64,000 nt of DNA from Hyphomonadaceae bacterium (lineage in GTDB: Bacteria; Pseudomonadota; Alphaproteobacteria; Caulobacterales; Aquidulcibacteraceae): contig JAIELK010000030.1 in NCBI GenBank assembly GCA_019753175.1, positions 1 to 64,000 on the forward strand, written 5' to 3'. A program made the translations under genes and the position numbers. How positions within the stretch are numbered: the stretch's first letter is position 1; the number at the start of each line of letters is the position of its first letter. Below are positions 1 to 64,000 of the stretch, one piece after another. Under the pieces are notes generated by a model that ran no database searches, was not told where the DNA came from, and saw nothing but the letters and a program-made list of their open reading frames with translations.

Positions 1-123
1 TGGATCCCGGAGCCTCCCGTGCTGGAGATGCGAACATCATACGACGGCTTTGCAGGTGTGGGATTGATGGCGGCGCGGGCGTTGAAACGACGCGAGAAAC
101 GGCGCTGTGCGTGCAGGATAGAT

Positions 124-164
124 CGTCATCCCGGCCGAGCGCTGCGCGCTCGACCGGGATGACG
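124..164. repeat. Long imperfect palindrome of REP type
   Basis: The arms CGTCATCCCGG and CCGGGATGACG, extended inward by CGAGCGC/GCGCTCG, give about 18 paired bases with one C/A mismatch and a TGC loop. The CGTCATCCCGG end recurs at 271, so this is one copy of an interspersed family. There is no T-run, so a terminator role is unlikely. Confidence 0.75.
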
Positions 165-219
165 GTGCGGCGGAGGGACGCGCTCTACCTGTACAACATC
201 CGTGCCGCCCCCTCACCCT

Positions 220-247
220 GCCCTCTCCCCCTCGCGGGGGAGAGGGG
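220..247. repeat. CCCTCTCCCC/GGGGAGAGGG hairpin repeat
   Basis: Ten-base perfect arms (221-230 and 237-246) surround a short CTCGCG loop, in the context CCCTCACCCTGCC. It resembles the hairpins at 4390 and 4894 on either side of the DUF559 gene, so it is probably a distant member of the same repeat family. Confidence 0.6.
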
Positions 248-270
248 CGCTCAAGAAAGCCACCGCTGGT

Positions 271-309
271 CGTCATCCCGGACGCGACGCAGTCGCGATC
301 CGGGACCCA
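271..309. repeat. REP-like element with CGTCATCCCGG head
   Basis: It begins with the same CGTCATCCCGG word as the palindrome at 124. It folds through TCCCGG/CCGGGA and GCGAC/GTCGC around a GCA loop. This is a second copy of the same head with a different loop, typical of dispersed bacterial REP sequences. Confidence 0.65.
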
Positions 310-430
310 GGGAAAACCGACTCAACATCGGACCCTGGGTGCCGGCACGCGCTCGCGGCTAGGGTCGATGGCAGGTGACGTTGACGCCATCTGCCGCTAG
401 GAGGAGCGCAGCACAAAGGGGAGCGACCGC

Positions 431-892
431 ATGAGCCGCGTCGAAGCAAAGCTGCAAGAACTGAACATCACGTTGCCGACGCCGCCGGCGCCGGTGGCGT
501 CCTACGTGCCGTACGTGATCGTCGGCAAGCTGGTGCATGTGTCGGGGCAGGTGTCGGTGGACGCCTCAGGCGGCATCAAGGGCAAGCTCGGCGATGCGAT
601 CGAGGTCGAGCAGGGCCAGGCCGCCGCGCGCCTGTGCGGGCTCAATCTCCTGGCGCAGGTGAAGGCCGCGTGCGGCGGCGACCTCGACAAGGTCAAGCGC
701 GTGGTCAAGCTCAACGGCTTCGTCAATGTGACGCCCGATTTTGACCCGATCCCGCAGGTGATGAATGGCTGCTCCGACCTCATGGTGTCGGTGTTCGGCG
801 ACGCCGGCCGCCACGCCCGCTCTGCTGTGGGCACGGCCAACCTGCCCTTGAACTACGCTGTGGAAGTCGACGGCGTGTTCGAGGTCGAGTGA
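431..892 (+). CDS. RidA family protein (YjgF/chorismate-mutase-like)
   Basis: This 153-residue protein has the RidA fold signature: an early VHVSGQV strand, then a long helix, and a C-terminal HARSAVGTANLP...VEVDGVFEVE segment. That segment contains the Arg expected to bind imine or carboxylate ligands in Rid proteins. It is longer than classical RidA (about 130 residues) and best fits the roughly 150-residue YjgF/chorismate-mutase-like subgroup. The start ATG has AAAGGGGAG upstream. A cytosolic role in reactive enamine/imine removal is possible but unproven for this subgroup. The next gene follows immediately and may be co-transcribed. Confidence 0.85.
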   Translation: MSRVEAKLQELNITLPTPPAPVASYVPYVIVGKLVHVSGQVSVDASGGIKGKLGDAIEVEQGQAAARLCGLNLLAQVKAACGGDLDKVKRVVKLNGFVNVTPDFDPIPQVMNGCSDLMVSVFGDAGRHARSAVGTANLPLNYAVEVDGVFEVE

Positions 893-933
893 GACCCTCG
901 CGGGCAAGGCCGCGAGCGGCTACATCTGGCGCG

Positions 934-2088
934 ATGGACGGCGCTGGTGCTTTGACGATCACGGTGGCGGGCGAACTCGCGGGCGTTGCGCGCGAGGGCT
1001 GGGACGCGCTCGCCAATCCCGCGCACGAACCGTACGACCCGTTCGTCTCATGGGATTTTCTGCAGGCGCTGGAAGAAAGCGGTTGCGTGGGTGCGGGCAG
1101 CGGCTGGAAGCCCGCGCATCTGGTTGCGCGCGAAGCGGGCGGCGCGATGGTCGGCGCGATGCCGCTCTACGCCAAGGATCATTCCTATGGCGAGTATGTG
1201 TTCGATCACGCCTGGGCCGACGCGCTGCATCGGGCGCGCGAACGCTATTACCCCAAGCTGCAGTGCGCCGTGCCGTTCACGCCCGTGCCGGGGCGGCGCA
1301 TCTTGGCGCGTGACGGAGAGGTCGAGCGGGCGCTGGCGTCGGCGGCGATCGAGCTTGCGCGGCGCGCGGGTGCTTCATCGGTGCATGCGACGTTCGCCAG
1401 CGAGGCGCTCTGCGCGCGGCTCGGGCCGCTTGGCTATTTGACGCGCGTCGGCCTGCAATACCATTGGTTCAACCGGGGCTACGGCTGTTTCGAGGATTTC
1501 CTCGCCGCGCTGTCGTCGCAAAAACGCAAGACCATTCGCAAGGAGCGCGCCCGCGCCAATCAAGGCGTGACCATCCATCGGTTGCGCGGCGACGACATCA
1601 CGCCGGCGGATTGGGACTTCTTCTTCCGCTGCTACATGGACACCGGCGCGCGCAAATGGGGCTCGCCCTATCTCAATCGCGACTTCTTCGCGTTGCTGGG
1701 AGAGCGCATGGCCGACGCTTGCGTGCTGTTCATCGCCGAAGCCGATGGCGCGCCGGTTGCGTCGGCGCTCAACCTGGTTGGCGGCGAGGCGCTCTATGGG
1801 CGCTATTGGGGCCGCATTGCCGACATCCCGTTCCTGCATTTCGAGCTCTGCTACTATCAGGCGATCGAACTGGCGATCGAACTTGGACTGCCGCGCGTCG
1901 AAGCCGGCGCGCAAGGCGAACACAAGCTGGCGCGCGGCTATGTGCCGGCGCCGACCTATTCCGCGCACTGGATCGCGCATGAGGGCCTACGCAGCGCGGT
2001 GGCGCGCTATCTCGAAGCGGAGACGCCGGCGGTGGTCGACGAGGCGGAGGCGCTGGCTGAGCACGCGCCGTTTAAGCGAGACGGCTAA
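934..2088 (+). CDS. FemAB/GNAT-like acyltransferase (former DUF482)
   Basis: About 384 residues matching the PF04339-type proteins often annotated as peptidoglycan biosynthesis/recognition or GNAT-family. Conserved-looking blocks are an N-terminal SWDFLQALEESG, a central SSQKRKTIRKERA and a C-terminal GAQGEHKLARGY. The ORF can start at GTG 889, overlapping the ridA stop, but ATG 934 gives an N-terminus (MDGAGALTITV) closer to what I expect for the family. The acceptor substrate is unknown. It converges with rnr with a four-base gap and no obvious terminator. Confidence 0.8.
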   Translation: MDGAGALTITVAGELAGVAREGWDALANPAHEPYDPFVSWDFLQALEESGCVGAGSGWKPAHLVAREAGGAMVGAMPLYAKDHSYGEYVFDHAWADALHRARERYYPKLQCAVPFTPVPGRRILARDGEVERALASAAIELARRAGASSVHATFASEALCARLGPLGYLTRVGLQYHWFNRGYGCFEDFLAALSSQKRKTIRKERARANQGVTIHRLRGDDITPADWDFFFRCYMDTGARKWGSPYLNRDFFALLGERMADACVLFIAEADGAPVASALNLVGGEALYGRYWGRIADIPFLHFELCYYQAIELAIELGLPRVEAGAQGEHKLARGYVPAPTYSAHWIAHEGLRSAVARYLEAETPAVVDEAEALAEHAPFKRDG

Positions 2089-2092
2089 CGCC

Positions 2093-4372
2093 TCAACCCC
2101 GCCGCTTGCCGCGACGGTGATCGCGCTCGCGGCCGCGGGGTTGGCCGCTGCGCCGCGCTTTCTTCCAGCCTGGCGCCGGCGGTTCGGGGTCGGTGAGCAC
2201 GGAGAACAGGAGCCCGCCCGAAATCGGCGTGGCTTCGTCCAGCCGCACTTCGACGCGCATGCCGAGGGGAAAGCGCACGCCAGATTGCTCCCCGACCAAA
2301 GCGTGCGCGGCTTCGTCGTGATGCCAGCGTTCGTCGCCGAGCGAGCGGATCGGCGCCAAGCCGTCGGCTTGGGTTTCATCGAGGCGCACGAACAGGCCGA
2401 AGCGGGTGACGCCAGTGACGCGGCCGGTAAAGGTCGCGCCGATGCGGTCGGCGAGGAAGGCGGCGATGAAGCGCGAGGTGGCGTCGCGTTCGGCGGCCAT
2501 GCTCTTGCGCTCGGTTTCGGAAATGTGCTTGGCGGTCTCCTCGTAGCGCGCTTCGTCTTTTTCGGTGGCGCCGTCGTCGCCGAGGCCGAGCGCGCGGATG
2601 AGCGCGCGGTGAATGGTGACGTCCGCATAGCGGCGGATCGGCGAGGTGAAGTGCGAATAGCGCGCGAGATTGAGGCCGAAATGGCCGATATTGTCGGGCG
2701 CATACACGGCTTGCGATTGCGTGCGCAGCACCACTTCGTTGATGATGTCCTTGTTGGGCGAGGCTTGCGCCAGCTGCAGGATGCGATTGAAGCGAGCTGC
2801 AGTGACGCTCTGGCCCTTGGCCCAGCTCATATCCACGGTCGGCAGAAAATCGGTGAGCGCGGCGATCTTCTCGTCGCTCGGCCGGTCGTGGATGCGATAG
2901 ATTTGCGGACGGCCCTTCAGCTCCAGCGTTTCCGCCGCGCAGACATTGGCCTGGATCATAAACTCTTCGATCAGCTTGTGGGCATCGAAGCGCTCGCGCC
3001 GGGTGACGCCGACGATGCGCCCGTCCTTGAACAGGATCTTGTGCTCGGGCGCATCGATCTCGAGCGGCTGACGTTTCTCGCGGCCCGCCCACACGCACGC
3101 ATAAGCGGCCCAGAGCGGCTTCAGGATCGGCTCCAAGAGCGGCTTGGTTTTCTCGTTCGGCTCGCCATCGATCGCCGCTTGCGCGGCTTCATACGAAAGC
3201 TTCGCCGCCGAGCGCATCAGCCCGCGCACGAATTGGTGGCGGCGCTTTTGGCCCGCTTTATCGAACACCATCTCCACCGCGAGGCAGGCGCGCTCTTCGC
3301 CTTCGCGCAGCGAACATAAATCGGCAGACAGCGTCTCCGGCAGCATCGGCGCGACGCGGTCGGGGAAATAGGTGGAATTGCCGCGCCGGAACGCGCCGCG
3401 ATCCAAGGCCGAGCCCGGCGTCACGTAATGCGAAACATCGGCGATCGCCACCCACACGCGCCAGCCCCCCGGATTCTTCGCATCGCCATCGGGCTGAGCG
3501 AACACCGCGTCGTCATGGTCGCGCGCGTCTTCGGGGTCGATGGTGATCAGCGGCACTTGCCTCAGATCGACGCGCCCTTTCAGCGGCGCGGGTTTCGCCG
3601 CATTGGCTTGCGCGTCTTCGTCGGGCGTGAAGCCCGGCATGATGCCGTGCGTGTGCATGGCCAGGATCGAAGCCGCGCGCGGATCGCTTTCGTTGCCGAC
3701 GATCTCCTTGATCAAGCCACGCTTTGGGCCATGCGCGCGTTCAGCCTGGCGCGCATCGATCTCGACCAGCACCAGATCGCCATGCTTGGCCTCGCCAACA
3801 TTTTGCGCCTCAATGACGATATCGAAGCGCGCTTTGCGGTCAGCGGGCTCGACGCGGCCGCCGCCAAACTTGCGCCCGCGCTCGTCCTTCATGGCGCGGA
3901 ACACGCCGAGGATGCGGTGCGCGCTTTGGCCGAGCCGTTTGACCACGCGCGCTTCGAGGCCGTCATCGGTGCGGGCGATGCGCGCCAGCACGCGGTCGCC
4001 GACGCCGATAGCCGCTTCGCCCTTTGTCCCGCGCGCATCGCCGGGGGCGAGCCGCACGACGGGGCCGAACAAGCCCTCCGGCCCGCGCATGCGCGCAAGC
4101 AATTCGCCGTCGGCGTCGCGATCGACAATATCCATCACGCCGGACGCAGGCAGCGCATGCGTGTCGGCGTAAGTCTTGCGTCCAGTACGCCCGAGCGCGC
4201 CTTCTTCCTCCAGCGCGCGCAAAATTTGGCGCAGCTCTTTCTTCTGATCGGGGCCAATGCCCAGCGCCCGCGCCAGATCGCCCTTCCGCGCCGCGCCGCC
4301 GGATTTCTGCAGCGCGGCCAGCACAAGCTCGCGGGTGAGCGGGGCGGGGGTGGGCGAAGAGCGCTTAGTCAT
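2093..4372 (-). CDS. rnr: Ribonuclease R
   Basis: A 759-residue 3'-5' exoribonuclease of the RNB family that degrades structured RNA and takes part in rRNA and tmRNA quality control. A winged-helix-like N-terminus is followed by cold-shock/OB segments. The catalytic RNB domain has the acidic motif TIDPEDARDHDDAVFA near residue 290 and SPIRRYADVTIHRAL near 565. A C-terminal S1 domain starts near GATFTGRVTGVTRFGLFVRL, then a basic tail rich in Arg and Gly. Length and domain order are normal. In this lineage rnr usually follows topA; here a DUF559 gene sits between them. Confidence 0.97.
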   Translation of the reverse strand: MTKRSSPTPAPLTRELVLAALQKSGGAARKGDLARALGIGPDQKKELRQILRALEEEGALGRTGRKTYADTHALPASGVMDIVDRDADGELLARMRGPEGLFGPVVRLAPGDARGTKGEAAIGVGDRVLARIARTDDGLEARVVKRLGQSAHRILGVFRAMKDERGRKFGGGRVEPADRKARFDIVIEAQNVGEAKHGDLVLVEIDARQAERAHGPKRGLIKEIVGNESDPRAASILAMHTHGIMPGFTPDEDAQANAAKPAPLKGRVDLRQVPLITIDPEDARDHDDAVFAQPDGDAKNPGGWRVWVAIADVSHYVTPGSALDRGAFRRGNSTYFPDRVAPMLPETLSADLCSLREGEERACLAVEMVFDKAGQKRRHQFVRGLMRSAAKLSYEAAQAAIDGEPNEKTKPLLEPILKPLWAAYACVWAGREKRQPLEIDAPEHKILFKDGRIVGVTRRERFDAHKLIEEFMIQANVCAAETLELKGRPQIYRIHDRPSDEKIAALTDFLPTVDMSWAKGQSVTAARFNRILQLAQASPNKDIINEVVLRTQSQAVYAPDNIGHFGLNLARYSHFTSPIRRYADVTIHRALIRALGLGDDGATEKDEARYEETAKHISETERKSMAAERDATSRFIAAFLADRIGATFTGRVTGVTRFGLFVRLDETQADGLAPIRSLGDERWHHDEAAHALVGEQSGVRFPLGMRVEVRLDEATPISGGLLFSVLTDPEPPAPGWKKARRSGQPRGRERDHRRGKRRG

Positions 4373-4389
4373 CGAAATCTAGCACCAGC

Positions 4390-4415
4390 CCTTCTCCCCG
4401 TGCGCGGGGAGAAGG
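4390..4415. repeat. REP-like hairpin, left of the DUF559 gene
   Basis: Perfect 11-base arms CCTTCTCCCCG/CGGGGAGAAGG surround a TGCG loop and are followed by TGGCCCGAAGGGCCGG. The element at 4894-4918, read on the minus strand, has the same layout (CCTTCTCC...GGAGAAGGTGGCCCG). The two are therefore inverted copies bracketing the DUF559 gene. Confidence 0.75.
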
Positions 4416-4443
4416 TGGCCCGAAGGGCCGGTTGAGGGGAGCG

Positions 4444-4794
4444 TTACGGCTCAAGGACGGACCAAATCGCGGCTTCGACTTCGCCTGGCGACTGGTAGAC
4501 GTGATCGTTCGGCACGCGCATCACGCGCCAACCGGCTTGCTGATGGTACTCGGTGCGCGCTTCATCGAAAACGCGCTGGGCTTCAGCATCGTGGCTTGGG
4601 CCATCAACTTCGATCACGAGTTGGATAGCTGGACAGGCGAAATCGACGACATACTTTCCGATCGGATGCTGGCGACGGAATTTGTAGCGTAAACGCCGGT
4701 CGCGCAGCAGAGACCACATACGCCCTTCGGCGTTGGTCGGATTGCGCCTACTGACTCTGGCGCGCTGAATAGTGGTGGGCGTCTGGTCGGTCAT
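4444..4794 (-). CDS. DUF559 domain protein, Vsr-like endonuclease fold
   Basis: The 116-residue product has the DUF559 pattern, related to very-short-patch-repair and restriction-like nucleases. It shows TNAEGRMWSLLRDRRL, then KFRRQHPIGKYVVDF, then a strand ending IEVDGPSHD, and lastly GWRVMRVPNDHV. The D of VVDF and the E-x-D of IEVDG are candidate metal ligands. ATG 4794 is chosen over the upstream in-frame start because MTDQTPTT is followed directly by the conserved domain. The substrate is unknown. It interrupts the topA-rnr neighbourhood and is flanked by inverted REP-like hairpins, which suggests insertion as a unit. Confidence 0.85.
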   Translation of the reverse strand: MTDQTPTTIQRARVSRRNPTNAEGRMWSLLRDRRLRYKFRRQHPIGKYVVDFACPAIQLVIEVDGPSHDAEAQRVFDEARTEYHQQAGWRVMRVPNDHVYQSPGEVEAAIWSVLEP

Positions 4795-4893
4795 TGCGAT
4801 TGCGTCTGCCTTCGCCTCCTCATCCGGCCCGCCAGTATCGCGACCCAAAGGCTAGGGTAGTCGAAACGGTTCCATCGCGATACAGGCGGGCCA

Positions 4894-4918
4894 CCTTCTC
4901 CTCCGCAGGAGGAGAAGG
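4894..4918. repeat. REP-like hairpin, right of the DUF559 gene
   Basis: Perfect 11-base arms CCTTCTCCTCC/GGAGGAGAAGG surround a GCA loop, just downstream of the topA stop codon on the minus strand. It is the inverted counterpart of the hairpin at 4390. It could also slow transcription leaving topA, but there is no U-tract. Confidence 0.75.
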
Positions 4919-4928
4919 GACGCTTGAC

Positions 4929-7544
4929 TCACGCGGTTGCTTTCTTTTTCGCAGCAGCCTTCGGTGCGACCTTCTTCGCAGCTTTTTTTGCGGCCGTTCT
5001 AGGCTTGGTGTCGACGTTGGCTGCCTTCTTCGCTGGCGCTTTGCGTCCGCGTTTCTTTCCCCCGCCAGCCTCCGCGCGTGCCGCCAACAGTGAGAGCGCT
5101 TCGTCCAGCGTCACGTCTTCCGGCTTCTTCTCCTTCGGCACGTTGGCGTTGGTGTCGCCGTCATTGATGTAGGGGCCGTAGCGGCCGGAGAGCACGCGCA
5201 CGGGCTTGCCAGTGACCGGGCTTTCGCCGAGTTCCTTGAGCGCCGTGGGCGCGGCGCGGCCGAAGCGGCCTTTGCCGCCGCCGGCTTTCTTTTCGTCGAT
5301 CACCGCCACCGCGCGGTTCATCTGAATTTCGAACACGTCTTCGATGCTCTGCAAGTTGGCGTACATCTTGCCCATTTTCAGATACGGTCCGTACTGGCCG
5401 AGACCGGCGAGGATCATCTCGTTTTCGCTGGGATGCATGCCGACTTCGCGCGGCAGCGAGAGCAAAGCCAGCGCGCGTTCGAGCGTGATGCTGTCGGGCG
5501 ACCAGGTTTTCGGCAAGCTGGCGCGCTTGGGTTTGTCGGCGTCGCCGTTGGGCGTTTCAACGTACACGCCAAACCGCCCGCTCTTCAGCGTCACCGGCCC
5601 ACTCGGGCCGTCGCCCAGCAAGACGCCTTCGGCGGGGATCGCGCTCTCTTCGGCTTCGCCATTGCCGGCGAGCTGGCGGGTGAACTTGCACTCGGGATAG
5701 TTCGAGCAGCCGACAAAAGCCCCGAACTTGCCGAGCCTGAGTGAAAGCCTGCCCGCACCGCAGACCTGGCACGTGCGCGGATCGCCGCCGTCTTCGCGCG
5801 CGGGGAAGATGTGATCGCCCAAAACATCGTTCAGCGTTTCAATCACATCGCCGATGCGCAAGTCCGCGATCTCGCCGATGGCGCCGTTGAAGTCGTTCCA
5901 GAACTCACGCATCAGCTTCTTCCAGTCGAGATCGCCGGCCGACACTTCGTCGAGCTTGCCCTCAAGATCGGCGGTGAAATCGTACTCGACATATTTGCGG
6001 AAGAAGTTCTCGAGGAACGCGGTCAAGATCCGGCCGCGGTCGTCGGCGATGAAGCGGTTCTTGTCCATGCGCACATAATTGCGCTCGCGCAGCTTCTCCA
6101 GGATCGCGGCGTACGTGGAAGGCCGGCCGATGCCGAGTTCTTCAAGCTTCTTGACCAAGCTCGCTTCCGAGTAACGCGGCGGCGGCTCGGTAAAATGCTG
6201 ATCGGCCTTGACGTCCTGCACCGAGGCCGGCTCGCCTTGTTTGAGCTGCGGCAGGCGGCGGTTCTCTTCGTCCTCCTCGTCGTCGCGGCCCTCCGAATAG
6301 AGCTTCAGAAAGCCGTCGAAGAGAATGACCTGACCATTGGCGCGCAGCTCCACCTTGCCGGTCGGTTCGACCAGATCGACCGTGGTGCGTTCGATCGAGG
6401 CGGCTTCCATCTGGCTGGCGATGGCGCGCTTCCAGATCAGTTCGTAAAGCCGCGCCTGATCGCCATCGAGATGCAACGACCGTGGTGTGTTCGTTGGATC
6501 GGTCGGCCGGATCGCTTCGTGCGCTTCCTGCGCGTTCTTGATCTTCGAGGCGTAGCGGCGCGGCTCGGCCGGCGTGTATTGCGTGCCGAACTGCGCATCG
6601 ATGGCGCGGCGCAGCTCGCGGATGGCGCCTTCGTCCATGGAGACGCCGTCGGTCCGCATATAGGTGATGTGGCCGGCCTCGTAGAGACGCTGCGCCGTCT
6701 GCATCGTGCGCGTCGCGGAGAAGCCGAGCTTGCGCGCCGCTTCCTGCTGCATGGTCGAGGTGGTGAACGGCGGAGGCGGATTACGCTTGGTCGGCTTGGC
6801 CTCGACCGCGGCAACCTTGAAGCCGCCGCGCTTTGCGGCGTCGCGCGCGGCGAACGCCATCGCCTGGTTGCGGATGTCGAGGCGTTTCAGCTTCTTGCCC
6901 TCGAAGGCCGACAGCCGCGCCAGGAATTGTTCACCGCGCGCGCTCAGCATCTGTGCATCGACCGACCAGTATTCCTGTGGGCGGAAGCGCTCGATCTCGA
7001 CTTCGCGATCAACGATGAGTCTGAGCGCCACCGATTGCACGCGCCCCGCCGAGCGCGCGCCCGGCAGCTTGCGCCACAGCACCGGCGAGAGCGTGAAGCC
7101 GACGAGATAATCGAGCGCGCGGCGCGCCAGATAGGCGTCGACCAACTCCATGTCGATGTCGCGGGGCGCCGCCATCGCCGCCTGCACCGCCGGCTTGGTG
7201 ATGGCGTTGAACGTGACGCGCTTGACCGACTTGCCCTTGAGCGCCTTGCGCGCCTTCAGCGTCTCCAGCACGTGCCAGGAAATCGCCTCGCCTTCGCGAT
7301 CGGGGTCGGTGGCAAGGATAAGGCCGTCAGCGTCCTTGAGCGCATCAGCAATGGCTTTGACGTGCTTGGAGGACTTGGCGTCGAGTTCCCAGTCCATGGC
7401 GAAGTCCTCGCCCGGCTTCACCGAACCGTCCTTGGCGGGCAGGTCGCGGATATGACCGTACGAGGCCAAAACCTTGTAGCCGGCGCCTAAATATTTGTTG
7501 ATTGTCTTGGCCTTAGCCGGAGATTCGACGACGACGACGTGCAT
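4929..7544 (-). CDS. topA: DNA topoisomerase I (type IA)
   Basis: An 871-residue type IA topoisomerase that relaxes negative supercoils. The N-terminal TOPRIM domain begins MHVVVVESPAKAKTI and includes ATDPDREGEAI. The active-site tyrosine lies in GHITYMRTDGVSM (about residue 305). One four-cysteine zinc finger (CQVCG...CSNYPEC) is visible near residue 600, followed by topoisomerase C-terminal repeats with KxGRFGVYVETPNG-like cores. The last 40 or so residues are an Ala/Lys-rich tail of histone-like composition, common in alphaproteobacterial TopA and probably DNA-binding. The neighbour dprA is typical for the lineage. Confidence 0.98.
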   Translation of the reverse strand: MHVVVVESPAKAKTINKYLGAGYKVLASYGHIRDLPAKDGSVKPGEDFAMDWELDAKSSKHVKAIADALKDADGLILATDPDREGEAISWHVLETLKARKALKGKSVKRVTFNAITKPAVQAAMAAPRDIDMELVDAYLARRALDYLVGFTLSPVLWRKLPGARSAGRVQSVALRLIVDREVEIERFRPQEYWSVDAQMLSARGEQFLARLSAFEGKKLKRLDIRNQAMAFAARDAAKRGGFKVAAVEAKPTKRNPPPPFTTSTMQQEAARKLGFSATRTMQTAQRLYEAGHITYMRTDGVSMDEGAIRELRRAIDAQFGTQYTPAEPRRYASKIKNAQEAHEAIRPTDPTNTPRSLHLDGDQARLYELIWKRAIASQMEAASIERTTVDLVEPTGKVELRANGQVILFDGFLKLYSEGRDDEEDEENRRLPQLKQGEPASVQDVKADQHFTEPPPRYSEASLVKKLEELGIGRPSTYAAILEKLRERNYVRMDKNRFIADDRGRILTAFLENFFRKYVEYDFTADLEGKLDEVSAGDLDWKKLMREFWNDFNGAIGEIADLRIGDVIETLNDVLGDHIFPAREDGGDPRTCQVCGAGRLSLRLGKFGAFVGCSNYPECKFTRQLAGNGEAEESAIPAEGVLLGDGPSGPVTLKSGRFGVYVETPNGDADKPKRASLPKTWSPDSITLERALALLSLPREVGMHPSENEMILAGLGQYGPYLKMGKMYANLQSIEDVFEIQMNRAVAVIDEKKAGGGKGRFGRAAPTALKELGESPVTGKPVRVLSGRYGPYINDGDTNANVPKEKKPEDVTLDEALSLLAARAEAGGGKKRGRKAPAKKAANVDTKPRTAAKKAAKKVAPKAAAKKKATA

Positions 7545-7638
7545 GTGCGGGAGCGCTATCTGGGACGGCCGCTGGGGCCCGAAGCGCGCGGAAACTGGGG
7601 GCGGCGATGACGGGTGTCAACGCGCATGGTTTCACCGG

Positions 7639-7729
7639 AGTTGCGATACTGGCCAATTATCCATGTTAAATCAGCGACTTAGGTGATCAATACAACGCAG
7701 TTGCGATACAACCCAAAGCTGCATACAAC
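7639..7729. promoter_or_regulatory. Direct repeats upstream of the 76-residue ORF
   Basis: AGTTGCGATAC occurs at 7639 and again at 7699, exactly 60 bases apart. ATACAAC occurs at 7690, 7706 and 7723, at 16-17 base spacing. The second AGTTGCGATAC overlaps an imperfect GTTG-N5-CAAC dyad. The repeats lie in an AT-richer gap just before the small ORF and could be an operator array. The function is inferred only from the arrangement. Confidence 0.35.
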
Positions 7730-7734
7730 AACCT

Positions 7735-7965
7735 ATGAACGAAAATCATCCCGACTCAGGCGACCCCGGCGTCAGCGCATTCGACACCGCAGCCTACATT
7801 TTCGACGTTGCTGGCCAGTTGGCGTCCATGGCTGACGCCCATCGCTTCATACGGCTTGCGGCGGCGCTAGAGCTGGCGCGCGGCGCGGCCGCCGAAGCGC
7901 TGGCGTCGCTGGCTGTGGAATCTCAGTCGGGCGCACGAAAGGCGGCGACCGAAGACGCGGCGTAG
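7735..7965 (+). CDS. Small hypothetical protein, 76 residues
   Basis: I do not recognise this protein. It is alanine-rich, with an acidic N-terminus (MNENHPDSGDPG) and a predicted amphipathic helix from about residue 18 to 65, and it has no signal peptide or membrane segment. Its start lacks a Shine-Dalgarno sequence, so it may be leaderless or not translated. Its 3' end overlaps the dprA stop on the opposite strand by 43 bases. The repeat array just upstream supports a real transcription unit, but the case is moderate. Confidence 0.5.
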   Translation: MNENHPDSGDPGVSAFDTAAYIFDVAGQLASMADAHRFIRLAAALELARGAAAEALASLAVESQSGARKAATEDAA

Positions 7966-9029
7966 CCGCCGGGCAGGGACGCGGCGCGGCCGTCCAACTC
8001 AAGTTCGGTGAGCGCTGCAGCGACGAGTCCACTCGGCGCAGCGAGCAGCCGCGCGAGGTCGTTTACATGCACCGGCGTCGGTGACAACAGGCCGGCAATC
8101 CGCTCCGCGAGGGCGGAGGTTTGCTTCGCGCTCACGGGCGCATCGTCGAACAGCGGTCCGGTGGAGAGCGGTCGGAGCGGCGCTTCAACGTTGCCCAGCG
8201 CCGCGATCACGTCCTCGGCGCTCTCGACCAATGTCGCGCCCTGTTTGATCAGCGCATTCGAGCCGCGGGCGCGCGGGTCGAGCGGTGAGCCGGGCGTAGC
8301 CATCACGTCGCGGCCCTGATCGGCGGCCGCGCGGGCGGTGATCAGCGAGCCGGAGCGCAGCGCCGCCTCGACAACAATCACCGCGCGCGACAAGCCGGAG
8401 ATGATGCTGTTGCGCCGTGGGAAATCGCGCCCGCGTGCAACCGCGCCGAGCGGCGCTTCGCTGACGACGCAGCCATGTGCGCAGATCGCGTCATGCAGTT
8501 GCAGGTTTTGCGGCGGATAAGGATGATCGAGCCCGCCCGCGAGCACGGCTACGGTGCCGGTTTTCAACGCGCCGCGGTGCGCGGCGGCATCCACGCCGCG
8601 TGCAAGTCCAGAAACGACGGTGAAGCCGCTTGCGCCGAGATCAGCCGCAAGCCGCTCGGCGAACAGCAGCGCTGCCGCCGAGCCTTCGCGCGACCCGACA
8701 AGAGCGATGGCTTTGGTCTTCAGATGCGCGGCATCGCCGCGCACGGCGAGCGCCGGCGGCGGCGCGTCCAACTGCGCCAGCAGCGCGGGATAAGCCGGCT
8801 CGCAGCTTGCGAGCAGTACGGCGCCCATGTCGTCGAGCGCCTCGAGTTCGGCGTAGATACGCTCTCTGGGCGGCGGATTGTGATCACCGAGGCGCGGGAG
8901 CGCTTCGAGTGCGGCGGCCGCGCCGCCAAAGCGCGCGACCAAGCGGTGAAAGGTCAGCGGGCCGATGCGCGGCGTGCGCGCAAGCTGCAGCCAAGCGACG
9001 CGCTCCGGCTGCGAGAGCGTCCGGTTCAT
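7923..9029 (-). CDS. dprA: DNA-processing protein DprA
   Basis: A 368-residue DprA/Smf protein that binds incoming single-stranded DNA and loads RecA during transformation. An N-terminal SAM-like helical segment is followed by the extended Rossmann fold with [27 protein letters not shown] and [12 protein letters not shown], and then [22 protein letters not shown]-terminal winged-helix (DML1-like) domain covers about residues 305-360. Its stop region lies four bases into the neighbouring plsY reading direction (9026-9029 overlap), so the two are translationally coupled. Confidence 0.96.
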
Positions 9030-9694
9030 GCCTCGTCAGCGGGGGCGGGCGTCTGCTCGGGCGACGTGTCCTGGGCGGCCTCGTCCTTCTTGGCGCCGAT
9101 CCGAGGTTCCGTGCCCGCGCGCAAGCGTTCGATGTTGGCGCGGTGGCGCCAGAAGATCAGCACCGCAAGCGCGGTCGTGAACAGCACCTGCGACCAGCTG
9201 AAATTGGCAACGAGGCTGGCGATGGGTGTGATCGCCGCTGCGCACAACGCTGCGAGCGAGGAATAGCGAAAGATGGTGGCGACCGCGAGCCAGGTGACGC
9301 CCGCGAGCACGCCCAACGGCCAGATGCCGGCGAACAGCACGCCGAAGAAGGTTGCAACGCCTTTGCCGCCTTTGAAGCCGAGCCACACCGGATAGCAATG
9401 TCCGACAAAGGCAAAGCCGCCCGCCACCAGCTCGATCTCGGTGCGGTTCGGCGCATCGCCGGCAAGCCAGCGCGCGATCAGCAGCGCCGCGCCGGCCTTG
9501 GCGGCGTCGAGCACGAGTGTCGCGAGCGCTAGGTCCTTGCGGCCGGTGCGGAGCACATTGGTCGCGCCAATATTGCCCGAGCCGATGTTGCGTACGTCAC
9601 CCAGCCCCGCCGCTTGGGTCAGCACGAGACCGAAAGGAATCGAGCCGAGCAGGTAACCGCCCACGGCGGCGAGCAAGAAGGGTAAGGCGTCCAC
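9026..9694 (-). CDS. plsY: Acyl-phosphate:glycerol-3-phosphate acyltransferase PlsY
   Basis: A 222-residue inner-membrane enzyme that transfers an acyl group from acyl-phosphate to glycerol 3-phosphate, the first step of phospholipid synthesis. Signature loops are [23 protein letters not shown] and [18 protein letters not shown], with about five hydrophobic spans. A polar, Ala/Glu-rich tail follows the last span. The usual upstream partner is the pyrC-like gene; here 6.5 kb of other genes separate the two. Confidence 0.96.
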
Positions 9695-9768
9695 CGGCGG
9701 CTCTCTAACAGGAGCGCGGCGCGCTGTGGAGGGGAGACTTCGGCCGTGCGACCGCTAAAGTCGGGCGC

Positions 9769-11199
9769 ATGACCGGCAACATCACCAGACGGGGAGCGGT
9801 GGTCGGCGCAGCGAGCGCCGCTCTCGCATCCTGCGCGCCTGAGGGCGCTTCATCGTTCGCACCCCCGCAATCGCGGCAGTTTGCGGCTGACTTCCTGTGG
9901 GGCGTCGCCACCGCCGCTTTCCAGACCGAGGGTTCGCTCAGCGCCGACGGGCGTGGTCGGAGCATATGGGATGCGTTCCCGCGTGAGCGCATTGCCGACC
10001 GATCCGATGCGAGCCTCGCCTGCGACTCGTACCGGCGCTTTGCCGAAGATGCGGCGCTGATCGCCGACGCAGGCCTCAAGGCGCACCGTTTCTCGATCGC
10101 CTGGCCGCGCATCCTCCCCGATGGCGCCGGCGCTGTGAACGACGCGAGCGTCGATCATTACGCGCGCGTGATTGATGCGCTGTTGGCGCGTGGCGTTGTC
10201 CCGTATGCGACCCTCTTTCACTGGGACCTGCCATTGGCGCTGCAAGAGCAGGGCGGCTGGAAGTCGCGCGACACCGCGCTTCGCTTCGCCGACTATGCGC
10301 GCGTTGTCGTGGAGCGGTTGGGAGACCGCTTAAGACATATCGTTGTGCTGAATGAAGCGGCGGTGCACGCGGTATTGGGGCACGTGCTTGGCGTGCACGC
10401 GCCCGGTCTGACCGACGCCACCCAGCTCGGGGCTGTGATCCACCATCAGAATCTAGCGCAAGGTCTGGCGATCCAAGGCATGCGCGGCGCGCGCAGCGAT
10501 CTTACCATCGGCACCACCATGGCGCTGATGCCGTCGCGCGCCGCGGGTGGACTGTTCGCGCCGCTGCACCGCATCGCCGCCGACGGCTTCGATGAGTTGT
10601 GGAATGGCGGTTTTCTCGATCCGGTGTTCCGCGGCGCCTATCCGAAGACCGCGCTCGGCATGGTCGAACCCCTCCTGCAAGACGGCGATCTTGCGGTCAC
10701 GCGCCAGCCGCTCGATTTCCTCGGCGTGAACTATTACGCACCCTCCTACATGCGTTTCGATGCAAGTTCGACCAGCCGCATTGGGCCAGCCGAGCCGCCG
10801 GCTGGCGTCGAACGCGACGCCTTCAATCGCCACGTCGATCCGTCGGGGCTCTACGAAGTGTTGGCGCGCTTACGCGAACAGTACGGCAATCCGCGCGTGC
10901 TGATCACCGAAAACGGCTGCTCGGATCCGTTCAGCGAAGGGGCGGCCATCATCGACGATCAATTCCGCATCGACTATGTGCGCCGTCACCTCGAAGCGGT
11001 GAAGAGCGCGATGGAAGCCGGGAGCAACATCGGCGGCTATTTCCACTGGACGCTGATCGACAATTGGGAGTGGGCCGAGGGGTATCGCTCGAAGTTTGGA
11101 CTGGTCGCAATGGACCGCGTTACCGGTGTGCGCACGCCGAAGGCGTCTTACGCGTGGTTCAAGGCGCTCGCGGAAAACGGGCTTTTGGCGGCAGCTTAA
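9769..11199 (+). CDS. GH1 family beta-glucosidase, exported, likely lipoprotein
   Basis: This 476-residue glycoside hydrolase family 1 protein retains both catalytic glutamates. The acid/base lies in VVLNEAAVHA, where the usual NEP reads NEA, and the nucleophile in VLITENGCSDPF. Other GH1 blocks are FLWGVATAAFQTEG, LFHWDLPLALQEQGGW and HWTLIDNWEWAEGY. The N-terminus RRGAVVGAASAALASC looks like a twin-arginine-type signal ending in a lipobox cysteine, so the enzyme is probably exported and membrane-anchored, which is unusual for GH1. The activity is probably beta-glucoside or oligosaccharide hydrolysis. It stands alone on the plus strand within the inserted segment. Confidence 0.92.
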   Translation: MTGNITRRGAVVGAASAALASCAPEGASSFAPPQSRQFAADFLWGVATAAFQTEGSLSADGRGRSIWDAFPRERIADRSDASLACDSYRRFAEDAALIADAGLKAHRFSIAWPRILPDGAGAVNDASVDHYARVIDALLARGVVPYATLFHWDLPLALQEQGGWKSRDTALRFADYARVVVERLGDRLRHIVVLNEAAVHAVLGHVLGVHAPGLTDATQLGAVIHHQNLAQGLAIQGMRGARSDLTIGTTMALMPSRAAGGLFAPLHRIAADGFDELWNGGFLDPVFRGAYPKTALGMVEPLLQDGDLAVTRQPLDFLGVNYYAPSYMRFDASSTSRIGPAEPPAGVERDAFNRHVDPSGLYEVLARLREQYGNPRVLITENGCSDPFSEGAAIIDDQFRIDYVRRHLEAVKSAMEAGSNIGGYFHWTLIDNWEWAEGYRSKFGLVAMDRVTGVRTPKASYAWFKALAENGLLAAA

Positions 11200-12386
11200 G
11201 CCGCCGCCAGTTCCAGCTGCGGCTTCTGACGCGCCGCGCGGATGCCCGGGAACAAGCCGCCGAACAAGCCAATGACGATAGCGACGATGATCGCCGTGAT
11301 GACGAGGCCGGGCGAGAGTTCGAACTTGAACACCAGCTGCGTGAAGCCGGCGCCCAAGGTCGATGTGGTCTGGCCGTTGAAGGCGAAGAACGCGATCAGC
11401 ACGCCCAGCACGCCGCCAATCGCGGAGAGCGCCAAGGCTTCTACCATGGTGCCGAAGAACGCGGCCCAACCCGAGAAGCCGATGATGCGCAAGGTCGCGA
11501 TTTCAGAGGCGCGTGCGGCGACCGATGAGTACATCGTGTTGAGTGCGCCGGCGAGCGCGCCGATCGCCATCATAATCCCGAGGATCCAGGCGATGGCCAT
11601 AAACCCTTGGGTCGATTGCGAGGCTTGGCGGGCGTAATAGGCGCGCTCGCTCAGGATTTCGAGCCCCTCAAGGCGTGCGTCGCCTTGCGCCCATTGGGTG
11701 TAGTCCTCCATCGCCGCAGCAGAGGTCAGCTGCACGCGCATCGTCTGATAGACATTGGGGCGATTAAACAAGCTTTGGGTCACGGCGATGTCAGCCCAGA
11801 GTTCGCTTTCGAACACGGTGCCCGGAGCTTCGAATACGCCGACAACCTGCCACTCGCCGCCGCGGATGCGGATGGTTTGCCCGAACTCGAAGCCTGAGAA
11901 CTCGCGGAGCAGTCCTGCGCCGACAACGATTTCGTTGGTGCCCGGCGTGAACATGCGGCCCTGGGTGATGGTGACGCCGCGACGCAGCGCCAGACCCTCC
12001 GGGCCGATGCCGCGAAACGGCATGTTGGCGTTGGTGCCGGTCGAGCGCTTGACGCCGTCGACAATGACCAGGAGTTCGCCTGACGCGAGCGGCGCGCCAT
12101 TGCGCTGCGCAACGTTAGGGCCGGTGGAGAGGATCGCCAGCTGGTCGCGCGTGACGACGCTGTTGAGTTCGGCGTTCGACCCTTCCCGGATCACGATCGC
12201 GACGTCCTCGGAGCCGGAGCCGGCGACTGTTGCGCGCAAACCGTTCGCCAGCGCCAGGAAGAACAGCAGCACGGTGATTGTCAGCGCCACCGCGACGATG
12301 CTCGCCGCCGACATCCAGCCGCGCTGGGGAATGGACCGGACGTTGAGCGCCGTCACCGCGCCGATCTGATCGAGAAGCGTAGCCAT
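11196..12386 (-). CDS. ABC transporter permease, FtsX/MacB type
   Basis: A 396-residue FtsX-like permease with one transmembrane segment near residues 25-45, a large periplasmic MacB-PCD-like domain, and three C-terminal segments containing TLRIIGFSGWAAFFGTMVEA. The start ATG 12386 has AAGGAG seven to eight bases upstream, so the longer ORF-track start is rejected. It ends four bases into the convergent GH1 gene. It forms the exporter with the second permease, the ATPase and the adaptor encoded just upstream. Confidence 0.92.
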   Translation of the reverse strand: MATLLDQIGAVTALNVRSIPQRGWMSAASIVAVALTITVLLFFLALANGLRATVAGSGSEDVAIVIREGSNAELNSVVTRDQLAILSTGPNVAQRNGAPLASGELLVIVDGVKRSTGTNANMPFRGIGPEGLALRRGVTITQGRMFTPGTNEIVVGAGLLREFSGFEFGQTIRIRGGEWQVVGVFEAPGTVFESELWADIAVTQSLFNRPNVYQTMRVQLTSAAAMEDYTQWAQGDARLEGLEILSERAYYARQASQSTQGFMAIAWILGIMMAIGALAGALNTMYSSVAARASEIATLRIIGFSGWAAFFGTMVEALALSAIGGVLGVLIAFFAFNGQTTSTLGAGFTQLVFKFELSPGLVITAIIVAIVIGLFGGLFPGIRAARQKPQLELAAA

Positions 12387-12399
12387 GAACGAAACTCCT

Positions 12400-13557
12400 T
12401 CAACGGCGCGCGAAGGCGTCGACGATGCGCATGCGATAGGCCTGAAGCGCCGGCGGCAAGCCGGTGACAAGGCCCAACGCGAGCGCGATCAGGGCGGCCC
12501 ACAACGTCACAATGGGCGCGAAACTGATCTGCGGACCGCCGCCCCCGCCGGCGGCCAAGAGCGCCAGCAGACCAACGGCGGCGGCAACCCCGAGTGCGGC
12601 GCCAAGCAGCGAAAGCAACAGCGACTCACCCAACACCATGCGCAGCACGCGTGTCGAAGAAAAACCGAGCGTCTTCATCACGCCGACTTCCTTGGTGCGT
12701 TCCCGGACCGCGAGCGCCATGGTGGTGCCGACGATCAGCAGGATGGCGATGAACGCCGCGCCGACCACAAGCGTGATCACCAAGCCGATATTGCCGAGCT
12801 GCGCGGCAAACGACTTGTTGAACGCCTCTTCATCCTGGGTCGAGGTCTCGTCCTGCGAGTTGGCGAACATTTGGTCGATGCGGTTGGCCACCTGGTCGTT
12901 GATCGCGGCCGAGGTGGTGAGGAACGGGATCCAGCCGATCTGATCGCGACCGAACGTCACCGTTTCGTTGTAGTAGTCGTAGTGGATCAACACCGAGCCG
13001 GCCTGCGAGCTGCCGGCTGGAGTCGGGATCGTGCCGACCAGGGTGAACTGCCAGGTCGAGTCGCCGGTGGTCGCGTTGGTGAAGATGTTGCTCTTCAGCG
13101 GAATGCGTTGGCCGACGCGCCAGCCGAAGCGTTCCGCCACCGGCTCGGCCGCCAGCATCGCTGTGCGGTCGTTGAAGAAGGCGTCGCGCTGTTCGGCGGG
13201 GATGTCGAGATCTTCGGCATAGACCTGGAAGTACGTCTCTGGGTCCACCGCAAACACCGGCAGGAAGCCGCGCGGCATCTCCTGATAATAGCCGCCGAAC
13301 CAGTTCATGTGCGTGGCCACCGCCACGCCCTCCATGCGCGCAACGCGGTCGTAATAGGCGCGCGGCAGCGACTCTGTAAAATTGATTTTCGACAGCGTGA
13401 TCATGCGCGTCGGCAGCGTGTTCACGTTGTTGAGCGCGTGATTGAAGCTAAGCATCAGGCTCAGGATCAGAAACGCGATCATGATCGAAACAATAAGCAG
13501 AACCGTGCGCACCGGCTTGCGCCACAGGTTCTTGTTCATGAGCGTGAGGTCGTTCAT
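12400..13557 (-). CDS. ABC transporter permease, FtsX/MacB type
   Basis: A 385-residue FtsX-family permease. The first membrane span follows KPVRTVLLIVSIMIAFLILS, a periplasmic domain covers roughly residues 40-270, and three spans end the protein, including VRERTKEVGVMKTLGFSS, the typical coupling segment. Its start overlaps the ATPase stop by four bases, indicating coupled translation. It is paralogous to the adjacent permease, and the two probably form a heterodimeric exporter of MacB/LolCE-like design. The substrate is not deducible. Confidence 0.92.
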   Translation of the reverse strand: MNDLTLMNKNLWRKPVRTVLLIVSIMIAFLILSLMLSFNHALNNVNTLPTRMITLSKINFTESLPRAYYDRVARMEGVAVATHMNWFGGYYQEMPRGFLPVFAVDPETYFQVYAEDLDIPAEQRDAFFNDRTAMLAAEPVAERFGWRVGQRIPLKSNIFTNATTGDSTWQFTLVGTIPTPAGSSQAGSVLIHYDYYNETVTFGRDQIGWIPFLTTSAAINDQVANRIDQMFANSQDETSTQDEEAFNKSFAAQLGNIGLVITLVVGAAFIAILLIVGTTMALAVRERTKEVGVMKTLGFSSTRVLRMVLGESLLLSLLGAALGVAAAVGLLALLAAGGGGGPQISFAPIVTLWAALIALALGLVTGLPPALQAYRMRIVDAFARR

Positions 13558-14243
13558 GCCGCCAGCTCCCGCTCGTCGAAACGGCCCTTGTCGAGGTGCA
13601 GCACGCGCTTGGCGAACTTGGCCGCCTCGGCGTCGTGGGTGACCATGATGATGGTCTTGCCCAGTTCGCGGTTGAGCGTCTGCAGCGTGCCGAGGATTTC
13701 GTCGGCGGTGGTGCGGTCGAGGTCGCCGGTCGGTTCGTCGGCGAGCAGCAGCTTAGGGTCCGAGACGATCGCTCGCGCGATGGCGACACGCTGTTGCTGG
13801 CCGCCGGAAAGCTCGCGCGGCCGGTGCTTGGCGCGATCCTCCAGGCCGACGATCTTCAGCGCCGTTGCGACATTGTCGCGGCGCTGCTTCGGCGAGAGGC
13901 GCGTCAGCAGCAGGGGCAGCTCGACATTCTGCGCTGCCGTCAGGATCGGCATCAGATTGTAGAACTGAAAGATGAAGCCGACATTGGCCGAGCGCCAGGC
14001 GGTGAGTTGGCCTTCGCTCAGCTTCTCGATGTGCTTGCCGTCGAATTCCAGCGAGCCGCCATCGGGCTTGTCGGTGCCGCCGAGCAGGTTGAGCAGGGTG
14101 GTCTTGCCCGACCCCGACGGGCCCATGATGGCGACGAAATCGCCTTGCTCGATGCGCATGGTCAGCTTGTCGAAGATGGTGATCTTTTCCTTTCCACGCT
14201 TGTAGCTTTTTTCGACGTCGGTGAGACGGATGAGGTCGGGCAT
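13554..14243 (-). CDS. ABC transporter ATP-binding protein, LolD/MacB type
   Basis: A 229-residue nucleotide-binding subunit with Walker A GPSGSGKTTLLNLLGG near residue 40, the Q-loop region FIFQFYNLMPILTA, the signature ELSGGQQQRVAIARAI and Walker B LLLADEPTGDLD. The length and motifs are those of the LolD/MacB/FtsE group, which powers mechanotransmission across the periplasm rather than classic transport. It belongs to the four-gene adaptor-ATPase-permease-permease operon on the minus strand. Confidence 0.95.
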   Translation of the reverse strand: MPDLIRLTDVEKSYKRGKEKITIFDKLTMRIEQGDFVAIMGPSGSGKTTLLNLLGGTDKPDGGSLEFDGKHIEKLSEGQLTAWRSANVGFIFQFYNLMPILTAAQNVELPLLLTRLSPKQRRDNVATALKIVGLEDRAKHRPRELSGGQQQRVAIARAIVSDPKLLLADEPTGDLDRTTADEILGTLQTLNRELGKTIIMVTHDAEAAKFAKRVLHLDKGRFDERELAA

Positions 14244-14318
14244 TCTATCAATCTCCGAGACCGTGCAGAAAGAATCTTTGCTGAGCCGCCGCCGGCGCCG
14301 CGTTTGGATGCAGGGAGC

Positions 14319-15284
14319 TTACGTCGCTTCGTCGAGGAAGCGGACGCTGATCGCCATTTCCGGCAGAATGCGCGGGTCGAGTTGGTCGAAACCGATCCGC
14401 ACGCGGACCGTGGCGCGGCTGCGGTCAGCTGCGGGAATCGTGGCGATGACGCGCGCCGGGAACGTCTCGCCCGGGTAAGCGTCGAGCGTCGCCTCAACGC
14501 GTTGGCCTTCGGCGACCCTCGCGATGTAGGCTTCGCTCACGTCCACCTCGATTTCGAGGCTCGACATATCGACGATGGTGCAGATGCCGGTGCGGGTGAA
14601 GCCGCCGCCCGCCGATACCGGCGAGATGATTTCGCCGGGCTGCGCCGACTTGTTGACCACAACGCCGGAGAACGGCGCGCGGATTTCGTAACGCGCCAGC
14701 TGCGCCGAGGCGCGCTGGGCGTCGCTGCGGGCGGCGTTGCGCTGCGCCAATGCTGCGTCATGGCGCGCCTGCGCCGTGGTCATGGCGGCGTCGCTGGCAA
14801 AGCCCTGGTCGGCGAGTGTCCGCGTGCGAACGAGCACGCGCTGCGCTTCGGCGTAGTCCGCTTCGGCGGCGGCGGCGCGAGCGCTTGCAGCGCCGGAATC
14901 GGCGCGCGCCAGCGTCGGTTCGAGCACGGCGATAATCTCGCCGCGGCGCACGCGCTGCCCTTCCTCAATGCGCACTTCCAGCAAGCGCCCTGTGACCTCA
15001 GCGGCGACAGTGGCCTGGCGGCGCGCCACCACATAGCCGGACGCCACGAGACCGCCGCGCGCAACCGACGCGCCGCTTCCTGTCTGTGCGGTCTCAACCG
15101 GCGGGGCGGGCGGCGCTGGCGGCGCCGGCTTCAGGAACCATCCGGCGGCCACGCCGACAACAAGCGCCAAGGCGCCAACGCCTGCGGGCGCGACCCATCC
15201 TGGGAATCGCGCCTCCTGCTCGTCGCTCGCCGTGCGCTCAATCTTGAGCGATTTGAGGAGGTCGGTCTTGTCGTTCACGTGCAT
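14319..15284 (-). CDS. Periplasmic adaptor (HlyD/RND-MacA type)
   Basis: A 321-residue membrane fusion protein. It has a short cytoplasmic N-terminus, one membrane anchor with a Pro/Ala-rich linker (residues about 30-65), a biotinyl-lipoyl half-motif (ATVAAEVTGRLLEVRIEEGQRV), a coiled-coil hairpin (about 105-180), and the second half-motif YEIRAPFSGVVVNKSAQPGE. Beta-barrel strands end the protein. It would bridge the ABC exporter to an outer-membrane channel, but no TolC-like gene is nearby. It is first in the transcription order of the exporter operon. Confidence 0.92.
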   Translation of the reverse strand: MHVNDKTDLLKSLKIERTASDEQEARFPGWVAPAGVGALALVVGVAAGWFLKPAPPAPPAPPVETAQTGSGASVARGGLVASGYVVARRQATVAAEVTGRLLEVRIEEGQRVRRGEIIAVLEPTLARADSGAASARAAAAEADYAEAQRVLVRTRTLADQGFASDAAMTTAQARHDAALAQRNAARSDAQRASAQLARYEIRAPFSGVVVNKSAQPGEIISPVSAGGGFTRTGICTIVDMSSLEIEVDVSEAYIARVAEGQRVEATLDAYPGETFPARVIATIPAADRSRATVRVRIGFDQLDPRILPEMAISVRFLDEAT

Positions 15285-15366
15285 CGTCCATTTCGCCGGA
15301 ACCTAGTGAGCCGGACCGCGCCATGCAACGCGGTTCGCCTGGGTACGGGTTAGAGCGGCAAACGGG

Positions 15367-15900
15367 TCACATCTGTCTTAATGGGACGTAGCCCACCTTG
15401 ATCGCGATGCGATCTGCGGTCCCAGGGGCGGGTTCGAAGCGCAAGCCGTAGCGCTGCGTCGCCAAAGCGTCATCGATGCAGACCACGTCGTCGATGGGAT
15501 CGAGGTTGTCCTGATGCAGCAGGCCCATGCCCCCGGCCCGCGCCTTGGCTGCGGACCAAACCGCGCGCTTGTCGGTCCCGATATGGAACGAATAGGCGTG
15601 GAACTCCTGAAACACCCCGAGCTGATAACCGCCGGTGTTGACGAAGTAGAGCGACAGATCGCCGGCGCCGGCTTCGTCCGCAGGTACGGGCGTGACCCGA
15701 TAGCCGTCGACGGCCTCGATCTGTGCGAAGGCGTCGATGTGCAGCGAGTCCGCGTTCCCCCACCAACGCTGCTGCAGGAGCGGAAACGTCTCTTCAACGG
15801 AACGCGCAACGACAAACTGAATGTCGTGCAATTCGATCGTCGCGCGCGGATGCGAACCGCCAACCAGGAAGGCGAAGAGTCGGAGCGGCGCGCCGGACAC
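15367..15900 (-). CDS. DUF1543 domain protein
   Basis: About 177 residues resembling DUF1543 proteins: LRLFAFLVGGSHPRATIELHDIQF at the N-terminus, then VDGYRVTPV, and a DALATQRYGLRFEPAPG segment. No enzymatic motif is evident and no signal peptide is present. I place the start at GTG 15900, directly after the MliC-like stop (TGA 15904-15902), because homology begins there; the longer ORF-track start translates the lipoprotein gene in the wrong frame. Expression is therefore probably coupled to that gene. Function unknown. Confidence 0.7.
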   Translation of the reverse strand: MSGAPLRLFAFLVGGSHPRATIELHDIQFVVARSVEETFPLLQQRWWGNADSLHIDAFAQIEAVDGYRVTPVPADEAGAGDLSLYFVNTGGYQLGVFQEFHAYSFHIGTDKRAVWSAAKARAGGMGLLHQDNLDPIDDVVCIDDALATQRYGLRFEPAPGTADRIAIKVGYVPLRQM

Positions 15901-15901
15901 T

Positions 15902-16243
15902 TCAGCTGCCGCGGCAGGCGACGGGCGCGGCGCGGCCGACCTCCCACTGCGCTGCTTCGCCGCCGCCGCGGAAACCGTAGCGGCCGTTGCTGTAATAGCC
16001 GTCGCCCGCACGCGGCAGCACCATCGACGGACCGCCAATGATAGCGACGCGCGCCGATTGCGCGTCGACGTCGACCATCAATTGCGCTCCATTGGCGCAG
16101 CGATAGGCGATCGGGCCGTCGATCGGGATCGGCGGCGGGGCGCCGCCGGGTCCGGGATCGCCCGGGCCGGGCGGCGGCGAAACGCACGCCGACACCGCCA
16201 ACAGCGTCGCTAACGCCGTCAATGCTAAGACGCGCATGTTCAC
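15902..16243 (-). CDS. MliC-like lipoprotein (lysozyme inhibitor fold)
   Basis: A 113-residue precursor with signal peptide and lipobox (ALATLLAVSAC), a Pro/Gly-rich linker, then a domain like MliC/PliC: YRCANGAQLMVDVD, a central strand pair, and a closing Cys in APVACRGS. The two cysteines of the mature domain could form the family disulfide. Family members inhibit C-type lysozymes in the periplasm or outer membrane; here the function is inferred from the pattern only. It follows the pyrC-like gene closely on the same strand. Confidence 0.7.
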   Translation of the reverse strand: MNMRVLALTALATLLAVSACVSPPPGPGDPGPGGAPPPIPIDGPIAYRCANGAQLMVDVDAQSARVAIIGGPSMVLPRAGDGYYSNGRYGFRGGGEAAQWEVGRAAPVACRGS

Positions 16244-16249
16244 CTCCGT

Positions 16250-17530
16250 CTAGGTCGGATACACTTGCTTACCGCCGACGAATGTCCGTTTCACGGCGCC
16301 CTGCAGGACTTTTTCGTCGAACGGCGAATTGTTTGACTTTGACTTCAGCGTGTCGGAGTCAAGCTTGAATGGCGCGCCGATATCGATCAGCGCCAGATCA
16401 GCCGGCGCCCCCTTGATCAAGCGTCCTTGCGGCACCTTCAGGATTTCCGCTGGCCGCAGCGTGAGCGCGCGAAACAGCTGGTTGAGGCCGATCTCGCCTT
16501 TGTGATGAAGTGTGAGCGCGCCTGGCAGCAACGTCTCCAGGCCGACCGCACCGAAAGCGGCCTCTTCGAACGGCAGTCGCTTGTCTTCAGCGGGCCGCGG
16601 ATCGTGCCCCGAGACGATGACGTCGATGAGGCCGGTGCGCACAGCGTCTGCGAGCGCGACGCGGTCGTCTTCGCTCCGCAGCGGCGGCGATAGTTTTGCA
16701 AACGTGCGATAGCCGTCGACGTCGTTCTCGTTGAGCACGAGGTGATGAACATTGACGCTAGCGACCGCGTTGACGCCGCGCGCCTTGGCGCGCTGCAGCG
16801 CCGGCAGGGTTTGCGCCGACGACACCATGTCCATGAACAGCCGCCCGCCCGTGAGCTCCGCGAGCGTCAGGTCACGCTCGGCCATAATCAGCTCGGCGGC
16901 GGCGGGAATGCCGGGCAAGCCGAGGCGCGCGGCAAGTTCGCCTTCGTGCATGACCCCGCCTTCGGCCAGGAACGGATCTTCCGGGCGATGCGCGACCAGT
17001 GCATCGAACGCGGTGGCGTAGGAGAGCGCGCGGCGCAGCACGCGCGAGTCGGCGATCGGCCGGTCGCCATTGGTGAACATCACCGCGCCGGCCTCGGCGA
17101 GCAGGCCGATCTCGGTCATGAGCGCGCCGTCGAGGCCCTTGGTCAGCGCCGCTGCGGGCAGGATGCGTACGCCGCCTGCGCGCACGGGCGCGCGGCGCAG
17201 CACGAAGTCGACCAAGCTCTGATCGTCGATCACAGGCGCGGTGTTGGGCATCATCACCAAAGTGGTGACGCCGCCCGCCGCCGCTGCACGGCCAGCAGAC
17301 TTGAACGTTTCCTTATGCTCGGCGCCCGGTTCGCCAATGACGACGCGCATGTCGATCAGCCCGGGCGCGACATGGGCGCCGTCGGCGTCGATGATCTCAG
17401 CGCCGTCCGGTGCACTCTTCACTGCGCCGATGTCGAGGATGGTTTCGGTGAACAGAATGGCGCCGTCTTCGACCTTGCCCTTGGCGGGGTCGATCAGCTT
17501 GGCGTTGATGATGAGGGTGGGGCGGGTCAT
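16250..17530 (-). CDS. pyrC: Dihydroorotase-like protein, predicted non-catalytic (PyrX type)
   Basis: A 426-residue amidohydrolase-fold protein next to pyrB. Where active dihydroorotases have the metal-binding D-x-H-x-H, this one reads GLIDMRVVIGEPG, so both histidines are gone. The late DHAPH-type motif reads SGHDPRPAEDKRLPFEEAA. KETFKSAGRAAAAGGVTTLVMMPNT and the fold are otherwise preserved. This matches the inactive PyrC' partners that support aspartate transcarbamoylase assembly in other bacteria. A true dihydroorotase must then be encoded elsewhere. Its ATG overlaps the stop of the 49-residue ORF upstream (ATGA). Confidence 0.88.
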   Translation of the reverse strand: MTRPTLIINAKLIDPAKGKVEDGAILFTETILDIGAVKSAPDGAEIIDADGAHVAPGLIDMRVVIGEPGAEHKETFKSAGRAAAAGGVTTLVMMPNTAPVIDDQSLVDFVLRRAPVRAGGVRILPAAALTKGLDGALMTEIGLLAEAGAVMFTNGDRPIADSRVLRRALSYATAFDALVAHRPEDPFLAEGGVMHEGELAARLGLPGIPAAAELIMAERDLTLAELTGGRLFMDMVSSAQTLPALQRAKARGVNAVASVNVHHLVLNENDVDGYRTFAKLSPPLRSEDDRVALADAVRTGLIDVIVSGHDPRPAEDKRLPFEEAAFGAVGLETLLPGALTLHHKGEIGLNQLFRALTLRPAEILKVPQGRLIKGAPADLALIDIGAPFKLDSDTLKSKSNNSPFDEKVLQGAVKRTFVGGKQVYPT

Positions 17531-17676
17531 TTCTGCTTCATCGCGACGTTGAGCGTCGTCGAAAACGCAATCGCAATGATGAACGGCACCCAGATCGGCA
17601 GCGTGCCGAGGCCCGGCGTTTCAAGTGCTGCGGCGAGGTGATCGTCGACGCACCACCAAAGCAGGAACATCCACAT
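17527..17676 (-). CDS. Small membrane protein, 49 residues, between pyrB and pyrC-like gene
   Basis: This ORF is too short for the supplied track. Reading the minus strand from ATG 17676 gives a 49-residue protein starting MWMFLLWWC and ending NVAMKQK, with a hydrophobic run LPIWVPFIIAIAFSTTL. The start shares one base with the pyrB stop (TGATG), has CAGGAG upstream, and the stop overlaps the next ATG (ATGA). This double coupling is strong evidence for translation. I do not recognise a family. One or two membrane segments are likely. Confidence 0.7.
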   Translation of the reverse strand: MWMFLLWWCVDDHLAAALETPGLGTLPIWVPFIIAIAFSTTLNVAMKQK

Positions 17677-18668
17677 CAGGCGCTCTCCTGGTTGGCGCCG
17701 GTTTCGGCCAAGGCTTCCAGCACCGCCATGCGCACAGCTACGCCCATGCGCACCTGTGTTTCGATCAGCGAGACCCTGGGATCGTCGGCGATGGCGCTGT
17801 CGATCTCAACCCCGCGATTCATGGGGCCTGGGTGCATGACCAGCGCACCGGGCTTGGCGCAACGGAGCTTGTCTTCGTCCAGGCCGTAGAACCAGAAATA
17901 TTCCCGTGCTGACGGAAAATAGCCGCCATCCATGCGCTCGCGCTGCACGCGCAGCATCATCACGACGTCAGCGTTCTTCAGCCCCGCGCGCATGTCGTGA
18001 AACACGTCCGCGCCCCAGCGCTCGGCGCCGGCAGGCATGAGCGTCGGCGGGCCGATCAATCGTACGCGCGCGCCCAACATGTTGAGCAGCGCCACGTTCG
18101 AACGCGCCACGCGCGAGTGCATGACATCGCCGCAGATGGCGATCGTGAGACCTTCGACGCCGCCGAGGCGATCGCGGATGGTGAAGGCGTCGAGCAGAGC
18201 CTGCGTCGGATGTTCGTGCTTGCCATCGCCGGCGTTGATGACGGCGCAATCGACTTTGCGCGCCAGCAATTCGGCGGCGCCTGACGATCCATGTCGCACC
18301 ACCAACAGATCGGGCCGCATCGCGTTCAAGGTCGCCGCCGTGTCGATCAGCGTTTCGCCCTTGGCGACGCTGGAGGATTTCACCGACATGTTGACGACGT
18401 CGGCGCCCATACGTTTGCCGGCAAGCTCGAATGAGGATTGCGTACGCGTCGAACTCTCAAAGAAGAGGTTGATCAGCGTGCGCCCGCGCAGCGTGTCGAG
18501 TTTCTTGACCTTCAGTTCCAAGAGCGGCGCGAACGCTTCGGCGCGGTCGAGCAGGCCCTCGACTTCAAAGCGGTTGAGATCGGCGATGGAGAGCAGGTGT
18601 TTGTGTCGAAACCGAACCGGAGTTGCTTTTGCGTCGGATTTCTTCGCGCCTGACGGTCGCTGTGCCAT
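17676..18668 (-). CDS. pyrB: Aspartate carbamoyltransferase catalytic subunit
   Basis: The 330-residue enzyme joins carbamoyl phosphate and aspartate in the second step of pyrimidine synthesis. The carbamoyl-phosphate loop is [15 protein letters not shown]; other ligands lie in [18 protein letters not shown] and [13 protein letters not shown], and [12 protein letters not shown] closes the active site. Length is normal, with a short basic extension ([14 protein letters not shown]) at the start. It heads the pyr operon, with a 176-base gap to the divergent small ORF that should hold the promoter. No pyrI is present, consistent with a PyrB-PyrX type complex. Confidence 0.97.
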
Positions 18669-18844
18669 GCCTGCTTGTTAAGCCCTGTGTCGGAACCGCC
18701 GCAAGCGCGGCGCAAGCATGCACAGAAAATTTGTTTCCGCCGTATTGCCGCCGCCGACTCGGTGCTGTACTTGGTTTGTTCCAAGAGTGGTTAATTTGGT
18801 TAACGGCGCTTGGGATCGGGGGGCTTCGGGTAGTGGAGGCCAAG

Positions 18845-19087
18845 ATGAGAGACGCAAAGCGCGAAGAGCAGCCGCTGAAACCAGTGGGGTTCGCTCTGGC
18901 CGCCGTGGTCGCCGGTCTCGGCGCCGGCAAGGCGCAGGCGGTGGAGACGCGCGTGCATGCGCCGATCGAGCCGAGCACGCACGAGAAGACCTTCGTCGTC
19001 GATCCGACCAATCATCCTGGGTTTGAGGAGGATCCAAGCTTGGTGGTTGGGGCGAGTGCGCCGGTGGCGCCGTTCAGCAAGCGCTGA
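18845..19087 (+). CDS. Small exported hypothetical protein
   Basis: Starting at ATG 18845 with GGAGG upstream, the product has 80 residues: a charged N-terminus (MRDAKREEQPLK), a hydrophobic stretch VGFALAAVVAGLGAG ending in AQA, then a polar tail rich in Pro and acidic residues. This fits a Sec signal peptide or membrane anchor followed by a small periplasmic domain. The upstream part of the track ORF has no coding character. It is divergent from pyrB and convergent with the AEC transporter. Family unknown. Confidence 0.55.
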   Translation: MRDAKREEQPLKPVGFALAAVVAGLGAGKAQAVETRVHAPIEPSTHEKTFVVDPTNHPGFEEDPSLVVGASAPVAPFSKR

Positions 19088-19092
19088 CGGCT

Positions 19093-20010
19093 TCAATGTA
19101 ACGCCAAGCCGATGGCGAACGGCATCGTGAACATCGAAAGGATGGTCGTGGCGGTGATGATCGCCGCCATCAGGCGCGCATCGCCGCCCATCTCGCGCGC
19201 CAAGGTATAGCCGGCCGCTGCGGTGGGCGTCGCGCCGATGCCAGCGGCGACGGCCGCCGCGAGCGGGCTCGCACCGAGCGAGGTCGCGGCGAACCAGAGC
19301 ACGGCTGGCGCAATCGCGAGTTTGATCGCACACGCGGCCGCCACCTTGGCGCCGTCGGCGCGCAACGCGCTGAAGTCGAGCCCGGCGCCGACGGTGATCA
19401 GCGCAACCGGCATCGCCGCTTGTCCCAGCAGGCGCAACGCTTCGCTGATCGGGCCGAACTGGGTGACGCCGACCGCTTGCGCCAGCATTCCAGCGCCGCA
19501 GGCGAGGATCAAAGGATTGACGATGATCTGGTCCAGCACGGCGCGCCAGCTCGCGGCGCGCGTGGCGCCCCAACGCGACAGTACGATCACGCTGGCGATA
19601 TTCACCGCGAACACCAGCGGCCCGAACACGATGCCGATGAGTTCCTGTCCCATCGGCCCGTAGAGCGCTGTCGCCGCCGCCAACAGCGGAAAGCCATTCC
19701 AGCGCAAAGCGCCCTGAAACACGCTGGTGTAAGCGGGTCCATCGCCGCGGAACAGCAGACGCAGGCCAAGCGCGAGCAACATGATCGCGCCAAAGCCCAG
19801 CAACACGGCGATCACAAACGGGCCGGCGTCGGCGTTGGAGAAGTCGGCGCCGGTGACGATAGTGAACAGGAAGGCCGGGTAGAGGATGAAGTACCCGAAA
19901 CGGTTGACGACGCCGAACTGTTCGGCGGTGGCGATGCGCCGGTTGCGCGCCAGCCAGCCCAGCGCGATGAGGATGAAGACCGGCGCAAGCGCTGCATAGA
20001 CGCTAGCCAC
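19093..20010 (-). CDS. AEC family transporter
   Basis: About 305 residues with ten predicted membrane spans in two halves, as in the auxin efflux carrier/malonate-type AEC family (PF03547). The N-terminus APVFILIALGWLARNRR and the mid-protein NPLILACGAGMLAQA are typical. I prefer GTG 20010, which overlaps the ruvX stop by eight bases, over the upstream ATG inside ruvX. The substrate is unknown; bacterial members carry carboxylates or amino acids. It is co-transcribed with ruvX. Confidence 0.85.
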   Translation of the reverse strand: MASVYAALAPVFILIALGWLARNRRIATAEQFGVVNRFGYFILYPAFLFTIVTGADFSNADAGPFVIAVLLGFGAIMLLALGLRLLFRGDGPAYTSVFQGALRWNGFPLLAAATALYGPMGQELIGIVFGPLVFAVNIASVIVLSRWGATRAASWRAVLDQIIVNPLILACGAGMLAQAVGVTQFGPISEALRLLGQAAMPVALITVGAGLDFSALRADGAKVAAACAIKLAIAPAVLWFAATSLGASPLAAAVAAGIGATPTAAAGYTLAREMGGDARLMAAIITATTILSMFTMPFAIGLALH

Positions 20011-20479
20011 GGAGGATGCGCTCCTGCAGCGCATCGAGCGCGCCTTGCAGCATGTAGGCGGCGGCCATTTTATCCACGACCTCGCCGCGGCGCTTGCGCG
20101 TGGCGTCGGCGCCGATCAGCATGCGCGTCACAGCGGACGTGGACATGCGCTCGTCCCAGAGCAACAAGGGGACGTCGCGAAGGCTGACCAGGTTGCGCGC
20201 GAAGGCGCGCGCCGACTGCGCCGCTGGCCCTGAGGAGCCATCCATGTTGAGCGGCAGGCCGATCACGAATCCCACGCACTGACGCGCGTCGAAGAGTTTC
20301 AGGATCGCTTCGGCGTCGGCGGCGAATTTGCTGCGTGTGACGGTGTCGAGCGCGGAGGCGATCAGGCGGGTCGTATCGCTGATGGCGATGCCGATGCGTT
20401 TCTCGCCGGGGTCAAGGCCCATGACCGCGCCGGCCGCGGGCAGTGCGGCGGCGAATTGGGGAAGATCGAGGAGGGCCAT
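20003..20479 (-). CDS. ruvX: Putative pre-16S rRNA nuclease / Holliday junction resolvase-like YqgF
   Basis: A 158-residue RNase H-fold protein of the YqgF/RuvX family. MGLDPGEKRIGIAISD carries the first catalytic Asp, VGFVIGLPLNMDGSSGPA the second block, and LLLWDERMSTSAV the Glu, with a later conserved Asp (DKMAAAYMLQ). The family processes the 5' end of 16S rRNA and is linked to recombination. It sits upstream of pyrB as in related genomes. Confidence 0.95.
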   Translation of the reverse strand: MALLDLPQFAAALPAAGAVMGLDPGEKRIGIAISDTTRLIASALDTVTRSKFAADAEAILKLFDARQCVGFVIGLPLNMDGSSGPAAQSARAFARNLVSLRDVPLLLWDERMSTSAVTRMLIGADATRKRRGEVVDKMAAAYMLQGALDALQERILRG

Positions 20480-20532
20480 GAACGCGGCATCAGTCGCAGA
20501 CGCCCTTGCGGCAGGTCAAGGATGGGTCTTGG

Positions 20533-20937
20533 ATGCGGGCCATGCGCCAGACCGTTCTCGCCGTTTGCGTTGCAGCCCTTTCCGCCTGCGCTTCGCCGGC
20601 GGGCGACCCACCCGCGCCACTTGGCGTTGCCCTCGTCTGTTCGGCCGGCAAGTTTGTTCGGGGAGGTGGCGCCGCGCCTGTGCCGTTGCCGATCTCGCTG
20701 ACTGTGCCGGCGACAAGCGCCGCCGGCAATTTCTGCATGGCGACAGGGTGCGAAGACGCGCGGATCGAGCCTACGCAGACGCGCGCGCTCGGCTGGACGG
20801 CGCTGGTCAGCACCAACGATCGCTCGACGATGCGCATGGAACTGGAAATCTCGCGCGATCGGCGCAGCTTCCGGCTTCGCGACACAGCCGAGGATGGCGG
20901 CGAATGGTCCGGCGTCTGCATGGTCGCGGGCTCTTGA
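20533..20937 (+). CDS. Hypothetical lipoprotein
   Basis: About 134 residues with a lipoprotein signal peptide (QTVLAVCVAALSAC). Four further cysteines (in VCSAGK, NFCMATGCED and GVCMVAG) may form disulfides in the periplasm. The start may be ATG 20533 or the in-frame ATG 20542; the upstream TTG proposed by the track has no support. The mature domain is not one I recognise. It is divergent from ruvX and precedes gatC by 33 bases. Confidence 0.6.
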   Translation: MRAMRQTVLAVCVAALSACASPAGDPPAPLGVALVCSAGKFVRGGGAAPVPLPISLTVPATSAAGNFCMATGCEDARIEPTQTRALGWTALVSTNDRSTMRMELEISRDRRSFRLRDTAEDGGEWSGVCMVAGS

Positions 20938-20970
20938 ACGCGTGATGCGGCGCCTATAAGCCCGCTCCCC

Positions 20971-21261
20971 ATGTCGATTGATGAAAACACCGTGCGCAAG
21001 GTCGCCCGCCTGGCGCGGTTGGCGCTGCCTGAAGAGCGGGTCGCGCCGATGGCGGCCGAACTCAACGGCATCATGGCTTGGATCGAGCAGTTGAACGAGG
21101 TCGACGTCGAAGGCGTCGAGCCGATGACGAGCGCGGTTGAAGGCGCTGGTTTGGCGATGCGCGAGGACGTGGTGACGGATGGGAACGATCCCGAGCGCGT
21201 GCTGGCTAACGCGCCGAAAGCGGAGGACGGCTTCTTCGTGGTGCCGAAGGTGGTGGAGTGA
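20971..21261 (+). CDS. gatC: Asp-tRNA(Asn)/Glu-tRNA(Gln) amidotransferase subunit C
   Basis: This 96-residue subunit stabilises GatA in the GatCAB complex, which amidates misacylated Glu-tRNA(Gln) and Asp-tRNA(Asn). VRKVARLARLALPEERV starts the first helix; MTSAVEG and the C-terminal PERVLANAPKAEDGFFVVPKV are diagnostic. The stop overlaps the GTG of the following GNAT gene, so translation is probably coupled. Confidence 0.96.
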   Translation: MSIDENTVRKVARLARLALPEERVAPMAAELNGIMAWIEQLNEVDVEGVEPMTSAVEGAGLAMREDVVTDGNDPERVLANAPKAEDGFFVVPKVVE

Positions 21262-21719
21262 GCTTCACCATCGCCGCCGAAACCCCGCTGCAGGACGATG
21301 TGCGCGCGCTGGTGCAAGCGCTCAACGAATACACCTACGCGCTGACGCCGGCTGAGTATCGCCATCACATGACGGTCGAGCAAATGGCGCAGGCGGATAC
21401 GACCGTCTTCGTCGCACGGAATGCGGGCGGCGCTCCGCTCGGCATGGGGGCGTTGCGCCGCCACGGCGATCTTGTCGGCGAGGTGAAGCGCATGTTCGTG
21501 AAACCAGAGGCGCGCGGCCTTGGTCTTGGCGGAGCGATCCTGTCGTGCATCGAAACGCGTGCGCGCGAAGAAGGATGCGCGCGGCTCGTGCTCGAAACCG
21601 GATCGAATTTCGACGCCGCCAAGCGCGTCTATGAGCGCGGCGGATTCGACCCCTGCGCACCGATTTTGGATTATCCGCCGAGCGCCTGGACGGCGTTCTA
21701 TGCGAAGGCGCTTCAATGA
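21258..21719 (+). CDS. GNAT family N-acetyltransferase inside the gat operon
   Basis: A 153-residue GCN5-type acetyltransferase. The acetyl-CoA loop is [14 protein letters not shown] (near residue 84), after GEVKRMFV; the C-terminal strand includes [19 protein letters not shown], as in acyltransferases of the YhbS/PA4026-like group. It starts with GTG overlapping the gatC stop and ends overlapping the gatA ATG (ATGA), so it is locked into the operon. The substrate is unknown; a link to amino acids or tRNA charging is only suggested by position. Confidence 0.9.
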
Positions 21720-23194
21720 CCGACCTCACCGCCCTGACACTTGCGTCCGCGCTCGACGGCATGGAGAAGAAGCGCTTCTCCAGCGCCGAAATCACCGACG
21801 CGTTCCTCGCCGCGATCGAGAAAGCCAATCCGCACCTCAACGCCTACGTTGTGGTCACGGCGGAGCAGGCGCGCGCGGCGGCTAAGGCGAGCGATGCGCG
21901 TCGGGCCAAGGGACAAGCCGGCCCACTTGAAGGCGCCCCGCTCGGCATCAAGGATTTGTTCTGCACCGAGGGTGTGCGCGCCACCGCCTGCTCCAACATC
22001 CTGGGCGAATTCACGCCGACCTACGAGAGCACGGTGACCGCCAATCTTTGGCGTGATGGCGCGCTGATGCTGGGTAAACTTAACATGGACGAATTCGCCA
22101 TGGGTTCGTCCAACGAGACCTCGCGCTTCGGCCCAGTGGTCAGCCCGTGGCGGCGCGGCAACGAAGACGCCAAGCTGACCCCCGGCGGCTCGTCGGGCGG
22201 CTCGGCTTCGGCGGTTGCCGCCGATCTCTGTCTTGGCGCCACCGCGACCGACACCGGCGGCTCGATCCGCCAGCCGGCGGCCTTCACCGGCACAGTCGGG
22301 ATCAAGCCGACCTATGGCCGCTGCTCGCGTTGGGGGATCGTCGCGTTTGCATCGTCGCTGGATCAGGCTGGGCCGATCACCAAGACGGTCGAAGACGCAG
22401 CCATGCTGCTGCAATCCATGGCTGGCCACGATCCCAAGGACTCGACCTCTCTTCCGGATGGGCTGCCGGATTTCCGCACCGCCTGCGCCAAGCCGATCAA
22501 AGGCATGACCATCGGCATTCCCGAGGAGTACCGGGTCGACGGCATGCCCGCCGAGATCGAGGCGCTCTGGGCGCAAGGCATCGAATGGGCGAAAGAGGCC
22601 GGCGCCAAGATCAAGAAGATCAGCCTGAAACACACCAAGTACGCGCTGCCGACTTATTACATCGTCGCCCCGGCCGAGGCGTCGTCCAACCTCGCCCGCT
22701 ATGACGGTATGCGGTACGGCGCGCGCGTTGCCGGCAAGGATCTGGTGGCGACCTATGAGCAATCGCGGGCGCGGGGCTTTGGCGCCGAGGTGCAGCGGCG
22801 CATCTTGATCGGCACCTATGTTTTGAGCGCAGGCTATTACGACGCCTATTACTTGCGCGCGCAGAAGGTTCGCCAGCGCATCGCCGAGGACTTCCGTGAG
22901 GCTTTTAAGGACGTGGACGCCATCCTGACGCCGGCGACACCTTCGGCGGCGTTCGCGCTCGGCGAACGCTCGGGCGATCCGGTGCAGATGTATTTGAACG
23001 ACATCTTTACGGTGACGGCGAACCTCGCCGGGCTTCCGGGGCTGGCGCTGCCGGTGGCGGTCGACGCGCAGGGCTTGCCGCTGGGGCTTCAGGTCATCGG
23101 CCGGGCGCTTGACGAAGAAACTGTGTTCGCGGTCTCCGCCGCTCTGGAAAAAGCCGCAAAATTCTCTACTAAACCCGCCAGGTGGTGGACGTGA
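21716..23194 (+). CDS. gatA: Asp-tRNA(Asn)/Glu-tRNA(Gln) amidotransferase subunit A
   Basis: The 492-residue amidase-signature subunit of GatCAB releases ammonia from glutamine. The Ser-cisSer-Lys triad lies in [11 protein letters not shown] (Lys), [16 protein letters not shown] (cis-Ser) and [14 protein letters not shown] (nucleophile Ser). Length and C-terminus ([15 protein letters not shown]) are normal. It is translationally coupled to the GNAT gene. gatB lies about 8 kb downstream rather than adjacent. Confidence 0.97.
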
Positions 23195-23204
23195 GGTCAC
23201 GCGA

Positions 23205-23603
23205 ATGCACGAATTGCTGGAACGCCTGGGTCGTGGCGATACGCGCCTGATCGAAATGTGCCGCGAGGCCAATCGGGCGTGGACCGAGTTCCTCGACGAG
23301 CTGCGCCCCGCCGACACGGGCACGATTTCTGCGCGGTTGGGGTTCTTCGAGCCGCGCTTCAAGAAGATCTTCGAGAGCGACACGCTCGGCCAAACCATGA
23401 TGCCGTGGACCGGGTTTGCGTCTCTGTTCGACACCAAGAATGGCTGGGGCGACAACCTCCCGCGCGCGCGCCAGCTCGCCGAAGCGTTCCAGCGCAGCAA
23501 TTGCAGCGCCGAAGTACGCTCGGAAGCGCGGAGCTGCGTGATTTCCTACGAACTGGAGGGGCCCAACACCGGCATGGCGCCCGTTCCGCAAACGAGACGA
23601 TAA
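23205..23603 (+). CDS. Hypothetical protein, 132 residues
   Basis: I do not recognise this protein. ATG 23205 follows GTGAGGTCAC and begins MHELLERLGRGDTRLIEMC; the upstream extension in the track lies in gatA. The sequence is soluble and mixed alpha/beta in appearance, with a conserved-looking FFEPRFKKIFESDTLGQT centre and two cysteines. There is no signal peptide. It follows gatA by ten bases and is probably in the same operon. Confidence 0.65.
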   Translation: MHELLERLGRGDTRLIEMCREANRAWTEFLDELRPADTGTISARLGFFEPRFKKIFESDTLGQTMMPWTGFASLFDTKNGWGDNLPRARQLAEAFQRSNCSAEVRSEARSCVISYELEGPNTGMAPVPQTRR

Positions 23604-23649
23604 TCGCCGAAAGCAGCGCGCGCCGGCGAATCTTCGTAGGCTGGCGCTC

Positions 23650-23937
23650 ATGTCGAAACGCAAGTCTGAGCCCTCGCGCGCCAAGCCTGAACGTCGCTCT
23701 CGCGGCGAGATCGATCGCAACTACTTTTTCGGCGACGTGCTGATCAAGACTGGCGCTGCCGTCGGCGCAGCGTTGCTCTTGGTTGCGCTCTACACGCCGT
23801 TCACGCTGCGCAGCGCCATCGAGGACGGCATGTATGGCTATCTCATGGTGGTCGGCGCGTTCGCACTGTGCGGGCTGTTGGCGTTCGCCCTTGGGCGCCA
23901 TCTCCGGCGCGAGGCGACCCACTGGGACTTCGATTAG
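23650..23937 (+). CDS. Small membrane protein with basic N-terminus
   Basis: A 95-residue protein. The first 30 residues are strongly basic (MSKRKSEPSRAKPERRSRGE), followed by two hydrophobic segments, TGAAVGAALLLVALYTPF and GYLMVVGAFALCGLLAFALG, and a short charged tail. The topology is probably two spans with both ends cytoplasmic. Family unknown; the length suggests an accessory membrane protein. Confidence 0.7.
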   Translation: MSKRKSEPSRAKPERRSRGEIDRNYFFGDVLIKTGAAVGAALLLVALYTPFTLRSAIEDGMYGYLMVVGAFALCGLLAFALGRHLRREATHWDFD

Positions 23938-23991
23938 CGCCTTGACCTCGGCGCCTTGAGCGGGAACGGTACCGCCACAAGGAGCCCGCTC

Positions 23992-24417
23992 GTGGACGCC
24001 ACCGAATGCACGCGCCTAGGCGCTTATCTCAGCAAATTGCTCGGCTCGCCGACCGTGTCGATTGTGTCACGTGGACAGGACGAGGGCGCGCTGCTCGTCG
24101 ACGGCAAAGCCATCGCTGAAGTCTTCCGCGACGATGATGAGGGCGAACTCAGCTACGCGATCAGCCTGATCGTGCCGCGCGCCGCCGGCGCGAAGAAGAA
24201 CGCGCCGATCGATGATGCAGAGCGTGCCCGGCTGCAAACGGCGTTGAGACAGGTTTTGCACGCGGCCGAACTGGACGTTCGCGCGCGCCCGAGGAAAACG
24301 GACTCGGCCGAGGTCTATGTTCATGACGAATTCGTCGGCACGGTTTCGGTCGATGAAGACGAGGGCCAAGTGCTCACCATGAGCATTCTCGACATCGATC
24401 TCGACGGCGAAGGCTGA
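23992..24417 (+). CDS. Tandem DUF3126 domain protein
   Basis: Starting at GTG 23992, with AAGGAG seven bases upstream, the product has 141 residues. The second half (about residues 75-141) matches DUF3126, a small alphaproteobacterial family: ERARLQTALRQVL, DSAEVYVHDEFVGTVSVDEDEG and MSILDIDL. The first half (about 5-62) repeats the pattern in weaker form: TECTRLGAYLSKLLG, then EGALLVDGKAIAEVFRDDDEG and YAISLIV. DUF3126 proteins are normally single-domain, so this is an internal duplication. The molecular function is unknown. Confidence 0.75.
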   Translation: MDATECTRLGAYLSKLLGSPTVSIVSRGQDEGALLVDGKAIAEVFRDDDEGELSYAISLIVPRAAGAKKNAPIDDAERARLQTALRQVLHAAELDVRARPRKTDSAEVYVHDEFVGTVSVDEDEGQVLTMSILDIDLDGEG

Positions 24418-24477
24418 ATCGGCAGGCGACTGTCTTCCCCCGCATTGTTCGTCAGCTGCGGTTCTTCCGCCTGCCCG

Positions 24478-24508
24478 GCAAAAGAAAGCCCCGGCGCAGA
24501 GCCGGGGC
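24478..24508 (-). terminator. Rho-independent terminator for phoH
   Basis: A perfect 8-base stem GCCCCGGC/GCCGGGGC with a 5-base loop. Read on the minus strand it is followed by TTTCTTTTGCC, as expected downstream of phoH (stop at 24569). Confidence 0.85.
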
Positions 24509-24568
24509 GAAGTCGATGTTCGAAATCCAACCCAAGCGTTTACAATCGGAGGAAACGCGATGCCCGCG

Positions 24569-25333
24569 CTACAAGACACCCAACATGGATGCGACCAGCG
24601 GATGGCGGACGATGTCTTGCTCGCCGAGGCGCACGACGGCGATGTTACTGACGCGTTCAAGCTTCTCCGCGACGACGCCAAGTCCGGAGAGATCGGGCAG
24701 CAGATCGGTCTGCGCGGGGTCGCCGGTGACGACCATGGTCGAGTGCCAGCCAAGCCGGGTCAGCAGCATTTTGATCTGCCCATAGGTGCAGTTCTGAGCC
24801 TCGTCGATGACCACGAACGCGTTGTTCAACGTGCGCCCGCGCATGAAGCCGACAGGCGCGATCTCGATCAGCCCCTCTGCAATGAGCGCTTTCAGGCGTT
24901 TCGCTGAGAGTCTGTCGGTCAGTGCGTCGTAGAGGGGTCTGAGATAAGGTGCGAGCTTGTCTTCCATGGCGCCGGGCAGGAAGCCGAGGGATTCGCCCGC
25001 TTCGACCGCGGGCCGTGACAGCACGATGCGCCCAACCTTGCCTGCTTCCAGCGCTTCGACAGCCTTGGCGATGGCTAGGTAGGTCTTGCCGGTGCCCGCA
25101 GGCCCCAGCGCCAGCACCAGCGCATGCGAGTCGATGGCCTCCATCAATTGGCTTTGGCCCTCGGATTTGGGGCGCACGGTCTTGACGAAGCTGCTTTCGC
25201 GGGGGCCGTCGTTGGCGGGGTGCCAACCGCCCTCAAGCACTTGAAGATTGCGCTGTCGGCGATCCTCCCTGTGAAATTCCTGAACGTCGGCGCCGCTTTG
25301 TGCGTGCCGGCGCTTGACGCTGCGCTTCGCCAT
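24569..25333 (-). CDS. phoH: PhoH family ATPase
   Basis: A 254-residue PhoH-type P-loop protein. The N-terminus is basic (MAKRSVKRRHAQ); Walker A is ALGPAGTGKTYLAIAKAVEAL, followed by SRPAVEAGESLGFLPG, Walker B FVVIDEAQNCTYGQIKMLLTRLG and sensor VVTGDPAQTDLL. ATG 25333 has AAGGAG upstream; the longer ORF-track start reads through intergenic DNA. PhoH proteins are RNA helicase/ATPase-like and linked to RNA metabolism and stress. A strong terminator follows the gene. Confidence 0.95.
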   Translation of the reverse strand: MAKRSVKRRHAQSGADVQEFHREDRRQRNLQVLEGGWHPANDGPRESSFVKTVRPKSEGQSQLMEAIDSHALVLALGPAGTGKTYLAIAKAVEALEAGKVGRIVLSRPAVEAGESLGFLPGAMEDKLAPYLRPLYDALTDRLSAKRLKALIAEGLIEIAPVGFMRGRTLNNAFVVIDEAQNCTYGQIKMLLTRLGWHSTMVVTGDPAQTDLLPDLSGLGVVAEKLERVSNIAVVRLGEQDIVRHPLVASMLGVL

Positions 25334-25647
25334 GAACGTCTCCTTGCTGGAGTGGCTGTGAAGATGGGATCGGCCTTTGCGGGCCGGCGTCGGAGGATCG
25401 AAGAACAGTGTGGAGTCGGTAGAGTCGGCGTTAGAAGCGCCGGAGGGCGGTTTGCAGAATGCGCGTCGCGTGCGCAGTGCGCCCAAGCTCTCCCCCACTA
25501 GCGGGCTTGCGCCCTGGAGATGGGCGGGCCGAAACATCTCCGGCCCGATGGTTCACATCAAACGTCGAACCGGTTAACGACGCATTGAAAAGCCGTAACG
25601 CCGGGCGATTTTTCCATGGCGCGTGAAAACGGCTGTGGAGACGCACG
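25334..25647. other. Divergent intergenic region between phoH and carbonic anhydrase
   Basis: No gene is supported here. The long minus-strand ORF covering it is an in-frame extension of phoH without coding character. The region should hold both promoters, and a GGGCGCAAGCCCG-type inverted motif lies around 25500. No operator could be assigned. Confidence 0.6.
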
Positions 25648-26184
25648 ATGCCGATCTACGCACTGGCCGACGCCGACCTCGAGGTCGAGGACGAGAACGC
25701 CTTCTGGGTTGCGCCGACAGCCGTGCTGATCGGGCGGGTCGTCCTCAAGCGCAACGCTTCGATATGGTTCGGCGCGGTGCTGCGCGGCGACAACGAAGCC
25801 ATCGTAATCGGCGAGAACTCGAACATACAGGACGGCGCGGTGCTGCACACCGACATGGGTGCGCCGCTCACCATCGGCCGAGACGTAACCGTAGGCCACC
25901 AGGCCGTGCTGCACGGGTGCAGCGTCGCCGACACTGCGCTCGTCGGCATCAAGGCGACGGTGCTGAACCATGCGGCTATCGCGCGTTACAGTCTTGTCGG
26001 CGCGCACGCACTGGTCACCGAGCGCAAGAGCTTTGCGGAGGGTTCGCTGATCACGGGCGCGCCGGCGCGTGTCGCGCGCGCACTGGAAGAGCCTCAAAAG
26101 CAGCTGATCGCGCTGTCGGCGGCGCACTACGTCGAAAACTGGAAGCGCTACAAGGCAGGTCTGCGCCCGAGCCGTTACGGCTGA
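25648..26184 (+). CDS. Gamma-class carbonic anhydrase family protein
   Basis: A 178-residue left-handed beta-helix protein with hexapeptide periodicity (GAVLRGDNEAIVIGENSNIQ and onward). Candidate zinc histidines lie in LHTDMG, VGHQAVLHGC and possibly LNHAAI. It ends in a C-terminal helix (ENWKRYKAGLRP), as in YrdA/PaaY/CaiE-like proteins. Family members hydrate CO2 or remain of unknown activity, so the enzymatic call is tentative while the fold is secure. The 3' end overlaps the convergent GYF-domain gene by ten bases. Confidence 0.93.
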   Translation: MPIYALADADLEVEDENAFWVAPTAVLIGRVVLKRNASIWFGAVLRGDNEAIVIGENSNIQDGAVLHTDMGAPLTIGRDVTVGHQAVLHGCSVADTALVGIKATVLNHAAIARYSLVGAHALVTERKSFAEGSLITGAPARVARALEEPQKQLIALSAAHYVENWKRYKAGLRPSRYG

Positions 26185-26711
26185 TTGGCCGCTTCGAGCG
26201 GCACGGGCCCGTTCCACACCTGGGCAATGCGGACATCGACTTCAGGACCGAGGTTGAACCACGCCAATCGATCGCGTGTGGCGTCAACAACGACGAAGCG
26301 GTCACCCGGCTTCAGCAATTGCGACATCGCATTGCGGATCGTGCTTGCCGAACGCCGCGTGCGGACAAGCCACAGAGTGCTGCTGAGTTCGCAGACAAAG
26401 CCCAAGGCCTCGAGTGTCGCCATCACGTTTGGGTAGGCGCCCGAGCCAAGCTCGGCGTGAACCAGGATGTTGGCCGCGTCGCCAGCCGCGTCCTTGGCGA
26501 ATGAGGGCTGTCTGAGCCCGCGAAGCGCCGGCATGCGATAGGCCTCGGCCCATTCGCCGTTTTCTCGATCGCGGACAAAGCTGGTCTGCCGTACGCGGCC
26601 TTCTGCAAAGAATCGCGCCATCTGTTCGAGCGTGTACGGCCCGTACGGCTGGCCACGCACCTGCACCCACCATCGGGCGGCGCCATTCGATGCTGCGGGT
26701 GCTTCGCTCAC
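26175..26711 (-). CDS. GYF_2 (DUF4339) domain protein
   Basis: About 178 residues from GTG 26711. The N-terminal GYF_2-like domain shows RWWVQVRGQPYGPYTLEQM and then GRVRQTSFVRDRENGEW (about residues 12-62). The C-terminal half contains TLEALGFVCELSSTLWLVRT, which resembles a small alpha/beta module, and LKPGDRFVVVDATRDRLAWFNLG. GYF-type domains bind proline-rich or membrane partners. There is no transmembrane segment, so it is likely cytosolic. The longer track start has no ribosome binding site. Confidence 0.75.
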   Translation of the reverse strand: MSEAPAASNGAARWWVQVRGQPYGPYTLEQMARFFAEGRVRQTSFVRDRENGEWAEAYRMPALRGLRQPSFAKDAAGDAANILVHAELGSGAYPNVMATLEALGFVCELSSTLWLVRTRRSASTIRNAMSQLLKPGDRFVVVDATRDRLAWFNLGPEVDVRIAQVWNGPVPLEAANQP

Positions 26712-26779
26712 GCCGTTTGCTCCGTTTCGGGACAGACGCCGAGCTGCGGCGCCTTGTCCGAAACAGGCCGGTGCAACGG

Positions 26780-27406
26780 CTATGCCGGGGGCGGCTGCCG
26801 AGGCTTGAGCTCGAAGTCGATGGCGAAGCCGTTTTCGATCAGCCGCGCCACTCGGCCATAGATATTGCCGACGCGCACCCAAACGCCCAGGAGCGGCGGC
26901 GGACGCTTGGATCGGATCGTCATGCCAGCGAGCGAGAAGTCGAGCACTTCCCCCTCATAGGTCTCGCCGGTCTCGAACTGCAGCTGGACCATCTGCGATC
27001 CGATCGTGGCGTTCGAGGCCGCGGGCGCTTCGATGCCGAGGTCCTTGTTAATGGCTAACGTCAGTTGCTCGGTGAGCTTCTCGCGCTTGTGGGCGCTGAA
27101 GTCGAAGATGATTGCCGCGCCGTCCTCGCCCCGGCGGGCGATGTTGCCGGTGATGCGGCCGAAGCCCTCCAGGTAGATGACCACCCGCTCACCAACATCG
27201 GGCAGCACCGGCGCGAGGATACGCGCATCCCCGGGGGACATGTCTGCGGTGCGGCAATCGCGCTCGCGTCCGAGCGAGTCCAACATGCGGCCATTGATGG
27301 TCAACGGCAGGCGGCGAAAGCGGCGGCGCTCGCGCAGGCCGACTTGCGCGGCGGCAAGGCGGCGGGCGGCGGCGGCGAAGTCGAGCTTCTCGGCGGTGTT
27401 GCTCAT
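26780..27406 (-). CDS. PilZ domain protein, two PilZ-like modules
   Basis: A 208-residue protein. The first module (about 28-110) begins with RERRRFRRLPLTINGRM, an R-x3-R c-di-GMP-binding pattern, and has ADMSPGDARI in place of the classical D/N-x-S-x-x-G. The second (about 125-200) shows VLDFSLAGMTIRSKR, the intact DxSxxG pattern, but no clear RxxxR. Neither module alone has both halves of the binding site. It probably acts as a c-di-GMP effector in the cytoplasm. The partner is unknown. Confidence 0.85.
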   Translation of the reverse strand: MSNTAEKLDFAAAARRLAAAQVGLRERRRFRRLPLTINGRMLDSLGRERDCRTADMSPGDARILAPVLPDVGERVVIYLEGFGRITGNIARRGEDGAAIIFDFSAHKREKLTEQLTLAINKDLGIEAPAASNATIGSQMVQLQFETGETYEGEVLDFSLAGMTIRSKRPPPLLGVWVRVGNIYGRVARLIENGFAIDFELKPRQPPPA

Positions 27407-27528
27407 CCTGCGTAAATGCGCTGTTCACCGTAAAGGTTTGCTTAAGCTTTGACGGTGGGGCAGGGGTTGGCTTGGCGGCGCGGCCAGCGCAAGGTCTGGC
27501 GCACGGGTGCAAGGGAAGAAGCGCAAAG

Positions 27529-29190
27529 ATGAGTTCAGGCGAGCGGTTTGACTACGTGATAGTGGGCGCCGGCAGCGCCGGCTGTGTGTTGGCCGGCCGG
27601 CTGACCGAAGACCCGAAGGTGACGGTCGCGCTGCTGGAGGCGGGCGGAAAGAACGAGTCGATCCTCGTGCGCATGCCTGCCGGGGTCGGCAATCTCATCG
27701 CCAACAAGGGTGAGTCGAACTGGGGATTCGAAACGGTCCCGCAGAAGCACCTGGACGGACGGCGCCTCTATCAACCGCGCGGCCGAGGCTGGGGCGGCTC
27801 GTCAGCCATTAACGGCATGATCTACATCCGTGGGCACGCACGCGACTACGATCAGTGGCGGCAGACCGGCTTGACCGGGTGGGGCTACGCCGACGTGCTT
27901 CCCTACTTCAAGCGCTCGCAACATCATGAAGACGGCGCCGACGTTTGGAACGGCGCGGGCGGGCCGCTCTGGGTTTCGCGTGGTCCCCCAGGCGATCCCG
28001 TCTACAAAGCGTTCATCCAGGCTGGGGCGCAGGCCGGGTTCCCGGTGACGCGCGACTTCAATGGCCTTCAACAAGAAGGTGTCGGGCCCTATCACCTGAC
28101 GATCCGCGACGGCGAGCGATGGAGCGCCGCCCCCGCCTATCTGCGCCCGGCGATGCTGCGTCCTAACCTCAAGATCATCACCGGCGCTCACGCCACGCGC
28201 GTCTTGTTCGAGGGCAAGCGCGCGACGGGTGTTGAGTATGCGGCTTCGCGCGGTGCGGTGCGGCAGAGCGTGCAAGCGGCGCGCGAAGTGTTGTTGTGCG
28301 GCGGGGCGTTCCAGTCGCCGCAATTGCTGATGCTCTCGGGCGTCGGCCCCGGCGGCGAACTGCAAAAACACGGCGTCGCGGTGTTACACGATGCGCCTGA
28401 TATTGGCGGCAATTTGCAGGACCACCTCGACGTGTCGATCATCTACGAGATGACCAAACCGATCTCGATGTATTCGAAGACCAAGGGCCTGCGTCAGCCG
28501 ATGATCGGCCTGCAATACATGCTGAACAAGCAGGGCCATGGGCGCACCAATCATCTCCACGCCGGCGCATTTCTGAAGACGCGCGGAGAACTAGACCGGC
28601 CCGACATCCAGCTCCACGTTGTCAACGCCGTCATGATCGACCACGCGCGCGTGAAGGCCGACCGTGACGGCTTCACCGTGCACGCCTGCCAATTGCGGCC
28701 GGAGAGCCGCGGCGATGTGCGCCTGGCGTCAACCGACCCGTTCGATCACCCCGCAATTGACCCTAACTACCTCGATGCTGAGAACGACCGGCGCACGATG
28801 CGCGACGCGGTGCGTGTGGTGCGCACAATCGCGGCGCAGTCTGCCCTCGACTTTTATCGTGGGCCGGAAATGCGTCCTGGAGCGCAAGTGCGCACCGACA
28901 CCGAGATCGACGCCTGGATCCGACAGACGGCGGAAACCATCTACCATCCGGTCGGCACGGTGCGCATGGGCGCCGATGACAAAGCGCCGGTGGATGGCGA
29001 CTTGCGGGTGCGCGGCGTCGACGGGCTGCGCGTCATCGATGCGAGCGTGATGCCGACGTTGATCGGCGGCAACACCAATGCGCCGACGATCATGATCGCG
29101 GAGAAGCTGTCGGACATCCTGCGCGGCAAGCCGGCGCTGCCGCGCGAAGAAGCGCCGATCGCCGAAGACGCGCGCAGCAGCGCTGCCTGA
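27529..29190 (+). CDS. GMC family FAD-dependent oxidoreductase (choline dehydrogenase-like)
   Basis: A 553-residue GMC oxidoreductase. The FAD motif is VIVGAGSAGCVLAGRL; GMC signature 1 lies around PRGRGWGGSSAINGMIYIRG and signature 2 around GGAFQSPQLLMLSGVGP. The active-site histidine is in ETIYHPVGTVRMG, and the C-terminus NTNAPTIMIAEKLSDIL is typical. It oxidises an alcohol with electrons passing to FAD; whether the substrate is choline or another primary alcohol cannot be told. ATG 27529 follows AAGGGAAGAA. Confidence 0.93.
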   Translation: MSSGERFDYVIVGAGSAGCVLAGRLTEDPKVTVALLEAGGKNESILVRMPAGVGNLIANKGESNWGFETVPQKHLDGRRLYQPRGRGWGGSSAINGMIYIRGHARDYDQWRQTGLTGWGYADVLPYFKRSQHHEDGADVWNGAGGPLWVSRGPPGDPVYKAFIQAGAQAGFPVTRDFNGLQQEGVGPYHLTIRDGERWSAAPAYLRPAMLRPNLKIITGAHATRVLFEGKRATGVEYAASRGAVRQSVQAAREVLLCGGAFQSPQLLMLSGVGPGGELQKHGVAVLHDAPDIGGNLQDHLDVSIIYEMTKPISMYSKTKGLRQPMIGLQYMLNKQGHGRTNHLHAGAFLKTRGELDRPDIQLHVVNAVMIDHARVKADRDGFTVHACQLRPESRGDVRLASTDPFDHPAIDPNYLDAENDRRTMRDAVRVVRTIAAQSALDFYRGPEMRPGAQVRTDTEIDAWIRQTAETIYHPVGTVRMGADDKAPVDGDLRVRGVDGLRVIDASVMPTLIGGNTNAPTIMIAEKLSDILRGKPALPREEAPIAEDARSSAA

Positions 29191-29193
29191 GGT

Positions 29194-29832
29194 ATGCCGG
29201 TGCTTGTGTTAAGGGCGCTGGCGGCGGCGGCTGCGCCGGTCATTCTAGCGTCGGTCGTTTCGCAGGGCTGGATTTCGACCCAGGACATGATCCGCAGCGG
29301 CGGTGACGTCGCCGACGGCGTCTGGCGCTATCTGGGCTATTTCACCGTGCTCACCAATCTCCTTGTCGTCGGCGTACTGGCCGGGGCGGCGTTGGCGCCC
29401 GACAATAGAAAAGGGCTCAACGCGCCGCACATCGAACTCATGACTCTGACGTCGATTCTGTTCGTTGGCGTCGTCTATCACCTGCTGCTGGCCTCGCAAT
29501 GGAATCCGCAGGGCCTGCAGAAGCTCAATGACGACGTGCTGCACACATGGTCGCCGCTTGCGTTCGCAGCATTCTGGCTGCTGCGTCCGCGCGGCGCGGC
29601 GAGGTGGAGCGACGCTCTGTTCGCCGCCGTTTGGCCGACGGCGTACTCGGCCTACAGCCTCACCCGCGGCGCTTTCGACGGACACTACCCGTACTACTTC
29701 ATCGACCCATCGAGCATGCCTTGGCTGATTGTGGCGCGCAACATGGCGGGGCTGGTGCTGGCGTTCGTCGCCGGCGCCTTGGCGCTCGCCGCACTCGATC
29801 AAGGATTGCGCAAGCTTGGGCCGCAGAATTGA
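29194..29832 (+). CDS. Pr6Pr family membrane protein
   Basis: A 212-residue protein with about six membrane spans. WRYLGYFTVLTNLLVVGVL and the region GAFDGHYPYYFIDPSS followed by a glycine-rich last span match the Pr6Pr family (predicted six-span integral membrane proteins). Its function is unknown. It begins three bases after the GMC stop and is probably co-transcribed. Confidence 0.85.
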   Translation: MPVLVLRALAAAAAPVILASVVSQGWISTQDMIRSGGDVADGVWRYLGYFTVLTNLLVVGVLAGAALAPDNRKGLNAPHIELMTLTSILFVGVVYHLLLASQWNPQGLQKLNDDVLHTWSPLAFAAFWLLRPRGAARWSDALFAAVWPTAYSAYSLTRGAFDGHYPYYFIDPSSMPWLIVARNMAGLVLAFVAGALALAALDQGLRKLGPQN

Positions 29833-29869
29833 CATACGCCCGGCGCACGGGGGGCGCCGGGAGGAAATC

Positions 29870-30364
29870 ATGCGCTCAATCGTGATTGCGATGGCGCTCT
29901 TTGCCGTGGCGAGCCCGGCTTTGGCGCAGAACCCTGAAATGGACGCCGCCGAACAGGAGATGCGTTCGACGATGGCGCCGGCGGGCGCGACGGTGGAGCG
30001 TGTCGCCCCCGACGAAGTGCGCTTGATCATGCCATCGGACATCACGTTCGACTTCAACCGCGCTGAGGTCCGCCACGAATTCAGCCCTTATCTTCGCGAT
30101 TTGGCGCGCACATTGGCGCGTTATCCCGGCATGTCCGTCAACGTGGTCGGGCACGCGGACGCCATCGGTTCCGACAGCTACAACCAGCGTCTGTCCGAGC
30201 GCCGTGCGTTTTCGGTGAGCGACGTGCTGCGCCGCTATGGCGTCGACTATCGCCGCATTAGCTCCAGCGGCCGTGGCGAGTGGGAGCCGGTGGCGACCAA
30301 CGCCGAGGAATGGGGCCGCGCCCGCAATCGGCGGGTTGAGATCAGCGTCAAATCGGCGAAGTAA
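29870..30364 (+). CDS. OmpA family peptidoglycan-binding protein
   Basis: The 164-residue precursor has a signal peptide (MRSIVIAMALFAVASPALA) and a C-terminal OmpA domain. That domain carries VVGHADAIGSDSYNQRLSE with the Asp that contacts diaminopimelate, and the final R-x-x-N-R-R-V motif ARNRRVEI. There is no beta-barrel and no lipobox, so it is a free periplasmic OmpA-like protein that tethers to peptidoglycan. The start follows GAGGAAATC. Confidence 0.93.
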   Translation: MRSIVIAMALFAVASPALAQNPEMDAAEQEMRSTMAPAGATVERVAPDEVRLIMPSDITFDFNRAEVRHEFSPYLRDLARTLARYPGMSVNVVGHADAIGSDSYNQRLSERRAFSVSDVLRRYGVDYRRISSSGRGEWEPVATNAEEWGRARNRRVEISVKSAK

Positions 30365-30366
30365 GC

Positions 30367-30903
30367 TCAGTCGTTGACAACGACCAATCTCGCCCGCGGC
30401 GGCAGCTTCGCCGCCGGCGGGTGTAGCGAACCCACGCGCATGTATTGAATCGGCCGGCCGTCGAGGAAAGGCTCGCCGCCTAGCGGCTGAAACATGCCCA
30501 GCATGCGTTTGCCGAGCAGCGGCAGGTCGACCTTCAGCGGCGCGAGCAAGAGTTCGGCGCCCAGCGCCTTGCCGCAGACCGTGTGCGCGGTCACCCGCAC
30601 GATGCCCGGTTCGGCGGCGTCTTCGCAGGCGTCGATCATTGCGGTGACGAGGGCCAGATCGGGCGCGAGAAAGAAGCGCGCGAAATCATGCTCGCGCATG
30701 TCGCGCCCGAACAGGGCGACGAGTTCGCGGCCAAAGCTGCGGATCGGCATGCGGCCGTCGCGCGTGCGTTCGATCACGAACAGGCGCTCGATGACGTGAT
30801 CGGCGCCGCCTTTCTTGGCGCGCCCGTCCGGCGCGCCGGCCAGCGCGCGGCCATACGCGAGCAAGGCCCGCGTGTCGGGGTGGAAGGTCTCTTCGCCGTT
30901 CAT
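30367..30903 (-). CDS. PAS_5 domain protein
   Basis: A 178-residue protein of the PAS_5 (PF07310) type common in Caulobacterales and Rhizobiales. It has HPDTRALLAYGRAL at the N-terminus, IRSFGRELVALFGRDMREHDF in the core and a C-terminal LLPL-type strand (LLAPLKVDLPLLGKRMLGMFQPL). No output domain is attached, so it probably acts through a partner. It converges with the OmpA-like gene with a two-base gap. Confidence 0.8.
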   Translation of the reverse strand: MNGEETFHPDTRALLAYGRALAGAPDGRAKKGGADHVIERLFVIERTRDGRMPIRSFGRELVALFGRDMREHDFARFFLAPDLALVTAMIDACEDAAEPGIVRVTAHTVCGKALGAELLLAPLKVDLPLLGKRMLGMFQPLGGEPFLDGRPIQYMRVGSLHPPAAKLPPRARLVVVND

Positions 30904-31038
30904 GTCAGCGAGTGGTGAGCAAGGTCGGCGCCCTGGACTTGGGGGTCTCCCGCCCCGTTTCGGGCGCGCTTTCCCGCCTCAAGCTAATCCTGGTTCGGCT
31001 CTTGCTGTGCGTGGTGCAAGTTTGACCAGAGTTCCGCC

Positions 31039-31128
31039 ATGAACGAGCCAATTCGGGACAGGGTGCTGCGATTGGGCTTGGCCGTCCTGGCCTTCGGCGT
31101 CGCGGCCTTGGGGTTGGCGTTGCTCTGA
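31039..31128 (+). CDS. Possible 29-residue hydrophobic peptide
   Basis: ATG 31039 opens a 29-codon frame starting MNEPIRDRVLRLG and continuing as one hydrophobic stretch to the end (LAVLAFGVAALGLALL). The composition is that of a single-pass membrane peptide. The ribosome binding site is weak and there is no family match I know, so this is a candidate only. It lies in the leader of gatB. Confidence 0.3.
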   Translation: MNEPIRDRVLRLGLAVLAFGVAALGLALL

Positions 31129-31180
31129 GGCGACGCGCCGCCGCTGGACAAAGCGCCAAGCGCTCCCCTAATCCAGCGCC

Positions 31181-32665
31181 ATGACTGAGCTCGACGTCCG
31201 TTCCGCGCGCGCTGACCAGCTGGTGGCGGGGCAAAAATCCCAATGGGAGATCATTGTCGGCCTGGAAGTGCACGCGCAGGTGACGTCGCAAGCCAAGCTC
31301 TTTTCCGGCGCCAGCGCGGCCTATGGCGGCGCGCCGAATGCGCATGTCTCGCTGGTGGATGCGGCGATGCCGGGCATGCTGCCGGTGATCAACAAGTATT
31401 GCGTCGAGCAGGCGATCCGCACCGGGCTTGGGCTCAACGCGGAAATCCAGCGCGTGTCGCGCTTTGATCGAAAGAATTATTTCTATCCCGATCTGCCGCA
31501 AGGCTATCAGATCAGCCAGTACAAATCCCCGATCGTCGGCGAGGGCGAGGTCGAGGTGGAGCCCGACGGCGAAGACGCCATCATCGTGCGCATCGAGCGG
31601 CTGCATCTGGAGCAGGACGCCGGCAAGTCGATCCACGATCTGTCGCCGAACGAAACCTTTGTCGATCTGAACCGCGCTGGCGTTGCGCTGATGGAGATCG
31701 TGTCGCGCCCGGACATGCGCTCGGCCAAGGAGGCCGCCGCCTATTTCAACAAGCTGCGCGGCATTCTGCGCGCGCTCGGAACCTGCGACGGCAACATGGA
31801 GGAAGGCTCCATGCGCGCCGATGTCAACGTCTCGGTGCGCCGCGCCGGCACCCGGGAATGGGGCACGCGCTGCGAGATCAAGAACGTGAACTCGACGCGG
31901 TTCATGATGCAGGCGATCGAGTACGAAGCGCGCCGGCAGATCGAGATTCTGGAGAGTGGCGGCGCGATCGATCAGGAGACGCGGCTGTTCGATCCCGACA
32001 AGGGCGAAACCCGCACCATGCGCTCCAAGGAAGACGCGCACGATTATCGCTACTTCCCCGATCCCGATTTGCTGCCGCTGGTGCTGGACGAGGCTTGGAT
32101 CGAGCAAATCCGCGCCTCGCTCCCCGAACTGCCGGATGCGAAGAAAAAGCGATTTGTCAGAGAATACGGGCTCTCGGCTTACGACGCCGGTGTGCTCTCG
32201 GGCGACAGCGACGCGGCTACGTACTTTGAGACCGTCGCCAAGGGTCGCGACGGCAAGGCGGCGGCGAATTGGGTGAGCCAAGAACTGTTCGGCGCGCTCA
32301 ACAAGAAAGGCTTGGAGCTCTCTGCGTCACCGGTGAAAGCCGAGGCGCTCGGCGCGCTGCTGGACTTGATCAAGGACGGCACCATCAATGGCAAGATCGC
32401 CAAGGACGTGTTCGCCAAGATGATGGAAACGGGCGATGCGCCCGGCGTGATCGTTGAGCGCGAAGGCTTGCGCCAGGTCACCGATACGGGCGCGATCGAG
32501 CGGGCCATCGATGCGCTAATCGCCGCCAACCCGGACAAGGTCGACGACGTCAAGAAAAACCCGAAAGCATTCGGCTGGTGGGTCGGCCAAGCCATGAAAG
32601 CCACCGGCGGCAAAGCCAACCCGGCGGTGGTCAACGAGATTCTGAAGAAGAAGTTGGGAGTCTAG
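31181..32665 (+). CDS. gatB: Asp-tRNA(Asn)/Glu-tRNA(Gln) amidotransferase subunit B
   Basis: This 494-residue kinase/transamidase subunit of GatCAB phosphorylates the tRNA-bound carboxylate. Diagnostic blocks are [53 protein letters not shown] and [12 protein letters not shown]; the C-terminal YqeY-like tail ends [15 protein letters not shown]. Length is normal. It is separated from gatC-gatA by about 8 kb of unrelated genes. Confidence 0.97.
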
Positions 32666-32844
32666 ATCGCCCGCGCCGCCAGCGGCGTGTAGCGTGCGAC
32701 GTGTCCGGCGGCGCCGACAAGGTTTGGCGAGTCGATCGCAGAACGCAGGTGGGCTTCATAGGCGCCGGCGCTCAGCGAGGCCAAGCGATCACCGCCCGGC
32801 ATGAACGCCTGCGTCATCACGCACATCCAGATGTAGAGCAGCAT
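32662..32844 (-). CDS. Small hypothetical protein, 60 residues
   Basis: The minus-strand ORF overlaps the gatB stop by four bases in a tail-to-tail arrangement. Its ATG is preceded by GGGGGAG at good spacing, which is the best evidence for translation. It starts with a short hydrophobic segment ([14 protein letters not shown]) and continues with a soluble, Ala-rich tail. Family unknown. Confidence 0.45.
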
Positions 32845-32915
32845 CGGCGCACTCCCCCGCTCGAGCGATGGCGCGCAGAGTGCGGCGTCAGGGTTGATCA
32901 GCCGTTAACGCAGAA

Positions 32916-32948
32916 CGCCGCCCGCAGTTGAGGGGGCTGCGGACGGCG
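32916..32948. repeat. Hairpin between small ORF and RcnB-like gene
   Basis: Twelve-base arms CGCCGCCCGCAG and CTGCGGACGGCG pair with one mismatch around a nine-base loop. It lies downstream of the RcnB-like gene on the minus strand. It lacks a T-run, so it is a weak terminator candidate or a processing hairpin. Confidence 0.4.
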
Positions 32949-32977
32949 CGTCTGGCGCGAGCCTGGCTGGCGGCGGG

Positions 32978-33466
32978 TTAGTGGCCCGACAGGATCACGC
33001 CGAGAATGACGCCAGTGGCGATGCCCACCAGCAGATATTCTTCGCGGTCGTCGTCATAGACGTAGTGATAACCGCGCGGCGGGGGGCGCAGGCGGTGATA
33101 GCGCCAATCCACCGCGTGGTAGTGGCTGCGATAATAAGGCGGCAGCACCTCGCCGCGCCGCCACGGCCGATAGTCGTAGCGGTAATGCTGCGCGTAATGG
33201 CGCGGCGGGCCGTAATACCAGCGGCCGTCGTCCCAATAGCCATTGTGACGGCGAGCGTCCCAGCGCTCATGCCGGCGCCCGTCGCGATAGCCTTCGCGGT
33301 AGGCGCGCCGCGCCTCGCGGCGATCCCAGCGGTCATCGTCGTCGTCGTGGTATCCATGGCGCCAGCCGCGATCATCACGATCGTCGTCTGCCGACGCCGC
33401 GCTCGCATATGCCAGCGGCGCCGCGAACATCACCGCCGCAAGCGCGGCGGTCGCTAGCCGTTTCAT
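32978..33466 (-). CDS. RcnB-like periplasmic protein, His/Asp/Arg rich
   Basis: A 162-residue precursor with signal peptide (TAALAAVMFAAPLAYASA). A highly charged Asp/Arg/His/Tyr region follows (DDDDDRWDRREARRAYREGYRDGRR), then the RcnB-type C-terminal module RGEVLPPYYRSHYHAVDWR...LRPPPRGYHYVYD and a final hydrophobic strand LLVGIATGVILGVIL. The family includes a nickel/cobalt homeostasis protein in E. coli; metal binding here is plausible from the His/Asp content but unproven. Confidence 0.8.
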   Translation of the reverse strand: MKRLATAALAAVMFAAPLAYASAASADDDRDDRGWRHGYHDDDDDRWDRREARRAYREGYRDGRRHERWDARRHNGYWDDGRWYYGPPRHYAQHYRYDYRPWRRGEVLPPYYRSHYHAVDWRYHRLRPPPRGYHYVYDDDREEYLLVGIATGVILGVILSGH

Positions 33467-33673
33467 CTCAACGCTCCCTGTTGCGTTCCAACCGGCTCTG
33501 CCGGATGTACGTGCAATGTCGGCGAGGCTGACGCGGCGAGGCTGAATCGACCCTGAACGCCGCCCCTTGATGGGTTAAGCTTCGCTTAGGTGTGGGTTTA
33601 GCGGGACGGCGCTTTGCGGCCGCTTGTTGGCTCCGGCCGCCTGCGCCATGTTGGCGGCTGAAGGAACGCGCCC

Positions 33674-34423
33674 ATGACCACCCCCATCGAACTCTTCTTC
33701 TGGCCCACGCCGAACGGCTGGAAGATCAGCGTTGCGCTCGAGGAAATGGGGCTGCCTTACGTGATCCGACCGGTGAACATCGGTGCGGGCGAACAATTCG
33801 CGGCGGGTTTCCTGAAAATCAGCCCGAACAACCGGATGCCAGCGATTGCCGATCCCGACGGCCCAAACGGCGAACCGATCTCCGTCTTCGAGTCCGGCGC
33901 CATTCTGCAGTATCTGGGTCGCAAGACGGGGCAGTTCTATCCGAAGGATGAACGGGCGCGCGTCACCGTTGACGAGTGGTTGTTCTGGCAGATGGCCGGT
34001 GTCGGCCCGATGTTCGGGCAGGCCAGCCACTTCCGCAATTATGCGCCCAAGCTGGTGGATGACCCCGCGAAGATCGAATACGCGGTGACCCGGTACAACA
34101 ATGAAGTGAACCGGCTCATCGGCGTCCTTAATCGCCGCTTAAGCGACCGCGCTTTCGTCGCCGACGACTATTCCATCGCCGACATGGCGCTTTATCCGTG
34201 GGTGAAGCTGGCCGGCATCTTCGGCCAGGACATGAGCACGTTTGCGCACGTGACGGCGTGGCTGGATCGCGTCGCCGCCCGGCCCGGCGTTCAGCGCGGT
34301 ATGGCCGCGGGCGCCGAACTGCGCCGCCCCCCGCCCAGCGAGGAAGAAGTCAAGCGTGTGGCGCAATCGCTGTTCGGGCAGACGGCGGCCTCGACGGCCG
34401 AGGCGGCCTCGAAACAAGGCTGA
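33674..34423 (+). CDS. Glutathione S-transferase family protein (YfcG/YghU-like)
   Basis: A 249-residue cytosolic GST. The thioredoxin-like N-terminus reads IELFFWPTPNGWKISVALEEMGLPY, the cis-Pro segment ISPNNRMPAIAD and the glutathione-contact FESGAILQYLGRKTG, close to the Nu-class YfcG/YghU disulfide-bond reductases. The helical C-domain includes SIADMALYPWV, the N-cap box. A Ser/Ala-rich extension ends the protein. Confidence 0.92.
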   Translation: MTTPIELFFWPTPNGWKISVALEEMGLPYVIRPVNIGAGEQFAAGFLKISPNNRMPAIADPDGPNGEPISVFESGAILQYLGRKTGQFYPKDERARVTVDEWLFWQMAGVGPMFGQASHFRNYAPKLVDDPAKIEYAVTRYNNEVNRLIGVLNRRLSDRAFVADDYSIADMALYPWVKLAGIFGQDMSTFAHVTAWLDRVAARPGVQRGMAAGAELRRPPPSEEEVKRVAQSLFGQTAASTAEAASKQG

Positions 34424-34464
34424 CGCCGCTTAAGCTTATCGCAATTTATGCATGGCATTGCTCT

Positions 34465-34497
34465 CCCACGCCGTCGTCAAAACGACGGCGGTGTGGG
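34465..34497. terminator. Hairpin downstream of the GST gene
   Basis: An 8-base perfect stem GCCGTCGT/ACGACGGC with CAAA loop, extended by CCCAC/GTGGG with a small bulge. It sits between the GST gene and the Sel1-like gene. No U-tract follows, so termination is uncertain. Confidence 0.4.
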
Positions 34498-34559
34498 GTG
34501 GAACGGATGACGTCATAAGGCGCAGCGTTCCTGGACTTGAGACCAAGGGAGCGGCCAAA

Positions 34560-34829
34560 ATGGCGTTCACAGATCACGAAATCGCCGAGGCGCATGAAGC
34601 GGCGCGCATCGGCGGTGATTGCGACAATCTTTACAAGCTGGGTCTGATCTATTCGATCGGCGACACGGTCGACCTGATCCAGGCGCACATGTGGTTCAAT
34701 CTGGCCGCCGCGCGCGGCTCGGATGCGGCCAAGGAGTGCCGCCGCGAGCTGGCTGACCAGATGTCGAAGGACGACATCGCGACCGCGCAGAAGCGCGCCC
34801 GCGAGTGGCTATCGATTAAGCACCATTGA
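34560..34829 (+). CDS. Single Sel1-like repeat protein
   Basis: 89 residues from ATG 34560, with AAGGGAG upstream. The core LYKLGLIYSIG...DLIQAHMWFNLAAARGSDAAKECRRELADQM matches one Sel1/TPR-like helical repeat, in the form common in alphaproteobacteria where a lone repeat follows a short acidic N-terminus. It is probably a small scaffold protein. There is no signal peptide; the upstream frame in the track is not coding. Confidence 0.8.
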   Translation: MAFTDHEIAEAHEAARIGGDCDNLYKLGLIYSIGDTVDLIQAHMWFNLAAARGSDAAKECRRELADQMSKDDIATAQKRAREWLSIKHH

Positions 34830-34837
34830 ACCGGCGA

Positions 34838-34857
34838 GGGCGGGCGTACGCCCGCCC
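34838..34857. repeat. 20-base perfect palindrome
   Basis: GGGCGGGCGTACGCCCGCCC is a perfect palindrome nine bases after the Sel1-like gene. It may help end that transcript or be an isolated repeat; no T-run follows. Confidence 0.5.
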
Positions 34858-34957
34858 AGACAGGGGTCCCGTCGTCGCGCTGGGCTCTCGCGAGCCCCGC
34901 CGTTGCCTGCGTCACGCTTGCGAGGCGCGGCCAGTCCGTTTAAGCGGGTGACCCGCT

Positions 34958-35048
34958 GGAGACGTGGCCGAGTGGCTGAAGGCGGCGCCTTGCTAAGGCG
35001 TTATACTCGAACAGGGTATCCAGGGTTCGAATCCCTGCGTCTCCGCCA
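34958..35048 (+). tRNA. tRNA-Ser (anticodon GCU)
   Basis: A full cloverleaf can be drawn. The acceptor arm is GGAGACG/CGTCTCC with an encoded 3' CCA. The D-arm region is TGGCCGAGTGGCTGAAGGC, the anticodon stem-loop GCCTTGCTAAGGC gives anticodon GCT, the long class II variable arm spans TATACTCGAACAGGGTATC, and the T-arm is CAGGGTTCGAATCCCTG. Serine identity follows from the anticodon and the long variable arm. Confidence 0.97.
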
Positions 35049-35076
35049 GCCCGCGCAGCGCGGCGCGTTGCGCCAT

Positions 35077-35673
35077 TCACGCAGTAGGCGGGCAGTCGAC
35101 CCCGCCGAACTCATCTTCCCAGTGCTTGCGGCACAGCGAGACATAGACGTCTTTCTGAAGCTCAACCTGCTCCCCAGCGGTGGCCGCGCGGCCGGAGGCG
35201 TCGCGGCGCAGCACCATGGTCGCTTTCGCGCCGCAATGGCAAATGGTGCGCACCTCGCGCAGGCTGTCGGCGATGGCGAGCAGTTCCGCAGAGCCCTCGA
35301 ACAGTTCGCCGCGGAAGTCAGTGCGAAGCCCATAGCAGAGCACCGGGATTTTCAGCCGGTCCGCGACGCGCGCGAGTTGCCAGACCTGCGCGCGCGTGAG
35401 GAATTGCGCCTCGTCGACGAAGACGCAGTCGACCTTCGCCGCTTCATGCTCGCGCGCCACCCACGCATAGAGATCGTCGTTGGCGTCGAACAGCTCCGCC
35501 TCGGCGCGAACGCCGATCCGTGAGCAAATCTGGCCACTCTCCAACTCGGCGTAGAGTGCGGAAGTGAACAAGAGGGTGCGCATGCCGCGCTCGCGATAAT
35601 TGTACGACGCTTGGAGCAGGATCGTGGACTTGCCGGCGTTCATCGCCGCATAGGAGAAATAGAGTTTCGCCAT
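35077..35673 (-). CDS. tdk: Thymidine kinase
   Basis: A 198-residue type II thymidine kinase that salvages thymidine to dTMP. The P-loop is AAMNAGKSTILLQASYN, Walker B is CVFVDEAQFLTRAQV, and zinc-ribbon cysteines lie in TICHCGAKATMV and SLCRKHW. It is the last gene of the nucleoside salvage operon, three bases after the 2OG oxygenase stop. The operon context supports use of external nucleosides. Confidence 0.96.
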   Translation of the reverse strand: MAKLYFSYAAMNAGKSTILLQASYNYRERGMRTLLFTSALYAELESGQICSRIGVRAEAELFDANDDLYAWVAREHEAAKVDCVFVDEAQFLTRAQVWQLARVADRLKIPVLCYGLRTDFRGELFEGSAELLAIADSLREVRTICHCGAKATMVLRRDASGRAATAGEQVELQKDVYVSLCRKHWEDEFGGVDCPPTA

Positions 35674-35676
35674 GCG

Positions 35677-36603
35677 TCAGGCCTTCAGGCCAATTTCTTT
35701 GAGCCGCTCGGCGAGGAAGGCGCCCGCCGTGATCGGCGGATAGAGCGCGCCATCGCCGATGCAGGAAGGCAATGCGGCCAGAGAGGTGTCGGCGGTGGGG
35801 TGCATGAAGAACGGCATCGAGTAGCGGCTCAAATGCGAGTCCGCGGAGTTGACGACACGGTGCGTGGTGGCCGGAATGACGTTGTTGGTGAGCCGGGCCA
35901 TCATGTCGCCGCTGTCCACCACGAGCGCGTTCGCTTCGGTGACGATCGGCAGCCACGCGCCGTCGCGATCCAGCAGTTCAAGTCCCGCGCCGCGCGCGGC
36001 GACCAGGATCGTGATCAGATTGATGTCTTCGTGCGCGGCTGAGCGCACGGCCCCGGGATCGGCGCCCTTGCCGATCGGCGGATAGTGCAGCACTCGCAGA
36101 ACCGAGTCGCCGCGCCGCACCAACGGTTCGAAATAGTCAGGCGCGAGCCCCAATGTCGGCGCGAGCGCTTCAAGCAGCACACACCCCGTGTCGTTCAGAG
36201 CGACGAACAGTCGCTCGAACACGGAGCGGAAGCCAGCTGGCCGGGTAGGCCAGACATTCGGCGCGGAGAACGGATTGGGCGGCGCGCCCGGTTCGGGTTC
36301 GTGGCCGATCTGCCAGAACTCCTTCAGGTCCGGCGTTGGGTTGTTTTTGGCGTGCTCTGTTCCAAACGGCGTGTAGCCGCGCAGCCCGCCCACGTAATCA
36401 CGCTTCTCCGCTTCGGGCAGACCAAAGACCTCGACCGCGTGGGCGTAGGCGTCGTCCAGCAGACTCACGGGCACATTGTGGTCGACGAGGACGACAAAGC
36501 CATAGTCGCGCAGTCCCGCCGACAGCGCTTGCGAGAAAGCGGCGCGCGCGCTTGGATCGCCGTGCGTGAACTGGCGCAGCGAGAGTTCGGGCACTTTGCG
36601 CAT
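35677..36603 (-). CDS. 2-oxoglutarate/Fe(II) oxygenase, isopenicillin N synthase family
   Basis: About 308 residues. The N-terminal DIOX_N region contains GLRDYGFVVLVDHNVPVSLL and AEKRDYVGG; the Fe(II) site is formed by SAAHEDINLITIL (H-x-D) and NVIPATTHRVVNS (distal His), with SRYSMPFF supplying the Arg-x-Ser that binds 2-oxoglutarate. ATG 36603 has GGAGG upstream. The fold family includes thymine-7-hydroxylase and gibberellin oxidases. Lying between ribokinase and thymidine kinase, it may act on a nucleobase or nucleoside, but that is inference. Confidence 0.88.
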   Translation of the reverse strand: MRKVPELSLRQFTHGDPSARAAFSQALSAGLRDYGFVVLVDHNVPVSLLDDAYAHAVEVFGLPEAEKRDYVGGLRGYTPFGTEHAKNNPTPDLKEFWQIGHEPEPGAPPNPFSAPNVWPTRPAGFRSVFERLFVALNDTGCVLLEALAPTLGLAPDYFEPLVRRGDSVLRVLHYPPIGKGADPGAVRSAAHEDINLITILVAARGAGLELLDRDGAWLPIVTEANALVVDSGDMMARLTNNVIPATTHRVVNSADSHLSRYSMPFFMHPTADTSLAALPSCIGDGALYPPITAGAFLAERLKEIGLKA

Positions 36604-36620
36604 ATCGCAGACCTCCGGTT

Positions 36621-37478
36621 TCAACAGCGCGCGAGCAGCGTGTCGACGGCGCCGCGACGCGGCATTGCCGGTTGAGCGCCGTCCTGTGTTGTGGCGAGCG
36701 CGCCGGCCACGCAAGCGAACACTAGAGCGGCGTCAGGCGGCTGTCCCTCAACCAGGGCGAGGGCCAAGGCCGCACTGAACGTGTCGCCCGCGCCCGTCGT
36801 ATCGCGCGCCGTCACTTGGGGCGGACGCGCGCGAGCGACCTCTAAGCCGCCGCGCAGCAGCGCTGCACCGTCAGCGCCATAGGTAATCGCGACCCACCCT
36901 GTCGTGCGCTGCAGCGCGTCGCCATAGAAAGCCGCCTCGCCTTCATTGACGATGAGCAAGTCGGCGCGCGCGAGCAAGGCTTCAGGCGTCTCGATGGCGG
37001 GCGCGAGGTTGATCGCGGCAAACCCCTGGAATTGAAGCACCGCCGCCAGCGTGGTTGGAACCGGAACTTCGAGCTGGCACAGCAGAGCGTCAGCGGTGAT
37101 GACGCCGAGATCGCCGGGGCTGAGGCGTTCATTGGCGCCTGGCGCCACCACGATCTGGTTCTCGCCGCCGTCGGAAACAACAATCAGCGCGACTCCGGTC
37201 GGCGCGTCGTCGAGCGAGCGGCAATGGCGAAGATCGACGCCTTCTGCGCGCAGCAGTGCGAGCGCCTCGTCCGCGAACGCATCCGAGCCGACGCAGCCCC
37301 AAAGCGCCACGTCAGCGCCAAGCCGTTTCGCCGCCAGGGCTTGGTTTGCGCCTTTGCCGCCCGGATAACGCGCGAACGCAGCGCCGCCCACTGTCTCCCC
37401 GGGCGCGGGCAGATGCGATGCGCGCGCGACCAGGTCGAGATTGACGGAGCCGACGACGGCGATGCGGGGCGGGCTCAT
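36621..37478 (-). CDS. rbsK: Ribokinase (PfkB family)
   Basis: A 285-residue PfkB sugar kinase. The N-terminus IAVVGSVNLDLVARASHLPAPGETV and the glycine-rich FARYPGGKGANQALAAKRLGA are ribokinase-like; the C-terminal signature is ARDTTGAGDTFSAALALAL with the catalytic Asp. It would phosphorylate the ribose released by the neighbouring nucleoside hydrolase. Its ATG overlaps the hydrolase stop (ATGA), which supports that partnership. Confidence 0.92.
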   Translation of the reverse strand: MSPPRIAVVGSVNLDLVARASHLPAPGETVGGAAFARYPGGKGANQALAAKRLGADVALWGCVGSDAFADEALALLRAEGVDLRHCRSLDDAPTGVALIVVSDGGENQIVVAPGANERLSPGDLGVITADALLCQLEVPVPTTLAAVLQFQGFAAINLAPAIETPEALLARADLLIVNEGEAAFYGDALQRTTGWVAITYGADGAALLRGGLEVARARPPQVTARDTTGAGDTFSAALALALVEGQPPDAALVFACVAGALATTQDGAQPAMPRRGAVDTLLARC

Positions 37479-38404
37479 GCCAGTCTCCGCGTCAGGAGCT
37501 CGAACACGCCCTCTGCGTCGACGCCCGTTGTCCAACGCGTTGCACTGGCGGCCTGCACACGAAACTCGACCGCGGTGTGGCCGCGGGTGAGCGGCGATGT
37601 CGTTTCGACATCGATCCTGGCCGGCACGGTCTCGAACAAACTTGGCGCCAGACAGTAAGCGACAATGGCCGGATCATGCAGAGGCGCGCCCTCGCAATGC
37701 GCCAGCGTGCGTTCGACGTGTTCCCCGAAGCGCAGCAAGCGCGACGCCGCACGCGCTCTGGCTGAGTCCAGGGCTTCAAGCCGCGCCATGCGCGCGGGCG
37801 TGGTGCGCACTTGATGCGTGGCGTCGAGCCCGATCGCGATGATCGGCAGACCCGCCCCATACACGGCCGCCGCCGCATGCGGGTCGGCGTAGATGTTGAA
37901 CTCGGCGGACGCGGTGATGTTGCCGCCCTCTCGGCGCGCTCCTCCCATAATGACGAGTTCGCGTATGCCTTGCGCGCAGGCCGGCGCCGCGCGAAGCGCC
38001 AGCGCGATGTTGGTGAGCGGTCCAAGCACGGCGACGCTGATGGATCGTGGCTCGGCGTGGCTCAAGGCGTCGATCAGGAAATCGACCGCCCCCGTGCTTT
38101 CGGGATCTTTGCCGGGCGGAGGGAAGGTCAAATCGCCGAGCCCGTTGCCGCCGTGAAAATGGCCGGCCTCGACTGGCGCGACCTCGAGCGGGTGCGTGGC
38201 GCCGGCAAAAACAGGAACGTCCTCGCGGCCGGCTATCGAGCGGATGATGCATGCATTCTTCGCGGTCAACGTGGCGTTCACGTTGCCGGCCACAGTGGTG
38301 ACGCCGCGCAGATCGAGTTCATCCGCCGCCGAAAAAGCGAGCAGCAGGGCCACCGCGTCGTCGACGCCAGGGTCACAATCGATGATCAACGGGCGAGGCG
38401 CCAT
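37475..38404 (-). CDS. Inosine-uridine preferring nucleoside hydrolase
   Basis: A 309-residue nucleoside N-ribohydrolase. The calcium-binding Asp cluster is IIDCDPGVDDAVALLL; the substrate loop GATHPLEVAPVEAGHFHGGNGLGD and the catalytic region EFNIYADPHAAAAVYGAGLP are present, with the late DPAIVAYCL block. It cleaves ribonucleosides to base and ribose. Base preference cannot be set from sequence. It sits between the nucleoside transporter and ribokinase. Confidence 0.94.
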   Translation of the reverse strand: MAPRPLIIDCDPGVDDAVALLLAFSAADELDLRGVTTVAGNVNATLTAKNACIIRSIAGREDVPVFAGATHPLEVAPVEAGHFHGGNGLGDLTFPPPGKDPESTGAVDFLIDALSHAEPRSISVAVLGPLTNIALALRAAPACAQGIRELVIMGGARREGGNITASAEFNIYADPHAAAAVYGAGLPIIAIGLDATHQVRTTPARMARLEALDSARARAASRLLRFGEHVERTLAHCEGAPLHDPAIVAYCLAPSLFETVPARIDVETTSPLTRGHTAVEFRVQAASATRWTTGVDAEGVFELLTRRLA

Positions 38405-38413
38405 GGCTCTAAG

Positions 38414-39661
38414 TTAGACCGGAAGAAAGAGGCTCGCCAAGGCAGCGCTCATGAGGTTCGAGAGCGAGCCGGCGGCGACGACGTGCAAGCCGTATCGCGC
38501 CATTTCCGGGGCGCGTGCGGGCGCGAGGGTGTTGAGCGCCGCCATCAAGATCCCGATCGAGCTTAGATTGGCGAAGCCGCAAAGCGCGAATGTCGTTATC
38601 GCAGCCGTGCGTGGAGACAGCGAGTCGCTCATCTGACCCAGATGCATGAACGCCACGAACTCATTGAGGATGAGCTTTTCGCCGAATAGGCCGCCCGCTT
38701 GTTGCGCTTCAGACCAGGGTATGTTGAGCAACCACATCACGGGGGCGAACACGTAGCCAAGCAGGCTTTGCAGCGTCAGGCTCTCCAAACCAGCCAGATT
38801 GGCGAGTGCGCCGAGGCCGCCATTGATCAGGGCGATCAGAGAAACGAACGCAATCAGCATGCCGGCGATCGAAGCCGCCAGGATCAGGCCGTCCTGCGCG
38901 CCGGAGGCTGCGGCCATGATGATGTTGGCGTGGCGTGGGTCTTTGGCTGCGCCCTCTGCATCGTCGATGATTGGCGCCGCTTTCTCGCTGGCGTCGGCGG
39001 CGGCGCTTGGCTTGTCGTCCGGCATGATGATCTTCGCCATCAGCAAGCCGCCTGGCGCTGACATGAAGCACGCGGCCAGCAGATAATTGATGTCGACCCC
39101 CATCTGGGCGTAGGCGGCAAGCACGCTTCCCGAAACCGACGCCATGCCCGTGGTCATGATCGCGAACAATTGCGGACGACTGACGTGCGGCAGGTACGGG
39201 CGCACGACCAGCGGCGCTTCGGTTTGTCCAACAAACACGTTTGCGGCGGCGGTGAGCGACTCCACGCGGCCAGCACCCAACAGCAGCCGCAGGCCGCCGC
39301 CGACCCACTTCACCACCAGCTGCATGACGCCGATATGGTAGAGCACCGACATCAGCGCCGAGAAGAAGATGATAATCGGCAGAACGTTGATCGCGAAACT
39401 GAAGCCGACATCGTTCGCGAGCGGGCCGAACACCATGTCGATTCCGGCTCTGGAAAAATTGATCAGCGCCTGCACGCCATCCGACATCGCCGCCAGCGCC
39501 GCGCGTCCGGCGGGAACGTAGAGCGAGAGCGCCGCCAGCGCCGCCTGCAGCGCCAGCGCCGCGGCCACGATCCGCAGGCGAATGGCGCTTCGATTTGTGG
39601 AGAGCAATAGCGCCAGCGCCAGAATGGCGGCGACGCCAAGTAATCCTTGCCAGTGCTGCAC
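38414..39661 (-). CDS. Concentrative nucleoside transporter (CNT/NupC family)
   Basis: The 415-residue inner-membrane nucleoside symporter has about ten hydrophobic segments. Family motifs are FVGQTEAPLVVRPYLPHVSRPQLFAIMTTGMASVSGS (gate region, shortened here: GQTEAPLVVRPYL) and LNEFVAFMHLG, followed by FALCGFANLSSIGILMAAL. It is the first gene of the salvage operon and is followed by the hydrolase after nine bases, so the promoter probably lies in the 97 bases upstream. Confidence 0.95.
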   Translation of the reverse strand: MQHWQGLLGVAAILALALLLSTNRSAIRLRIVAAALALQAALAALSLYVPAGRAALAAMSDGVQALINFSRAGIDMVFGPLANDVGFSFAINVLPIIIFFSALMSVLYHIGVMQLVVKWVGGGLRLLLGAGRVESLTAAANVFVGQTEAPLVVRPYLPHVSRPQLFAIMTTGMASVSGSVLAAYAQMGVDINYLLAACFMSAPGGLLMAKIIMPDDKPSAAADASEKAAPIIDDAEGAAKDPRHANIIMAAASGAQDGLILAASIAGMLIAFVSLIALINGGLGALANLAGLESLTLQSLLGYVFAPVMWLLNIPWSEAQQAGGLFGEKLILNEFVAFMHLGQMSDSLSPRTAAITTFALCGFANLSSIGILMAALNTLAPARAPEMARYGLHVVAAGSLSNLMSAALASLFLPV

Positions 39662-39757
39662 CTGCGCCCCCGAACTCCCTATCGGTTAGGGGTTAGACGG
39701 GTCCGGGGTCGCGTTCAATGTCCGCGCGCCCATGATGGCCAAAGCGCTGGGCTGCGC

Positions 39758-40288
39758 TCAGTTTTCCCGCCGGACGCGATGCGACCGGCCGGCCTCATCC
39801 GGGCTCAAGATGTAGCTGGACAGGGCCCCGCGCCGGATCGTCACTGCATCGCCGGGATCAATGCCGCCGATGCGTTGTGGCTCGGTTTGGGTCCAGCGCT
39901 GGCCATCGTCCATGACGAAGGAGTGCCGGCCGTCGCCGTGGCGAATGATGCGCGCAACCCGCGTCTCCACGCTGGCGATCGGTTCGCGCTCGCCGCCGGC
40001 GCCGAGAAGTAAGCGCGAAAGGTTCGGTACGCTCAAGCCGAAGGCCTCGCGTTCTAGCGCGTCGACCCGCGTTTGATCCACGATGATCGAGCGCGCATTC
40101 GATGAGGTGCTGGCGACATCGGCGCCAAGCCGATCGTAGCACGCCAAGCGCGGCTCGGCGGCCTCCACCGAGGCGCACGCGCGAACGCGGCTCAGGAGGT
40201 CGCGGTCGCCGCCATCCTGTGCGTGGGCGAAACCAATCGAGAGCGCCCAACACAAACCTGCAAGCGCGTAAGGTCGAGGTCCGATCAT
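39758..40288 (-). CDS. Hypothetical exported protein
   Basis: A 176-residue precursor with signal peptide (LAGLCWALSIGFAHA). The segment RVRACASVEAAEPRLACYDRLG, with paired cysteines, is a recurrent N-terminal motif of small alphaproteobacterial periplasmic proteins. The second half, VETRVARIIRHGDGRHSFVMDDGQRW...IRRG, looks like a small beta-barrel. Function unknown. Confidence 0.7.
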   Translation of the reverse strand: MIGPRPYALAGLCWALSIGFAHAQDGGDRDLLSRVRACASVEAAEPRLACYDRLGADVASTSSNARSIIVDQTRVDALEREAFGLSVPNLSRLLLGAGGEREPIASVETRVARIIRHGDGRHSFVMDDGQRWTQTEPQRIGGIDPGDAVTIRRGALSSYILSPDEAGRSHRVRREN

Positions 40289-40564
40289 GGGTGGCGGTTA
40301 GCAGTCTTTCTCAGGCTGCTCAATCGGCGAACCGAGAAATGCAGTGAAAACGCGCATCTTTCGTCGCGACAGAAAGATCACACCTCGCTGAAAGCCTCTC
40401 ATTGTGCAGCTTTGCGCGCGTTAGCCGCCGACGCGATGCAAGACGGCGTTCGCGACCGCCTCCCTTATACGGCATCCGGCTATTCGCATGCATCGCATGG
40501 CGTTGACGCGGGGATGCGACGCTCGCGCGATGGTCGCGCTGTCTGGTCGTTTGAGTTGCGAGGG

Positions 40565-43489
40565 ATGAGAGACATGTCTTCTAAGACGGTGCGGAAGTCA
40601 TTGCTGACTGGAGCTTCGTTATTCGCCGCCGCGGCGGTGACGCTGGCGGCGACGCCCGCGGTCGCCCAGGACGACACTGCTGCTGTAGAAGATGAGGAAA
40701 TCGTCGTCACGGGGTCGCGTATCGCGCGCCCGGGCTTCACCTCAACCAGCCCCATCGCCACCATCGGCGGCGCCGAGCTGGCGCTACAGCAGCCGCTGAA
40801 TGTTGAGGAATTGCTGCGAAATCAGCCCCAGTTTGGTGCAGGCGACGGAACGCAGACGAACAACGGGTCGCGCGGCGCCGCCACGCTAAACCTGCGGGGA
40901 TTGTCGCCTACGCGCACGCTGCCGCTGATCGATGGCAAGCGTATTGTCGGTTTCGATCCATCGGGATTGTTCGACACCAGCGCTGTGCCGCTGGCCCTGC
41001 TCGAACGGATTGACGTGGTGACCGGTGGCGCTTCGGCCGTGTACGGGTCCGACGCTATTGCTGGGGTTGTGAACTTTGTTCTCAACGATGATTTCCGCGG
41101 CGTGGAGGGGCGTTGGGAGCATACGCTGAACGATCTTCACGATACCGGCGACGCCGACAGCGCGTCGCTGACGATCGGATCGAGCTTCGACGACGGGCGC
41201 GGTAACGTTGCACTGAGTGTCGGCTGGCTCGATCGGGAGGCTGTTTATCAGGTCGAAGGTCCGGCGGCCCTCGCTCCGGGCGCCAGCTCCACCACGGTCC
41301 CGGCAGCGGTCGACTCCGCCGTCGGCGGCCGCACCCAGTTCAACAATGCCGGTTCGCTGGTTCCGTTCTTTCAAGCCTTCGACTTCAACGGACAGAACCT
41401 CTACCAAGCGCCGCAGCAGCGTTGGAACGCGACAGCGATCGGGCGCTATGAGATCTCCGACGCGCTCGAGGCGTACTCGCGCTTCATCTACAACAGCTCA
41501 ACGAGCGCGCCGCAGCTTGCGTCTTCGGGAACGTTCGGGCTGACCTTCGCGGTGCCGCTGAACAGCCCGTTCCTTTCGGTGCAGGCGGCAAATTATTTGG
41601 CGGCTAACAACACAGTGAGCGACTGCGCCGTGCTTTCTACAACCAACGTGGCGATCAACGCCTACGGCGTTTCCGCGCCTGCGGGGGTTAATTGCGTGCC
41701 GGTTGGACTGCGCTGGCGAGGCGTGGCGGTGGGTCCGCGGCAATATCAGTTCGAGTACGACACCTTTCAGACTCTCGTCGGCCTGCGCGGGGACATTGGC
41801 GAAAGCGGATGGGAATGGGACGTTGCGTACGCCTACGGTGAAACAAGCCTGAAGCGGCAACAGAACAACGACATTGACGCTACGCGCGTGCAGCAGGCCT
41901 TGTTCGCCACCGGGCCGGCGACATGCTTCGATCCGTCGAACCTCTGTGCGCCGCTCAACATCTTCAACGGCAGCACCTCCCCATCGGACGCGGCGCTGGA
42001 CTTCATTCGCCTGAATCTTCAGGTGCAGTCGTTGACGACGCAAGAGTACGTCATCGGTTCTGTGTCAGGAGACACCGGCGAGATTCATAGCCCGTTCGCA
42101 TCGTCGCCGATTGGCGCTTCGTTCGGTATCGAGTGGCGTCGCGAAAGTTCTGACTACCGGCCGGACGCCGCCTCGCAAGCGGGCATTTCGCCGGGCTTCG
42201 GACAGACACTCCCCGTTGCCGGCAGCTTTGACGTGTTCGAGGCGTTTGGCGAAGCCTTGGTGCCGATCGTTGAAGACGCGCCGTTCGCGGACTCGATCAA
42301 CCTCGAGCTCGGCTTCAGAACCTCAGAGTACTCGTCTACCGGCCGCGCCGAAAGCTACAAGTACGGCGCCGACTGGACGCCGTTCGAGGGGCTCCGCTTG
42401 CGTGGGATGTTCCAGCAGGCGGTGCGCGCGCCGAACATCAGCGATCTGTTCACGCCATTCACACCGGGAACGGGCGACCTCTTCGTTGATCCCTGTGCGC
42501 AACAGGTGCTGACGTCGGGCTCGCTGTTCACGTTGTGCGCGGGAACTGGCGTGCCGGTGGCCGTTTTGAACGCCGGCACACTGGCGCAACCAACGTCGGG
42601 ACAGGTGAACAATTTCATTTCCGGCAACACAGACCTCAATCCCGAGGTGGCGGAAACGTTCACCGCTGGCTTCGTCTGGCAGCCGCCTCAACTCGGCGGG
42701 CTGTCGGTCACGGTCGACTATTTCAACATCGAGATAGCCGATGCGATCTCGGTGCGCCCGGCTCGCGATATCGTAGACGGGTGCTACAACATCGCGCGTA
42801 ACACGACCGTCAATCCAAACGCCGCCGATTGCCAACGCATCTTGCGCAATACCAATGGAAGCCTTGAAGGCGACACCATCTATGGCGTCGATCAAACAAC
42901 CGAGAACATCGGCGACGTTCGGGTCGAAGGCATCGACTATGGGATTTCATACACATGGGACTTGGGCGCCTGGGGCGAACTCGACACGGCGCTCGACGGC
43001 ACGCACTTGCTGACCACCAGCTATGTGCCAAGCCCGGGCGGCGCCGAGATCGATTGCCTCGGCTACTACGGAAAGAGTTGCGGTCTCCCGGAGACGGTGA
43101 ACGCTTCGGTTGGCGGCCCTGTCTCGCAAGACCGGTTCGTGCAGCGCACGACGTGGTCAATCGCAGACTGGGAGCTGTCGTATCGTTGGCGCTACCTCAG
43201 CGCCACTGAGGTGACGCCAGAGGACTTGGCGGACTCCACCACCGCCGGCGGCCTGCTCGACCCGAACTCGCTGTCGATTGACTCCTTCAACTACATCGAC
43301 CTGGCGGCCACTTGGGAGCCGATGGACTTTTTGCGTCTGACGGCGAGCATCACCAACGCCACCAACGAGGACGCGCCGTTCGTGTTCACGACGACAGGCT
43401 CGACTGCGTACAACAGCGGCAACACCTATCCGAGCAGCTATGACGTTCTGGGACGTGTATTCACGCTCGGTGTGCGCGCCAAGTTCTAA
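40565..43489 (+). CDS. TonB-dependent outer-membrane receptor
   Basis: About 974 residues from ATG 40565 (or 40574). A signal peptide ends AATPAVAQ; DEEIVVTGSRIARPG acts as a TonB-box-like start of the plug, followed by TLNLRGLSPTRTLPLIDGKR and GGASAVYGSDAIAGVVNFVL. The 22-strand barrel runs to the end with GMFQQAVRAPNISDLFTP and the last-strand aromatic FTLGVRAKF. It resembles the large receptors of Caulobacterales/Sphingomonadales for plant or peptide-type ligands; the ligand is unknown. The track start lies in untranslated DNA. Confidence 0.95.
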   Translation: MRDMSSKTVRKSLLTGASLFAAAAVTLAATPAVAQDDTAAVEDEEIVVTGSRIARPGFTSTSPIATIGGAELALQQPLNVEELLRNQPQFGAGDGTQTNNGSRGAATLNLRGLSPTRTLPLIDGKRIVGFDPSGLFDTSAVPLALLERIDVVTGGASAVYGSDAIAGVVNFVLNDDFRGVEGRWEHTLNDLHDTGDADSASLTIGSSFDDGRGNVALSVGWLDREAVYQVEGPAALAPGASSTTVPAAVDSAVGGRTQFNNAGSLVPFFQAFDFNGQNLYQAPQQRWNATAIGRYEISDALEAYSRFIYNSSTSAPQLASSGTFGLTFAVPLNSPFLSVQAANYLAANNTVSDCAVLSTTNVAINAYGVSAPAGVNCVPVGLRWRGVAVGPRQYQFEYDTFQTLVGLRGDIGESGWEWDVAYAYGETSLKRQQNNDIDATRVQQALFATGPATCFDPSNLCAPLNIFNGSTSPSDAALDFIRLNLQVQSLTTQEYVIGSVSGDTGEIHSPFASSPIGASFGIEWRRESSDYRPDAASQAGISPGFGQTLPVAGSFDVFEAFGEALVPIVEDAPFADSINLELGFRTSEYSSTGRAESYKYGADWTPFEGLRLRGMFQQAVRAPNISDLFTPFTPGTGDLFVDPCAQQVLTSGSLFTLCAGTGVPVAVLNAGTLAQPTSGQVNNFISGNTDLNPEVAETFTAGFVWQPPQLGGLSVTVDYFNIEIADAISVRPARDIVDGCYNIARNTTVNPNAADCQRILRNTNGSLEGDTIYGVDQTTENIGDVRVEGIDYGISYTWDLGAWGELDTALDGTHLLTTSYVPSPGGAEIDCLGYYGKSCGLPETVNASVGGPVSQDRFVQRTTWSIADWELSYRWRYLSATEVTPEDLADSTTAGGLLDPNSLSIDSFNYIDLAATWEPMDFLRLTASITNATNEDAPFVFTTTGSTAYNSGNTYPSSYDVLGRVFTLGVRAKF

Positions 43490-43501
43490 CTGAGCGGCCT
43501 T

Positions 43502-43541
43502 AGACGGCAGGAGCAAATCCTCCTGCCGTCTGACTTCGTTT
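43502..43541 (+). terminator. Terminator after the first TonB-dependent receptor
   Basis: A perfect 12-base stem AGACGGCAGGAG/CTCCTGCCGTCT with a CAAATC loop, 13 bases after the receptor stop, followed by GACTTCGTTT. The U-tract is imperfect, but the stem and position are strong. Confidence 0.8.
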
Positions 43542-43586
43542 CCGAGCGCGAGGCACCGGCGCCCTTGTTCACAGTCGGGCGTATTC

Positions 43587-44936
43587 ATGCAGGACGTGGA
43601 AGCAACCGCCCAGATCGACGCGATCATAAGCGCGGCGCGCGCCGCAGCCAATCGCGGCGACTGGCTCACGGCGGAGCGTCTGTGGAAAGAGCTTCGCGCG
43701 CTTGAGCCTGGCAATGCGCAGGCGGCTTTCGGACTTGCCATCCATGCCATGCGACGCGGCGAGTTCAAGACGGCGCTGCCGTTGATCGAACAGGCGTGTG
43801 CGGCGTCGCCCAACGATCTGCTGGCGCGCCTGACGCTGGGTATTGCCTGGCGTGAGCTAGGCGAGCCTGAGCGCGAACTCGACGCGATCGACGCGGCGCT
43901 GGCCATCGATCCCTATTTCCTGCCTGCCATCTTGGCCAAGGCCTCGTGGTTTGAACGCAAGAGCGCGGAAGCGGCCGCCGCGCTCTTCTATCAGACCGCG
44001 CTGAAGTTCGCGCCGGACGAACCCGCGTGGCCGCCTGCGCTGCGTGCGCAGCTTCTGCACGCGCGCGCGATCGCTGATCGGTTCGCCGAGACGATGGAAC
44101 GGCAAATGTGGGAGCTGCTGGCCCCGCATCTTTCGAATGCACCGGCGCTCGAACAGGAGCGCTGGAAGGAAGCGGCGTCGATCATCGCGGGCCGGACCAA
44201 GCCCTTTCCGTCGCAATGCAACCAATTGCACGTGCCGAGGCTTCCGGCCGTGCCGTTCTTTGACACGGCGCAGTTTCCGTGGTTCGACGCCATTGAAGCC
44301 GCAACCGACGCGATCCGCGCTGAGCTGATGGCCGCGCTCAAGCAAGATCGGCGGCAGTTCACGCCTTATGTCGCCTACAAGCCCGGCGCCCCCGTGAATC
44401 AATGGAAGGAGCTGAACCACTCCGAGCGTTGGAGCGCGTATCACTTCTGGCGCAGCGGCGTCGCCATTGACGAACACCTCGCCGCCTGTCCGAGAACCGC
44501 GGAGGCGCTGCGGCGGGTGGACATGGCTACAATTGGCGGGCTTTGCCCGAACGCGATGTTCTCCGCCTTGGCTCCCCATACCCATATTCCGCCCCACACG
44601 GGTGAAACCAACGCCAGGGTCGTCGCCCACCTGCCGCTGATCGTGCCGGACGGGTGCAGCTATCGCGTTGGCTATGAGCGTAGGCGGTGGGAAGTCGGCA
44701 AGGTGCTTGTGTTCGATGACACCATTGAACACGAGGCCCGCAACGATAGCGACGAGCTGCGCGTGGTCTTGATCTTTGACGTGTGGAATCCACACCTCTC
44801 GCCAACAGAGCGAGAGGTCGCACGCGTCACCATGGAAGCCGTGCGTCGCCTGACTGGCGTAACCGGTGAGAGTGATTCGGTTGGCGCCGCGCAGTCCACT
44901 CAAGCGCACGCCGCAGTTCATCGACGTTCTCTGTGA
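43587..44936 (+). CDS. TPR protein with aspartyl/asparaginyl beta-hydroxylase domain
   Basis: A 449-residue two-domain protein. Residues about 1-150 hold TPR-like helices (LTAERLWKELRALEPGNAQAAFG, ALPLIEQACAASPNDLLARL and more). Residues about 270-430 are an Asp_Arg_Hydrox 2OG-Fe(II) domain, with FSALAPHTHIPPHTGETNARVVAHLPL (first Fe histidine region) and VFDDTIEHEARNDSDELRVVLIFDVW (second His and Arg for 2-oxoglutarate). It probably hydroxylates a peptide or protein side chain in the cytosol. It lies between two TonB-dependent receptor genes. Confidence 0.92.
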   Translation: MQDVEATAQIDAIISAARAAANRGDWLTAERLWKELRALEPGNAQAAFGLAIHAMRRGEFKTALPLIEQACAASPNDLLARLTLGIAWRELGEPERELDAIDAALAIDPYFLPAILAKASWFERKSAEAAAALFYQTALKFAPDEPAWPPALRAQLLHARAIADRFAETMERQMWELLAPHLSNAPALEQERWKEAASIIAGRTKPFPSQCNQLHVPRLPAVPFFDTAQFPWFDAIEAATDAIRAELMAALKQDRRQFTPYVAYKPGAPVNQWKELNHSERWSAYHFWRSGVAIDEHLAACPRTAEALRRVDMATIGGLCPNAMFSALAPHTHIPPHTGETNARVVAHLPLIVPDGCSYRVGYERRRWEVGKVLVFDDTIEHEARNDSDELRVVLIFDVWNPHLSPTEREVARVTMEAVRRLTGVTGESDSVGAAQSTQAHAAVHRRSL

Positions 44937-45191
44937 CTTGGTCGCAGCTCCGAAAAAAGCGCACGCAGGGCAAGAAACGGGTTCGTCTACGCTTTATGTG
45001 CGCTCGTCGTGCGCGCTGAAAAACGAACCTTTCACTTCACCTTAAGCCAGCATGAAAAACCGCACAAACACGCCAGAGTTCGCTGAGTTTGCGCCAATCA
45101 GCGCCATCTTCTCTCAGCGGAAGTGCGGTTCGCGAGTACACTGGTTGTGCGGGAGTCAGACCGACGCCCGATAACAAGGAGAGAGAGCGCC

Positions 45192-45962
45192 ATGGTGGGC
45201 CTGGGTTTGTCGATCGCATCTGGCGTGCAGACGACCCGTCTCATCGGCGCCGGCGTGGCGTCGCTTCACTCGTTGCTGGACCAGCTGCCGACGGTTCCGT
45301 TCTACGCCAAGGACAGGATGCTGCACTTCACCAACGTGAACGCCGCCATGGTCGCCCTGTGCGGCGTGCCGCGTGCGTCGCTCAAAGGCAGGGGGGCGAG
45401 CGAGTTCTTTGCCGAGGAAAGCAGCGACGCGATGACGGCGGTCGAACTCGAGGTGATGTCCACGGGGCGCGCCGCAAGGAGCCGCATGGTGCATGTCGCG
45501 CCGCTGCATGCCGCCCCTGTCTGGCTCCTGCTCAATTGCTGGCCGATCGTGGAAGACGATGGCGAAGTGGCCGGGGTCGCTGCCGTCGGGCATGCTTTGC
45601 CCAACAGCAACCGCAAGGATCACGGTTACCGGCGCGTCGCCGAGGCGGCCGCATTCGTCACGCAGAAGCTCTCATCGCCCATCCGGGTGAGGGATCTGGC
45701 GCAAAGGGCGGGCGTGTCGATTTCGCGCTTCGAACGAGACTTCATCGGCGTCTTCGGCGTGCCGCCGAATAAGTACGTAGCGATGGTTCGGCTGGAAGCG
45801 GCCATGGACATGCTTCGCGGCACCGGTGATCCGATAGCCGAGATCGCGCACGCCTGCGGCTACGCCGATCAGAGCGCGTTCACGCGGCGCTTTCAGGCGG
45901 CCACCGCCATGACGCCGAGCGAGTACCGGCGCAGCAGCATACGCGAAGCGGCGCGCCGCTGA
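45192..45962 (+). CDS. PAS-AraC family transcriptional regulator
   Basis: 256 residues from ATG 45192, with AAGGAG upstream. Residues about 20-130 form a PAS-like sensor (LHSLLDQLPTVPFYAKDRMLHFTNVNAAMVALCG). Residues about 155-250 are an AraC double helix-turn-helix: VRDLAQRAGVSISRFERDF and GDPIAEIAHACGYADQSAFTRRFQAATAMTPSEYRR. The arrangement suggests ligand- or redox-responsive control of the adjacent receptor genes. Confidence 0.92.
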   Translation: MVGLGLSIASGVQTTRLIGAGVASLHSLLDQLPTVPFYAKDRMLHFTNVNAAMVALCGVPRASLKGRGASEFFAEESSDAMTAVELEVMSTGRAARSRMVHVAPLHAAPVWLLLNCWPIVEDDGEVAGVAAVGHALPNSNRKDHGYRRVAEAAAFVTQKLSSPIRVRDLAQRAGVSISRFERDFIGVFGVPPNKYVAMVRLEAAMDMLRGTGDPIAEIAHACGYADQSAFTRRFQAATAMTPSEYRRSSIREAARR

Positions 45963-46157
45963 ACTCCATTTTGAATGCGAGATCGTCGGCAGCCGTGGCT
46001 TGGCAGCGACACAAATCACACATGCGTTCATGAAGACGTTGCTTGTGCCGAAATCGGCGCGAACCGTCGAGCGACTGCACAAGACGGCGCAATTGCGACC
46101 CCCGCAGAATGACAGTCTAGCCAGCGTGGTTGGCGCAGGCGATCGTAGGGGGTCAAG
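45963..46157. promoter_or_regulatory. Upstream region of the second TonB-dependent receptor
   Basis: The 195-base gap between the PAS-AraC gene and the receptor contains a 10-base perfect palindrome CGCAATTGCG at 46088-46097, about 60 bases before the start codon. It is a possible operator for one of the flanking AraC-type regulators. No further structure was identified. Confidence 0.3.
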
Positions 46158-49100
46158 GTGAAGTTTACTCGCGAACGAGCAAGCGTTTTGGGTGCATCGA
46201 TGCTGGCGCTGGGCGCCATGCTCGCGCCGAGCCAAGCGGTGGCGCAGACAGAGCCAGCGCAGACCGAAGAAACGCAGGAAGACGAGATTGTCGTTGTCGG
46301 TTCTCGCATCCGACGCGACAACTTCAACTCAAGTTCGCCGATACAGGTCGTAACGCGCGAGGAGTCAGTGCGGGCCGGCCTGGCGTCGACGACAGAGACG
46401 CTGCAGAGCACGTCGGTGACCGCAGGGAGCGCCCAAATCAACAATTTGTTCGGCGGCTTCGTCGTGAACGGCGGCCAGGGCGTCAACACGCTCGGCCTGC
46501 GCGGCTTCGGGCCGACGCAAACGCTTGTTCTGTTGAACGGTCGCAGACTCACGCCGGCGGGGACGCGTGGGGCGGTTGGCGCGGCGGATCTCAACACCAT
46601 CCCGTCGGCGCTGGTCGATCGCATTGACATCCTGAAAGACGGCGCCTCATCGGTGTACGGTTCGGACGCGGTGGCTGGTGTTGTGAACATCATCACCACC
46701 GAGCAGCTCGATGATTTCGTGCTCGAAGGGCAGCTCAACATTCCGGAGCAAGAAGGCGGCGGGCAGACCCGCATCTCGCTTTCCGGCGGCGGCAGCTTCG
46801 GCAATCTGACCGTGACGGGGTCAGCCGAGTACTATGAGCGGGACACACTGACCTATGGCCAAAGGGAGTTCTCGCGCTGCCCAGTGGACGGGATTCGCGA
46901 TCCAGCGACGGGGCAGAGTCTTGAGGACATCGACCCGCTGACCGGCGAGGTGAAGTGCTGGGGTATCACGTTCGGCAACTCGCCCGGCACCACAATGAAC
47001 ACGATCGGCACCGCGAGCCGCGCCGGGTTCGGCGGTCCGGGCGCCGCGGTGTTAGGCAATTTCACGCGCTGGCGGCCAAACTCTGGCGTCGGCGACGGGG
47101 TTGGCGGGAGGCTTGATGGCTTTGAAGGCGTGAACGGCGGCGGCTTTGGCTTCGCGAACCGAGATACGTTCGACCCAGACATGCTGGATCAAGAACTGAT
47201 CACGCCCACCCAAACTAACAATTTGTTCCTGCAAGCGCAGTACGACTTGGGCGCACACGAGCTCTATGGCGAGCTGCTTTATTCAAACCGCACGTCGTCC
47301 GGCCTGGGTTATGTGCAGCTGACCTTGGATTACCCAAATAACGGGCTGCTTCTGCCGGCGGAATTGCGCACCGGGTCTCCTTTCGCAGTGCTGTCGACGT
47401 TCCCGGCGACGTTGCCGACGAATGTGCCGATGCCCGCACCGTATGCGACGCAAGTGCGCGCCTTCACCGGCTTCGGCAATACGTCCGCGACTCAAGACGT
47501 CACTTACACGCGTTATGTCGCGGGCTTGCGCGGCGACCTCGGATTCGCTGACGAGTGGCGCTATGACTTCAACGTGTATCACGGCAAGAACGAAGCCGAT
47601 AACGTGCAGGAAAACTTCCTCGTTGACCGCGTGTTCAACTCACTTGTCGTCGTGGAAGCGCCCGGTGGCACGCCGGCACACCTCACACGGACTGTGCCCT
47701 GGGATCCGGATGGCGCCGGCCCACTGGCGCCGGGCGCACGATACATGTGCGCCATTACCGCGACCAACCCGGGTTATGGCTGCATTCCCGCGCCGCCGGT
47801 CACGTCTTCCACCGTCGGCGGCAAATATCCCAGCGACTGGGTGAATTGGATCCAGCAGTCCTTGCTTGAGCGAAATCTCTACGAGGAAACCGCGCTCCAG
47901 CTGATCGTTGACGGTCCGCTCTTCAGTGTGCCCGCAGGTGAAATTCAGGCGGTGTTCGGCGTCGAGTACCGGACGGCGGAACTCGACAACGTGCCTGACT
48001 TCAACAACATCAACGGAAACATCTACAACTTCTCCTCATCGGGAATAACGCGCGGCGAAGACAGCGTGCGTGAGCTGTTCACGGAAGTGGAAGTGCCGTT
48101 GCTTCGAGATCAAGCGTTTGCTCAGTCGCTGACGCTGAATGTGTCGGGCCGATACACCGACTATGACTCCTACGGCAGCGATACGACCCACAAACTGGGC
48201 CTCACGTGGGAACCTGTAGACACGCTTCTCGTCCGGTACGGGCGTGGCACGTCGTTCCGGGCGCCGGCGCTGTTCGAACAGTTTCTTGGGTTCCAGAGCG
48301 GCTTCTTGGCCAACACTGCCGATCCATGTGACGGCTATGGCGCGCGCGCGCCGACCGATCCCATCCGCATCAATTGCCACGCGGAGATTGGCAATCTGGC
48401 GTTCTTGCAGACCTCCGGCGTGACAGTCTTTGGCGCGGGCGGGGCGGTCTTCGATCTCGCTGCTGAAACCTCTGAGAACGAAACCTATGGCTTCAGCTGG
48501 CGGCCGTTGCAGGACGTGGAGGGCTTCGGCGAATTCTCGCTCGCCATTGACCACTTCTCGATCGAGCTGAACGACGCCGTCGCACAGCCGGGCGCCCGCA
48601 ACATCTTGAACATCTGCTACGGTAGCGCGAACCCAGCCACGGAGCCTTATTGTTCATTCGTGTCACGTGATCCGAGTTTTCGCCTGACGGTCACAAACCG
48701 CTACTTGAACATCGCGAGCCAGGTGGCGGAAGGATATGACTTCGGCGCGCGTTATGTGCATACGTTGTGGGACGGCGAAATCACGCTCGTGGCCAATCTG
48801 ACGAACTACACCACGCAGCAGTTTCAGCTGCTCGACATCTTCAGCCCGACTGACACGAACGGGAGGATCGGCGCACCGGAACTCACGGGCGACTTTAGCA
48901 TGAACTACGGGAGAGGTCCGTGGAACTTCCGCTATGGGTTCAGTTGGATCGACGGCATGAGCGATTACAACGCGCTCGGCCAGGATCCGGAGACCTCGAT
49001 CTTCATTCTGTCGACGCCGGACTATTATCTGCACGACGCCTCGGTTGAGTATGAGGCCGACTCATGGCGGGTGATCTTTGGTGTTCGAAACATGTTCGAC

Positions 49101-49223
49101 GAGCAACCGCCGGTGGTGTCCTCCGTCAATCCGCTGATCAATGGTCTCGGCTCGATGCCGATCTACAGCGGGCTCGACTACGTGGGCCGCCAGTTCTTCG
49201 TGAACGTGTCCACGCGGTTCTAA
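46158..49223 (+). CDS. TonB-dependent outer-membrane receptor
   Basis: A 1021-residue receptor starting at GTG 46158, with AGGGGG upstream. The signal peptide ends PSQAVAQ; the plug begins QEDEIVVVGSRIRRDNFNSS and continues with LNTLGLRGFGPTQTLVLLNGRR-like text (here GVNTLGLRGFGPTQTLVLLN) and DGASSVYGSDAVAGVVNIIT. The barrel includes YGRGTSFRAPALFEQF and ends with the aromatic-terminated strand FFVNVSTRF. It is a paralogue of the receptor at 40.5 kb by layout, with a different barrel. The ligand is unknown. Confidence 0.95.
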   Translation: MKFTRERASVLGASMLALGAMLAPSQAVAQTEPAQTEETQEDEIVVVGSRIRRDNFNSSSPIQVVTREESVRAGLASTTETLQSTSVTAGSAQINNLFGGFVVNGGQGVNTLGLRGFGPTQTLVLLNGRRLTPAGTRGAVGAADLNTIPSALVDRIDILKDGASSVYGSDAVAGVVNIITTEQLDDFVLEGQLNIPEQEGGGQTRISLSGGGSFGNLTVTGSAEYYERDTLTYGQREFSRCPVDGIRDPATGQSLEDIDPLTGEVKCWGITFGNSPGTTMNTIGTASRAGFGGPGAAVLGNFTRWRPNSGVGDGVGGRLDGFEGVNGGGFGFANRDTFDPDMLDQELITPTQTNNLFLQAQYDLGAHELYGELLYSNRTSSGLGYVQLTLDYPNNGLLLPAELRTGSPFAVLSTFPATLPTNVPMPAPYATQVRAFTGFGNTSATQDVTYTRYVAGLRGDLGFADEWRYDFNVYHGKNEADNVQENFLVDRVFNSLVVVEAPGGTPAHLTRTVPWDPDGAGPLAPGARYMCAITATNPGYGCIPAPPVTSSTVGGKYPSDWVNWIQQSLLERNLYEETALQLIVDGPLFSVPAGEIQAVFGVEYRTAELDNVPDFNNINGNIYNFSSSGITRGEDSVRELFTEVEVPLLRDQAFAQSLTLNVSGRYTDYDSYGSDTTHKLGLTWEPVDTLLVRYGRGTSFRAPALFEQFLGFQSGFLANTADPCDGYGARAPTDPIRINCHAEIGNLAFLQTSGVTVFGAGGAVFDLAAETSENETYGFSWRPLQDVEGFGEFSLAIDHFSIELNDAVAQPGARNILNICYGSANPATEPYCSFVSRDPSFRLTVTNRYLNIASQVAEGYDFGARYVHTLWDGEITLVANLTNYTTQQFQLLDIFSPTDTNGRIGAPELTGDFSMNYGRGPWNFRYGFSWIDGMSDYNALGQDPETSIFILSTPDYYLHDASVEYEADSWRVIFGVRNMFDEQPPVVSSVNPLINGLGSMPIYSGLDYVGRQFFVNVSTRF

Positions 49224-49241
49224 GGACTTGACGCTGCGGAG

Positions 49242-49272
49242 CGGCGCGCTCGTTCATGCGAGCGCGCCGTTG
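49242..49272 (+). terminator. Terminator after the second TonB-dependent receptor
   Basis: A perfect 11-base stem CGGCGCGCTCG/CGAGCGCGCCG with a TTCATG loop, 18 bases after the receptor stop and before the convergent GlxA-type gene. Only TTG follows, so it may act as a bidirectional roadblock. Confidence 0.65.
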
Positions 49273-49290
49273 CCTGTGGAAGTGGCCCGC

Positions 49291-50262
49291 CTATTCGGAA
49301 AGCCCGCGGCTTCTCTTGTTGCGTTTGCGGTACTTTGACGGCGAAGCGCCGAGCAGCCGCACGAATGCGCCATGCATCACCGAAGCAGAGCCGAAGCCGG
49401 AGGCAACGGCGATGGCGTCCAGCTTGTGTTCGGTTGTGAGCAGCAGGCACCGCGCCGCCTCGACGCGCGCGCGTTCGACGAAGCGAGCCGGGGTTTCGCC
49501 TGTCTCGGCGACGAAGTGGCGGTGGAAGCTGCGCAAACTCAGATGAGCGCGGCTCGCCAACGCTGCGGTGGAGAGGTCGGCCGCTGGGTTAGCCACGATC
49601 CATTGCATGAGCGCTCGGATGCGACTCTGATCGACCTGCGCTTCAGCGCGAGCGCTCAACTGTGGCTCTCCGAGCCGGCGGCGCGTATCGGCGACGAGGT
49701 GGCGCGCAATCCGGGTGGCGATGGCTTCGCCGTGGTCATGCTCGACCATCGCCAGAGCAAGATCGGTGGCCGAGAGCAGCCCGCCTGAGGTCCAGAATTT
49801 CCCGTCGACCGCATAGGCATCCACGACAAAGTCGATGTCGCTGTAATTGAGGAACAGGTCTGTGTCGGTCCAGTGCGCCGCAACGCGCCTGCCGCTCAGA
49901 AGTCCGGCGCGGGCAAGGACGAACGCGCCAGGTCCCATAGCGCCGACGCGCCGCGCGACGGTCGCCTGGGCGCGCACGGCGTCGACAAGACCAGACACTT
50001 TGCAGGCGCGATCCACCGCGACGTTGGTGGCTCCTGGGATGAGAAACGTGTCGATCGGTTGGACCGAGAACGCATCGGTATCGATGGCGGCCCCCAGCTC
50101 TGTTGTGATCGCGCCGCCGCTAAGGCTCTCGACCCGTACATCGTATGGCGGCGGGAGCCCGTCCTCTGCGCTCAGCGAACACGCTGTGCGGAACACCTGC
50201 AGCGGCGCTGCAATGTCAAGCAGCACCGCATCGGGGTAGGTCAAGAGCTTCACAATGCGCAC
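49291..50262 (-). CDS. GlxA family transcriptional regulator (DJ-1/PfpI plus AraC)
   Basis: About 323 residues. The N-terminal class I glutamine-amidotransferase-like (DJ-1/PfpI) domain starts VRIVKLLTYPDAVLLDIAAPLQVF and contains TFLIPGATNVAV and GAFVLARAGLLSGRRVAAHW. The C-terminal AraC HTH shows LSTAALASRAHLSLRSFHRHFVAETGETPARFVE and a second helix pair. GTG 50262, with GGAAGG upstream, is preferred over the GTG at 50304. The GAT domain probably senses a small ligand. Targets may include the convergent receptor. Confidence 0.9.
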   Translation of the reverse strand: MRIVKLLTYPDAVLLDIAAPLQVFRTACSLSAEDGLPPPYDVRVESLSGGAITTELGAAIDTDAFSVQPIDTFLIPGATNVAVDRACKVSGLVDAVRAQATVARRVGAMGPGAFVLARAGLLSGRRVAAHWTDTDLFLNYSDIDFVVDAYAVDGKFWTSGGLLSATDLALAMVEHDHGEAIATRIARHLVADTRRRLGEPQLSARAEAQVDQSRIRALMQWIVANPAADLSTAALASRAHLSLRSFHRHFVAETGETPARFVERARVEAARCLLLTTEHKLDAIAVASGFGSASVMHGAFVRLLGASPSKYRKRNKRSRGLSE

Positions 50263-50630
50263 GCGCAATCGCCTTCCATGACTTGGGGGGACGTGCTTCG
50301 ACACGACTGAACGCTTGTACGCTCCCGTCTGCAGCGGTTGTTGCGAGGACGCGTACCAGAATCATCGGCCTTCGGCGTACAGCTTTGCGATTGCTCAGGC
50401 TCACAAGGGTAAGGGCGACGCACCTGGACGCCTAGGCAGCTCATCGCATCGCTAGCGCAAGTCATCGAAATGTAGGGGGCAACGGCGCCGTTAACTCCGT
50501 TCCACGCCAAAGCGCGTCTGTGCCGAATTCTGCGCAACCAGGGCCTTGCCCATGCAAGACAGCGCTCTGGCGCGAATGCACCCTCGTTGGAGTCTCACGG
50601 GAATCCGGGCGAAACGAAAGAACAGTTTGC
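50263..50630. other. Divergent intergenic region with a 12-base palindrome
   Basis: No gene is supported in these 368 bases. AACGGCGCCGTT at 50481-50492 is a perfect palindrome and the best operator candidate. The region should contain promoters for the GlxA-type gene and for the 310-residue protein. Confidence 0.5.
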
Positions 50631-51563
50631 ATGCGCTTGCTTGACCAGGTCGCGCAAAGCGCCGAGCCAATATCCGTGGTTCAGCAGGATGGAAGAACCG
50701 TGCTGTTGCCAGGCGTCGACACAATCGCTGCGAAGCTCCGCGCGTGTCCCCTGCGCTTCGTGCTGAGCGATGAGGTGGCCGCCGTGTGCGCTGATCTCGC
50801 GTTCGCCGCCGATGGTCTTTTGGGCTCATGCGTCGACATTGTGCGGGCGCCATCGCCGATGCTGTGGATTGAATATGCGCAGGGCGCGCGAAGCGGCGCC
50901 GGCGGCGCCCCGAACCAGCGGATTGGCATGCTGCTTGAGTGCAAGGACGCCGCGATGCGGGCAGGCGCCGCTCACATTGTATGGGAATCGCTAGCCGACC
51001 TTGGCCCGGAGCTTTGTCCGATCGTTGTCGAGTTCGACTTTGACGATCCAGCTTTCGCGGACGGATCAGGCCTGGATGCTCGGCGTTTGCCCATGACGCA
51101 GCACGTCGGCGGCTTGTTCGATCGCGTTCGGTTGCAGTGTAATCCGCAATGGATGGACTATTACCGCGCGGAGTGCGCCGATGAACCGCAGGTGCAAGCA
51201 GCGATCCAGCGCAACGTTTCCATGGTGCTGGGGGATTTTCCATTCGCGGCGGCGTTCTGTTTGCTGACGATGGCGGGAAGAGCGTTTGAGCGGCGCATGA
51301 TTGATCACAGCCGCCTGAATGCAGCGCGCGCGAAGAAACGGCGGCCCGCCTTGCTCAGTCACGTCGAACTCGAGATGGCTGTTCTTGACAGCGGCGCCGA
51401 GGCTCAGCGCGGAAACGGTGGCGCGCGGCATGCGCCTCGCTTGCATTTTGTGCGCGGTCACCTGGTCCGGCGGCGCAACGCGGTCTTCTGGCGGTCGCCG
51501 CATTTGCGCGGCGATCCCGCGCAGGGTGTGATCGAGTCACGTACGATCTCGGTCCGTCTCTAG
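50631..51563 (+). CDS. Hypothetical protein, 310 residues, with RGH...RGD C-terminal motif
   Basis: I do not recognise the full protein. From ATG 50631 it is a soluble, mixed protein with an N-terminal FVLSDEVAAVCADLAFAADG and an acidic centre. Its C-terminus reads RLHFVRGHLVRRRNAVFWRSP, then HLRGDPAQGV and SRTISVRL. The HxxRGHxxRR...W...HxRGD pattern recalls C-terminal tails of phage and plasmid-borne hypothetical proteins. That likeness is from memory and should be tested. The gene stands alone between the regulator and the VWA cassette. Confidence 0.6.
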   Translation: MRLLDQVAQSAEPISVVQQDGRTVLLPGVDTIAAKLRACPLRFVLSDEVAAVCADLAFAADGLLGSCVDIVRAPSPMLWIEYAQGARSGAGGAPNQRIGMLLECKDAAMRAGAAHIVWESLADLGPELCPIVVEFDFDDPAFADGSGLDARRLPMTQHVGGLFDRVRLQCNPQWMDYYRAECADEPQVQAAIQRNVSMVLGDFPFAAAFCLLTMAGRAFERRMIDHSRLNAARAKKRRPALLSHVELEMAVLDSGAEAQRGNGGARHAPRLHFVRGHLVRRRNAVFWRSPHLRGDPAQGVIESRTISVRL

Positions 51564-51684
51564 GGTTGTGCGGGCGCACGGTGGCTCATCGAGGCGGCGC
51601 GGGCGCCATCATGCCGATGCACCCGCGGCGCGTAGGACGAAATTCGCGAACTCCAGGGGGCGCCCTGGTATGGCGCGCGCCTGC

Positions 51685-52833
51685 TCAGCGCACGAGCTTG
51701 ATATCTTCCTTGGCGGCCCAGGCGTGGACGTCCTGGCGCTTTAGGGCGGTCGCCATCAGGTCAGGGAATTGGTCCGGCGTGCAGGCGAAAACTGGCGCGC
51801 CGAGCGCGGCCACGCGCGCGGAGAGCTGGGGATCATAGGCGGCGTGACCTTGATCGCTCAGCGCCAACAGCACGATGACGTTCACGCCCATGCCGATGAG
51901 GCGCGCCAGGCGCGTCAGCATTTCCTCGGCGTTGCCCCCTTCGTAGAGGTCGGTGATCAAGATCAGGTGCGCCTTGCTCGGCCGCTCGATCTTGTCGGCG
52001 CAATAAGCGACCGCCTGGTTGATGTCGGTGCCGCCGCCCAATTGCACGCCGAACAGAACCTCCACCGGGTCCGCCAATTCCTCGGTCAGGTCCAATATGA
52101 CGGTGTCGAAGCACACGAGCTTGGTTTTCACCACCGGCAGCGACGCCATCACCGCCGCGAAGATGGAGGCGTAAACGACCGAACTTGCCATTGAGCCGGA
52201 TTGATCGACGCAGAGCACGACCTCATCGAGGTCGACCAGGCGCCGCTGTTGGCGCATGAAGCCAATCAGGCGCTCCGGCACGACGGTGTGGTGCTCGGCT
52301 TGATAATGCTGGAGATTGGCGCGGATGGTGCGTGGCCAGTCGATATCGGCAAAGCGCGGGCGATTGGTGCGCCTGGATTTGTCGACCGCGCCGCGCAAGG
52401 CTTCGGCGGTTTTTCGCTCCAGCCGTTCCATCAATTCGGCCACGACCTTGGCGATGACGATGCGCGCGGTGTCTTTAGTTTTCTCCGGCATCACATTGCG
52501 CAGCGAGATCAGGTTCGCGACGAGGTTGATGTCGGCTTCGAGCGCGGCGAGGAATTCGGGCTCCAGCATCATGCGCTGCAGGCCGAGGCGTTCGAAGGCG
52601 TCCTTCTGCACGATCTGGACGACCGGCGATGGGAAGTACTCACGGATATCGCCCATCCAGCGCGCTACATTGGGGGCTGAACTGCCGAGGCCCCCGCGCC
52701 GCTTCTTCTCGTCAGCATCGCCTTCGCCGTAAAGCGCGGTAAGCGCGCCTGAAAGGCGCTGATCCCCCGTGCTGAGTGCATCATCCTCACCGCCCAGAGC
52801 CAGGCGCCAGCGGCGTTCGCGATCTTCACTCAT
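51685..52833 (-). CDS. VWA domain protein of the MoxR-SWIM cassette
   Basis: A 382-residue CoxE-like VWA protein. After a helical N-terminal region (about 1-190), the VWA domain carries the MIDAS motif VLCVDQSGSMASS, the Thr motif QLGGGTDINQAVAY and a later Asp (LILITDLYEGG). It probably binds a client or scaffold through a metal ion and works with the MoxR ATPase, as VWA/MoxR pairs do. Its start overlaps the DUF5682 stop by eight bases; it is the last gene in the cassette. Confidence 0.92.
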   Translation of the reverse strand: MSEDRERRWRLALGGEDDALSTGDQRLSGALTALYGEGDADEKKRRGGLGSSAPNVARWMGDIREYFPSPVVQIVQKDAFERLGLQRMMLEPEFLAALEADINLVANLISLRNVMPEKTKDTARIVIAKVVAELMERLERKTAEALRGAVDKSRRTNRPRFADIDWPRTIRANLQHYQAEHHTVVPERLIGFMRQQRRLVDLDEVVLCVDQSGSMASSVVYASIFAAVMASLPVVKTKLVCFDTVILDLTEELADPVEVLFGVQLGGGTDINQAVAYCADKIERPSKAHLILITDLYEGGNAEEMLTRLARLIGMGVNVIVLLALSDQGHAAYDPQLSARVAALGAPVFACTPDQFPDLMATALKRQDVHAWAAKEDIKLVR

Positions 52834-55078
52834 CGGCGGGCCTTGCGGTGAGAATTTGTGAGAGGCGCGCAAAGTGCGCGGGCCAAATCGCGGCGGCGTC
52901 GGGCAACAGCGCGCGGCGAGCGAGACTGGTCTCTACTCGGCCTAACAGAGCATCGAGCAAACGCTTGCGCTGCATGCGATCGAGATTGGAGAGGGATCGC
53001 CGGAACAACGGCAGATATTCCACGAATTGATCGCCGTCGAGCGTCTGCATCCAGCAATCGACCGCCTCGCGCAGAGCGGCATCATGGATCAATTGCTCGC
53101 CGGCGCCTTCGAAGAAGCCTTCGAAAAATCCGGCCGCGTCGATCACGGCTCTGCCCGGCGAGAGCGCGCGCCCGAGCAAGATCGCCGCCGCATCTGGCGC
53201 CAGCGCTCCCGCTTCGTAGAGCAGGCGCGCCGCCGCGCCCGCGACCAGGGGCGTTGCCTGGCCGTCGTGAACCAGCGTTTCCAAAGCCTCGCGCCAGGGC
53301 GCGCGCTCGACCTCTGACAGATCAATGAGCGCGACTGCGCCATCGGCGGCGCGTATAATCGCGCATAGGGTTTTGGCCGCGTCCTGATCGAGGCCGCGCG
53401 CGGCGTAAGGTAGCGCCAGCGCGCCCTGGATGAGCAGGCGCGTCAGCAAACCGTTCAGTTGCGCCGAGTCAGTCTCGCGCGCCTGGCCGTAGCGCAAAAT
53501 GGCGGCCAGCGGTGGCGCCGCCGCGAGCAGCTCGGCGCAATCGCTGGTCTGCGCGGCGCGTTTTTCGATCAGCGCGATGCCGCGTTCGGTCGCTGCGGGC
53601 AGCTGCGCGACCAGCGCGGCGTGAACCAGATCGGCCAGTTGCTTGAGATCGCTGGCCTGGTCGAGCTTGGCGCCGACGCGACCAGCCGCCGCCTGCGCGA
53701 TGGTTGGTCCGTAGACCAAATTCTCCACCAATTGCACGGCGAATTCCGGTTCCCAGCGCAGCACCCAGCGCTCGCGAAAGGTGCCGCGGGTGCGCCCGGT
53801 TTCAGCGAGCTTGCCCCAGGCGACGCCCAGGAGCGTGAGGCGATGCAGCAAGGTGGAGCGGTCGAGCCCGCTTTCGCTGCGCAAATCGATGGCGAGTTCA
53901 CGGTCCAGCGCCTCGGGTTTGAGGCGCGTGCGCTTCTGTTCGCGCTGCAGATCCTCGAGCAACGGCGCGAGCGGCACGTTGTGGGGAATGGCGCCAACCT
54001 CGGCGCCGATCAGCAGGCGCGCAGAGATGGTCGACCAAAGCAGCGCATCGCCGAAGCAGAGGCACGCGATCGCTGCTTCGCGCAATTCCTCGAAGCCCGG
54101 CGAAGGGCGCCCGCGCATGGCCGCAAGCGTCATCGCAAGGCGTTCGGCTTCGATCAGCGAAGCGGTTGAGACCATGTGGCCGTCGCCGCGCAGCGACGCA
54201 GCGATGCGCGTGAGCCAACGCGTGGCGATTTGCGCACGCGCCGTTGTCCAAATGTGTACGCACCAGCCAGGCGCGGCGACGCCCGCGCCGTAGCCGCTGG
54301 CGAAAGCAAGGCGCGGCGATGTCCACGGCGCCCAGGTCGCCGCGATTTTCTGTTTCGGCGCGCCCTTCAGCAGCGCCTTGTCCGCGGCCGCGGAGACCTT
54401 CTGACTGAGTGCGGGTGCATGCCAAGCGCCGCACACGACGGCGACGCCGCCGTCGGTTTCCTTCACGGCCTTGGCGATTTCCAGGCGCATGTGCGCTTCG
54501 CGCGCTGCCTCGCGCCCCTCGGCAACGGCGCCTTCGCGCAGCGCGCTCATGGCGTCGGCAATGGCGGCAAAGACCGGGCCCGGCGCGGGATTCTCCTCGA
54601 TGACATCGCGCCACCAGCTTTCGCTGTCCTCATAGCCGGCCGCTTGTGCAAGCGCGCCGATGGGGTCGCGCTCGAGCGGGTTGGCTTCTTGTGAGGGACG
54701 TTCTTCGGCCGATTGTTCCGCGCCTTCTTTGGAGTCACTTTCCGGCGCCTCGGGTGGGGCCAGGCGCCAAGCAGCGGGCAGGTCGATGAAACGCACCGTC
54801 GCGCCGTTGCGCATGGCCCAGCAGGCTGCCTGGTATTCGGGAGAATAGGTCGCGAACGGCCAGAAAATCGCGCGCGCTGGATCGTCGGCGGCGTAGGTGA
54901 GCAACGCCACCGGCGGGACCATCGCCGGGTCGGCCAGCATGGGCAACAGGTCCGAGGCGTCCGTTGGCCCTTCAATCAGCACTATGGTCGGGCTCAATTC
55001 GTCGAGCGCCTCGACCAGCCTGCGCGCGGAGCCGGGCCCGTGGTGACGAATGCCGAGGATGTGAACGGCCGACGCCAC
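52826..55078 (-). CDS. DUF5682 family protein
   Basis: A 750-residue protein. The N-terminal block VHILGIRHHGPGSARRLVEAL and IVLIEGPTDASDLLPML are the hallmark of DUF5682, with AVVCGAWHAPAL further on (about residue 225), a pattern recalling TraB/ChaN-like hydrolase folds. The long C-terminal half is helical and leucine/alanine-rich, suggesting a scaffold. There are no membrane segments. It lies five bases after the MoxR gene stop. Biochemical function is unknown. Confidence 0.88.
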   Translation of the reverse strand: MASAVHILGIRHHGPGSARRLVEALDELSPTIVLIEGPTDASDLLPMLADPAMVPPVALLTYAADDPARAIFWPFATYSPEYQAACWAMRNGATVRFIDLPAAWRLAPPEAPESDSKEGAEQSAEERPSQEANPLERDPIGALAQAAGYEDSESWWRDVIEENPAPGPVFAAIADAMSALREGAVAEGREAAREAHMRLEIAKAVKETDGGVAVVCGAWHAPALSQKVSAAADKALLKGAPKQKIAATWAPWTSPRLAFASGYGAGVAAPGWCVHIWTTARAQIATRWLTRIAASLRGDGHMVSTASLIEAERLAMTLAAMRGRPSPGFEELREAAIACLCFGDALLWSTISARLLIGAEVGAIPHNVPLAPLLEDLQREQKRTRLKPEALDRELAIDLRSESGLDRSTLLHRLTLLGVAWGKLAETGRTRGTFRERWVLRWEPEFAVQLVENLVYGPTIAQAAAGRVGAKLDQASDLKQLADLVHAALVAQLPAATERGIALIEKRAAQTSDCAELLAAAPPLAAILRYGQARETDSAQLNGLLTRLLIQGALALPYAARGLDQDAAKTLCAIIRAADGAVALIDLSEVERAPWREALETLVHDGQATPLVAGAAARLLYEAGALAPDAAAILLGRALSPGRAVIDAAGFFEGFFEGAGEQLIHDAALREAVDCWMQTLDGDQFVEYLPLFRRSLSNLDRMQRKRLLDALLGRVETSLARRALLPDAAAIWPAHFARLSQILTARPADE

Positions 55079-55083
55079 CGCGC

Positions 55084-56163
55084 TCAGACCAGATCGACCA
55101 GCATGCGATAATATTCCGCGTAATCGGCGCGCTTCTTGAGCACCGCTTCGAGATATTCTTCCAGCACCGCTTTGTCCTGCACCGGGTCCTTGACGATGGC
55201 GCCGATCATGTTGGGGGCGATGCCTTCGGCCGAGAGCTTGCCATTGTTGAAGAAGGCCGCTTGGCTCAAACCGCCGACCATGACGGCGATGGCTTCGGCG
55301 GTGGAGAGCGAGCCGGACGGCGTCTTCAGTGTCGTCTTGCCGTCAAGCGTCGCGCCACCGCGCAGTTCGCGGAAGATGGCCACAACCCGAGCAACTTCTT
55401 CGGCGACGTTTTTCGGCGCCGGCAAGTCGAGGCTCAGAGCCATCTCGCCGACGCGCTTGGTGACGATGGCGATCTCCTCGTCCATGTCGCTGGGAAGCGG
55501 CAGCACCACCACGTTGAAACGCCGCTTCAGCGCGGAGGAAAGTTCGTTGACGCCCTTGTCGCGATTGTTCGCGGTGGCGATCACGTTGAAGCCGCGCACG
55601 GCGTAGACGGCGCTGTTCAGTTCCGCGATCGGCATCATCTTCTCGGAGAGCACGGTGATCAGCGTGTCCTGCACGTCCGAGCCCATGCGGGTCAGCTCTT
55701 CGAGGCGGCAGAGCTTTCCCGCTTCCATGGCGCGAAACAGCGGCGTCGGCACCAGCGCCTGGCGCGACGGGCCGTGCGCCAGCAATTGCGCGTAATTCCA
55801 GCCGTAGCGGATCTGGTTCTCGTCGGTGCCTGCGGTGCATTGGACTATCATGGTCGAGTCGCCGCTGATGGCGGCGGCGAGATGTTCGGACACCCAGGAC
55901 TTCGCCGTACCCGGCACGCCAAGCAGAAGCAGCGCACGGTCGGTGGCGAGCGTGGCGATGGCGGTCTCGATCAGGCGCTTGTCGCCGACATATTTGGCGC
56001 TGATCGGGGCTCCGTTCTTGGCCTTGCCGCCCATGAGATAGGTGACGGTCGCGCGCGGCGAAAGCGCCCAGCCTTGCGGCTTGTTCTCATCATCGCCGCC
56101 GCGCAGCGCTTCGAGTTCTGAGGCGAAGGTCTGTTCCGCGGGAAGGCGCAGCGTGTCGCTCAC
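55084..56163 (-). CDS. MoxR-like AAA+ ATPase
   Basis: A 359-residue AAA+ protein of the MoxR/CobS type. Walker A is LLLGVPGTAKSWVSEHLAAA; the Walker B position reads LCRLEELTRMGSDVQDTLITVLSEK, so Glu replaces the usual Asp before the catalytic Glu. Sensor 1 is FNVIATANNRDKGVNELSSALKRRF. The N-terminal 80 residues are a substrate or partner-binding segment. MoxR proteins act as chaperones for VWA-linked complexes; the VWA partner is encoded two genes downstream. Its start overlaps the DUF5691 gene stop by four bases (56160-56163). Confidence 0.92.
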   Translation of the reverse strand: MSDTLRLPAEQTFASELEALRGGDDENKPQGWALSPRATVTYLMGGKAKNGAPISAKYVGDKRLIETAIATLATDRALLLLGVPGTAKSWVSEHLAAAISGDSTMIVQCTAGTDENQIRYGWNYAQLLAHGPSRQALVPTPLFRAMEAGKLCRLEELTRMGSDVQDTLITVLSEKMMPIAELNSAVYAVRGFNVIATANNRDKGVNELSSALKRRFNVVVLPLPSDMDEEIAIVTKRVGEMALSLDLPAPKNVAEEVARVVAIFRELRGGATLDGKTTLKTPSGSLSTAEAIAVMVGGLSQAAFFNNGKLSAEGIAPNMIGAIVKDPVQDKAVLEEYLEAVLKKRADYAEYYRMLVDLV

Positions 56164-57578
56164 GATTGGGGCTCCGTGGTTAGGGCGGCGTTCAGATACA
56201 GCACGTCAAGCTTAGGGTCGGCGGGCGAGAGGCCGCGCTCGGCGAGCTTTGCAACAAGGTCGCGGGCGCCGCGCGCATCGAGAATGAGGCCCAGATGATT
56301 GAGATGGGTGGCGAGAAGAGCGTTGCCGTGCGCTGGCTGAGCGTTGTCAGTCTTGCTTAGCGCGGTGTCGAGGCAGTGGGTGACCTGCGCAAAAGCAGGC
56401 GACGCAAGCACCGCGTCGAGCGCTGCCACGCCAAGGTCGCGTCCCATGAACGCCAGCGTTACCGACAATCCACCCGCGTCGTGCGCGAGGATTCGCTCCA
56501 GCAGCGTGCGTCGTTCTTCAAGCGAGAGGCGCTGCGCCAACACGGGCGCGCAGCGAAGCAGGTCGGCGCTCTCAACAACATGGCCCGCGAGCGTACGCAC
56601 CACTTCGTCGCTGCCGCTGAGCGCGACCTGGTTCACAAAGGCCTGTATCGCACCCCACTCACCGGCAGGCGGAGCTTCAACAAGCTGCATTTCGCTCGCC
56701 TTGAGCGCGCGCGCCAGTCCAGCCAGGCTCACAAGGTTCAGCAATTCCAAGCGCCGCGCGTTCTGCGGCCCGGTCTTAAGCGGCTTGAAGGCAATGTGCG
56801 TACGCCGATTGATCAAGCCGGTCTTCCCAAGCTCGACCATGTCGGCGAGTTCGGCCTCAGGCGCTTCTGCGTTGTCGCCCTTGCCCAGGCGCGCCAGAAA
56901 AGCGCGCGCCAGCCCCGCGACGCGATCGGAGCGATCCTTGAGCAAGGTTTCGATAAAGGAGGCGTCGGTCTCGCTAAGCTTGTGCGCCAGGATCTCGATA
57001 AGCCGCAGGCGCCGCTCGGCCGGCTCGGTTGCGGCTTTCGCCTCAATGATCGCAAGCGCCGCGGACGGGTTGCTTTCGCGCATGCGAACCAGGGCGAGCC
57101 GGCGTTCGCCCCATGACCAGGTTTCATAGGTGTCGGCGGTGAGTTCTTCTTCGTGTGGCGCCGTGGCCTCCGCGCGAACCCAATCAAGCCAAGGCGAATA
57201 GAGATCTGGCGCCCAATCGTCGCGTGGACCAGGCATCCAATCGCCAGGATGAACACAAAAGCCGCGCGCGGCGATCAGATGCAGGAGTTCTTGTTCAATC
57301 GGCGCACTGCTCTTCTGTGTAGCTCTAATGCGGCGGAAGCGGGCGCGCGTTTCCTCGGGAAGCGTGGGCGCAGCAAGCGGCGGAAGCAAAGGACGCGGTT
57401 CGAGCGGTTTGGCGGGGGCGGCGCGATAGAGCGTTTCATGCGCGACGCCCGCCAACGCGGCGAGTGCGGCCTCGCTGTCCGCCAGCGCGCGCCACGCTTC
57501 AGGGCAGCAGGCGCGCGCAGATTGGCCGGCCATCCAGGCGTCGCGCATGCGCGAGAGCGAACCATCGATGTCATGCAT
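56160..57578 (-). CDS. DUF5691 family protein
   Basis: A 472-residue, almost fully helical protein from ATG 57578. HEAT-like repeats are suggested by the spacing of segments such as RRLRLIEILAHKLSETDASFIETLLKDRSDRV and KGDNAEAPEAEL. DUF5691 proteins are known to me mainly as neighbours of SWIM-zinc-finger genes. The start overlaps the SWIM gene stop by eight bases and has GGAGG upstream, so the pair is coupled. It is probably a scaffold; no catalytic motif was found. Confidence 0.8.
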   Translation of the reverse strand: MHDIDGSLSRMRDAWMAGQSARACCPEAWRALADSEAALAALAGVAHETLYRAAPAKPLEPRPLLPPLAAPTLPEETRARFRRIRATQKSSAPIEQELLHLIAARGFCVHPGDWMPGPRDDWAPDLYSPWLDWVRAEATAPHEEELTADTYETWSWGERRLALVRMRESNPSAALAIIEAKAATEPAERRLRLIEILAHKLSETDASFIETLLKDRSDRVAGLARAFLARLGKGDNAEAPEAELADMVELGKTGLINRRTHIAFKPLKTGPQNARRLELLNLVSLAGLARALKASEMQLVEAPPAGEWGAIQAFVNQVALSGSDEVVRTLAGHVVESADLLRCAPVLAQRLSLEERRTLLERILAHDAGGLSVTLAFMGRDLGVAALDAVLASPAFAQVTHCLDTALSKTDNAQPAHGNALLATHLNHLGLILDARGARDLVAKLAERGLSPADPKLDVLYLNAALTTEPQS

Positions 57579-58935
57579 CGAAAGCGAGCCTCCCCCAATT
57601 GGTGCGCGCGGCCACGAGTGAGAGCCGCGCGCCATCCCAGAGGCCAAACGCGTTGTCGATCGCTGCGCCCATGCCGAGTAGCGGCGGAGCGGTACGCAGC
57701 GGCGCTACAATTCCAGTGTCCGAGCGCCACCAATGCAGCTTGCCCTCTGGGACTAGCCGTCCCGCCGACAACAGCACGGGGGTTTCCACGCGCCACGGCG
57801 CGGCCATGAGCTGAGCCGCGTGAGCCGTTATCGGATCGGCATCGGCCGCGGGCCAAGCGCCATCGCCGGGCTCTGCATCTTGGCGCGCGGCAATGACAGC
57901 GCGCAATGGCGCGCACGCGGGATAGAACGCAAGCTCCGCATCGATGCTCTCGCCGGCGACAAACGCGCCGCCGCGCCGCCCGGCGGAGGCTGGGAAGAAA
58001 TCCAGCAGCAGAGCGAAACGCTGTGGCCCGCCGTTTGTGTTCAGAAGCCAAGTCGATTGACTGATGAGGCCGTCCCGCCGCGTTGTGATTTGCTCGCCGA
58101 GCACTTCCCAGGTTGAGCGGACGCGCGGCGCGTCGGCATTGTTCAACACGTCATCGCGTGACTCGGAATTGATCACCTCGCGGCGCAATTCGGGATCGTC
58201 CGGTTGCGCGCGCCATGCGCGCGTCAGCAGCGCGAGTTTGCCCAGTTCACGAATAGCGGCGTCGATGCGCCCATCGTTGGGTAGGGTCAGCAGGCGGGAC
58301 GGCATTTCGTCGACGCGGCTCGCGAGTGCCGCGGCCTTGGCGTCCACCAGACGCGCGGCGATGCGGCGGCAGCGTTCGCTGAGTTCTCCCAAGAAGCCAG
58401 CAAGGCCAGTGCGGAACTGATCTTCGATCCAGAGATCGAGATCTTCAGTGGCGCTTCGAACTGAGCGGCGTGTTTCGAGAGCGCGTTTGCCGGAAGCGGC
58501 CTTGCGTCGCGCTTCGGCTAGGGGGTCGAGCGGTCTTGCTTCGAGCGTCGCTGCGGCGACGTCGAGGCTTTTGGCGTCGTTTGAAGTGGAAACGGGCGCC
58601 GCCGCGCCCTTTCGTCTGCGCCCCATCCAATCATTGACCCAGTCAGGAATGGATCCTGGCTGGAACGCCGCTGCGTTATCGACATACATCCACATCAGCG
58701 CGAGCGCGTGTTTGCAGGGGAATTTGCGTGAGGGACATGTGCATTTCGAACCGTGATCGGCCGTATCAGCGACAACGCGATACGGGTTGGCGCCCGAACC
58801 TTGGCACTCGCCCCAAATCAAGCTGTCCGCCCGCGCCCGCACCGGCCATTTCGCGGGCTTGAGCAAAGCAGACGCGGCGCTGAGCGCGCTTTGGTCGGGC
58901 GCCATCGCCTCGATCAAGCTGCGCGTGAGTCCCAT
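57571..58935 (-). CDS. SWIM zinc finger protein
   Basis: A 454-residue protein from ATG 58935. The SWIM motif is SKCTCPSRKFPCKHALALMWMY (C-x-C-x(6)-C-x-H, about residues 62-82), a zinc site that binds DNA, RNA or proteins. A Gly/Arg/Lys-rich linker with low complexity follows, then a long region including DLWIEDQFRTGLAGFLGELSERC. It is the first gene of the five-gene cassette, so its promoter probably lies between 58936 and the short ORF at 59076. Confidence 0.9.
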   Translation of the reverse strand: MGLTRSLIEAMAPDQSALSAASALLKPAKWPVRARADSLIWGECQGSGANPYRVVADTADHGSKCTCPSRKFPCKHALALMWMYVDNAAAFQPGSIPDWVNDWMGRRRKGAAAPVSTSNDAKSLDVAAATLEARPLDPLAEARRKAASGKRALETRRSVRSATEDLDLWIEDQFRTGLAGFLGELSERCRRIAARLVDAKAAALASRVDEMPSRLLTLPNDGRIDAAIRELGKLALLTRAWRAQPDDPELRREVINSESRDDVLNNADAPRVRSTWEVLGEQITTRRDGLISQSTWLLNTNGGPQRFALLLDFFPASAGRRGGAFVAGESIDAELAFYPACAPLRAVIAARQDAEPGDGAWPAADADPITAHAAQLMAAPWRVETPVLLSAGRLVPEGKLHWWRSDTGIVAPLRTAPPLLGMGAAIDNAFGLWDGARLSLVAARTNWGRLAFDA

Positions 58936-59075
58936 GTACGGGCGCCTCCTCGATGTTGGTTTGGTATCGCAATAAAGATATCTCAGGGCAATGGCGATGC
59001 TCGCGGGTTGCACCGCGTCTTGAATCTGAGCCGCCGCGATGTTATGTGCGCCGCTCCGAGTTCGAGGTGAGAGCT

Positions 59076-59159
59076 ATGTGCAGAGTTGAATTCAGCAAGA
59101 ACGCGATCCGCGGGACGGCCCCAGCCGTCGCGCTGGAATCGTATCGGTTCAACGCATAG
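59076..59159 (+). CDS. Possible 27-residue leader-like ORF
   Basis: ATG 59076, preceded by GAGGTGAGA at ideal spacing, opens a 27-codon frame ([13 protein letters not shown]...SYRFNA). A strong hairpin terminator follows 62 bases later. The pairing of a good ribosome binding site, short ORF and terminator suggests a short transcript, either a small protein or a regulatory RNA. No family is known to me. Confidence 0.35.
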
Positions 59160-59221
59160 CGTCTCTCGCGTTTCGGGGAGGCGTTTGGCCTCTCCGCAAA
59201 GTTCAGAACTGAAAGTTCACG

Positions 59222-59256
59222 AACCCCGGATGGCCAGCGCCTCCGGGGTTTGTTTT
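59222..59256 (+). terminator. Rho-independent terminator upstream of the tuf fragment
   Basis: A 9-base stem AACCCCGGA/TCCGGGGTT with an 11-base loop, followed by TGTTTT. It ends whatever is transcribed across 59000-59220 and insulates the tuf fragment. Confidence 0.8.
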
Positions 59257-59367
59257 GGGCCGGCGTCCCCCGCGTCCCACCGAATTGGCGCGCCAATGCC
59301 AATGGCCGCTTGGATCTGGGCTGATCATCCGGGCTCAGGCGGCGTCTTCTGGAGTCAGTGTGATGCA

Positions 59368-59712
59368 ATGAGCAAAGTACACGTGAATGTCGGCACCATC
59401 GGCCATGTCGATCATGGCAAGACGACCCTGACCTCCGCGATCACGCAGGTGCAGGCGGCGCATCTTGGCGGGAAAGGCTTGTCGTTCGATCAGATCGACA
59501 AGGCGCCCGAGGAAAAGGCGCGCGGCATCACGATCAATGTGGCGCATGTGGAATACGAATCCGAGACCCGGCACTACGCCCACATGGATTGCCCCGGCCA
59601 CGCCGATTACGTGAAGAACATGATCACCGGCGCGGCAGACAAATCCAAGTGCGAACACATCCTGCATGCGCGTCGTCTCCTTCAGCGCATGAGGATGACG
59701 GGCGTCATATGA
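59368..59712 (+). pseudogene. tuf: Truncated EF-Tu gene fragment
   Basis: Residues 1-91 are clearly elongation factor Tu: [20 protein letters not shown] (G1), [16 protein letters not shown] (G2) and [20 protein letters not shown] (G3). Then about 20 residues are missing (the usual [20 protein letters not shown] stretch), the text resumes weakly as CEHILHARR, and the frame drifts to a stop. G4/G5 and domains 2-3 are absent, so it cannot work as EF-Tu. It differs from what I expect of the native alphaproteobacterial tuf (shorter start, [13 protein letters not shown]), so it may be acquired. Confidence 0.85.
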
Positions 59713-59934
59713 AGGTTCGAGGCGGCAAGATCGGGTGGGGCATTAAGGGCGCATGAAGATTGGGCCTGAACGGGCTCGACCCGCCATTACTGCGTCCAAT
59801 GCAAAGTCGTGTGCGCTTACGTGTGCACCGACACCGCACGCAACCGCTCGCACAATGCACAGTATCCGCTAAATCAGTGTTCAATCCTCAGTATGTCCTG
59901 CTCCGCGGAGGACACACTCGAAAAATCAATGAAA

Positions 59935-60012
59935 TGAAACAATTAGATCGCCGTTTCTGCATAGCGCCCATGATGGATTGGAAGAGAAGCTGTAGAAAAA
60001 CATGCGCTTAGA
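59935..60012 (+). pseudogene. dusA: dusA 5' end fragment, probable integration site
   Basis: ATG 59935 opens a 25-codon frame whose first half, KQLDRRFCIAPMMDW, is the N-terminus of tRNA-dihydrouridine synthase A (usually followed by TDRHCR). Immediately after MMDW the text changes to KRSCRKTCA and stops. The rest of dusA is absent. The 5' end of dusA is a known target of a family of integrases, so this looks like one attachment-site scar. Confidence 0.8.
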
Positions 60013-60292
60013 CGCGCGCGGGCACACAGCGGGCACACGCAGGAAAATGAAAAATTGGACGGATGGACGAGGCGTGGTGGGCGGCCTCGCGCAGGCGCTC
60101 TGATCCTTGAAAGCGCGCGCAATGCGTTAACGTCCCCACGTCGCAGAAAGACAGAAGGGTGGCGAATGGAACGGCAGGCTTGTGCACGTTCCCAGCCCAA
60201 GCGACACATTGTTGCGATTTGGCGTCTTTGGCCCAAGTTTGTCGTTCGGCACGTTGTTGGTTTTCGTCAACTTCGCACCGATGTCCCGCGGA

Positions 60293-60306
60293 TTGACGTC
60301 TATCAA
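60293..60306 (+). promoter_or_regulatory. FNR/NNR-like box upstream of moaA
   Basis: TTGACGTCTATCAA matches the FNR consensus TTGAT-N4-ATCAA at nine of ten fixed positions (TTGAC in the left half, as in NNR/DNR sites). It lies about 200 bases before the likely moaA start. Confidence 0.6.
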
Positions 60307-60510
60307 GCGCTGGGGGTCAGCCGGTCAATGTCAACGCCGTGGGCATGACGGAAGATGAATGCGCTCCGAGCCCTGGCGCCTAAGGCTCTCCCTTGATGCG
60401 ATGGCGCTATGGCCGAGCGCGGCGGGCTGATGAATGGGTCAAAAGCCCGCTGCGCTAAGGGAGATGCGTGGAAACGCCGTCTCCTCCCAGGTTTGGAAAG
60501 GGGCGGCGGC

Positions 60511-61488
60511 GTGCAGCGACTTGAGGACGGCTTTGGCCGTCGTTTTCCATACTTGCGCCTATCGGTCACCGAGGCATGCAATTTTCGCTGTACCTATTGC
60601 TTGCCCAACGGGTACCGAAAGTCCGCCCCCAATGATTTCCTCTCGGTCGACGAAGTATCTCGCCTTGTCCGCGCCTTTCATGCGCTTGGCGTCCAGAAGG
60701 TCCGACTCACGGGCGGGGAGCCCAGCGTGCGCGGCGATCTGGTGGCGCTCATCGCGGCTGTGACCGAGGCGGGCGTCGAGAAGGTGGCGCTAACGACGAA
60801 CGGGTGGCGCTTGGCGCGCGGCCTTAAGGATTGGGTGCGGGCAGGGCTCACGCACCTCAATGTGAGCGCCGATAGCCTCGATCCGTCTGTATTTGCGCGG
60901 GTGACCGGTCATGACAGGCTGTCCGAGGTTTTGGCAGGCGTCGATGCCGCGTTGACGCATCCGCGCCTAACGGTGAAGCTGAACGCCGTTCTTCTGCGCG
61001 ACACGCTGTCGGAGGGGTTCAGCGCTTACGCATCGTACCTGAAGAAGCGGAAAGTCAGCGTCCGCTTCATCGAGTTGATGCGCACCGGCGATAATGCGGC
61101 GTTCTTCGCAGGTCAGCACGTGCCCGGTAGCGAATTGCGGAACTGGCTTCGCGACCAGGGGTGGTCGCCAGTGGAGCGCGGCTATGACGATGGGCCAGCG
61201 ACTGAATTTTCTCATCCCGAATATGAGGGCCGCTTTGGCCTCATTGCGCCCTATGCGCCTAGCTTCTGTGACAGCTGCAATCGGTTGCGTGTGACTGGGA
61301 GAGGAAAACTGCGCCTTTGCTTGTTCGGTGATGGCGGCGTTGACTTGCGCGATGTACTGCAGACGGACGAAGACCGAGATGCGCTCATGGCGCGAATCAC
61401 AGACGCGCTCTTCTTCAAGCCCCGTCGGCATGCCTTGCTCACGGGAAATCCCGGCGATACCAAGCATCTCGCCGAGTTAGGCGGTTGA
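60511..61488 (+). CDS. moaA: MoaA-like radical SAM protein (GTP 3',8-cyclase)
   Basis: About 325 residues from GTG 60511 (GGAAAGGGG upstream); an ATG at 60409 in the same frame would add 34 residues of unlikely text. The radical SAM cluster is TEACNFRCTYCLPNGYR, followed by RLTGGEPSVRGD. The second iron-sulfur cluster is CDSCNRLRVTGRGKLRLCLFG. The C-terminus ends AELGG, the double-Gly that MoaA uses in catalysis. It starts molybdenum cofactor synthesis, needed by nitrate reductase. It is likely a second, island-borne copy. Confidence 0.9.
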   Translation: MQRLEDGFGRRFPYLRLSVTEACNFRCTYCLPNGYRKSAPNDFLSVDEVSRLVRAFHALGVQKVRLTGGEPSVRGDLVALIAAVTEAGVEKVALTTNGWRLARGLKDWVRAGLTHLNVSADSLDPSVFARVTGHDRLSEVLAGVDAALTHPRLTVKLNAVLLRDTLSEGFSAYASYLKKRKVSVRFIELMRTGDNAAFFAGQHVPGSELRNWLRDQGWSPVERGYDDGPATEFSHPEYEGRFGLIAPYAPSFCDSCNRLRVTGRGKLRLCLFGDGGVDLRDVLQTDEDRDALMARITDALFFKPRRHALLTGNPGDTKHLAELGG

Positions 61489-61499
61489 GGAGTTCGAGG

Positions 61500-61871
61500 G
61501 TGAGCTTAAAGAACGAGGCGGTGATCCGCGACTTCGTCAAAGCATGGTCGCGGCTGAATCCCGAGGAGATAGCGGGCTATTTCACGGAAGAGGGCGTCTA
61601 CCACAACATGCCGGCGGGACCGGTGCACGGACGAGAACGCATCCGCGCCTTTATCGCAGGTTTCATCAAGGACTGGACCGCTACGGAGTGGGATCTGTTG
61701 ACCATGGTGAGTTCGGGGGACGTTGTGGTCGCCGAGCGCTTGGATCGGACTCGTTCGAAAAAAGGAGAGGTCGACCTGCCCTGCTGCGGGGTCTTCGAGA
61801 TGCGTAACGGCAAGATCGCTGTCTGGCGCGACTATTTTGATCTTGCGACCTACACGCGCGCGACGAGTTAA
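61500..61871 (+). CDS. Limonene-1,2-epoxide hydrolase/SnoaL-like protein
   Basis: About 123 residues from GTG 61500, with GAGGAG upstream. The NTF2-like fold is shown by VIRDFVKAWSRLNPEEIAGYF and VYHNMPAGPVHGRERIRAF. Candidate catalytic residues of the limonene-epoxide hydrolase type lie in VAERLDRTRSKKG and GKIAVWRDYFDLATY. The substrate is unknown, and such proteins are also found as inactive NTF2-like partners. It starts 12 bases after moaA and overlaps the convergent regulator by four bases. Confidence 0.75.
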   Translation: MSLKNEAVIRDFVKAWSRLNPEEIAGYFTEEGVYHNMPAGPVHGRERIRAFIAGFIKDWTATEWDLLTMVSSGDVVVAERLDRTRSKKGEVDLPCCGVFEMRNGKIAVWRDYFDLATYTRATS

Positions 61872-62635
61872 GCAGCGCCCGCACGCTGGTGTTCGGTGGA
61901 CCAGATCTCGGCGTCGGCTTCCGCGAGCAGGGGCGCCCGCGGCGCATAATTGTCGATAAGCGGGTCGGGGCGCGCGAGCCGCTCAAGGTCGCGAAGCTTC
62001 CCTAAACGTACGTCGGCGCCGTTCACTTCAACACCATAGCCGCCGAGAGTCGCGAAGGCGCGGGAGAGGTTTTCCGGCGTCATTCCAAGGAGGGCGGCCA
62101 GCACGCGTTTCTCGTGCGGCAGGTGGATGTTCTCGCCGCCGCCGGACTTGGCGCGCAGGGTGAGGAGATAATTGGCTAGGCGTTCGACGCCGCCGCGTAG
62201 CTTTTGATTCTTGATTGTGCGCACAAGCCCTCGGTAGCAGCCCGAGAGTTCGCGAGAGATAGCGACCGCGAACGCGGCGTCCTCGGCCATGTTCTGACGG
62301 ATGGCGTCGCCCGAGATCATCAGGATTTCGCAGCGTTCCAGTGTACGCGCCGACATCAGCGCATCCGCGTCAAGAACGACTGCTGCCAGGATGAAGGTTG
62401 AAACGGGGCGCAGGATCGTCAGAGTCGTTTCCTTGTCTTTCCAGGTGCCCTGAAGCTCGACCTGCCCCTCAAGCAATACATAAAGAAAATCCACCGGGTC
62501 GCCTTCCAGCAAGAGCGTAGTGTTTGCCGGAAAGCGCTGAAGGTAAGCAGTGCCTGTGACACGGTTGGAAGTGTCGTCGCTGACGCTCGCGAACATCGGT
62601 AGTGCACGAACCTTCGGAGTATCGGTGGGCCGCAT
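61868..62635 (-). CDS. Crp/Fnr family regulator of FNR/NNR type
   Basis: About 255 residues from ATG 62635, with AGGGAG upstream. The cyclic-nucleotide-binding fold covers about 15-140 (TTLLLEGDPVDFLYVLLEGQVEL) and the HTH about 170-215. The recognition helix TPENLSRAF keeps the E-x-x-S-R set that reads TTGAT half-sites in FNR. The N-terminus has no cysteine cluster, so it is NNR/DNR/NarR-like rather than oxygen-sensing FNR. It is divergent from the NarK-like gene, whose upstream region holds matching boxes. Confidence 0.88.
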   Translation of the reverse strand: MRPTDTPKVRALPMFASVSDDTSNRVTGTAYLQRFPANTTLLLEGDPVDFLYVLLEGQVELQGTWKDKETTLTILRPVSTFILAAVVLDADALMSARTLERCEILMISGDAIRQNMAEDAAFAVAISRELSGCYRGLVRTIKNQKLRGGVERLANYLLTLRAKSGGGENIHLPHEKRVLAALLGMTPENLSRAFATLGGYGVEVNGADVRLGKLRDLERLARPDPLIDNYAPRAPLLAEADAEIWSTEHQRAGAA

Positions 62636-62737
62636 CAGGACTCTCCCTCTTTGAGTTGCCTGATACGCTACGGTCCGGTCCGCATCTTGATCTCCATCAA
62701 TTGGCAGCCCTGTTTCCCTCGAAATGGCGCGCGTGAG

Positions 62738-62751
62738 TTGACTAAAATCAA
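62738..62751 (+). promoter_or_regulatory. FNR/NNR-like box
   Basis: TTGACTAAAATCAA matches TTGAT-N4-ATCAA at nine of ten fixed positions, about 100 bases upstream of the regulator start. It may serve autoregulation or a distal narK promoter. Confidence 0.65.
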
Positions 62752-62852
62752 GAGACGCAGTCGACGAACGCAAATGGCTGCCAGAAATCTGCATTGGTGC
62801 GACCTCGCGCACTTGCTGCGGTCAATTATTTCTCCCGGGCGGCGCGCCTCGC

Positions 62853-62866
62853 TTAACGCACATCAA
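62853..62866 (+). promoter_or_regulatory. Weak FNR/NNR-like box near the NarK-like gene
   Basis: TTAACGCACATCAA matches eight of ten fixed positions and lies 80 bases before the NarK-like start codon, a suitable distance for an activator site. Confidence 0.45.
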
Positions 62867-62946
62867 GCGCTGCCGCGCGCACGCAGGCCATTGTGCAGCC
62901 GTAAGTGAAGCGTCGGCCTTCACGGCCAAAAGAGGGGCGGAGATTC

Positions 62947-64000
62947 ATGGTCACTGCGGCTGAACGACCAGCGCCTGGGGCGGGCGGCGCGCTTTGGATG
63001 AGCACAGTGGCGTTCACGACATGCTTTGCTGTCTGGACGATCTTTTCGATCCTTGGCGTGCAGATCAAGAACGACTTGGGGCTGACAGAAACCCAGTTTG
63101 GCCTGCTGATCGGCACACCCATTCTCACGGGCTCCCTCATTCGCTTGTTTCTTGGCGTATGGACCGATCAGATCGGCGGCCGCATCGTCTACGCAGGCGT
63201 CATGCTCGCGGCGGCGGCGGCGACATTCTTGCTGTCATACGCCGAGACCTACCCGCAATTCCTGCTGGCTGCGCTTGGCGTTGGCATTGCGGGTGGCTCG
63301 TTCGCCGTCGGCATCACATATGTTTCCAAATTCTACCCTCAGAAAAGCCAAGGCACGGCGCTCGGCATTTTCGGCGCCGGCAATGTCGGCGCGGCCGTGA
63401 CAAAATTCGCCGCGCCCGTCGTGCTTGCGGCGATGGGCTGGGAGCGCGTCGCGCAAATTTGGGCGGCCGGGCTAGTTGTCATGGCGGTGGTGTTCTTCGT
63501 CACCACGAAGGACGATCCCGAGCTTGAGGCGCGCCGCAAGGCCGGTGTGAAGCCCCGCTCGCTCGCGGAGCAATTCGAGCCGCTGAAAAACGTGCAGGTC
63601 TGGCGCTTCTCGCTCTATTACTTCTTCGTGTTCGGCGCCTTCGTGGCGCTTTCGCTGTGGCTGCCTCGCTACCTGATCGGCGTCTACGGCTTCGACTTGC
63701 GCACGGCCGGCATGATCGCGGCGGCGTACTCGATCCCGGCTTCTCTCTTCCGCATCTATGGGGGATTTCTCTCCGACAAGGTCGGTGCGCGCAAGGTGAT
63801 GTACTGGACGTTTCTCGTCTCAATGGCGGCGACGTTTGTGCTCTCGTACCCAGCAACGACGTATATCGTCGATGGAATCGAAGGGCCTATCCAGTTTCGC
63901 TTCGAACTCGGGCCGGTCGGCTTCATCGTTGTCGCCTTTGTGCTCGGGTTCTTCATGAGTCTGGGCAAGGCGGCCGTCTTCAAACACATCCCGATCTACT
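62947..64000 (+). CDS. narK: NarK-like nitrate/nitrite MFS transporter (3' end beyond the window)
   Basis: The open frame from ATG 62947 (GGAG upstream) runs to the end of the window, so only about 351 residues are seen; the ORF track omits it because no stop is reached. Nine or so membrane spans are visible. LTGSLIRLFLGVWTDQIGGR is the MFS A-like motif with the Arg used for nitrate binding, and GIFGAGNVGAAVTKF carries one of the two family signature glycine-rich motifs. It resembles NarK1-type nitrate/proton symporters of alphaproteobacteria. Confidence 0.88.
   Translation, partial: MVTAAERPAPGAGGALWMSTVAFTTCFAVWTIFSILGVQIKNDLGLTETQFGLLIGTPILTGSLIRLFLGVWTDQIGGRIVYAGVMLAAAAATFLLSYAETYPQFLLAALGVGIAGGSFAVGITYVSKFYPQKSQGTALGIFGAGNVGAAVTKFAAPVVLAAMGWERVAQIWAAGLVVMAVVFFVTTKDDPELEARRKAGVKPRSLAEQFEPLKNVQVWRFSLYYFFVFGAFVALSLWLPRYLIGVYGFDLRTAGMIAAAYSIPASLFRIYGGFLSDKVGARKVMYWTFLVSMAATFVLSYPATTYIVDGIEGPIQFRFELGPVGFIVVAFVLGFFMSLGKAAVFKHIPIY

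Follow-up and report, generated by a model that had tools for sequence, protein, structure and literature searches.

The window considered here, that is the whole stretch of 64,000 nucleotides analysed (G000:C15:1-64000, from the 82,525-bp contig C15 of a 3.13-Mb draft genome in 40 contigs, most likely of a member of the Caulobacterales judging by relatives among Caulobacteraceae, Hyphomonadaceae and allied records), carries near its right end a scrap of dusA of just 78 bases. The question raised by this locus is which event displaced the beginning of the gene, and whether a single insertion is sufficient to explain what surrounds it.

The displaced dusA start and the intact gene

The scrap lies at positions 59934-60011 of the plus strand and its translation begins with MKQLDRRFCIAPMMDW. 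The frame opened by the ATG at 59934 reads MKQLDRRFCIAPMMDWKRSCRKTCA and reaches a stop at 60009-60011; by comparison with the DusA start of relatives, it consists of a displaced dusA 5′ fragment followed by 9 element-derived codons and the stop. The dusA start is cut at the att core ATGATGGATTGGA (59970-59982, plus strand), so that the boundary near 59983 proposed by the first-pass annotation is correct and its coordinates are good to within a base. The same 13 bases recur at C5:19063-19075, in the 5′ part of the intact dusA on another contig. A search of the entire 3.13-Mb genome with the 18-mer CGCCCATGATGGATTGGA, tolerating up to 2 mismatches, returned two matches, namely an exact one at the scar and one with 2 mismatches in the real dusA on C5, while the reversed pattern gave zero matches in the same search; the core is present on C15 and C5 and at no other place in the genome.

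The sole intact dusA of the genome (C5:18988-20034, plus strand) is a 348-aa frame with a Dus domain of 252.6 bits, and it begins with the same core as the scar. Its product starts with MRFSVAPMMDW, unlike the scar up to the core and like other DusA proteins after it. The 5′ end of this gene has been replaced and the gene is still intact. Directly upstream, and head to head with it, lies a 357-aa tyrosine integrase (PF00589; C5:17814-18887, minus strand), and this adjoining of the two 5′ ends is the arrangement by which a dusA-specific genomic island is recognised. Specifically, R213, H304, R307, H330 and Y339, the catalytic residues of tyrosine recombinases, are invariant in a four-member alignment, and 70 of the 80 nearest relatives of this integrase in GTDB genomes lie at most 600 bp from a dusA core. 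Imperfect direct repeats of about 21 bp are found in dusA at both ends, CGCCCATGATGGATTGGAAGA on C15 and CTCCAATGATGGATTGGACGG on C5, with 17 of 21 positions identical by eye. The first-pass annotation had predicted a tyrosine integrase beside a refilled dusA beyond the window, together with a direct repeat of the att core, and all of these are present on C5; an intact dusA upstream of the scar on C15, which it had named as evidence to the contrary, is not there.

Arm repeats and the pairing of the two ends

The dusA elements compared, both known and newly found, have at each end two short repeats with a spacing of 11 bases, and for either end the distance of this pair from the core is constant. 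On the scar side, a direct-repeat pair of 11-base period begins about 50 bases rightward of the core. Its counterpart on the integrase side lies to the left, mostly beginning 148-149 bases from the core, and a 6-mer repeated with an 11-base period occurs in the interval in 57 of 71 elements, against 1 of 71 shuffles. The repeat pairs are putative arm-type integrase-binding sites. In the window, the element-side (P′) pair CGGGCACACAGCGGGCACACG (60019-60039, plus strand) has the 11-base period and stands at +49 from the core, and it shares its motif with the pair at C5:18913-18933, which lies 150 bases to the left of the core on C5. When 398 genomes of the order were searched with a composite attL pattern, made of the core and the arm-repeat pair with a 26-base range of offsets allowed, 12 sites were found in 11 genomes, all with the same offset and one of them being C15:59970-60036, while the reversed pattern had zero matches. 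Nor did the genus supply relatives that carry this fragment here without the nitrate genes, which the first-pass annotation had regarded as adverse to an island: in the genus, matches to the attL pattern were confined to this genome, G007 and G003.

The fragment is short, and it might be taken for a chance resemblance, or for a decayed duplicate of dusA arisen with no integration at all. Such an origin is hardly conceivable in view of the exact core, the in-frame DusA start and the arm pair at a conserved offset, and it was rejected on the evidence of the reversed pattern in the 398 genomes. The 78-base scrap is a genuine scar of insertion, best explained as the attL junction of a genomic island specific to dusA.

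As C15 and C5 are unjoined in the assembly, another link between the two ends was sought in the arm repeats. Contig-end overlaps provide no link between them: the start of C5 overlaps no other contig, and C15 terminates in a dispersed repeat that breaks the assembly, so that the two island ends lie on separate contigs with the break at the repeat in between. The last ~128 bases of C15 (C15:82398-82525, locus L007) contain a 57-128 bp dispersed repeat common to the ends of C3, C21, C24 and C31. Most elements have GTGTGCA as their common motif, whereas the scar and the C5 element have GGGCACA at both ends. The pair GGGCACA-N4-GGGCACA is found at a single place on C15 (60020, attL) and at a single place in the 40 kb of C5 that were read (18914, attR); of the remaining loci fetched, it was present only in L178/L280, whose integrase is the nearest one. 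One motif is common to both ends in G007, G211 and G005, whose elements are complete on a single contig, and likewise in the two scars of G039. When arm motifs were permuted (5 by 5), the true pairing came at rank 6 of 120, a result of little weight because three of the five elements share the common GTGTGCA. Since GGGCACA arms are shared by both ends, the scar on C15 and the site on C5 would represent attL and attR of the same element.

The alternative is that the two sites belong to different islands, one having lost its integrase end and the other its scar, with the nar genes being ordinary chromosome beside an old scar. The break of the draft assembly between C15 and C5 and the usual location of nar genes elsewhere in genomes of the genus would agree with this explanation, which is nonetheless quite improbable given that the genome holds only two cores and that the rare GGGCACA motif is common to just these two ends.

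According to the one-element model, the island's tyrosine integrase would recombine a core located at the MMDW codons of dusA. The earlier 5′ end of the gene would be left on the far side of the island as the scar, and the island would have supplied a new 5′ end, so that dusA remained intact at the other junction, on C5. Excision as a circle would restore the previous dusA, reading MKQLDRRFCIAPMMDWTDRHC. The island would run from C15 to C5 across the contig gap, with a size of at least 41.6 kb if the gap adds only more island DNA.

On a more general level, dusA islands may combine a common target core with arm repeats that differ by lineage, stand at set distances (about +50 and -149, with the 11-base period) and serve as a private address; this is a tentative proposal, possible but doubtful at present. 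If true, stacked islands would recognise their own two ends and would not excise each other's. In practice, the core and the arm-repeat motif together offer a rule by which the ends of dusA islands can be paired across broken contigs, and by which stacked or decayed islands can be spotted where a simple direct-repeat search would read a single one.

Probable cargo and left flank

The cargo feature recognised first, 370 bases in from the edge, is a molybdenum cofactor (Moco) riboswitch (60352-60519, plus strand; RF01055, 75.6 bits), directly before moaA (60409-61488, plus strand; TIGR02666). The true start of moaA is probably downstream of 60409, as the listed ORF start falls inside the riboswitch. 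There follow an FtrB/FNR-type regulator (61868-62812, minus strand) and the start of a fused NarK-type transporter (62905-64000, plus strand), and then narGHJI, nrdJ and moa/moe genes up to the contig end at C15:82525, with narG assigned from its homologues. At the C5 end, the cargo comprises a type II GAPDH, a heavy-metal ATPase, an AdoMet synthetase, PPK2, a cyclopropane synthase, pieces of a HerA-type ATPase and a DNA methylase. The scar end of the island would carry molybdenum-cofactor and respiratory nitrate reductase genes, whereas its integrase end would hold genes for metal, polyphosphate and HerA/methyltransferase functions. Adjoining the integrase, a module of low G+C content (55-57%; L085:12560-16938 on C5) encodes an unknown protein, a HerA-type ATPase in two frames and a DNA methylase, and resembles a module for defence or DNA processing that carries a frameshift. 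On C15, the G+C content drops from ~65% to ~60% near 58-60 kb.

The first-pass annotation had described a dusA-targeted island with accessory genes to the right of the scar. The island itself, with its left end at about 59983, is borne out, and the nitrate genes are likely, though only likely, its cargo: the assignment is not closed because the contig breaks at the dispersed repeat before the other end, and because most relatives carry nar elsewhere. Specifically, NarG and the nar cluster occur in 20 of 30 genomes of the genus, nar and dusA lie on different contigs wherever both were mapped (G005, G007, G009, G018 and G022), and the neighbours of the cluster differ in G042, G021 and G011. This occurrence and these differing neighbours indicate that the nar cluster is accessory and not tied to dusA islands in general. 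A recent transfer of nar was considered and rejected: NarG is 95-97% identical to that of five genus members, but the DNA of the cluster is mostly ~77-83% identical, so that the transfer is not very recent. How the nitrate-respiration cluster probably entered this genome can be read from sequence alone.

To the left of the scar, the first-pass annotation had seen core genes. This holds only to the left of about position 50 kb, where inspection of ORFs recognised topA, dprA, gatA, gatB, pyrB and others, and fails for 51.7-59.0 kb, which is occupied by an accessory cluster of five genes (SWIM, DUF5691, MoxR, DUF5682 and VWA-CoxE; 51685-59013, minus strand). Its last gene, SWIM, is present in 3 of 30 genus genomes; the other two of these, when examined, have the block complete but lack the genes that flank it on C15. 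The block is thus patchy in the genus and moves as a unit. PADLOC gave no defence match for the four genes of the block that were scanned. The block may be cargo of an older island, or may have arrived independently. In relatives, the genes downstream of dusA are conserved, whereas those upstream differ in nearly every genome, and for this reason no empty-site comparison is possible. G016, in which an ABC transporter adjoins dusA, was considered as the ancestral order and rejected; the transporter lies at C15:11-15 kb here, with an orientation that a simple insertion would not produce.

A probable older island and known systems

A second pair of repeats lies on the other side of the scar. The sequence TCGTGTGCGCTTACGTGTGCACCGA (59807-59831, plus strand), 163 to 139 bases left of the core, aligns with the family consensus of the integrase-side (P) repeat at the expected distance from the core. 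Its arm score of 18 is the best among 3262 windows of C15 and C5 (122 kb), the next being 14. By the same scoring, integrase-bearing dusA starts in the genus reach 14-18, except for G005, which has a different motif and scores 10, and apparently element-free dusA starts and outer scars mostly reach 6-9 (a single one reaches 12). This GTGTGC pair of 12-base period is the only such pair on C15 and the part of C5 read. With integrase-side arms left of the core and the integrase absent, the stretch left of the scar is consistent with the right-hand end of a dusA island that is older and has decayed. It is probable, from this arrangement of repeats, that such an island had supplied the dusA start of the scar and that the scar is the inner joint of a stack; that is, the newer island would have entered a dusA already refilled by an older one, now decayed. 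The first-pass annotation had taken the fragment for the original dusA start of a plain chromosome, a view made less likely by the integrase-side arms of what would be another dusA element on the left. If the older element is real, TCGTGTGCGC..CGTGTGCAC before an intact dusA is not expected in close relatives lacking a dusA island.

The inner scar of a tandem array is flanked by integrase-side arms of the older element on its left and by arms of the newer one on its right, as seems to be the case here. An array should also retain the integrase and the attL of its older element, and neither was found. No integrase remnant was detected left of the scar, and the place expected for it is occupied by a tuf (EF-Tu) 5′ pseudogene, truncated and internally deleted (59368-59712, plus strand; PF00009; 73% DNA identity to a tuf-like stretch at C14:53974). 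An attL of the older element, where a third dusA start would be expected, appeared neither in the genome core search nor in other searches; candidates from a genome-wide search for GTGTGC pairs were rejected, the 14 matches equalling the number in the reversed control and only the known attL being exact. The claim is therefore limited to a remnant of a dusA array, not an intact one, whose older integrase and attL would be decayed or deleted.

The competing possibility is that a single island inserted into the ancestral chromosomal dusA, whose start would be the left half of the scar, with the CGTGTGC pair to the left being a coincidence. The period of this pair, 12 bases and not 11, counts against an older element, and the pair at 59807-59831 was not recognised by a profile HMM built for the arm region. 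Moreover, MKQLDRRF resembles starts with no adjacent integrase (MKQLDRRFSIAP in G020, MKKLDRRL in G022), a profile built from element-supplied starts gives the scar a score like that of element-free dusA starts, and an integrase remnant is undetectable on the left. Against a coincidence, no other site in 122 kb matches the family consensus as well, this site lies at the expected distance, and the 12-base-period GTGTGC pair is unique in the parts read, so that a single insertion is rather unlikely. Overall, the best explanation, and one held with considerable confidence, is that the scar is the attL of a dusA-specific island with nitrate cargo, inserted, though with somewhat less certainty, onto an older, decayed dusA island.

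The main text of Farrugia et al. 2015 (PMC4482086) describes dusA-specific islands, 42.6 kb on average, that give dusA a new 5′ end while the old one marks their outer boundary. The element described here shares with them, as presented there, the target codons, the head-to-head integrase, the new dusA 5′ end, the original 5′ end kept as outer boundary, the mosaic cargo and the usual size. It differs in its Nar/Moco cargo, absent from that main text, and in its arm repeats, which the same main text does not describe; the C5 integrase group has GGGCACA, as opposed to the common GTGTGCA. The dusA element of the Caulobacteraceae MAG X3_MaxBin.015 (L178) has the nearest integrase (73%) and the same GGGCACAATCCGGGCACAA arms, and its genome, in what was read, lacks a scar bearing GGGCACA arms, unlike the element of C15 and C5. 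Stacked dusA elements are known in Vibrio, where IEVpaBan1a/b are in tandem (PMC8409611). Two elements would likewise be stacked at one dusA here, unlike the Vibrio pair in that the older one lacks an integrase and a detectable left end, and that no SGI1-like genes are present in the parts read. Stacked dusA scars were also observed in relatives, at L082-L084 (G005:C12 ~6-41 kb), L263 (G071:C2:1723928) and L264 (G258:C4:61756), among them scars with changed cores (APMMDC in G071 and G258, APLMDC in G005). Inner scars occur in all three genomes, and those of G071 and G258 are comparable to that of C15. The mechanism is thus already known from dusA-specific islands (PMC4482086), and what the scar apparently displays is two insertions, not one.
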